Positions 1-27,420 of a stretch of 27,420 nucleotides of DNA are shown piece by piece. The stretch's first letter is position 1; every line of letters begins with the position of its first letter. The notes under the pieces are model-generated. The model made no database searches. It was not told where the DNA came from and was given only the letters and a program-made list of their open reading frames with translations. The translations under genes and the position numbers were made by a program. The stretch comes from an uncultured Rivibacter sp. (GTDB lineage: Bacteria > Pseudomonadota > Gammaproteobacteria > Burkholderiales > Burkholderiaceae), in contig CAMLNA010000049.1 in the NCBI GenBank assembly GCA_946481025.1, positions 1 through 27,420 on the forward strand. The letters run 5' to 3'.

Positions 1-376
1 GCGGCAGCAGCATGCGCGACTTGATCTCGATCAGCATGGCCGCCATCAGCAGGTATTCGGCGGCGAGTTCGAGGTTGCGCTTGCGGATCTGTTCGACGTA
101 GTCCAGGTACTGGCGCGTCACGTCGGCCAGCGGGATGTCGAGGATGTTGAAGTTCTGCTTGCGGATGAGGTAGAGCAGCAGGTCGAGCGGGCCCTCGAAG
201 GTCTCGAGGAAGACCTCCAGCGCGTCGGGAGGGATGTAGAGGTCGGTTGGCAGGGCGAACAGCGGCTCGCCGTAGAGCTTGGCCACGGCCACATGGTCCA
301 CCACCACGGGCAGGCCGTCCGTATCCGCGCGTGTCTGCTGCTCTGGCGACTCGGGCGCCAGGACCTCATCGGTCAT
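1..376 (-). CDS. scpA: Segregation and condensation protein A, N-terminal part (cut by window edge)
   Basis: ScpA is the kleisin subunit that bridges SMC heads together with ScpB in bacterial chromosome condensation and segregation. About 125 residues are visible, reading leftwards from the ATG at 376, and the gene runs off the left edge. After a variable N-terminus of about 50 residues comes the typical kleisin start FEGPLDLLLYLIRKQNFNIL, followed by DIPLADVTRQYLDYVE and the helical stretch AAEYLLMAAMLIEIKSRMLLP, which is the SMC-neck-binding region of the family. Only 2 bp separate its start from the stop of the upstream DUF3460 gene, so the two are almost certainly cotranscribed and possibly translationally coupled. 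The C-terminal winged-helix part lies outside the window. The family assignment is secure. Confidence 0.93.
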   Translation of the reverse strand, partial: MTDEVLAPESPEQQTRADTDGLPVVVDHVAVAKLYGEPLFALPTDLYIPPDALEVFLETFEGPLDLLLYLIRKQNFNILDIPLADVTRQYLDYVEQIRKRNLELAAEYLLMAAMLIEIKSRMLLP

Positions 377-378
377 GC

Positions 379-582
379 TCAGTCGGCCTTGGTCTGGTAG
401 ACGTAAGGCTGCTGCGGCACGCGGGCGGCGCGGTATTCGGCCTGGGCACGGTGGTCGATGGGCTTGTCCCACAGCAGCCCGCGGCCTTCGCGCTGGCGGG
501 CTTCCAGCTGCGGGTCCTTGGCCTTCAGGTTGTCGATGAACTGGGTGACGTCGGACTTGTAGGGTTTCCAGAACAGCGGCAT
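379..582 (-). CDS. DUF3460 family small protein
   Basis: A 67-residue protein starting MPLFWKPYKSDVTQFID and ending in a Tyr/Gln-rich tail. It matches my recollection of DUF3460, a short family found mainly in Burkholderiales and often encoded next to scpA. Its function is unknown. It has no signal peptide or membrane segment, is rich in Lys, Arg and Asp, and contains a central LEARQREGRGLLWDKP segment typical of the family. It is the first gene of a two-gene unit with scpA, with a gap of 2 bp. The ATG at 582 is preceded by no convincing Shine-Dalgarno, but a TAAAAT -10-like element lies about 34 bp upstream. Confidence 0.85.
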   Translation of the reverse strand: MPLFWKPYKSDVTQFIDNLKAKDPQLEARQREGRGLLWDKPIDHRAQAEYRAARVPQQPYVYQTKAD

Positions 583-615
583 CGTAGGACTCGGTCTAGG
601 CGGGGGAAGCCGCGC

Positions 616-621
616 ATTTTA
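616..621 (-). promoter_or_regulatory. Candidate -10 element for the DUF3460-scpA operon
   Basis: Read on the minus strand this is TAAAAT in the context GCTAAAATGCG, a five-of-six match to the sigma-70 -10 box, placed 33 bp before the DUF3460 start. No good -35 hexamer lies 16-18 bp upstream. That position falls inside the first copy of the 87-bp repeat array that begins at 634, so the repeat supplies the upstream promoter DNA. Confidence 0.45.
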
Positions 622-633
622 GCGGGGTGGGAT

Positions 634-837
634 GACGACACCCCGGCCGGCGGGTACGCCGGCCACCCCTCCGAGAGGGGGCGGGCCTTGCTTGGGGCGG
701 CCCGGCGCGGCGGCCCGGATGACGACACCCCGGCCGGCGGGTACGCCGGCCACCCCTCCGAGAGGGGGCGGGCCTTGCTTGGGGCGGCCCGGCGCGGCGG
801 CCCGGATGACGACACCCCGGCCGGCGGGTACGCCGGC
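634..837. repeat. Tandem repeat array, 87-bp unit, two identical copies plus a 30-bp partial
   Basis: Copies lie at 634-720 and 721-807 and read as identical. A third copy matches from 808 to 837 and then diverges. Each unit begins GACGACACCCCGGCCGGCGG, contains the small inverted repeat CCCCTC-CGA-GAGGGG, and continues with a GCCTTGCTTGGGGCGGCCCG core. Because 87 is a multiple of three and the DNA is very GC-rich, long but spurious reading frames run through it on both strands. The array sits in the 418-bp gene-free stretch between the hypothetical gene ending at 1001 and the DUF3460 start. Apart from this array, the inverted repeat at 883-909, the degenerate copy at 921-991 and a -10-like element, I see nothing in that stretch. 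Confidence 0.9.
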
Positions 838-882
838 GCCCTGCAGGCCGCGCCGGCCGCAAGCGGCCAGCCCTTCACCAGG

Positions 883-909
883 CACCAACAGTCCCCCGGA
901 CTGTTGGTG
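883..909. repeat. Perfect inverted repeat, 12-bp arms, 3-bp loop
   Basis: CACCAACAGTCC, then CCC, then GGACTGTTGGTG. The arms are exactly complementary. It lies between the tandem array and the degenerate repeat copy and would form a stable hairpin in either transcript. It has no T-tract. It resembles short palindromic repeats scattered between genes in GC-rich Burkholderiales, but the family cannot be named from one copy. Confidence 0.8.
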
Positions 910-920
910 TCCGGGTTCAG

Positions 921-991
921 CCCCTCCGAGAGGGGGGCCTTGCTTGGGGCGGCCCGGCGCAGCGGCCCGGGGTCGGCACCCCGGCCGGCGG
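921..991. repeat. Degenerate copy of the 87-bp repeat
   Basis: From CCCCTCCGAGAGGGG onwards this segment follows the unit of the array at 634-837: same small hairpin, same GCCTTGCTTGGGGCGGCCCG core, then GGCACCCCGGCCGGCGG. It has small indels and substitutions, such as loss of the GC before GGCC and GGTC in place of the GATGAC stretch. It is an older copy or a related family member. Confidence 0.7.
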
Positions 992-1000
992 CCCTGCGCT

Positions 1001-1675
1001 TCAGCGCGGCTCGATCTGCCGGACCGACAGCGCGCCGGCCAGGAAGGCATGGGGCTGGCCGACCAGCCACTTGGCCAGCTCGTCGAGCCGCTTGCTGCCG
1101 ATTTCCAGCGCGTTGAACTGGGCCACCACCGAGCCCAGCCCGTCGAGGTTCTGGATGGTGAACTCGAGTGTGCCGTTGTCGTGGTCGGGCACCACGCGGG
1201 CGCCGGCAGCGATGTCGGCGTCGAACTCGTAGCGCATCTCGATCAGCTTGCCGGTCTCGGGGTTGCGCACCGTCTCCGGGCGGCACACGACACCGCTTTG
1301 CGCGATGCGGTCCTCGAGCCTTTCGATGTCGGTCGGGAAGTTCTTCATCATCGACAGGCGCTGGCCGGTGCTCAGTACGCAAAGCAGCGCGATGTGGTCG
1401 GTGACGTCCTGGCCGCGCAGGCGCTTGCGCCGCACGTCGGTGCGGAAATCACTGAATTTGAGGCCCTCGAAGACCGTCTTGGTGTCGAAGGCGTAGCGTG
1501 CGCGTGCCGGCGGGTTGATGACGTTGAGCTGCTTGACGAGGTCCACCCAGTACTGGAACACGTTCTTGCAGGCCGACTCGACCAGCATGCCGTTGCGTTC
1601 GAGTGCGGCGGTGTCGGTGTTCTGCCGGGCCTGCAGGTCGCCGGCCTGGCGCTTGAGATCGTCTAGGAAGCCCAC
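1001..1675 (-). CDS. Conserved hypothetical protein (Burkholderiales type)
   Basis: About 224 residues from a GTG at 1675, giving a start of the form (M)GFLDDLKRQAGDLQARQN. An in-frame ATG at 1720 would add 15 residues of low-quality sequence. I prefer the GTG because related proteins, as I recall them, start with a G/S-FLDxLKxQA segment, though no strong Shine-Dalgarno supports either start. The protein has no signal peptide or transmembrane segment. It contains a central Arg/Lys-rich stretch (DVRRKRLRGQDVTDHIAL) and a C-terminal helical region ending LVGQPHAFLAGALSVRQIEPR. I do not recognise a named domain and assign no function. It diverges from the CYTH-CHAD gene. Confidence 0.75.
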   Translation of the reverse strand: MGFLDDLKRQAGDLQARQNTDTAALERNGMLVESACKNVFQYWVDLVKQLNVINPPARARYAFDTKTVFEGLKFSDFRTDVRRKRLRGQDVTDHIALLCVLSTGQRLSMMKNFPTDIERLEDRIAQSGVVCRPETVRNPETGKLIEMRYEFDADIAAGARVVPDHDNGTLEFTIQNLDGLGSVVAQFNALEIGSKRLDELAKWLVGQPHAFLAGALSVRQIEPR

Positions 1676-1785
1676 GGTGCTGAATTCGGGAGAGAGCGAA
1701 CGCGCGCGAGGATAGCGCAACGATGCGTCGCGATGCGATCATGGGCGCCCCCCCGGAAGGGTGGAAACCGGCAGGAAGTGAAGTT

Positions 1786-3267
1786 TTGCAGGAGATCGAG
1801 CTCAAGTTCCAGGTGAGTCCCCGGCTGCGGACGGCCGTGCAGGCCGAGGTGGCGCAGGGCAGCGGCAGCGTGCGGGAGCGCTTGCGCGCGGCCTACTACG
1901 ACACCGCCGACCGGTGCCTGGCCCAAGCCGGGCTCGCGCTGCGGCTGCGCCAGGAAGGCCGCGGCTGGGTGCAGACGCTCAAGGGCGCCGGCGACCACGC
2001 GATGGTGCGGCTGGAGCACGAGGTGCCGCTGGGCAGTGCACGGGGGCCGGTGCCGGTGGTCGACCCGTCGCGCCACGACGGCACGCCGGCCGGCGCGCTG
2101 CTGGCCTCGGTGCTGGGTGACGAGGGTGCCGGCGGCCTCACCGAGCTCTACCGCACCGACGTGCTGCGTACGCGCCGCCGCTTGCGCACCCGCGGCGGCA
2201 CGGTGGAACTGGCGTTCGATGCCGGCGAGATCCGTGCCGGCAGGCGCCTCTGGCCGGTCTGCGAACTGGAGATCGAACTGGTCGGCGGTTCCCCGGCCGC
2301 GGTGATCGAAGTGGCGCGCCGCTGGGTGCGCCGCCACGGCGTGTGGCTGGACGTGCGGACCAAGGCCGAACGCGGCGACCGGCTGGCCCGTGGCGTCGAT
2401 GCCGGCGAGCCCGTCAAGGCCACGCCGCTCGCGCTGACCGCGGGGGCGACGGTGGAGGCGGCCTGGCGCGCCATGCTGGGAAACTGCCTGGCGCAGGTGC
2501 TGCCCAATGCCAGCGAAGTCGCCGGCGGGGCGGCCCGTCCGGAGCATCTGCACCAGCTGCGCGTGGGCCTGCGCAGGCTGCGCTCGGGGTTGCGCCTTTT
2601 CGAGGGCTGGATCGACCCGGCGCCCGAGCCGGGTGTGGTGGAGGCGGTGTCGCGGCTGTTTTCGAGCCTGGGCGATGCCCGGGACGCCGACGTGCAGGCA
2701 GCCCTGATGCCCGAGCTGCAGGCGGCCGGTGCGCCCCCCCTGCCGGCGCTGCGGGGCGGCAAGGGGGTCGACCCGGTCGAGCTGCTGCGCGAGCCGGACA
2801 CCACGCTGCTGTGGCTGGACTTGCTGGCCTGGCTGGTGGCACCGACGCCCGCCGACGAGCAACGCGACGCGCCGCCGCGGCTGATCAGGCCGCTGGCGGC
2901 GCGCCGCCTCAAGCGCTGGCACGGTCAGGTGGCCGAGGCGGCAGCCCGGTTCGACAGCCTGGCCGACGAGGAGCGGCACCGGTTGCGCAAGCAGGTCAAG
3001 CGGCTGCGCTACTCGATCGAGTTCGCGGGGGCGCTGTTCCCGGCCAGGCGGGTCGAACGCTACCTGCAGCGGCTGCGGCCGGCGCAGGAAAGCCTGGGGC
3101 ATTTCAACGACGTCGTGGTCGCCCAGGCAGGCTGGCGCGAGCGGGCGGACGACGACCCGCGCGCCTGGTTCGCGGTGGGCTGGCTGGCCGCGCAGCGGGG
3201 GGCGGTGCTGGCTGAATGCCGGACCACGCTGGCGCCGCTGCTGGACGTGCCGAAATTCTGGAAATAG
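1786..3267 (+). CDS. CYTH and CHAD domain-containing protein (probable inorganic triphosphatase)
   Basis: A 493-residue two-domain protein. The N-terminal CYTH domain (about 1-205) opens with the diagnostic ExExK signature QEIELKF and carries the charged strands of the triphosphate tunnel (ALRLRQEG, VQTLKG, ELEIELVGG, TKAERGDRL). The C-terminal CHAD domain (about 230-480) has the conserved His/Arg/Lys helices HLHQLRVGLRRLRSGLRLF and HRLRKQVKRLRYSIEF. CYTH proteins of this architecture, such as E. coli YgiF, hydrolyse inorganic triphosphate, and CHAD binds polyphosphate. The function here is by homology. I chose the TTG at 1786 because AGGAAG lies 7 bp before it and the CYTH fold starts at once. 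In-frame ATGs at 1723 and 1741 would add a poorly coding tail. Its stop lies 3 bp from the stop of the convergent SulP gene. Confidence 0.9.
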   Translation: MQEIELKFQVSPRLRTAVQAEVAQGSGSVRERLRAAYYDTADRCLAQAGLALRLRQEGRGWVQTLKGAGDHAMVRLEHEVPLGSARGPVPVVDPSRHDGTPAGALLASVLGDEGAGGLTELYRTDVLRTRRRLRTRGGTVELAFDAGEIRAGRRLWPVCELEIELVGGSPAAVIEVARRWVRRHGVWLDVRTKAERGDRLARGVDAGEPVKATPLALTAGATVEAAWRAMLGNCLAQVLPNASEVAGGAARPEHLHQLRVGLRRLRSGLRLFEGWIDPAPEPGVVEAVSRLFSSLGDARDADVQAALMPELQAAGAPPLPALRGGKGVDPVELLREPDTTLLWLDLLAWLVAPTPADEQRDAPPRLIRPLAARRLKRWHGQVAEAAARFDSLADEERHRLRKQVKRLRYSIEFAGALFPARRVERYLQRLRPAQESLGHFNDVVVAQAGWRERADDDPRAWFAVGWLAAQRGAVLAECRTTLAPLLDVPKFWK

Positions 3268-3270
3268 GCC

Positions 3271-4986
3271 TCATCCGGCGGGTTCGACGCCGTGGCGCGA
3301 GTCGCCCCCGGCCGCAGACGGGCGCAGCAGCTCCAGCGCCTCGTCGAGCGTGCCGCAGATGTTGTCCACACCCAGCTGCACGTCGAGCTCGGAGCGCTTC
3401 ACCAGCGACGCAGGCTGCGGGTTCATCTCGCACAGCATGAGCGCCACGTGGCGCCTTGCCAGCACCTTGCGCAGCTGCTCCAGGGCGTCGATGCCGCTGG
3501 TGTCCATCGAGATGAGGCGGTGCATTTCCAGCACGACGGCGCGCGTGCCGTGCGGTACCCCGTCGGCCATGGCTTCCACCTTGGCCACCGCGCCGAAGAA
3601 CAGCGCCCCGTAAAGCTTGAACACCACGACGCCGGGCGGCATGCCCTGCACGGCCACCGGCTCGGCGCGGAACAGGGTGCTCATGCGCTGGATGAAGAAC
3701 ACGCAGGCCAGCACCAGCCCCACCTGCACCGCCACGGTGAGGTCGAAGATGACCGTGAGGGCGAAGGTGCCGACCAGGATGGTGCGGTACTGCAGGCTGA
3801 AGTGCCGCAGCCGCCGGAATTCGTGCCATTCGCCCATGTTCCAGGCCACGAACAGCAGGATGCCGGCGAGCACCGCCAGCGGTACGTGTGCCGCCAGCGG
3901 AGCGGCCACCAGCACGACGAGCAGCAGCGTGGCCGCGTGCACGATGCCGGCCACCGGGCTGGTGGCGCCCGCGCGCGCGTTGGTCACGGTGCGGGCAATG
4001 GTGCCGGTGGCGGGAATGCCGCCGAAGAACGGCACCACGAAGTTGGCCACCCCCTGGGCCATGAGTTCCTGGTTGGGGTCGTGCTTCGCGTGCTCGGTCA
4101 CGTTGTCGGCGACGCGTGCGCACAGCAGCGACTCGATGGCGCCCAGCAGCGCGATGGTGACCGTGGGGATGAACAGCTGCTTGGCGCTGTCCCAGGTGAA
4201 GGGCGGCAGGCTGAGCGCGGGCAGCGCCTGGGGGATGCCGCCGAAACGGGTGCCGATGGTTTCGACCGGCAGCTCGAGCAGCGCCGCTGCCACGGTGAGC
4301 GACACCAGCGCGACCATCGGGCCCGGCACCCGCGCGGCGGTGCGCAGCGTGCGACCTTCGAGCAGGTGGGGCGGCAGCAATGAGCCGGTGGAAAACAGCC
4401 GCGGCCACAGGAACAGCCCCATCACGCACACCGCGCCCAGCGCAAGGGCATGCAGGTTCACGCCGTCCAGGTGCGAAGCGATCGCCTGGATCTGCATGAA
4501 GAAGTCGCCGGGCATTCTGGCGATCGGCAGGCCCAGCAGGTCCTTGACCTGCGACAGCGCGATCAGCACCGCGATGCCGTTGGTGAAGCCGATCACGATG
4601 GACACCGGGATGTAGCGCACGAGGGTGCCGAGCCTGAACAGCCCCAGGAGGAACAGCAGGACGCCGGCGAAGGCAGTGGAGATGAGCAGGTTCGTGAGGC
4701 CGTAGCGCTCGACGATGCCGTAGACGATGACGATGAAGGCGCCGGCCGGCCCGCCGATCTGCACCTGCGAGCCGCCCAGCGCCGAGATCAGGAAGCCCGC
4801 GACGATGGCAGTGATGAGGCCCTGCTCGGGCTTGACGCCCGAGGCAATGCCGAAGGCCATGGCCAGCGGCAGCGCGACGATGCCCACGGTGAGGCCGGCG
4901 CCCAGGTCGGCGAGGAAGCGCCGGCGGTCGTAGCCGGCGAGCGCGTCAAGCAGGCGCGGCCGGAACTTGTGCAGGACCGGCGACAT
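3271..4986 (-). CDS. SulP family inorganic anion transporter with STAS domain
   Basis: A 571-residue SulP/SLC26-type permease. The N-terminal half starts with the family segment FLADLGAGLTVGIVALPLAM and continues through about 10-14 hydrophobic helices, including the conserved QVQIGGPAGAFIVIV stretch and the region LLGAIESLLCARVADN. The cytoplasmic STAS domain occupies about the last 120 residues (VVVFKLYGALFFGAVAKVE, then ISMDTSGIDALEQL, equivalent to the conserved D-S/T-S-G loop). SulP proteins carry sulfate, bicarbonate or dicarboxylates; the substrate cannot be read from sequence. The ATG at 4986 lies 25 bp downstream of the small ribbon-helix-helix gene, so the two are likely cotranscribed and that regulator may set transporter expression. 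Confidence 0.93.
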   Translation of the reverse strand: MSPVLHKFRPRLLDALAGYDRRRFLADLGAGLTVGIVALPLAMAFGIASGVKPEQGLITAIVAGFLISALGGSQVQIGGPAGAFIVIVYGIVERYGLTNLLISTAFAGVLLFLLGLFRLGTLVRYIPVSIVIGFTNGIAVLIALSQVKDLLGLPIARMPGDFFMQIQAIASHLDGVNLHALALGAVCVMGLFLWPRLFSTGSLLPPHLLEGRTLRTAARVPGPMVALVSLTVAAALLELPVETIGTRFGGIPQALPALSLPPFTWDSAKQLFIPTVTIALLGAIESLLCARVADNVTEHAKHDPNQELMAQGVANFVVPFFGGIPATGTIARTVTNARAGATSPVAGIVHAATLLLVVLVAAPLAAHVPLAVLAGILLFVAWNMGEWHEFRRLRHFSLQYRTILVGTFALTVIFDLTVAVQVGLVLACVFFIQRMSTLFRAEPVAVQGMPPGVVVFKLYGALFFGAVAKVEAMADGVPHGTRAVVLEMHRLISMDTSGIDALEQLRKVLARRHVALMLCEMNPQPASLVKRSELDVQLGVDNICGTLDEALELLRPSAAGGDSRHGVEPAG

Positions 4987-5011
4987 GCTTCCTACCCCCG
5001 GCCGGCCGACG

Positions 5012-5230
5012 TCAGCGCCTGGTGTTGCGCCGTGACCGGACGCCGGCGGGCGCCGGCGTTTCGGCCGTGCCGCTGGGCACGTACGACACGCCGTGCTGGG
5101 CCAGGTACTCGCGGATCAGCTGCCGCACCACCTGCGACGGAGTCAGGTCCTGCTGGGCGCACAGGCCCTCGAAGGCGGCCTTCTTCGCCGGATCGATCAG
5201 CAGCGTGAGCCGGGCGGTTTTCAGTTCCAT
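5012..5230 (-). CDS. Ribbon-helix-helix (CopG-like) small protein
   Basis: 72 residues. The N-terminal strand KTARLTLLIDPAKKAAFEGL, followed by QDLTPSQVVRQLIREYLAQHG, fits the ribbon-helix-helix DNA-binding fold: one beta strand for dimeric groove contacts, then two helices with the turn around DLTPSQ. The last 25 residues are Pro/Ala/Arg-rich and probably disordered. Proteins of this type are usually autoregulating dimers that bind short palindromes. A perfect palindrome overlaps the -10 of the gene's own predicted promoter, which fits that role. GAGG sits just before the ATG at 5230. The gene leads directly into the SulP transporter. There is no toxin-like partner gene, so I do not call it an antitoxin. 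Confidence 0.75.
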   Translation of the reverse strand: MELKTARLTLLIDPAKKAAFEGLCAQQDLTPSQVVRQLIREYLAQHGVSYVPSGTAETPAPAGVRSRRNTRR

Positions 5231-5258
5231 GTGCCTCGCATGTTAATGTCATGTGCGT

Positions 5259-5273
5259 TACGATCCCATCGTA
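5259..5273. promoter_or_regulatory. Candidate operator palindrome for the RHH-SulP operon
   Basis: TACGAT-CCC-ATCGTA, a perfect 6-bp inverted repeat with a 3-bp centre. On the minus strand its first arm is the -10 hexamer of the promoter at 5268-5296. A protein bound here would block RNA polymerase. Assigning the adjacent RHH protein as the binder is inference. Confidence 0.5.
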
Positions 5274-5296
5274 GAGACATGAAATTCGCTTGGCAA
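5268..5296 (-). promoter_or_regulatory. Sigma-70-type promoter for the RHH-SulP operon
   Basis: Read on the minus strand: TTGCCA (5296-5291), 17-bp spacer, TACGAT (5273-5268). The -35 matches the consensus at five of six positions and the -10 at four of six, with ideal spacing. Transcription would start around 5261, giving a leader of about 30 nt before the ATG at 5230. Confidence 0.6.
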
Positions 5297-5350
5297 GCGC
5301 AGCGAGTTTCATGCCCGCCTGCCATCCGGTTCCGTTGCCAGCCTTCGCCG

Positions 5351-6124
5351 ATGCCGACTGCCTTCCTCCACGGGCTCACGCACAAGGTCAGGACGCGCCG
5401 CACCAATCGCCAGCTCGGCGGCGTGCTGGCCTTCGTGGCAGGCGCCGTCAATGCCGGCGGCTTCCTGGCCGTGCAGCGCTATACCTCGCACATGACGGGC
5501 ATCGTGTCCGCCATCGCCGACGATCTCGTACTGGGGCAGCTGGCCCTGGCCATGGCGGGGGTGTCTTCCCTGCTGGCCTTCATGGCGGGCGCCGCCGTGA
5601 CGGCGCTGCTGACGCACTGGGCGCGCCGCCGGCAGATGGGCGGAGAGTTCGCGTTGCCGCTCATGCTGGAGGCGTGCCTGCTGCTCGTGTTCGGCCTGCT
5701 GGGCGGCAACCTGGAGCTGATCGTCGACGTCTTCGTGCCGTCGACGGTGCTGCTGCTGTGTTTCATCATGGGCCTGCAGAACGCCGTGGTGACGAAGATC
5801 TCGCAGGCGGAGATCCGCACGACGCACATGACCGGCGTCATCACCGACCTGGGCATCGAACTGGGGCGCCTCGTCTACTGGAACCGCACGCGCGAGGCGG
5901 ACGACCAGCACTTCGTGCGGGCCAACCGCGACAAGCTCAGGGTGCACGGCATGATCCTGGGCCTGTTTTTCGGGGGAGGCATCGTCGGAGCGTTGGCTTT
6001 CAAGCGCCTCGGCTTTTCCGCGACGGTGCCGATCGCGGCGCTGCTCACCGCGATGGCCTGGCCGCCGCTGCTGCAGGACCTGCGTGCGTGGATGGCCGCC
6101 TCGGACGGAGGCAGCACCCGCTGA
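5351..6124 (+). CDS. DUF1275 (YoaK-like) membrane protein
   Basis: 257 residues from the ATG at 5351, beginning MPTAFLHGLTHKVRTRRTNR. The core GVLAFVAGAVNAGGFLAVQRY, then TSHMTGIVSAIADDL, is the DUF1275/YoaK signature, as is the later IMGLQNAVVTKISQAEIRTT followed by HMTGVITDLGIELGR, an internal echo of the first T-HMTG motif. About six hydrophobic segments are visible, so it is an inner-membrane protein. The family has no firmly established biochemical role. The frame stays open upstream, but the ATG is placed where homology begins. The gene is convergent with metG, with 12 bp between the stops, and shares its upstream region with the divergent RHH gene. Confidence 0.88.
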   Translation: MPTAFLHGLTHKVRTRRTNRQLGGVLAFVAGAVNAGGFLAVQRYTSHMTGIVSAIADDLVLGQLALAMAGVSSLLAFMAGAAVTALLTHWARRRQMGGEFALPLMLEACLLLVFGLLGGNLELIVDVFVPSTVLLLCFIMGLQNAVVTKISQAEIRTTHMTGVITDLGIELGRLVYWNRTREADDQHFVRANRDKLRVHGMILGLFFGGGIVGALAFKRLGFSATVPIAALLTAMAWPPLLQDLRAWMAASDGGSTR

Positions 6125-6136
6125 GCGTGGGCGTCG

Positions 6137-8215
6137 TCAGCGCACGCGCAGGCCCGGCGTCGCGCCCGGCCAGGGTTCCAGCACATAGAGCCCCGGGTTG
6201 GCCTTTTCGTCGGCATGGCTCGCCGCAAGGACCATGCCCTCGCTGACGCCGAACTTCATCTTGCGGGGCGCCAGGTTGGCCACCATCACGGTGAACTTGC
6301 CGATCAGTTCTTCGGGCTTGTAGGCCGACTTGATGCCCGAGAACACGTTGCGCGTCTTGGGTTCGCCGACGTCGAGCGTCAGGCGCAGCAGCTTGTCGGA
6401 GCCTTCGACGTGCTCGGCGTTGACGATCTTGGCGATACGCAGGTCGATCTTGCCGAAGTCGTCGATCGTGATGACCGGCGCGATGTCTTCGCCGCCGGGC
6501 TTTTCGGCTTCGACGGCGACCGGCTCGAACAGCGCATCGAGCAGTTTCGGGTCGACCCGCTGCATCAGGTGCCTGTATTCGCCGATGCCGTGCGCGCCCA
6601 GGCGTTCGCTCGCGTGCTCGAAAGTGAGCGGCGGCACCTTCAGGAAGGCCTCGACCTGCGCGGCGAGTGCCGGCAGCACCGGCTTCAGGTAGATGGTGAG
6701 CAGGCGGAAAGCCTCGATGCACACGGTGCACACGTCGTGCAGGCGGGCGTCCTGGCCCTGCTGCTTGGCCAGCTCCCAGGGCTTGTTCTGGTCGACGTAT
6801 TCGTTCACCCGGTCGGCCAGCAGCATGATCTCGCGCAGCGCCTTGCCGTATTCGCGGTCTTCGTACAGCTCGCGCACGGTGTCGCGCCCGGCGCGCAGGT
6901 GGGCCAGCAGCGTTTCGCCGTCGGCGGCGATGGCGCCGCTCAGCTCGCCGCCGAAGCGCTTGCTGATGAAGCCGGCCGCGCGGGAGGCGATGTTGATGTA
7001 CTTGCCGACCAGGTCGGAATTGACCCGCGCGACGAAGTCGTCGGGGTTGAAGTCGATGTCCTCGACCTTGTTGTTGAGCTTGGCGGCGATGTAGTAGCGC
7101 AGCCATTCGGCGTTCAGGCCCAGCTGCAGGTACTTCAGGGGCGAGATGCCGGTGCCGCGGCTCTTGCTCATCTTTTCGCCGCTCACGGTGATGAAGCCGT
7201 GCACGAACACGTTGTCGGGCACCTTGCGGCCGCTGAAATGCAGCATCGCCGGCCAGAACAGCGTGTGGAAATAGGTGATGTCCTTGCCGATGAAGTGCAC
7301 CTGCTCGACGGACGGGTCGGCGATGAACTCGTCGAAGCTGCGCGCCTCGCCGCATTTCGCCTTGGGGCCGCCGCCCTTTGCGCTTTTCTCGAAGTAGTTC
7401 TTCAGCGAGGCCAGGTAGCCGATCGGCGCATCGAGCCACACGTAGAAGTACTTGCCCGGCGCGTCGGGGATCTCGATGCCGAAGTACGGGGCGTCACGGC
7501 TGATGTCCCAGTCGGCCAGGCCGCCATGGCCCAGCTCGTCGGTGGTGAACCACTCCTTGATCTTGTTGAGCACCTCGGGCTGCAGCCGGCCCGGCTCCTG
7601 CGTCCACTGCTGCAGGAACTCGACGCAGCGCGGCGACGACAGCTGGAAGAAATGGTGCTCGCTGGTCTTCATGACCGGCGTGGCGCCGGTCAGCGTGGAG
7701 TAGGGGTTCTTCAGCTCGGTGGGCAGGTACACCGCGCCGCACACCTCGCAGGAGTCGCCGTACTGGTCTTTCGCGCCGCACTTCGGGCACTCGCCCTTGA
7801 TGTAGCGGTCGGGCAGGAACATGTTCTTCAACGGATCGAAGAACTGCTCGATGTTGCGGGTGAAGATGAGGCCGTTCTTGCGCAGCGCGAGGTAGATGCC
7901 CTGTGCCAGCTCGGTGTTCTCGGGACTGTCGGTCGAATGCCAGTTGTCGAAGCTGATGTGGAAGCCGTCGAGGTACTGGGGGCGGCCGGCGGCGATGTCC
8001 GCCACGAACGCCTGCGGCGTCTTGCCCGCCTTTTCGGCCGCGATCATGATCGGCGCGCCGTGCGCATCGTCGGCGGCCACGAAGTGGACCTGGTGGCCCT
8101 GCATGCGCTGGAACCGCACCCAGATGTCGGCCTGGATGTATTCCATCATGTGGCCGATGTGGAAGGCGGCGTTGGCGTAGGGCAGGGCGGTGGTGACGAA
8201 GAGCTTGCGGGTCAT
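6137..8215 (-). CDS. metG: Methionine--tRNA ligase
   Basis: Charges tRNA-Met with methionine in the cytoplasm, supplying both initiation and elongation. The protein has 692 residues from the ATG at 8215. The HIGH signature is HIGH at residues 19-22. A knuckle with Cys 143, 146, 156 and 159 (CPKCG ... CEVCG) binds zinc, and the KMSKS loop is at about 348-352. The C-terminal 110 residues form an EMAP-II/Trbp111-type tRNA-binding and dimerisation domain ([19 protein letters not shown], then [12 protein letters not shown]). This is the long, dimeric class seen in E. coli. The start is fixed by [15 protein letters not shown], and the open frame upstream to 8458 is not conserved-looking. It diverges from apbC, a common betaproteobacterial arrangement. 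Confidence 0.98.
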
Positions 8216-8366
8216 GGTCTTGATGCCTGGGGCGGCATTGGCGAGCCGGTGAGGGGGAGCCACCGATTCTAGGAGCCCGGGCGGCAGCAGGGGCAAGGCG
8301 CGCGCTAGACTGGCCGCACCCGCCTGCCGTGATCGGCAATCCCCATTCCCCACCGCGTTTGCTCCC

Positions 8367-9458
8367 ATGGCCCTGACCGAACAAGCCGTTCTCGACGCGC
8401 TGAAAAGCGTCACCGATCCCAACACCGGCCGCGACTTCGTGAGCGGGCGGCAGGTCAAGGGCCTGAAGCTCGACGGCGGCGACGTCTCGTTCGAGCTGGA
8501 ACTGGGCTACCCCGCCCGCAGCCAGCACGACGCGCTGCGCGCGCAGGTGATCGCCGCGGCACGCAGCGTGCCGGGCGTCGCGAACGTGAGCGTGAACATC
8601 ACGTCGCGGGTGATCTCCCACGCCGTGCAGCGTGGTGTGCAGCTGCTGCCGGGCGTGAAGAACATCGTCGCGGTGGCCTCGGGCAAGGGCGGCGTGGGCA
8701 AGAGCACCACCGCGGTGAACCTGGCCCTCGCGCTGGCCGCCGAAGGCGCCAGCGTGGGCGTGCTCGATGCCGACATCTACGGCCCCAGCCAGCCCATGAT
8801 GCTGGGCGTCGAGGGCCGCCCCGAGAGCGCCGACGGCAAGACGATGGAGCCGCTGTACGGCCACGGCGTGCAGGTCATGTCCATCGGTTTCATGATCGAG
8901 CCCGACAACGCCATGATCTGGCGCGGACCCATGGCCACGCAGGCGCTCGAGCAGCTGCTGCGCCAGACCAACTGGAAAGAGCTCGACTACCTGATCGTCG
9001 ACATGCCGCCGGGCACCGGCGACATTGCACTCACGCTGAGCCAGCGCGTGCCGCTCACCGGCGCGGTCATCGTCACCACGCCGCAGGACATCGCGCTGCT
9101 CGATGCGAAGAAGGGGCTGAAGATGTTCGAGAAGGTGGGCGTGCCCATCCTCGGCGTGGTGGAGAACATGGCGGTGCACGTGTGCTCGAACTGCGGCCAC
9201 GTCGAGCACATCTTCGGTGCCGACGGCGGCAGGAAGATGGCGGCTCAGTACGGCGTGGACTACCTGGGCGCGCTGCCGCTGGCGCTCTCGATCCGCGAGC
9301 AGGCCGACTCCGGCCGGCCCACGCTGGTGGCCGAGCCCGACGGCGAGATCGCGGGCCTCTACACGAGCGTGGCGCGCAAGGTGGCGGTGAAGATCGCCGA
9401 GAAAGCCAAGGACTATTCGTCCAGGTTCCCGACGATCTCGATCTCGAAGAACACCTGA
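8367..9458 (+). CDS. apbC: Iron-sulfur cluster carrier protein ApbC (Mrp/NBP35 family)
   Basis: A 363-residue P-loop ATPase that binds and transfers [4Fe-4S] clusters to apoproteins. An N-terminal MIP18/DUF59-type domain (about 1-90, starting [20 protein letters not shown]) is followed by the ATPase domain with a deviant Walker [17 protein letters not shown], at 105-120. The segment [20 protein letters not shown] and the cluster-binding CSNC pair (Cys 273 and 276) are in their expected places. Length and domain order match family members such as Salmonella ApbC. The ATG at 8367 is the natural start. It is divergent from metG, with dcd a few genes on. Confidence 0.96.
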
Positions 9459-9474
9459 GTCCGAGTCAGCGAAC

Positions 9475-9753
9475 TCAGCGCTTGCCGCCGCCTGCGGCGG
9501 CCTTGGGCCGGGCGGCCGGCGCGGCCACCGCTTCGGGCAACCGGGCGCCCCCCGCCACCAGCCCCGGCGTCGCGATGCACTTCAGGCTGCGCGGCGCCAG
9601 CGCATAGGTGGTGGTGCCCGGCAGCGCCTGTTCGCGCGCCGCGGCCAGGATCTGCGACTTGGCGTTTTCGCAGGCCAGCCCGGAGCTGAACGAGGCGATG
9701 AGGTAAGGGTTGAGGCCGTACGCGGTCATGACGAAGGCGAAAAGCGACACCAC
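9475..9753 (-). CDS. Small hypothetical protein with N-terminal hydrophobic segment
   Basis: 92 residues, start chosen at the GTG at 9753 because GGGAG lies exactly 7 nt upstream. A second GTG follows directly, and an ATG occurs nine codons on. The N-terminus (VVSLFAFVMTAYGLNPYLIA) is hydrophobic and could act as a signal or anchor. A single Cys in GLACENAKSQILAAAREQ, another in LKCIATPG and an Ala/Pro/Lys-rich tail ending AAAGGGKR follow. I do not recognise a family. The two Cys could form a disulfide if exported, which is inference. It is convergent with apbC, with 16 bp between the stops. Confidence 0.6.
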   Translation of the reverse strand: MVSLFAFVMTAYGLNPYLIASFSSGLACENAKSQILAAAREQALPGTTTYALAPRSLKCIATPGLVAGGARLPEAVAAPAARPKAAAGGGKR

Positions 9754-9826
9754 CTGGGTTCTCCCGAACGAAATGTTTGTTGAAGGCCCACACCATAGCG
9801 GATGCGCGCGGCACCGGGCCGGCGGT

Positions 9827-10846
9827 TCAGTGTGCGGTTGTGCCGGCCGGGCTCGCAAACGGATCGATCGGCAGCCACAGCGGCGGCAGCTTCACTTCCA
9901 CGCCGTCGCGCGCCCCGTGCTCACGCAGGGCGGCCCAGGTGGCACCGAAATCGTCGAACAGCAGCGGCATCGCGAGCAGCGGCGCGTCGAGCGGCCGCCA
10001 GAAGTCGTCCCAGTGGATGGGGATCACGCGCCTGGCGCCCGGCAGGAGGACCGTTTCACGCCAGTAGCCGTCGATGTACTGCGGGCTCTTCTTGCCCAGC
10101 GTGCCGACGCCCAGCAGCACCGTATCGGCGCGCCTGCCCTGCAGCAGCCCGGGCACGTAGCCGGCGCTGCCTTGCACCAGCAGGCTGCGGCCGTCGTGCT
10201 CCACGAGCAGCGACCACACCGCGCCCTCCTTGTAGGTGCTGGCGTGGGCCGGCGGCACGACCGGCTCGGTCATGTGTTCGGAAGGAGCGTCGGCGGCGGT
10301 CCACGGCGTGGGGCTGTGGCGCGATTCCAGGAAGGTGAGCCTGAAGCGGCCGAGCTGCACCACGTCGCCGTGTTTCACTTCCCGCATCCGCTCGGGCGGG
10401 AGCCCGAGGCCGCGCCCGACCATCAGGGTGGAGGACGAGCCGACCAGCAGCGCCCCGGTGCGCTGGGCCACCACCGGCGCGTCCATCGCGTGGTCGTAGT
10501 GCGAATGCAGCGGCACGACGGCGGCCAGGCGCTGCACGTTCAGCTTGCGCAGCGCCTTGTCGATCTCGCTCCGATCGGGTTCGAGCCGGCTGAATGCCAC
10601 GGCGAGCTTGCCCTGGCGCGAGAAGAAGCCATCGCTCATCCAGGCGGTTTCGCCATCGTCGAACAGCAGGGTCGCGACGCCGACGAAACGCACCCGCAGG
10701 CCGCCCGGCCCGGCGGGGGCGGCCGGCATCCAGGCCGCCGGTTCGGCCGGCAGGGCAGGGTGCCGCTGCGCCTGCACCAGCACCCAGGCAAGCAGCGCCG
10801 CGAGCGGCAGCGCCAGCAACAGCGCCGCGCGGCGCAGCAGCCTCAT
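9827..10846 (-). CDS. Membrane-anchored MBL-fold metallohydrolase
   Basis: 339 residues. An N-terminal Arg-anchored hydrophobic helix (RRAALLLALPLAALLAWVLV) acts as signal anchor. The metallo-beta-lactamase fold then starts at RVRFVGVATLLFDDGE and carries the metal motif H-S-H-Y-D-H at residues 114-119 (VPLHSHYDH), a later ESRHSP segment and IPIHWDDFW near the C-terminus, which supply further ligands. The overall pattern resembles the UlaG/NAPE-PLD-like branch of the superfamily, but the substrate cannot be inferred. It lies 16 bp downstream of the DUF962 gene on the same strand, so both are probably cotranscribed. Since the partner has a likely lipid role, a lipid-related substrate is possible but unproven. 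Confidence 0.88.
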   Translation of the reverse strand: MRLLRRAALLLALPLAALLAWVLVQAQRHPALPAEPAAWMPAAPAGPGGLRVRFVGVATLLFDDGETAWMSDGFFSRQGKLAVAFSRLEPDRSEIDKALRKLNVQRLAAVVPLHSHYDHAMDAPVVAQRTGALLVGSSSTLMVGRGLGLPPERMREVKHGDVVQLGRFRLTFLESRHSPTPWTAADAPSEHMTEPVVPPAHASTYKEGAVWSLLVEHDGRSLLVQGSAGYVPGLLQGRRADTVLLGVGTLGKKSPQYIDGYWRETVLLPGARRVIPIHWDDFWRPLDAPLLAMPLLFDDFGATWAALREHGARDGVEVKLPPLWLPIDPFASPAGTTAH

Positions 10847-10862
10847 CGGTCGGGCGGAGCGA

Positions 10863-11405
10863 TCAATGCAGCCGGCCGGGCATCGTGGCCGCGAGGTCGC
10901 GCAGCATCGTCGGGCCGGCGCGGCGCTCGATCTCGTCCAGCATGGGCTTGTTCCAGCCGGCGGCGAACAGCCACTCGGCCACCACGAACATCGGCCCGAC
11001 CATCAGGCCGATGAGGTCGTCGACGAAGGCCGGCTTGCGCCCCTCGTAGTAGTGGCCGATGAACTGGATCACCCAGCCCGCGAGGAAGGCGCCGACGCCC
11101 CAGCCCAGCCAGGCGGCGGTGCTGCCGGCCGCGGCCTGGTGCGCCAGCGTGAACAGCACGCCCGTGACCACGGAGGTGGCCAGGCCGAGGACCAGGCTGC
11201 CGCGGGTCAGGTACCAGATCGCGCCCAGCACGAACACCACCCAGGCCGGCGTGATCGCCAGCCCGCCCAGGTCGAATTGCGGCCGCGCGAGCAGCACGCC
11301 GAGGCCGAACACGATCATCGGGATGCCGACGAAGTGGGTGGCGATGTTGCGGCGGTCGCGGTGATAGGCCGCGTACTGGCTCAGCAGGTCGGTGGCGTTG
11401 CGCAT
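10863..11405 (-). CDS. DUF962 / Mpo1-like membrane protein
   Basis: 180 residues. The N-terminal signature LLSQYAAYHRDRRNIATHFVG, with His15 and His24, and the later WVIQFIGHYYEGRKPAF, with His118, are diagnostic of the DUF962 family, whose yeast member Mpo1 is an iron-dependent dioxygenase of 2-hydroxy fatty acid alpha-oxidation. The conserved His residues are the presumed metal ligands. Four or so hydrophobic helices make it an integral membrane protein. A good ribosome site (AAGGAG, 8 nt before the ATG at 11405) fixes the start. It heads a two-gene unit with the MBL-fold hydrolase. A TTGACA hexamer inside a perfect inverted repeat lies about 55 bp upstream. Confidence 0.85.
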   Translation of the reverse strand: MRNATDLLSQYAAYHRDRRNIATHFVGIPMIVFGLGVLLARPQFDLGGLAITPAWVVFVLGAIWYLTRGSLVLGLATSVVTGVLFTLAHQAAAGSTAAWLGWGVGAFLAGWVIQFIGHYYEGRKPAFVDDLIGLMVGPMFVVAEWLFAAGWNKPMLDEIERRAGPTMLRDLAATMPGRLH

Positions 11406-11456
11406 GTCTTGTCTCCTTGCTCTGTGCCGTTGATCCTAGTGTGACGCGTTCTTGCC

Positions 11457-11478
11457 GACTGTCAAAATCCCGACAGTC
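11457..11478. promoter_or_regulatory. Inverted repeat containing a -35 hexamer for the DUF962 operon
   Basis: GACTGTC, 8-bp spacer, GACAGTC: a perfect 7-bp inverted repeat. On the minus strand a consensus TTGACA (11465-11460) lies across its inner edge. The best -10 candidate 16 bp downstream is CACACT, which is weak. The site lies in the divergent region between the DUF962 operon and dcd and could be an operator. The binder is unknown. Confidence 0.45.
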
Positions 11479-11529
11479 CCTGTTGCGCGGCGCGGCCCGG
11501 CTCGCCTCGGCCGCTCCACAGCCGAAAAC

Positions 11530-11535
11530 TACAAT
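11530..11535 (+). promoter_or_regulatory. Candidate -10 element for dcd
   Basis: TACAAT in the context AAACTACAATCCGGC, five of six matches to the sigma-70 -10, 59 bp before the dcd start. No convincing -35 is present 16-18 bp upstream, where the DNA is very GC-rich. Confidence 0.45.
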
Positions 11536-11594
11536 CCGGCCTCCTTCCTTCTTCCACAGGGCCGCCGCCCAGCGCGCGCCCGAGGCGCCAGCAG

Positions 11595-12164
11595 ATGAGC
11601 ATCAAGTCCGACAAGTGGATCCGCCGCATGGCCGAGCAGCACGGCATGATCGAGCCGTTCGAGCCCAACCAGGTGCGCTATGCGACCGATGGCCACAAGA
11701 TCGTGAGCTACGGCACCTCGAGCTACGGCTACGACATCCGCTGCGCGCCCGAGTTCAAGGTGTTCACCAACATCCACAGCACCGTGGTGGACCCGAAGAA
11801 CTTCGACGAGAAGAGCTTCGTCGACATCAACGCCGACGTCTGCATCATCCCGCCCAACAGCTTCGCGCTGGCGCGCACGGTCGAGTACTTCCGCATCCCG
11901 CGCAACGTGCTGACCATCTGCCTGGGCAAGAGCACCTACGCCCGCTGCGGGATCATCGTCAACGTCACGCCCTTCGAGCCCGAGTGGGAAGGCTATGTGA
12001 CGCTCGAGTTCAGCAACACCACGCCGCTGCCCGCGAAGATCTATGCAGGCGAGGGCTGTGCGCAGGTGCTGTTCTTCGAGAGCGACGAGGTCTGCGAGAC
12101 GAGCTACAAGGACCGCGGCGGCAAATATCAGGGGCAGCGTGGCGTCACGCTGCCCAAGACCTGA
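11595..12164 (+). CDS. dcd: dCTP deaminase
   Basis: Deaminates dCTP to dUTP, the precursor of dUMP for thymidylate synthesis. The 189 residues match the normal length of the proteobacterial enzyme. Key features are [15 protein letters not shown] near the N-terminus, the nucleotide-binding loop GKSTYAR at 111-117, and the catalytic Glu at 138 in [12 protein letters not shown], which is the E. coli numbering as well. The C-terminal lid [18 protein letters not shown] closes over the triphosphate. This is the monofunctional deaminase family, a homotrimer in known members. The ATG at 11595 starts [15 protein letters not shown]. Downstream, the convergent Rnk-like gene ends 34 bp away. Confidence 0.98.
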
Positions 12165-12198
12165 GCGAGCCGTCCCGAGCGATGCCCCTGGCCTTGGC

Positions 12199-12675
12199 CT
12201 ACAGCATGTAGTCGCCGCTGGCCTCGGGCTGGAACAGCACCTCCAGCACGTCGGCCGCCGCCTCGGCACCGTCGGGCAGCTGCCAGCGTGCCGTGGCGCC
12301 CGGCCGCAGGCCCAGCAGTCCGGCACCCACCGGGGACAGCACCGACACCGAGCCGTCTGCCGGCGCAGCGTCGTCCGGGTAGCGCAGCGTGAACTTGCGC
12401 CGCTGCCGTGTGGCCGGATCGGCCACCAGCACCTGCGAGTTCATCGTCACCACGTCGGGCGGGATCTCGCGCGAGGGCAGCAGGTCGGCGGCATCGAGCA
12501 CCGCTTCGATGGCTGCGGCATGCGCGATGCGCGGCTGGCCGGTGGCCGGGTCGCGCTGCACCAGGGCACTCAGGCGTGCGTGGTCCCGCTGCGTGAGCAG
12601 ACGTTCTTCGGCGACGGGCTTCTGCCGCCGTGGCATCGTCGTGATGGGGGTGGCGATCGGAGTCATGCGGGCCAT
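12199..12675 (-). CDS. Rnk-type / GreA-GreB C-terminal domain protein
   Basis: 158 residues from the ATG at 12675; a second ATG at 12666 is equally possible, since neither has a clear ribosome site. After a basic N-terminus and a helical segment (EERLLTQRDHARLSALVQRD, then HAAAIEAVLDAADLLPSREI) comes the GreA/GreB C-terminal FKBP-like domain (PPDVVTMNSQVLVADPATRQ, then FTLRYPDDAAPADGSVSVLS, then PVGAGLLGLRPGATARWQLP). This layout matches Rnk, the so-called nucleoside diphosphate kinase regulator, which binds RNA polymerase near the secondary channel but lacks the long GreA coiled coil. The exact role in this organism is inferred. It is convergent with dcd. Confidence 0.8.
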   Translation of the reverse strand: MARMTPIATPITTMPRRQKPVAEERLLTQRDHARLSALVQRDPATGQPRIAHAAAIEAVLDAADLLPSREIPPDVVTMNSQVLVADPATRQRRKFTLRYPDDAAPADGSVSVLSPVGAGLLGLRPGATARWQLPDGAEAAADVLEVLFQPEASGDYML

Positions 12676-12730
12676 CTTAGGGACGGGACCAAGTCCCCTC
12701 GCTCCGGTGCGACTCCGTGTGGGCGGGCCC

Positions 12731-12751
12731 TTGTCGGACAGGCTCCGACAA
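12731..12751. repeat. Perfect inverted repeat, 8-bp arms, 5-bp loop
   Basis: TTGTCGGA, CAGGC, TCCGACAA, followed 4 bp later by another TTGTCGG. It lies in the 236-bp divergent region between the Rnk-like gene and the 59-residue small gene. It could be a hairpin or a dimeric operator. No T-tract follows on either side. The rest of this region holds a TATCGT -10-like element near 12855-12860 and a Shine-Dalgarno at 12899, nothing else recognised. Confidence 0.65.
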
Positions 12752-12911
12752 AGCTTGTCGGCCTGCGCGAAGCGCGAGCGTAGGCGCGGCGCTGAATGTG
12801 AGCATTGGCGTTGTTTTCGGGTCTTTTTCACCCTTGCCGCGGCGGCGATGCGCCTATCGTTCGCCCATGGACCTGCCGATAACCGGTTCAAGTCCTTCAA
12901 GGAGTAAAAAG

Positions 12912-13091
12912 ATGATTCCGCAGCCCCAGGTCATCGAGCACTGCGACGAGATCCCCCCCGAGTTCACGCGCACATCATTTGCCGACCTCTTCGACCGTCC
13001 GGACCCCACTGCGGCGGACGCCGAAGTGCGGGCGCTGGTGCAGCAGCTGCTCGAGCCGCAGGGCAGGCCGGGTGGCGAAACGGCTCACTGA
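12912..13091 (+). CDS. Small hypothetical acidic protein (59 aa)
   Basis: Starts MIPQPQVIEHCDEIPPEFTR. An ideal AAGGAG Shine-Dalgarno at 12899-12904 sits 7 nt before the ATG, which is the main evidence that this short frame is translated. The protein is acidic, Pro-rich at the N-terminus, with a short amphipathic stretch (ADAEVRALVQQLLEPQG). It has one Cys, no signal peptide and no membrane segment. I recognise no family and assign no function. The next small gene starts 18 bp after its stop, so they may form a pair. Confidence 0.6.
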   Translation: MIPQPQVIEHCDEIPPEFTRTSFADLFDRPDPTAADAEVRALVQQLLEPQGRPGGETAH

Positions 13092-13109
13092 CAGAAAGCG
13101 GCTGCCGTC

Positions 13110-13373
13110 ATGAACACCCAACGCCGTCAAGACCGCAGCGACCCGGTGGGCAGCGGCTGGCGGGATCCCACGGCCGATGGCCACCAGATCGTCCACCTGG
13201 TCGATTTCAAGTGGTTGATGGCCGGGCTGGGCTGGTGGGTGGACCTGAACCGCCTCCAGCGCGATGCAGCCTATGCCGCCGAGTGCTACTCGCGCGCCGC
13301 GACCAGCTCGTGCGAGCCGCTGCGCCGCTCCGCGGCCACCCTGATGCAGCTGCTGCCGCTGCTGCGCCACTGA
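13110..13373 (+). CDS. Small hypothetical protein (87 aa)
   Basis: Starts MNTQRRQDRSDPVGSGWRDP. The middle holds an aromatic-rich stretch (VDFKWLMAGLGWWVDLNRLQ), followed by an Ala/Ser-rich helix with two Cys (YAAECYSRAATSSCEPLRRS) and a Leu-rich end. No family is recognised. The composition suggests a soluble or peripherally membrane-bound helical protein; the hydrophobic stretch is too short and interrupted for a confident transmembrane call. The ribosome site before the ATG at 13110 is weak. It follows the 59-residue gene by 18 bp and precedes the metallopeptidase gene by 111 bp, which carries its own promoter. Confidence 0.55.
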   Translation: MNTQRRQDRSDPVGSGWRDPTADGHQIVHLVDFKWLMAGLGWWVDLNRLQRDAAYAAECYSRAATSSCEPLRRSAATLMQLLPLLRH

Positions 13374-13420
13374 ACCGGCGCGCCTCGCGTCATCGATTGC
13401 CGGGACTGCGGGCTTTCCCC

Positions 13421-13449
13421 TTGGTCGCGCGCAATCGCAGCGCTACCAT
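13421..13449 (+). promoter_or_regulatory. Candidate promoter for the YpfJ-type metallopeptidase
   Basis: TTGGTC at 13421-13426, 17-bp spacer, TACCAT at 13444-13449. The match is moderate (three of six and four of six) but the spacing is ideal, and the -10 lies 35 bp before the ATG at 13485. GGGAG at the expected distance marks the ribosome site. Confidence 0.4.
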
Positions 13450-13484
13450 GGCCCACGAGGCCACCGCGGCCCGGGAGTAGATCG

Positions 13485-14357
13485 ATGCGCTGGCAAGGGC
13501 ACCGCGAGAGCGACAACGTCGAGGACCGCCGCGCTTCGGGGGGGCGCATGGGCGGCCTGCCGATCGGCGGCCGCGGCATCGGGATCGGCGCCATCGTGAT
13601 CGCCCTCCTGGGCGGCTGGATGTTCGGCATCGACCCGCTCACGATCCTCGGGCTCCTCGGCGGCGGCTCCCCGGCTTCCATCGAAAGCGGGCCAGCGCAG
13701 CGGCCGCCCGCCGACGACATGGAGGCGAAGTTCATCTCCACCGTGCTGGCCGACACCGAGGATGTGTGGACCACGGTGTTCCGGCAGGCCGGTGCCACCT
13801 ACCGCGTGCCGAAGCTGGTGCTGTTCCGCGGCGCCACGACCACGGCCTGCGGGCAAGGGCAATCCGCCATGGGGCCGTTCTACTGCCCGGCCGACGAAAA
13901 GGTCTACATCGACCTGTCGTTCTACGAGACGCTCAAGTCGAAGCTCGGCGCGCCGGGCGACTTCGCGCAGGCCTACGTGGTGGCGCACGAGGTGGGCCAC
14001 CACGTGCAGAAGATCATGGGGCTCACGCAAAAGGTCGACGAGATGCGCCAGCGCGTGGGCCAGGCGCAGGGCAATGCCTTGAGCGTGCGGCTGGAGCTGC
14101 AGGCCGACTGCTTCGCCGGCTTGTGGACCCATCATTCGCAGCGCGGCAAGGGCTGGCTGGAACAGGGCGACATCGAGGAGGCGCTGAACGCGGCCGCGCA
14201 GATCGGCGACGACACGCTGCAGCGCCGCTCGCAGGGCCAGGTGGTGCCCGAGAGCTTCACGCATGGCACGAGCGCGCAGCGCAAGGCCTGGTTCCAGCGC
14301 GGCCTGCAAGGCGGCAGCATCGCCCAGTGCAACACCTTCGAGGCGCAATCACCGTGA
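13485..14357 (+). CDS. ypfJ: Neutral zinc metallopeptidase, YpfJ family
   Basis: 290 residues. A polar, charged N-terminus ([16 protein letters not shown]) is followed by a Gly-rich transmembrane segment ([18 protein letters not shown], about 31-48), so the catalytic part is likely periplasmic. The zincin signature HEVGHH is at residues 168-173 within [17 protein letters not shown]. The third-ligand helix follows in [15 protein letters not shown]. Two Cys in [20 protein letters not shown] are family-conserved and may pair. This matches the putative neutral zinc metallopeptidase family (E. coli YpfJ); physiological substrates are not known to me. GGGAG 7 nt before the ATG supports the start. 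The DUF1801 gene follows after 14 bp and may be cotranscribed. Confidence 0.9.
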
Positions 14358-14371
14358 GCTAGGCACAACCC

Positions 14372-14734
14372 ATGCGCACGCCGGTCCGTCCGGCCGCCCT
14401 GGTGGCGGCCTACTTCGACAACCTCGCACCCGAGGAGCGCGAGACCGCACAGGGCCTGCGCGATGCCGTGATGTCCGCCGCGCCGCAGCTCACGCAGGCG
14501 GTGAAGTGGGGCAACCTCACCTTCCAGCTCGACGGGCTCAGCCTCATGTCCATCGTGCTGCACAAGAGCCACGCGCACCTGCAGTTCTTCAACGGCGCCG
14601 AGCTGGCCGTGCAGTACACCGCGCTCGAAGGCACCGGCAAGGGCATGCGGCACCTGAAGTGCCGCTACCGGCAGCCCATCGATGCCGAAGTCGTGGGCGA
14701 TCTGGTCCGGGCCTCGGTGGAAGCCGCTTCCTAG
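14372..14734 (+). CDS. DUF1801 domain protein
   Basis: 120 residues. The pattern AAYFDNLAPEERETAQGLRD, then AAPQLTQAVKWGNLTFQLDG and LMSIVLHKSHAHLQFFNGAEL, ending with a helix after RYRQPIDAEVVGDLVRAS, fits DUF1801 (YdhG-like fold), including the K-W-G-N-L-x-F core. The function is not established. No signal peptide or membrane segment. It lies 14 bp downstream of the metallopeptidase gene, and its stop is only 4 bp from the stop of the convergent fliR, so there is no room for a conventional terminator between the two opposing transcripts. Confidence 0.85.
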   Translation: MRTPVRPAALVAAYFDNLAPEERETAQGLRDAVMSAAPQLTQAVKWGNLTFQLDGLSLMSIVLHKSHAHLQFFNGAELAVQYTALEGTGKGMRHLKCRYRQPIDAEVVGDLVRASVEAAS

Positions 14735-14738
14735 GCGG

Positions 14739-15500
14739 CTACTGGAAGAGGGAAAGCATCCGCTCCAGCGCCATCGTGAAGGGCGCCTGCATCATCGGCA
14801 GCGTGAGCGTCATGCCGACCAGGCCGACCGACAGCGTGATGGGAAAGCCCACCGCGAAGATCTGCATCTGCGGCGCCACCCGCGAGATCACGCCCAGCAC
14901 CAAGTTCACGAACAGCAGCATCGCGATGATGGGCAGCGCGATCCACAGCCCCAGGCTGAAGACCTCGGCGCCCCATACCTGCGGCTGCAGGGTGGTCAGG
15001 AAGGCGAGCGGTTCGGAGCCGATGGGAAAGGACTCGAAGCTCTTCACCACCGCCACGGTGAGCAGCAGGTGGCCGTTGATGACGACGAACAGCCAGGCGG
15101 CCATGGTGCCGAAGAAGCGCGCCGACGCGGTGCTGGTGCCGCCGGTGGTGGGGTCGAAGAAGGCGGCGTAGTTCAGGCCCATCTGCAGGCCGATCAGCTC
15201 GCCGGCGAACTCGATCGCGGCGAACACGATGCGCGCCGCAAAGCCCAGTGCAGCCCCCACCAGCACCTGCTGCAGCAGCGCGTTCAGCGCCTGGTGCGAG
15301 TCCAGGGCGATGGTGGGCGCGACCGGCAGCGTGGCCTGCGCGGTGAGCGCCACGAAGAACGCCAGCGCGATCTTCACCCGCACCGGGATGTTGCGCATCG
15401 ACAGCACCGGCGCCGTCATGAACAGCGCCAGGATGCGGATGAAGGGCCAGAAGACGGGCGACAGCCACGCCATCAGCTGGGCTTCGGTGAAGGTCAGCAT
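14739..15500 (-). CDS. fliR: Flagellar biosynthetic protein FliR
   Basis: Inner-membrane component of the flagellar type III export gate, forming the helical FliP-FliQ-FliR core that opens into the rod. 253 residues. The start MLTFTEAQLMAWLSPVFWPF and the segment FMTAPVLSMRNIPVRVKIAL are typical, as are GLQMGLNYAAFFDPTTGGTS and VISRVAPQMQIFAVGFPITL, with about six hydrophobic helices. It is the last gene of the fliL-R unit, 25 bp after fliQ. No fliR-flhB fusion is present, since the frame ends after the SLFQ residues. Confidence 0.96.
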   Translation of the reverse strand: MLTFTEAQLMAWLSPVFWPFIRILALFMTAPVLSMRNIPVRVKIALAFFVALTAQATLPVAPTIALDSHQALNALLQQVLVGAALGFAARIVFAAIEFAGELIGLQMGLNYAAFFDPTTGGTSTASARFFGTMAAWLFVVINGHLLLTVAVVKSFESFPIGSEPLAFLTTLQPQVWGAEVFSLGLWIALPIIAMLLFVNLVLGVISRVAPQMQIFAVGFPITLSVGLVGMTLTLPMMQAPFTMALERMLSLFQ

Positions 15501-15525
15501 GGTGACTGGTCAGGAGTCACTCAGG

Positions 15526-15795
15526 CTATCCCACGACGGTGGGAATGGCCTGAATGGTGCGCTGCAGGTACTCGACCAGCGAACTGATCATCCAGGGCCC
15601 CGCGATGGCCAGCACGATCACGGCGGCCACCAGTTTGGGCACGAACGACAGCGTGGCCTCGTGGATCTGCGTGGCCGCCTGGAAGATGCTGACCACCAGG
15701 CCCACCACCAGCACCACCAGCAGCAGCGGGGCCGAGATGGTGAGCAGCATCATCAGGCCTTCCTGGCCGAGGGTGAGGACTTGTTGGGATTCCAT
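15526..15795 (-). CDS. fliQ: Flagellar biosynthetic protein FliQ
   Basis: A small export-gate subunit packed around FliP and FliR in the basal body. 89 residues, the normal family length, with two transmembrane hairpin helices (MMLLTISAPLLLVVLVVGLV and LVAAVIVLAIAGPWMISSLV) joined by the conserved cytoplasmic segment SIFQAATQIHEATLSFVPK. It lies between fliP and fliR. The 103-bp gap to fliP is unusually long for this cluster and contains a palindrome at 15855-15868. Confidence 0.97.
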   Translation of the reverse strand: MESQQVLTLGQEGLMMLLTISAPLLLVVLVVGLVVSIFQAATQIHEATLSFVPKLVAAVIVLAIAGPWMISSLVEYLQRTIQAIPTVVG

Positions 15796-15854
15796 TTCAG
15801 TTGTCCATGGCGCGTTGGCAGCACCGCCGACGCATGAAAGGGGATTCGACAGCC

Positions 15855-15868
15855 TTCACCGCGGTGAA
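15855..15868. repeat. Perfect 14-bp palindrome in the fliP-fliQ gap
   Basis: TTCACCGCGGTGAA is fully self-complementary. It lies in the 103-bp space between the fliP stop and the fliQ start. It is not followed by a T-tract, so a terminator role is doubtful. A protein-binding site or an RNA processing hairpin is possible. Confidence 0.6.
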
Positions 15869-15898
15869 TTGAAGTTTCATCCTGGTTCCTGGCAGGCG

Positions 15899-16693
15899 CT
15901 ACGTCGCGAAGCTCGCGGCGAGCGAGCCGAGGAGCAGGTTCCAGCCGTCGGCCAGCACGAACAGCATCAGCTTGAAGGGCAGGGCCACCAGCACGGGCGA
16001 CAGCATCATCATCCCCAGGCTCATCAGCACGCTGGCCACGATCATGTCGATGATCAGGAACGGGATGAAGATGAGAAAGCCGATCTGGAAGGCGCTTTTC
16101 AGCTCGCTGGTCACGAAGGCGGGGACCAGCACGCGAAACGGCATGTCGGGCGCCTTCACCGAGGGGTCCACCTTGGCCAGCTTTGCAAACAGCTCCATGT
16201 CGCTCTGGCGCGTCTGCTTCAGCATGAACTCGCGCATCGGCTTCTCGCCGCGAGAGAGCGCCTCGTCGAAGCTGATCTGGTTGGCGGTGAAGGGCTTGTA
16301 GGCGTCGTTGTAGACCCGGTCGATGGTCGGGCCCATCACAAACAGCGTGAGGAACAGGGACAGCCCGATGACCACCTGGTTGGGCGGCGCGGCCTGCGTG
16401 CCCAGCGCCTGGCGCAACAGGCTCAGCACGATCACGATGCGCGTGAAGCCGGTCATCATGAGCAGCACCGCCGGCAGGAAGCTCAAGGCGGTGAAGAACA
16501 GCAGCGTCTGGATCGGCACCGAGTAGCTGGTGCCGCCCGCGCCCTGGCCCACCAGCAGCGGGAGCGTTGCGGTGCCGCCGCCGGCCTGCTGCGCTAAAGC
16601 CGCGCAAGGAATGGCCGAAATCAGCGATACGGCTGCGAGAGCGATGCCACGGCGGTGGCGAGCGAGAGAAAGCATGGCGTCAGCGCTGTGCAT
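15899..16693 (-). CDS. fliP: Flagellar biosynthetic protein FliP
   Basis: Core subunit of the export gate, five copies per basal body in known structures. 264 residues from the ATG at 16693, which overlaps fliO by 14 bp. The ATG at 16675 ([10 protein letters not shown]) is an alternative that leaves the signal peptide intact. FliP is unusual among export proteins in having a cleavable signal, seen here as [20 protein letters not shown]. Conserved family blocks are [57 protein letters not shown] and [20 protein letters not shown]. Four hydrophobic segments follow the signal. Confidence 0.96.
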
Positions 16694-17039
16694 CGTCCGG
16701 GCGCTTGTGCTGCAGCTTCTGCAGCAGCGCCGCGAACGGCACGGGAGGTTGGTTCGGTGCGGCGGGCAATTCCTGCGGCGCCATCGTGTGCAGCGTCGTG
16801 ATGCTTTGCGGCGTGACGCCCAGCACCAGCCATTGGCGGGCCTCGCCCGTGCCCACTTCGACGGTGACGATGCGCTGGCTCGGCGACAGCTGCATGGAAG
16901 AAACGGTGCGCGTCGCGCTGCCGGTGCCGCCGGCGCCGATGGATGCGCCGTACGGCGAGCGCTTGAGCAGCCACAGCGCGAGCGGGATCATCGCGATGAT
17001 CGCGATGAACCAGAGGATCGAGAGTCCGGTGGGGGCCAC
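16680..17039 (-). CDS. fliO: Flagellar biosynthetic protein FliO
   Basis: FliO is a small bitopic membrane protein that helps assemble the FliP ring. 119 residues from the GTG at 17039, 5 bp after the fliN stop. The longer open frame extending upstream is the out-of-frame shadow of fliN and should be discarded. One N-terminal transmembrane helix ([20 protein letters not shown]) is followed by a cytoplasmic domain with the conserved [20 protein letters not shown] segment and [14 protein letters not shown]. The sequence is poorly conserved in general; position between fliN and fliP and the helix-plus-small-beta-domain layout secure the call. Confidence 0.88.
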
Positions 17040-17044
17040 GTGCC

Positions 17045-17488
17045 TTACATCCCGCGGCTCAGGCGCCGCATGCGTTCGGAAGGGGTCACGATGTCGGTGA
17101 GGCGGATGCCGAACTTGTCGTTCACCACCACCACCTCGCCCTGCGCGATGAGATAGCCGTTGACCAGCACGTCCATCGGTTCGCCGGCCATGGCGTCGAG
17201 TTCGACCACCGAGCCTTGCGCGAGCTGCAGGATGTGCTTGATCGGGATCCTCGTGCGGCCCAGCTCCACGGTGAGCTGCACCGGGATGTCCAGGATCATG
17301 TTGATGTCGTTGCCGGCCGTGTTGCCGGTGGTGGGCGCGAAGTTCGTGAACGCCGCGGGCGCCACCGTCTCGGCCTCGGCCAGCACCTCGCCGCTCATGC
17401 CGCCGCCGCTCGCGTCCTTCTGCTGGGCGAGCGCCGCGGCCCATTCGTCGGCCATTGCGTCCTGTTCGGCGGTATTGGGGTCAGACAT
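17045..17488 (-). CDS. fliN: Flagellar motor switch protein FliN
   Basis: Forms the lower C-ring with FliM and docks the export apparatus via FliH. 147 residues. The N-terminal 60 residues are acidic and Ala/Gly-rich and likely flexible. The C-terminal SpoA/SurA-like domain (about 65-140) contains MILDIPVQLTVELGRTRIPI, then ILQLAQGSVVELDAMAGEPM, and VNGYLIAQGEVVVVNDKFGI. The ATG at 17488 overlaps the fliM stop by 8 bp, and its Shine-Dalgarno (AGGAGAT) lies inside the end of fliM, so translation is probably coupled. Confidence 0.97.
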   Translation of the reverse strand: MSDPNTAEQDAMADEWAAALAQQKDASGGGMSGEVLAEAETVAPAAFTNFAPTTGNTAGNDINMILDIPVQLTVELGRTRIPIKHILQLAQGSVVELDAMAGEPMDVLVNGYLIAQGEVVVVNDKFGIRLTDIVTPSERMRRLSRGM

Positions 17489-18482
17489 TGGTATCTCCTA
17501 ACCAGCTCATGTTCGAGTTCGTGAGCATCTGTTCGATCTTCAGCGCGTACTTGCCGTTCGACGTGCCGTACTGGCAGTTGAAGATGGGCACGCCGTCGAC
17601 CTTCGCGTCGATCACCTTGTTCAGGTCGAGCTCGAGGAAGTCGCCCGGCTTCAGCGCGAGCAGCTGCTCGACGGTCGCGTGCGCGTGCGCGAGTTCGGCC
17701 ACCACCTGCACCTCGGCCGACTGGATCTGCTGCTTGAGCAGCTTGACCCAGCGGCGGTCGGGTTCGGCGGAGTCGCCCTGCACGGTGGAATACAGCACGT
17801 CGCGGATGGGCTCCAGCGTCGCGTAGGGAATGCAGAAGTGGATCGTCCCGGTCGTGTCGCCGATCTCGAGCGTGAACGAGGTCGACACCACGATCTCGCT
17901 GGGCGCTGCGATGTTGGCGAACTGCGGCTGCATCTCCGAGCGCTGGTATTGCAGTTCCAGCGGGTACACGCCGTGCCAGGCCTTCTTGTATTCGGTTTCG
18001 ATCACCTCGACCAGCCGCGTGATGATGCGCGACTCGGTGGGCGAGAAGTCGCGCCCTTCGATGCGCGTGTGGAACTTGCCGAGCCCGCCGAACAGCGAGT
18101 CGATCACCGCGAACACCAGCGTCGGGTCGCACACCACCAGGCCCGAGCCCCGCAGCGGCTTCACCGACACGATGTTGAAGTTGGTCGGCACCACGATCTC
18201 GCGCAGGAAGGCGCTGTACTTCTGCACCTTGATGGCGCCCACCGACACCTCGGGCGTCTTGCGGATGAAGTTGAACAGGCCGATGCGGATGTTGCGGGAG
18301 AAGCGCTCGTTGATGATCTCCAGCGTGGGCATGCGCCCGCGCACGATGCGCTCCTGGCTCGCCAGGTCGTAGTCCCGGATGCCGCCGCTTTGCACCTCCT
18401 CCGGCTCGAGCTTCTGGCTCTCGCCGGTGATGCCCTGCAGCAGCGCATCGACTTCGTCTTGCGAAAGGATTTGTTGATTCAT
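17481..18482 (-). CDS. fliM: Flagellar motor switch protein FliM
   Basis: Middle C-ring subunit that binds CheY-P and transmits the switching signal to FliG. 333 residues. The N-terminal CheY-binding peptide ILSQDEVDALLQGI is intact. The middle CheC-like domain begins around ASQERIVRGRMPTLEIINER and includes FSRNIRIGLFNFIRKTPEVS and a FGGLGKFHTRIEGRDFSPTE loop. The C-terminal SpoA domain, around LALKPGDFLELDLNK, pairs with FliN. The gap to fliL upstream is 132 bp and holds two hairpins, unlike the tight joints elsewhere in the operon. Confidence 0.98.
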   Translation of the reverse strand: MNQQILSQDEVDALLQGITGESQKLEPEEVQSGGIRDYDLASQERIVRGRMPTLEIINERFSRNIRIGLFNFIRKTPEVSVGAIKVQKYSAFLREIVVPTNFNIVSVKPLRGSGLVVCDPTLVFAVIDSLFGGLGKFHTRIEGRDFSPTESRIITRLVEVIETEYKKAWHGVYPLELQYQRSEMQPQFANIAAPSEIVVSTSFTLEIGDTTGTIHFCIPYATLEPIRDVLYSTVQGDSAEPDRRWVKLLKQQIQSAEVQVVAELAHAHATVEQLLALKPGDFLELDLNKVIDAKVDGVPIFNCQYGTSNGKYALKIEQMLTNSNMSWLGDTNV

Positions 18483-18540
18483 CGTGACAGCTCCCGGGGC
18501 TCGTGCGGCGCGTTCAGCGCCCGCACGCCGAGCGGACGCC

Positions 18541-18597
18541 GCAGATCCGGCTTTGCCGGTCTGCTGGCGTGCCTTGAAGGGGAGCGCCGAAGGCGCT
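18541..18597. repeat. Pair of hairpins in the fliL-fliM gap
   Basis: Hairpin one, 18541-18564: GCAGA-T-CCGGC, TTT, GCCGG-TCTGC, a 10-bp stem with one bulged base. Hairpin two, 18583-18597: AGCGCC, GAA, GGCGCT. Both lie just after the fliL stop in the minus-strand transcript. There is no T-tract, so they more likely stabilise or process the mRNA or are intergenic repeats than terminate it. Confidence 0.6.
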
Positions 18598-18614
18598 ACG
18601 GGGGTGGGCCATGT

Positions 18615-19265
18615 CTACTGGATGATGAAGTTGGCGAAGTGCACGTGGCGCACCGGGTTGTGCACGGCGGGCTTCTTCTTGCGCTTCTTCTTCGGCCTGG
18701 CCTCGGCTTCCTCGTCGCCGCCGGAGGCCTTGGCTGCCGGTTCCTCTTCCTCGTCGATCTCGATGCCCAGCGGGCGCACCGCCTCGCGCTGGATCTCCGC
18801 GGCCAGCTTCTCCTTGCCGGCGCGCTCGAGCAGCTCGGCCGAGGTCTTGTGCGCCAGGATCATCAGCACGCCGTTGCGGATGGCGGGCATGTAGGTCTTC
18901 ATCTGGTCGGCGAACTTCGCGTCCTCGACTTCGAGGGTGATGCTCACCTGCGCATAGCGCTCCTGGTCGCGGTCGGCCAGGTTCACCGTGAAGGGCTCGA
19001 GCGGCAGGAAGGTCGGCACGTGGCCGGGGTCGTGCTTGGCCGACTTCTTCGGCGCCTCCACCTCGGCAGTGTCTTCGTCGTCGCTCTCCTCGGCAGCCGC
19101 GGCGGCGGCCTTCTGCTTGAGCAGGTAGAGGGCGCCGCCGCCGGCCACGGCCAGCAGCAGCACGGCCACGCCGAGCAGCAGCATCAGCTTGCCCGAAAAG
19201 AGCTTCTTCTTGGCAGGCTCGGCGCCTGCGTCGGGGGCGGCGGCTTTGGCAGCAGCAGCGGACAT
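18615..19265 (-). CDS. fliL: Flagellar basal body-associated protein FliL
   Basis: Single-pass inner-membrane protein that rings the stator units and supports torque or stator retention. 216 residues from the ATG at 19265, preceded by AAGGAG. Transmembrane helix LMLLLGVAVLLLAVAGGGAL (about 27-46), then an acidic periplasmic linker (EESDDEDTAEVE), then the stomatin-like FliL domain from FLPLEPFTVNLADRDQERYA through KTYMPAIRNGVLMILAHKTS to the terminal VRHVHFANFIIQ. Unusually, about 33 residues (171-203), first acidic then Lys/Arg-rich (RPKKKRKKKPA), separate the last helix from that terminal strand. It appears to start a second flagellar transcription unit. Confidence 0.93.
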   Translation of the reverse strand: MSAAAAKAAAPDAGAEPAKKKLFSGKLMLLLGVAVLLLAVAGGGALYLLKQKAAAAAAEESDDEDTAEVEAPKKSAKHDPGHVPTFLPLEPFTVNLADRDQERYAQVSITLEVEDAKFADQMKTYMPAIRNGVLMILAHKTSAELLERAGKEKLAAEIQREAVRPLGIEIDEEEEPAAKASGGDEEAEARPKKKRKKKPAVHNPVRHVHFANFIIQ

Positions 19266-19330
19266 CGGGTTTGCTCCTTGGATGGACCGGCCGCCCGAGT
19301 GCGCACACGCGCACAAGGCAGCCGAAGCTT

Positions 19331-19388
19331 CTTGGAGTGATTATTCGAGTCCGGCCCTCTCGCTAAGCCTCGATAAAGGGCGGAAAAC
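19331..19388 (-). promoter_or_regulatory. Candidate flagellar promoter upstream of fliL (shared bipartite motif)
   Basis: On the minus strand: GTTTTCCG (19388-19381), 33 bp, CGAATAATC (19347-19339), 4 bp, CAAG (19334-19331). The same three elements occur upstream of fliF with a 32-bp and a 4-bp spacer. AATAAT can serve as the -10, with the distal GTTTTCCG in activator position. Transcription would begin near 19333, about 67 nt before the fliL start. That it is FlhDC-dependent is inference. Confidence 0.55.
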
Positions 19389-19403
19389 AGGCCTTGCTTG
19401 GGA

Positions 19404-19431
19404 GCGGTCCGGGCGCGCCGCCCGGGGCCGC
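19404..19431 (-). terminator. Strong hairpin directly after fliK (terminator-like, no clear U-tract)
   Basis: In the minus-strand transcript the fliK stop is followed at once by a GC-only stem of about 12 bp with one bulged base and a small loop (plus-strand GCGGTCCGGGCG, CGC, CGCCCGGGGCCGC). The flanking GGCCTTGCTTGGG at 19390-19402 matches the core of the 87-bp repeat at 634-837, so this hairpin may itself derive from that repeat family. Downstream only a short TTTT in CTGTTTTCC is seen, so efficient intrinsic termination is uncertain. Confidence 0.45.
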
Positions 19432-20724
19432 TCAGGCGTACAGGTCGAGCATGCCGCGGTGTGCCACCCGGCGGGCAGGCGGCGCCGAAGCAGCGGTGCC
19501 GTCCGGCCCACCGGCTTCGCCCCGGTCGCCGCCGCGCTGCGACGCAGGCGATGCACCGTCGTGCCGGGAGCCGCCGGCCGGGGGGCGGCCGTGTTCGAAC
19601 ACGCCGCCGCCGGCCAGCGTGAGGCCGGCCTCGTGCAGCGCGGCCGCCAGCATCGGCAGGCTCGATTCGATGAGTTCGCGGGTGGCGCCGGCCGCAGCGG
19701 CGAAATCCACCTGGGCCTGGCTGCCGTCCACGGCGATCTGCACCGAGATCGGCCCCATCTCGGCCGGGTTGAGATGCAGCTCGGCCTGTTGCACGCCGTC
19801 CTTCACCAGCACGCTCACCTGCGTGGCCAGCACGTCGGGGAAGTCGGCATCGGTGGCCGGCGTGGGCATGTCGATCGCCGCGGGTGCGGCGGTGTCGGCG
19901 CTGCCGCCGATGCCGGGCGAGGGCGCCGTGAGGTTGTTCACGGCAGCCAGGGCATCGGCGTTCGGCCTGGCTGCCGCCGGGCCGGCGCCCTCGATGCGGG
20001 CCGGTGTGGCGGCGGCCGCCGGGTCGGACGGATTCGCCTGCGCCTCGGCGGGCAGCTCGAAGCGTTCGCCCGCGGCGGAAGCGGCCTCGGCAGCTTCGGC
20101 GCCTGCGGCAGCGGTGCCGCGGCGCAGGCCGGCCGCATGGCGCTGCTGTTGCGAGGCTGCGCCGGACAACGCGTGATCGCCGCCGGCGGCCGCATCCAGC
20201 GTGTCTTGCGCCGATGCACCACCTGCGTCCGGTGCCGGCGGCAGCTGCAGGGCGGCCGGGTTCAGGCTGGCCAGCCATTCGGCCAACGGCGTGACGGCAC
20301 CCTGCTGCTTCTCGTCGGCCGCAGCGCGCGCCTGGTCTTCGCCTTCGACGGCGGGTGCTTCTTCACCGGCCGCCGGCCTGGCGGCCTGGACGCTGCCGCT
20401 GCGCGCGGCCTGCTGGCGGGCCTGCTGGGCACGCTGCTCCGCGGCCCGGTCGTGAACGCGTTCACGTTCGCGGCGCTCGTTGAGGGCGCGCGACTGCTGC
20501 TGCGAAGCAGCGTTGCCCGCGGGCTGCTGCGGCGTCTGCGGCGGCGCGGCCTCGGGCCGGGGCGCCGCAGGTGCCTGCGCCGCTTGCAAACGTGCGCCGC
20601 CCATCAGGCTGGCGAAGTCCATGCCGGCTGCCGGTGCTGCCGCGTTGGCCGCACGCGCTTCGGCAGCCGCCGCGGGGTGGGCTGCGGGCAGCAGGCTGGA
20701 CAGCGCTCGGGTGTTGGTGTTCAT
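19432..20724 (-). CDS. fliK: Flagellar hook-length control protein FliK
   Basis: Secreted molecular ruler that measures the hook and switches export specificity through FlhB. 430 residues from the ATG at 20724. The N-terminal 290 or so residues are low-complexity and rich in Ala, Gln, Pro and Arg, as expected of the unfolded ruler part. The conserved C-terminal Flg_hook domain has TQVSVLVKDGVQQAELHLNP, then AEMGPISVQIAVDGSQAQVD and ELIESSLPMLAAALHEAGLT. The disordered tail ends RGMLDLYA. It lies 8 bp after fliJ and is the last gene before the hairpin and promoter preceding fliL. Confidence 0.93.
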   Translation of the reverse strand: MNTNTRALSSLLPAAHPAAAAEARAANAAAPAAGMDFASLMGGARLQAAQAPAAPRPEAAPPQTPQQPAGNAASQQQSRALNERRERERVHDRAAEQRAQQARQQAARSGSVQAARPAAGEEAPAVEGEDQARAAADEKQQGAVTPLAEWLASLNPAALQLPPAPDAGGASAQDTLDAAAGGDHALSGAASQQQRHAAGLRRGTAAAGAEAAEAASAAGERFELPAEAQANPSDPAAAATPARIEGAGPAAARPNADALAAVNNLTAPSPGIGGSADTAAPAAIDMPTPATDADFPDVLATQVSVLVKDGVQQAELHLNPAEMGPISVQIAVDGSQAQVDFAAAAGATRELIESSLPMLAAALHEAGLTLAGGGVFEHGRPPAGGSRHDGASPASQRGGDRGEAGGPDGTAASAPPARRVAHRGMLDLYA

Positions 20725-20732
20725 CGGTTCGC

Positions 20733-21230
20733 TCAGGCGGGCAGGATGCCGCCGGGCAGCGGCTGGTTGCTCAGGCTGCTCAAGCGCGTCCAGGCGGCGC
20801 GCGAAGCCTGTTCGTCGGTGAGCTTCTGCTCGCGGCGCCCGGCCGCGAGCGCCAGTTCCTGCTGCCGGCGCTCGATCAGCTTGCGCACGGCGGCCGTGCG
20901 CAGCTCCAGCGCGCGCAGCGTGTCGCGTGCGGCGGCCAGCGTGGCGGCGGCCATGGCCACCTGGTGGTGCTGCTGGTCCACCGCGAACTGCAGGCGGCCC
21001 ATGAAGCCCTGGTAGCACTGCACGATTTCCTTCGCGCCGGCCTGGCGGAACTGCGTGTTCCAGCGCTGCTCGTATTCGCTGCGGTAGTGCAGCAGCTGCT
21101 CGGCCTGGCGCTGCGCACCGTCGAGCACCTGCTGTGCGCGCAACTGCTCGGCCAGCGCCTGGTCGCGTTCGCGTTCGGTCTGCTCGAGCACGAGGACGAG
21201 GGCGTGGATCGCTTGGGTACTGCTGCTCAT
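20733..21230 (-). CDS. fliJ: Flagellar export protein FliJ
   Basis: Coiled-coil stalk of the export ATPase complex, linking the FliI hexamer to the FlhA gate. 165 residues from the ATG at 21230 (MSSSTQAIHALVLVLEQTER). The longer open frame upstream is a shadow of fliI. Almost the whole protein is heptad-patterned helix rich in Gln, Arg, Glu and Ala (ERDQALAEQLRAQQVLDGAQ, LIERRQQELALAAGRREQKL), with the family's conserved QCYQGFMGRLQFAVDQQ region in the middle. It sits 23 bp after fliI and 8 bp before fliK. Confidence 0.92.
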   Translation of the reverse strand: MSSSTQAIHALVLVLEQTERERDQALAEQLRAQQVLDGAQRQAEQLLHYRSEYEQRWNTQFRQAGAKEIVQCYQGFMGRLQFAVDQQHHQVAMAAATLAAARDTLRALELRTAAVRKLIERRQQELALAAGRREQKLTDEQASRAAWTRLSSLSNQPLPGGILPA

Positions 21231-21253
21231 GGGAGGTCCTGTCAGGGGCTTGG

Positions 21254-22654
21254 TTAGCGCGCGGCGGCCAGTTGCCGCAGCTGCAGCACGCTGAGGTCCA
21301 GCGGCGCTGGGTCGTGCATGTCCTGCCGCAGCAGGGCGAGCATGTCGTGGTGGCTGCGCACGGCGGTGTCGAGTTCGGCGTCGTGGCCCGGCGCATAGGC
21401 GCCCAGCTGGATCAGGTCGCGCGCCTTGTTGTAGCGCGACCAGAGCTGGCGGAAGCGGCGCGCGGCGTCGAGGTGCTCCGCCGGCGCCACGTTGTGCATG
21501 ACCCGCGAGGCGGAGCGCTCGATGTCGATGGCCGGGTAGTGGCCGCTTTCGGCCAGCTCGCGCGACAGCACGATGTGACCGTCGAGGATGGCGCGTGCCG
21601 CATCGGCGATCGGGTCCTGCTGGTCGTCGCCCTCGGACAGCACGGTGTAGAACGCGGTGATCGAACCGCAGCCGTTCAGGCCGTTGCCCGAACGCTCCAC
21701 CAGCTGCGGCAGCTTGGCAAAACACGAAGGCGGGTAGCCCTTGGTGGCCGGCGGCTCGCCGATGGCCAGCGCGATCTCCCGCTGGGCCATCGCATAACGG
21801 GTGAGCGAGTCCATCAGCAGCAGCACGTGCTGGCCGCGGTCGCGGAAGTGCTCGGCGATCGCGGTGGCGTAGCTCGCGCCCTGCATGCGGGTGAGCGGCG
21901 GGGCATCGGCCGGCGCGGCCACCACCACCGCACGGGCCAGCCCTTCCTCGCCCAGGATGTCCTCGATGAATTCCTTCACTTCGCGGCCGCGTTCGCCGAT
22001 CAGGCCGACCACGATCACGTCGGCGGCGGTGTACTTGGCCATCATGCCCAGCAGCACCGACTTGCCGACGCCGGAACCGGCGAACAGCCCGATGCGCTGG
22101 CCGCGGCCCACGGTGAGCATCGCGTTGATGGCGCGCACGCCGGTGTCCAGCGGCTCGCGCACCGGGTCGCGGTCCATCGCGTTGATGGGGCGGCGCACCA
22201 GCGGTTCGTTGTGCGCGTGCGAGAGGGGGCCGAGCCGGTCCATCGGCTGGCCGTGCGAATCGATCACGCGGCCCAGCAGGCCGTCGCCGATGGGCAGGTG
22301 GCGGGTGCGGTCTTCGCTGCGGCGCCAGGGGTGGCTGGGCTGGCCCAGCACGGGCGCGGCCACCGGCGTGGAGCGCGGCACCACGCGGGCGCCGCTGGCC
22401 AGGCCGTGCACTTCGCCGGTGGGCATGAGGTAGGCGCGGTCGCCCGCGAAGCCCACGACCTCGGCCAGCACCGGCGGCTGGCCTTCCATGCGCACCTCGC
22501 ACACCGAGCCCACCGGCACGCGGATGCCGGCGGCCTCGAGCACCAGGCCGGCCACCCGCACCAGCGTGCCCTGGGTCTCCAGCGGCAGCGGCGAGCTGGC
22601 GAAGTTGTGCAGGTCGTCGAGGTAGCGAAGCCACTTTTCAGCGGGAGCGTTCAT
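21254..22654 (-). CDS. fliI: Flagellum-specific ATP synthase FliI (export ATPase)
   Basis: Hexameric ATPase that powers unloading of substrates at the flagellar type III export gate, homologous to the F1 beta subunit. 466 residues. The N-terminal beta-barrel is followed by the ATPase core: Walker A GLFAGSGVGKS (about 189-199), the segment GLIGERGREVKEFIEDILGE, Walker B LLLMDSLTRYAMAQRE (about 278-293) and the family signature GEPPATKGYPPSCFAKLPQL. The C-terminal helical domain ends in a Leu/Arg-rich helix. Its start overlaps the fliH stop by 4 bp (ATGA), a typical coupled junction for the two partner proteins. Confidence 0.98.
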   Translation of the reverse strand: MNAPAEKWLRYLDDLHNFASSPLPLETQGTLVRVAGLVLEAAGIRVPVGSVCEVRMEGQPPVLAEVVGFAGDRAYLMPTGEVHGLASGARVVPRSTPVAAPVLGQPSHPWRRSEDRTRHLPIGDGLLGRVIDSHGQPMDRLGPLSHAHNEPLVRRPINAMDRDPVREPLDTGVRAINAMLTVGRGQRIGLFAGSGVGKSVLLGMMAKYTAADVIVVGLIGERGREVKEFIEDILGEEGLARAVVVAAPADAPPLTRMQGASYATAIAEHFRDRGQHVLLLMDSLTRYAMAQREIALAIGEPPATKGYPPSCFAKLPQLVERSGNGLNGCGSITAFYTVLSEGDDQQDPIADAARAILDGHIVLSRELAESGHYPAIDIERSASRVMHNVAPAEHLDAARRFRQLWSRYNKARDLIQLGAYAPGHDAELDTAVRSHHDMLALLRQDMHDPAPLDLSVLQLRQLAAAR

Positions 22655-23403
22655 TCATCGTCTCCGGCCGGGTTCATGTCGTCGGAGCCGGTCCATTCCG
22701 AATCGCGGCCCATCGCCCCGGCTGCACGCTGCCAGCGGGCTTCCACCGTGGCGTCGATCACGCCGATGTCCGATTCGACGATGCAGCCGCCGCGGGTGAT
22801 CTGCGCGTCGGGCACCAGCCGCGCGCCGCGCGACTCGATCAGCTCGTGCACGCCCTGCACGACCAGGGCGTGGTCGTCAGGGTGCACCCGCAGGGTGATG
22901 TGCCTGGCCGACATCAGCAGCGCGGTGAGCGCTTCCTGGGCCACGTCCACGACGAGTTGCGGGCGCTGCAAGAGTTCGCTGCGCACCACCTGGCGCGCCA
23001 GCGACAGCGCCACGCCGGCCAGGCGCTGCGCGAGGTTGTTCTCGAGCCCGCCGAGCTGCTGCTGGAAGGCCGAGGCGATGTGGGCCACCTGGGCCGTCAC
23101 CTGCGCCGCATAGCTCTGCTTGAAACCTTCGAGGGCGACGAGGCCGTCGCGGTAGCCGTCCTGGTAGCCGGCCTGGCGGGCGGCATGCACCTGGGCCGCG
23201 ATCTCCTCGGCGGTGGGCGGCACCGGCTCGGCCTCGGCATGGGCCGCGGCTGCGGCGCCTTCGCTGCCCGGCAGCACACCGGGGTTCCAGGCCGCGAAGG
23301 TGTGCAGTTCCTCGCGCGGGATGAAGCGCGCGTAGCTCGCCTTCGGGTCCGCGTTGGGCGGCGGCACCTGGCGGGGGCCCTTTTTAGAGGAACTGGTCAT
23401 CAC
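22651..23403 (-). CDS. fliH: Flagellar assembly protein FliH
   Basis: Negative regulator and stator of the FliI ATPase, analogous to the F-type b and delta subunits, and its bridge to FliN. 250 residues from the first of two consecutive ATGs at 23403, inside the end of fliG (about 20-bp overlap). The N-terminus contains YARFIPREELHTFAAWNPG. A GxxxG-like helix, ARQAGYQDGYRDGLVALEGF, is typical of FliH, followed by a long helix and the C-terminal FliI-binding domain (LARQVVRSELLQRPQLVVDV, then LRVHPDDHALV, and ITRGGCIVESDIGVIDATVE). Confidence 0.96.
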   Translation of the reverse strand: MMTSSSKKGPRQVPPPNADPKASYARFIPREELHTFAAWNPGVLPGSEGAAAAAHAEAEPVPPTAEEIAAQVHAARQAGYQDGYRDGLVALEGFKQSYAAQVTAQVAHIASAFQQQLGGLENNLAQRLAGVALSLARQVVRSELLQRPQLVVDVAQEALTALLMSARHITLRVHPDDHALVVQGVHELIESRGARLVPDAQITRGGCIVESDIGVIDATVEARWQRAAGAMGRDSEWTGSDDMNPAGDDE

Positions 23404-24379
23404 CGCCGCCTCCCAGCACGATCTGTCCTTCGTCGGCCAGTCGGCGGACGATCTTCAGCATTTCCTTCTGCTCGGCCTCCACCTCGGACACGCGCACCGG
23501 GCCGCGCGACTCGAGGTCCTCGCGCAGCGTTTCGGCGGCGCGGGTGGACATGTTGCGGAAGATCTTCTCGCGCAGCTCGGGCGTGGCTCCCTTGAGCGCG
23601 ATGATGAGCGACTCGCTCTGCACTTCCTTCAGCAGCGACTGGATGCCGCGGTCGTCGACCTTGTTCAGGTCGTCGAACACGAACATGTTGTCCATGATCT
23701 TCTGGGCCAGCTCGTTGTCCATCTCGCGCACGTAGTCGAGGATGGAGGTCTCGATGCTGCTGCCCATCAGGTTGATGATCTCGGCCGCCGGCTTCACGCC
23801 GCCCAGCGAAGCCTTCTTCAGCTTGTCGCCGCCGGCCAGCACCTTGCTCATCACCTCGTTCAGGTCCTTCAGCGCCGAAGGCTGGATGCCGTCCAGCGTG
23901 GCGATGCGCACCATCACCTCGTTGCGCTGGCGGTCGGTGAAGTGCTTGAGCACGTCCGAACTCTGGTCGTAGTCCAGGTGCACCAGGATGGCGGCGACGA
24001 TCTGCGGGTGCTCGTTGCGCAGCAGCTCGGCCACCGAGCCCGGGTCCATCCACTTGAGGCTTTCGATGCCGGTGACGTCGCTGCCCTGCAGGATCCGGTC
24101 GATCAGCAGGTTGGCCTTGTCGTCGCCGAGCGCGCGGCGCAGCACCTGCTTCACGTATTCGTCGGTGTCGGTCACCAGCATGCTCTGCTCCGCGGCGTCC
24201 GAAGAGAAGCGCGTGAGCACCTGGTCCACGCGCTCGCGCGGCACGGTCTTCAGCTTGGCGATCGTCTCGCCCAGGCGCTGCACTTCCTTCGGGGCGAGAT
24301 GCTTGAATACCTCGGCGGCGTCTTCCTCGCCGAGCGACATCAGCAGGATCGCGGAGTCTTCGAGTCCCTGGTCGTCCAT
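23384..24379 (-). CDS. fliG: Flagellar motor switch protein FliG
   Basis: C-ring rotor subunit that contacts MotA and generates torque. 331 residues, the normal length. The N-terminal FliF-binding part starts MDDQGLEDSAILLMSLGEED. The middle armadillo domain contains the EHPQ motif (RNEHPQIVAAILVHLDYDQS), and the C-terminal domain has the MFVFDDLNKVDDRGIQSLLK hinge and the charged torque helix region (GATPELREKIFRNMSTRAAE, then TLREDLESRGPVRVSEVE). The alternating charged residues expected in that helix (K, R, E, D) are present. The start is 31 bp from the fliF stop, and its end overlaps fliH. Confidence 0.98.
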   Translation of the reverse strand: MDDQGLEDSAILLMSLGEEDAAEVFKHLAPKEVQRLGETIAKLKTVPRERVDQVLTRFSSDAAEQSMLVTDTDEYVKQVLRRALGDDKANLLIDRILQGSDVTGIESLKWMDPGSVAELLRNEHPQIVAAILVHLDYDQSSDVLKHFTDRQRNEVMVRIATLDGIQPSALKDLNEVMSKVLAGGDKLKKASLGGVKPAAEIINLMGSSIETSILDYVREMDNELAQKIMDNMFVFDDLNKVDDRGIQSLLKEVQSESLIIALKGATPELREKIFRNMSTRAAETLREDLESRGPVRVSEVEAEQKEMLKIVRRLADEGQIVLGGGGDDQFL

Positions 24380-24410
24380 GTTCTTGGTTCCTGTGAGCCG
24401 CTTGCCGGGC

Positions 24411-26111
24411 TCAGGCTTCCTTGCTCACCCAGGTGCGCACGATGGCGGCCACCGCACCCGGGTTCTCTTTCGCGAAGGAACGAGCGTCCTCCAGGCGGCG
24501 GTCCGACTGCGGCGCTTCCAGCGCGGGCAGGACCTGCGGGTCGTTGCCCAGCGTCTGCGCGTCGTCGATCACCGCATCGAGCATCGGCGCAGGGCGCGAG
24601 CTTTCCACCGCCTTGAGGGCCGGCCGGATGGCGCCGAACACCACGATCAGCGCCAGCAGCGTCAGCGCGCCGGGAATGGCCATGGTGCGCAGCAGGTCGA
24701 TCGTCTCGGGCTGCTTCCACAGCGGCACATCGACGGGCGTGACCTTCTCGACCTTGAACGGCGCGTTGATCACCTTGACCGAGTCGCCGCGATCCTGGCT
24801 GAAGCCGATGGTCTCGCGCACCAGCGAGGTGAGCTTGTCGAGTTCCTCGGCCGACAGCGGCACGGTGGTCGTCTTGCCCTTGGCGTCGGTGTTGGTGCGG
24901 TGGTTCACCACCACCGCGGCATTCAGGCGCTTCACCGTGCCGGTGGCGTTGCGCGTCACGCGCACGGTCTTGTCGACTTCGTAGTTGGTCACCGAGTCCG
25001 CGCGGGACGGGCCGGCGGCCGCGGCGTTGCCGCCTTGCGCCGCCTGCAGCGGCTGGGCCGCGCCGTTGATGGGGGCGGTGGCCGGCACCGGCGGCTGGTT
25101 CGAGGCCGCGCCGGGCACGCCGCTGGGCTGTGCATTGGCGCCGCCGGTGGAGCTGGAGGTCTGCTGGCTGCGCACCGTGGCCTGGTCGGCGGCGGAGCCC
25201 TGGTTCGGCTTGAACTCCTCGGAGGTTGACTCGGTCTGCGAGAAGTCCACCTCGGCGGTGACCTGGGCCCGCAGGTTGTCGCGGCCGACCACCGGCTCCA
25301 GGATGTCGAGGATGCGCTTGGTGTGCATCGCCTCGATCTGGTTCACGTACTGCAGCTGCTGGGCGTCGAGCCCGCCGTTGGCGGCTGCATCGGTCGGGCC
25401 GGAAATCAGCGCGCCGGTCTGGTCGAGCACGCTCACCGCCTTGGGGTTGAGCTCGGGCACGCTCGAAGACACCAGGTGCACGATGCCGGCCACCTGCGCG
25501 CGGTCCAGCGTGCGGCCCGGGTGCAGCGTGAGCATCACCGAGGCGCTGGGCTTCTGCTGCTCGCGAAAGAAGCCGTTCTGGTTGGGCAGGGCCAGGTGCA
25601 CGCGGGCCGACTGCACGGCGGCCAGCGCCATGATCGAGCGGGTGAGCTCGCCTTCGAGGCCGCGCTGGAAGGTGAGGCGTTCCTGGAACTGCGTGATGCC
25701 GAAGCGGGCGTTGTCCATCAGCTCGAAGCCGGTGACCGAGCCCTTGGGCAGGCCGGCCGAGGCGAGCTTCAGGCGCACGTCGTGCACCTTGTCGGCGGGC
25801 ACCAGGATGGCCGCGCCGCCGTCGGCGTGCTTGTAGGGCACGTTCATCTGCGACAGCTGCGCGAGGATGGCGCCGCCGTCCTTGTCGGACAGGTTGGCGT
25901 ACAGCACCTTGTAGTCACCCTGGCTGGACATCATGGCCATGGCCGCCACGATGGCGACCAGTGCCGCGAGGCCCGCGCCCAGCAGGAACTTGCGCTTGGC
26001 CGGCAGGGCCATCAGGCGTTCGCCGAAGCCGGGGTTCGCATTCACGACGGGGCGTGCCGCGGCGGCCGGGGCCATGGCGGCGGGGATCGGTTGGGCGACG
26101 ACGGTGTCCAT
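24411..26111 (-). CDS. fliF: Flagellar M-ring protein FliF
   Basis: Forms the MS ring in the inner membrane on which the C ring and rod are built. 566 residues. After an Ala/Pro-rich N-terminus, TM1 is FLLGAGLAALVAIVAAMAMM, followed by the two ring-building domains (YKVLYANLSDKDGGAILAQL, then ARVHLALPNQNGFFREQQKP and ASVMLTLHPGRTLDRAQVAG). A low-complexity periplasmic stretch rich in Gln, Gly, Pro and Ala precedes TM2 (ALTLLALIVVFGAIRPAL). The cytoplasmic C-terminal peptide, rich in Ala and Glu and ending IVRTWVSKEA, docks FliG. It is the first gene of the fliF-K unit and divergent from fliE. Confidence 0.98.
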   Translation of the reverse strand: MDTVVAQPIPAAMAPAAAARPVVNANPGFGERLMALPAKRKFLLGAGLAALVAIVAAMAMMSSQGDYKVLYANLSDKDGGAILAQLSQMNVPYKHADGGAAILVPADKVHDVRLKLASAGLPKGSVTGFELMDNARFGITQFQERLTFQRGLEGELTRSIMALAAVQSARVHLALPNQNGFFREQQKPSASVMLTLHPGRTLDRAQVAGIVHLVSSSVPELNPKAVSVLDQTGALISGPTDAAANGGLDAQQLQYVNQIEAMHTKRILDILEPVVGRDNLRAQVTAEVDFSQTESTSEEFKPNQGSAADQATVRSQQTSSSTGGANAQPSGVPGAASNQPPVPATAPINGAAQPLQAAQGGNAAAAGPSRADSVTNYEVDKTVRVTRNATGTVKRLNAAVVVNHRTNTDAKGKTTTVPLSAEELDKLTSLVRETIGFSQDRGDSVKVINAPFKVEKVTPVDVPLWKQPETIDLLRTMAIPGALTLLALIVVFGAIRPALKAVESSRPAPMLDAVIDDAQTLGNDPQVLPALEAPQSDRRLEDARSFAKENPGAVAAIVRTWVSKEA

Positions 26112-26159
26112 GTTCGACTTGTTCCCTCAATGCGCGCGGCTCGGCACGAGCCTGCACAA

Positions 26160-26216
26160 CTTGAGCGGATTATTCGGACACGCTCCGAAACAAATGCCGC
26201 GAACAGCCCGGAAAAC
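26160..26216 (-). promoter_or_regulatory. Candidate flagellar promoter upstream of fliF (shared bipartite motif)
   Basis: On the minus strand: GTTTTCCG (26216-26209), 32 bp, CGAATAATC (26176-26168), 4 bp, CAAG (26163-26160), matching the arrangement before fliL. Transcription would begin near 26162, about 50 nt before the fliF start. Because GTTTTCCG lies centrally between fliF and fliE, one bound activator could serve both directions, as FlhDC does in enterics. I found no equally good -10 facing fliE; TAGCAT at 26255-26260 is the best guess. Confidence 0.55.
26173..26189. promoter_or_regulatory. Inverted repeat TTCGGA-N5-TCCGAA in the fliE/fliF intergenic region
   Basis: A perfect 6-bp inverted repeat with a 5-bp spacer (CACGC). 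One arm overlaps the CGAATAATC element of the fliF promoter. It is placed like a repressor or second activator operator. This part is not shared with the fliL promoter, so it would be specific to the fliE/fliF region. Confidence 0.45.
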
Positions 26217-26300
26217 GACGCCCAGTTCGCCCCATCGGTTTGACGGCGGGCCGGTAGCATCCGTGCCATCCCAATCTGCCGGGACCACAGGTACACCGCC

Positions 26301-26627
26301 ATGGATGTGAGACTCAAACCCTTCGACTTCGCGCAAGCGGCCGCCCGTGCGGGCATGCCGCAGGTGGCGAAAGCCGTGAAGGAAAGCACACAGGCGGCCC
26401 AGGCGACCGGCTTCCAGCAGAGCTTCGCGCAGGCGCTGCGCTCGGTGAGCGAGGCCCAGAACGAAGCCACCCGCATGCAGCGCGAGGTTCAGCTCGACAA
26501 CCCGACCGTGAGCCTGGAAGAGACCATGGTCGCGATGCAGAAGGCACAGATCGGCTTCCAGTCGGCCCTGCAGGTGAGGAACCGGATGGTGCAGGCCTAC
26601 AGTGAAATCATGAACATGCAGGTGTGA
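26301..26627 (+). CDS. fliE: Flagellar hook-basal body complex protein FliE
   Basis: Rod/MS-ring junction protein, the first substrate exported and the adaptor on which the rod is built. 108 residues, the usual length. The C-terminal half is well conserved: DNPTVSLEETMVAMQKAQIG, then FQSALQVRNRMVQAYSEIMN, ending MQV. The N-terminal half is Ala/Gln-rich and helical. The ATG at 26301 has only a weak Shine-Dalgarno (ACAGG, 8 nt upstream). It is divergent from fliF across 189 bp and is followed after 46 bp by the antitoxin gene. Confidence 0.96.
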   Translation: MDVRLKPFDFAQAAARAGMPQVAKAVKESTQAAQATGFQQSFAQALRSVSEAQNEATRMQREVQLDNPTVSLEETMVAMQKAQIGFQSALQVRNRMVQAYSEIMNMQV

Positions 26628-26644
26628 TGGGCGGGAGGCTGCCT

Positions 26645-26653
26645 TACAATTGT
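26645..26653 (+). promoter_or_regulatory. Candidate -10 and palindrome before the toxin-antitoxin pair
   Basis: TACAAT at 26645-26650, five of six to the -10 consensus, overlaps the palindrome ACAATTGT at 26646-26653. It lies between the fliE stop and the antitoxin start. No good -35 is seen in the end of fliE. The palindrome could be the autoregulatory site of the AbrB-fold antitoxin. Confidence 0.4.
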
Positions 26654-26673
26654 TCGAAAAGTAAGGAGCCACC

Positions 26674-26895
26674 ATGTCCGAGTCCACCATCACCGCCAAG
26701 GGCCAGACCACAGTGCCGGCACAGGTGCGAGAGCAGCTGGGCGCCGGTCCTGGCACGCGTCTCGTGTGGCACGTCATGCCCGACGGCGCCGTCGTCGTGC
26801 GGGCGAAGACCAAGTCCATTCTCGACCTCGCCGGCATGCTGAAGGCCCCGAAGGGGAAGCATGTGGCCGTGGAAGACATGAACGCCTGGCGCTGA
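26674..26895 (+). CDS. AbrB/MazE-fold (SpoVT-AbrB) antitoxin
   Basis: 73 residues. The swapped-hairpin AbrB DNA-binding domain is plain in STITAKGQTTVPAQVREQLG, followed by AGPGTRLVWHVMPDGAVVVR; the K-G-Q-x-T-(I/V)-P motif is the family hallmark. The C-terminal 25 residues (LDLAGMLKAPKGKHVAVEDM, then NAWR) are the toxin-neutralising tail found when the partner is a PIN-domain VapC. GGAG 7-8 nt before the ATG at 26674 supports the start. The toxin gene begins 2 bp after the stop, the classic antitoxin-first order, with likely autorepression by the complex. Confidence 0.88.
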   Translation: MSESTITAKGQTTVPAQVREQLGAGPGTRLVWHVMPDGAVVVRAKTKSILDLAGMLKAPKGKHVAVEDMNAWR

Positions 26896-26897
26896 CC

Positions 26898-27296
26898 ATG
26901 GCGGCGCTCGAGACCAACATCCTGGTCCGCTACCTCGTCCAGGACGACGCGGCGCAGCTTGCGTCAGCCGGTCGTCTGATCCGCCAATGCGTGAAGCGCG
27001 GCGAGACGCTCTACATTCCCGTTTCCGTCTCGCTGGAACTGGAACGGGTGCTTCGATCGAACTTCAGTTTCGGCAAGGACGCCGTGATCCGGACGCTCTC
27101 CACGTTGCTGTCGGCCGTGGAGCGGTCGTTCGAATCGGAAGCGGCGCTCGAGTACGCGCTCGCGCTCTACGGCAAGGGGGCGGCCGACTACTCCGATTGC
27201 GTGCACGCCGCCTTGGCTGCCCAGGCGGGTGAACAGCCGTTGTGGACGTTCGACAAGGCCGCGTCGAAAGTGGATGGGGCCCGCCTGCTGGCCTAG
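26898..27296 (+). CDS. PIN-domain toxin (VapC-type ribonuclease)
   Basis: 132 residues. PIN-domain ribonucleases use a cluster of acidic residues to bind Mg/Mn and usually cut tRNA or rRNA. Visible positions: ALETNILVRYLVQDD at the N-terminus, Glu47/Glu49 in SVSLELERVL, Asp97 and Asp100 in GAADYSDCVHAALAAQ, and TFD at about 117-119 in LWTFDKAASK. In most VapC proteins the first position reads D-T-N; here it is Glu5-Thr-Asn, a conservative but uncommon change at a catalytic residue. It follows the AbrB-fold antitoxin by 2 bp and overlaps no other gene. Confidence 0.88.
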   Translation: MAALETNILVRYLVQDDAAQLASAGRLIRQCVKRGETLYIPVSVSLELERVLRSNFSFGKDAVIRTLSTLLSAVERSFESEAALEYALALYGKGAADYSDCVHAALAAQAGEQPLWTFDKAASKVDGARLLA

Positions 27297-27305
27297 GTAG
27301 GAGCC

Positions 27306-27320
27306 GCCGCGCAGCGCGGC
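27306..27320. repeat. Short hairpin between convergent genes
   Basis: GCCGCG, CAG, CGCGGC: a perfect 6-bp stem between the toxin stop (27296) and the stop of the convergent partial gene (27332). No T-tract is present, so a bidirectional terminator is only a possibility. Confidence 0.4.
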
Positions 27321-27331
27321 AAGGCTTGCCG

Positions 27332-27420
27332 TCAGCAGCTGGGTCGCAAGTGATCCGGGGCGGCGTGCAGGTAGTACCCCTGCAGCCCTTGCACGAAGGC
27401 CTCCCGGGCTTCGACCGCCA
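27332..27420 (-). CDS. C-terminal end of an unidentified protein (cut by window edge)
   Basis: 28 codons and a TGA read leftwards from the right edge: AVEAREAFVQGLQGYYLHAA, then PDHLRPSC. The stretch VQGLQGYYLHAAP loosely recalls the end of EAL phosphodiesterase domains, which close with a Q-G-Y-x-(F/L)-x-x-P pattern, but this is too short to decide. It is convergent with the toxin gene. The coding call is supported by frame and a clean stop 36 bp from the toxin stop. Confidence 0.4.
   Translation of the reverse strand, partial: AVEAREAFVQGLQGYYLHAAPDHLRPSC

Follow-up and report, generated by a model that had tools for sequence, protein, structure and literature searches.

Two look-alike stretches, which precede fliF and fliL in a 27,420-nt contig of an uncultured Rivibacter sp. 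(the window), are most probably docking sites of FlhDC, the established master switch of flagella, and the promoters to which they belong are, with high probability, class II flagellar promoters of the sigma-70 type that it activates. What we describe is known biology in a new lineage, an FlhDC-type box before flagellar gene blocks. The initial annotation had pointed out a spaced motif on the minus strand, and both copies are indeed there. Before fliF, GTTTTCCG (26216-26209) is followed, after a 32 bp gap, by CGAATAATC (26176-26168) and, 4 bp further, by CAAG (26163-26160); before fliL, the same three words lie at 19388-19381, 19347-19339 (33 bp gap) and 19334-19331 (4 bp). The view that such a likeness is improbable by chance was borne out: the window contains the GTTTTCCG-CGAATAATC pair twice, whereas 100 dinucleotide shuffles of it gave no instance. 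FlhDC also stands as the likely regulator, on the combined grounds of motif, geometry, regulon and co-occurrence with flhDC.

The corresponding regions of relatives place both copies inside one larger conserved element, gcGAAtaGGg-N12-gcCTTTTCccgcCtTTgt, then 14-15 bp, then a -10 region, CgAATAATcg. The conserved parts are the arms, GAAtaG ... CTTTTC..gcCtTT, and an A/T step at the centre of the spacer; a distance of 14-15 bp from box to -10 block is seen at 105 of 114 sites, in keeping with the earlier assignment of AATAAT as a -10. Within this element, GTTTTCCG is the spacer of an FlhDC-type box. The activator site that had been proposed at about -50 is retained as to its position (its centre lies near -52 relative to the inferred start) but not as to its sequence, since GTTTTCCG is spacer.

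The box before fliF, common to fliE, is an inverted repeat occupying 26191..26230 on the minus strand, which corresponds to about -68 to -29 relative to the inferred start. It consists of GCGAACTGGG (26230-26221), the spacer cgtcGTTTTCCG (26220-26209) and GGCTGTTCGCGGCATTTG (26208-26191), with GTTTTCCG (26209..26216) in the spacer and the A/T step at its centre. The AATAAT -10 is at 26169..26174 (minus strand), and no -35 was found at a spacing of 14-19 bp (best match 2/6). Downstream comes fliF (24411..26111, minus strand; TIGR00206, 407 bits), the first gene of a unit running on to fliG, fliH, fliI and fliK, in which the profile matches of FliG and FliI are above cut-off and those of FliH and FliK below; fliE (26301..26627, plus strand; TIGR00205, 78.4 bits) is divergent from it. 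The fliL box (19362..19401, minus strand) is made of a weak left arm, CCAAGCAAGG (19401-19392), which contributes only 3.8 bits and lies inside a dispersed repeat, the spacer cctGTTTTCCGc (19391-19380) and CCTTTATCGAGGCTTAGC (19379-19362); GTTTTCCG (19381..19388) again falls in the spacer, shifted by one base relative to its place in the fliF box. Its -10, AATAAT, is at 19340..19345 (minus strand) and its -35 is weak (best 3/6). The gene itself (18615..19265, minus strand; PF03748, 78.3 bits) opens a unit with fliM, fliO and fliP (FliM and FliP above cut-off, FliO below); the fliK-like gene is likewise on the minus strand.

When both strands of the window were scanned, only two sites reached 18, the fliF box, at the top, then the fliL box; of 20 shuffled windows, 19 lacked any such site. 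Their scores, 37.4 and 33.0, come from a model trained without the window and without five genomes lacking FlhC, which used 110 of 121 regions; the 121 still included seven wrong fliF regions from truncated contigs (L002, L011, L025, L036, L039, L050 and L077), three of them duplicating the fliL region. The main tests were repeated with a clean model built on 115 clean regions, which gave 37.1 and 33.2. Each promoter was also recognized from the other: the fliL-sites-only model gave 28.6 for the fliF box and the fliF-sites-only model 31.5 for the fliL box. Among the relatives, the fliF-trained model (64 sites) scored at least 20 in 37 of 51 fliL regions, 49 of the 51 exceeding all 30 of their shuffles, and the fliL-trained model (51 sites) did so in 53 of 64 fliF regions, 62 of which exceeded all 30; in genomes without FlhC, neither cross-trained model reached 20 (0/5 and 0/5).

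The element is associated with other flagellar operons and with FlhC. With the promoters concerned held out, a model trained on fliF and fliL sites found it before flgB in 20 of 25 and before flhB in 22 of 25 genomes possessing FlhC, and in 0/5 and 0/5 of those without (in this first test, the training set included the window and the FlhC-less genomes); the clean model gave 19/25 and 21/25, against 0/5 and 0/5. Counts for fliF and fliL, those over the 114 sites included, leave out loci with no fliF start in the sequence and are in-sample for the FlhC-containing genomes (41/42 and 29/33) as well as for those not classed for FlhC (20/20 and 13/17). Training did not include the five genomes lacking FlhC, which gave 0/5 for both genes, a contrast confounded by kinship since all five belong to one group (Azonexus, Accumulibacter and Propionivibrio). 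At the threshold of 20, the misses in FlhC-containing genomes amounted to 1/42 for fliF, 4/33 for fliL, 5/25 for flgB and 3/25 for flhB; the lone fliF miss, L052, reflects an extraction edge, its site scoring 34.2 in the model without the window.

A few irregularities were seen. A fliF region from one of the five genomes without FlhC stayed under 20 but exceeded its 50 shuffles; it no longer did so when the clean regions were used for training. Co-occurrence is imperfect: two metagenome-assembled genomes (L013 and L023) have the box with FlhC undetected, and of 21 further fliF loci from genomes lacking full-length FlhC, two score at least 25 (G109 and G112, where FlhD was not found either).

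Of the 31-letter words sampled from the window, 41% recur in the nearest genome compared, G001 (6.2 Mb). In BLAST searches against 60 relatives, G001 was the sole match for the fliF upstream region; for the fliL upstream region, G001 was again matched, together with short pieces in G001 and in three other genomes. A scan of G001 with the exact paired pattern, as the initial annotation had proposed for the whole genome, returned the same two promoters, fliF and fliL, and missed the other flagellar sites, because their spacers differ and some of their -10s are weaker (AAGAAT, AACAAT). The model, by comparison, found eight sites scoring at least 22 in the flagellar stretches (75.5 kb), each preceding a flagellar gene: besides fliF/fliE and fliL, these were flgB, a FlgG-like gene, flgI, flhB, flhA and flhF. 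The expectation that matches would keep to flagellar genes held with the original model, which gave no site of 18 or more in 273 kb of other G001 DNA, and less strictly with the clean model, which gave one at 21.0. The flhD and flhC genes are adjacent in G001, between fliC and motA, and the genome from which the window derives presumably encodes flhDC too.

Could GTTTTCCG itself, 32-33 bp from the -10, be the recognition motif of FlhDC or of another flagellar regulator, as initially suggested? The window and G001 both carry the exact 8-mer at the two promoters, yet we give this reading hardly any credence: only 5 of the 114 sites have GTTTTCCG, the window's two included, and the six other flagellar sites of G001 keep the arms with spacers that are not GTTTTCCG. 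The copies are moreover out of register, at spacer positions 5-12 in one and 4-11 in the other, so that the gaps read 32 and 33 bp. CAAG, taken for a further part of the motif, fares no better (4/114 sites, two being the window's own), and both words were dropped as functional elements. An exact 8-mer common to both promoters upstream of the -10, with a register shift of at most 1, occurs in 3 of the 44 genomes in which both promoters were scored (the window counted among the 44), and the window is one of the three. The common GTTTTCCG looks like a lineage-specific coincidence inside a real element, and illustrates how an exact repeat that catches the eye may be spacer rather than recognition sequence. 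It is less credible still that the likeness of the two sites stems from recent duplication, a common mobile repeat or chance. A dispersed repeat (19424-19390) does end within the fliL box, but it covers only the left arm and stops before GTTTTCCG; arms and spacing are conserved at each promoter across genera, and this, with the limits of the repeat, the cross-prediction of each element from the other promoter in relatives and the shuffles mentioned above, led us to reject duplication.

The promoters might otherwise belong to another flagellar system, dependent on sigma-28 (FliA; consensus TAAAGTTT-N11-GCCGATAA) or on sigma-54 (TGGCACG-N4-TTGCW) with a FleQ-type activator. Other flagellar regulators do exist in the order, since FliF is present in 20 of the 33 genomes that lack full-length FlhC, and the sigma-28 -10, GCCGATAA, resembles the CCGATAAT of some relatives. 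Against these consensuses, however, the best matches were within shuffle range and not at the -10: 11/16 (fliF) and 7/16 (fliL) for sigma-28, with shuffle maxima of 12 and 10, and 9/12 and 7/12 for sigma-54, with maxima of 11 and 10. As the element also follows the presence of FlhC and can be recognized at FlhDC promoters of E. coli, we hold this alternative to be very unlikely.

The comparison with E. coli further argues for FlhDC, though some points count against it. The arms are, as judged by eye, in register with the E. coli box whose consensus is given in PMC9962212. The likeness extends to inverted arms with AATA/TATT cores, a 10-12 bp spacer, an SSCRTT outer part and a poor -35, and fliE, fliF, fliL, flgA, flgB and flhB are target operons in common. 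The fliF box agrees with the consensus at 20 of 28 informative positions (4 of 500 shuffles were as good), whereas the best fliL match, 16/28, is in a different register and was equalled or bettered in 190 of 500 shuffles; a site like that of fliL would escape a search made with the E. coli consensus by itself. Differences are that the arms are here shifted to GAAtaG / CTTTTC, that G001 has further sites before flhA, flhF, the FlgG-like gene and flgI, and that the -10 (CGAATAATC) is better at fliF and fliL, E. coli FlhDC promoters being described as poor at -10 also (PMC4183435). Under a beta-trained model, for which the window and the genomes lacking FlhC had been part of the training set, 4 of 8 targets in E. 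coli passed, against 1 of 6 controls. The four were fliF (32.3), fliL (31.2), fliA (25.3) and flgA (21.8), each with spacers of 11-12, -10 distances of 14-15 and 0/100 shuffles as high. Below threshold were fliD (19.1), fliE (17.9), flhB (12.1) and flgB (10.5); the passing control, dcyD (23.9, 0/100 shuffles as high), was carried by its -10. The boxes given for fliE/fliF and fliL in PMC9962212 differ in sequence from the K-12 sites picked by the model.

From sequence comparison, we infer binding and activation by FlhDC, and the start sites, at fliF and fliL. FlhD4C2 would bind the inverted repeat (arms GAAtaG and CTTTTCccgcCtTT, 12 bp spacer with a central A/T step, about -74 to -31) and bring in RNA polymerase at a good -10 (CGAATAATC) without a real -35. 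The box lying between the divergent fliF and fliE would serve both through -10s placed at mirror-image distances: a putative fliE -10, TAGCAT, is at 26255..26260 on the plus strand, at offset 16 from the box. In relatives, TANNNT is present at offset 16-17 on 51 of 60 fliE sides, and a mirrored -10 on 18 of 20 flgA sides. We lean slightly towards a general form of this idea, in which FlhDC would organise divergent promoters with two-fold symmetry at the fliE/fliF and flgA/flgB boxes, two polymerases being set in mirror geometry with a -10 16-17 bp past each arm; this layout would have been preserved from Burkholderiales through to E. coli even as arm sequence and spacer drifted. The mirror-placed -10s amount to a testable claim on how one activator complex serves two divergent promoters.

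Among the matches listed, no FlhDC operator for betaproteobacteria was found in the open-licence literature. In Burkholderia glumae, which is of the same order as the window's source, FlhDC activates flagellar genes including flhF, and the passages of PMC3885665 at hand give no operator sequence. The present analysis provides a usable operator model for GC-rich Burkholderiales, from which it follows that class II flagellar promoters can be called from sequence. The FlhDC family also includes AcaCD/SetCD (PMC4605294) and BisDC (PMC7423338), regulators of mobile elements: these are likewise FlhC-like activators, though distant, and differ in that their targets are transfer or integration genes. 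As a separate observation, a distant FlhC-like ORF is present in C176 of G001.

Both strings of the spaced motif that the initial annotation had singled out before fliF and fliL, GTTTTCCG followed 32 or 33 bp later by a 9-mer containing AATAAT, were confirmed in the window, and the pair occurs there twice against 0 of 100 shuffles, which supports the view that it did not arise by chance. The genes at the two sites are fliE (+ strand), fliF with its downstream unit (- strand) and fliL (- strand). A genome-wide search of G001, the nearest genome compared, likewise gave the exact pair twice, at its own fliF and fliL promoters. The best 80 loci around FliI relatives, of which the nearest named are Burkholderiales (e.g. 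Rhizobacter, Albitalea, Roseateles, Rubrivivax), were used to locate fliE, fliF and fliL and to read their upstream regions. The three-block model fitted to these, gcGAAtaGGg - 12 bp - gcCTTTTCccgcCtTTgt - 14 or 15 bp - CgAATAATcg, comprises a predicted FlhDC-type inverted repeat (the box) and a third block whose core bears out the proposal of AATAAT as a -10. A score of at least 20 was reached by 114 sites (65 fliF and 49 fliL, with the window and without the FlhC-less genomes); in 79 of them the inner spacer is 12 bp, and the box stands 14, 15 or 16 bp from the -10 block in 52, 53 and 9, respectively.

The string GTTTTCCG, taken at first for the binding motif, falls within the 12-bp spacer (positions 5-12 at fliF, 4-11 at fliL); this one-base shift accounts for the whole of the 32 versus 33 bp difference, and the string or its complement is found in the spacer of 5 of the 114 sites. 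CAAG shortly past the -10 is similarly rare (4/114, the window's own two included). The shared flagellar promoter stands and FlhDC is its probable activator, but the letters chosen as binding motif do not hold. As judged from sequence, the fliF and fliL sites are very probably FlhDC-activated class II flagellar promoters. Where the fliF spacer is 12 bp long (58/65 sites), its positions 6 and 7 are A or T in 91% and 95%, as A-runs or T-runs, and in the corresponding fliL sites (21/49) the figures are 95% and 67%; it is plausible that this central A/T step eases DNA bending by FlhDC. FlhDC control of flagella is already known in the order, in Burkholderia glumae (PMC3885665); no FlhDC operator model for Burkholderiales appeared among the matches listed from the open-licence literature.

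A second model, trained without the window and the FlhC-less genomes, found two window sites at 18 or above, before fliF (37.4) and fliL (33.0), and 1 of 20 shuffled windows had a single such site (23.0). The fliF and fliL sites remained the sole two in the window (37.1 and 33.2) with the clean model, retrained on 115 clean regions without the seven mis-extracted rows present in the first two models. In 75 relatives' loci (1.06 Mb), the second model placed 93 sites of at least 25 upstream of fliF or fliL and 4 at other places. Training on fliF alone brought 37 of 51 relatives' fliL regions to at least 20 (window fliL, 31.5), and training on fliL alone 53 of 64 fliF regions (window fliF, 28.6); in the FlhC-less genomes these cross-trained models gave 0/5 fliL and 0/5 fliF at that threshold.

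FlhC was found in 43 of the 50 genomes searched (G001 and the genomes of 49 of the 80 loci). In FlhC-containing genomes the element reached 20 before fliF in 41/42 and before fliL in 29/33, these being in-sample values; in loci from genomes outside the FlhC search, the counts were 20/20 and 13/17. The five FlhC-less genomes (Azonexus, Accumulibacter, Propionivibrio) gave 0/5 for either gene at this threshold, and two MAGs without detected FlhC nevertheless reached it (fliF 2/2, fliL 1/1). The flgB and flhB promoters, which lay outside the training set, were scored in 30 of the 50 genomes: with FlhC, the initial model found 20/25 and 22/25 (19 and 21 with the clean model); without FlhC, both models found 0/5 and 0/5. 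Since kinship confounds this contrast, FliF was also searched, so as to lessen its effect, in 33 genomes from the order that lack full-length FlhC (13 with weak or partial matches and 20 of the 152 with none). FliF was present in 20 of them, and 2 of their 21 fliF loci scored at least 25. In the two genomes concerned, G109 and G112 (loci L176 and L177), neither FlhC nor FlhD was found, despite the FlhDC-box-like element before fliF. Two congeners of G109 carry both FlhD and FlhC, so G109 may have lost the pair recently or be incompletely assembled; in both genomes the box may be a relic, reflect a gap in the assembly or answer to a different regulator.

The FlhDC reading is weakest at the fliL left arm, CCAAGCAAGG, which is the end of a GC-rich dispersed intergenic repeat whose copies finish in CCGC(T)CCCAAGCAAGGCC. 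The copy that ends within the fliL promoter spans 19424-19390 (- strand); those at 975-936, 805-771 and 718-684 (- strand) are one base shorter and resemble it at about 86%, and the repeat is partly tandem (period of about 87 bp) over 650-980. A pattern search of the window at up to 2 mismatches gave no copy besides that of fliL. Of 40 relatives, two contain an exact 17-mer of the repeat, namely G001 and a further genome, G056; copies were located on C67, C99, C139, C149 and C162 of G001 and on C19 of G056. With its left arm in the repeat, the fliL site may therefore depend for the most part on the right arm and a strong -10.

On E. coli K-12, the initial model gave 32.3 for fliF, 31.2 for fliL, 25.3 for fliA and 21.8 for flgA, each matched by 0 of 100 shuffles; fliE (17.9), fliD (19.1), flgB (10.5) and flhB (12.1) stayed below 20. 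These eight regions are taken to be FlhDC targets, in part on the basis of PMC9962212. Five of six controls (fliC, flgM, yedE, dcyD, murJ, yecT) scored at most 15.9; the sixth, dcyD (23.9, 0/100 shuffles), was high because of its -10. By eye, the right arm of the published E. coli consensus, AAYGSSNNAAATAGCG-N10-12-CGCTATTTNNSSCRTT (PMC9962212), matches the relatives' right block gcCTTTTCccgcCtTT position for position, its AAATAGCG core aligns with their left block, and the spacer range is identical; the fliE/fliF and fliL boxes printed in that paper differ from the K-12 sites picked by the model. Used alone, this consensus scored 20/28 at window fliF (reached by 4/500 shuffles) and at best 16/28 at window fliL, in a different register (190/500). 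E. coli FlhDC promoters are described (PMC4183435) as having a poor -35 and also poor -10s. The window's two promoters share the former (best 2/6 at fliF and 3/6 at fliL, none usable), whereas their -10 is good. Neither the sigma-28 nor the sigma-54 consensus gave a match that exceeded those in shuffles, and their best matches lay elsewhere than the -10.

Towards fliE, a TANNNT hexamer follows the mirrored block of the fliF box at 16 or 17 bp in 51 of 60 readable sites (of 65), against 3 occurrences in total at the remaining offsets from 0 to 31; the usual fliF-side distance is likewise 16-17. In the window, this mirrored offset from the fliF box points to TAGCAT at 26255-26260 (+ strand) as the fliE -10. 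At the flgB box, the side facing flgA shows the same placing in 18 of the 20 sites (of 25) scoring at least 18, and inspection by eye puts E. coli TAGGCT (fliE) and TAAGCT (flgB) at offset 17. From these arrangements, a single box appears to serve two polymerases symmetrically.

The flagellar stretches of G001 (75.5 kb) contain eight sites of at least 22, one each before fliF, fliL, flgB, a FlgG-like rod gene, flgI, flhB, flhA and flhF. Its other stretches (273 kb) had none at 18 or above with the second model (highest 17.7) and one, at 21.0, with the clean model. In G001, flhD and flhC are adjacent, between fliC and motA; neither the neighbourhood of flhDC, fliC and motA nor the C162 stretch showed a site. 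Additional FlhB-like and FlgB-like genes lie outside the main flagellar cluster, on C162, C146 and C126, and could belong to a second flagellar apparatus or a type III secretion system. G001 also encodes a second, distant FlhC-like protein (C176:2502-2984; L218 1380-2435, - strand; PF05280, 38.8 bits; 351 aa ORF), which may be a BisDC-like regulator of an integrative element; comparable weak matches occur in several further genomes of the order.
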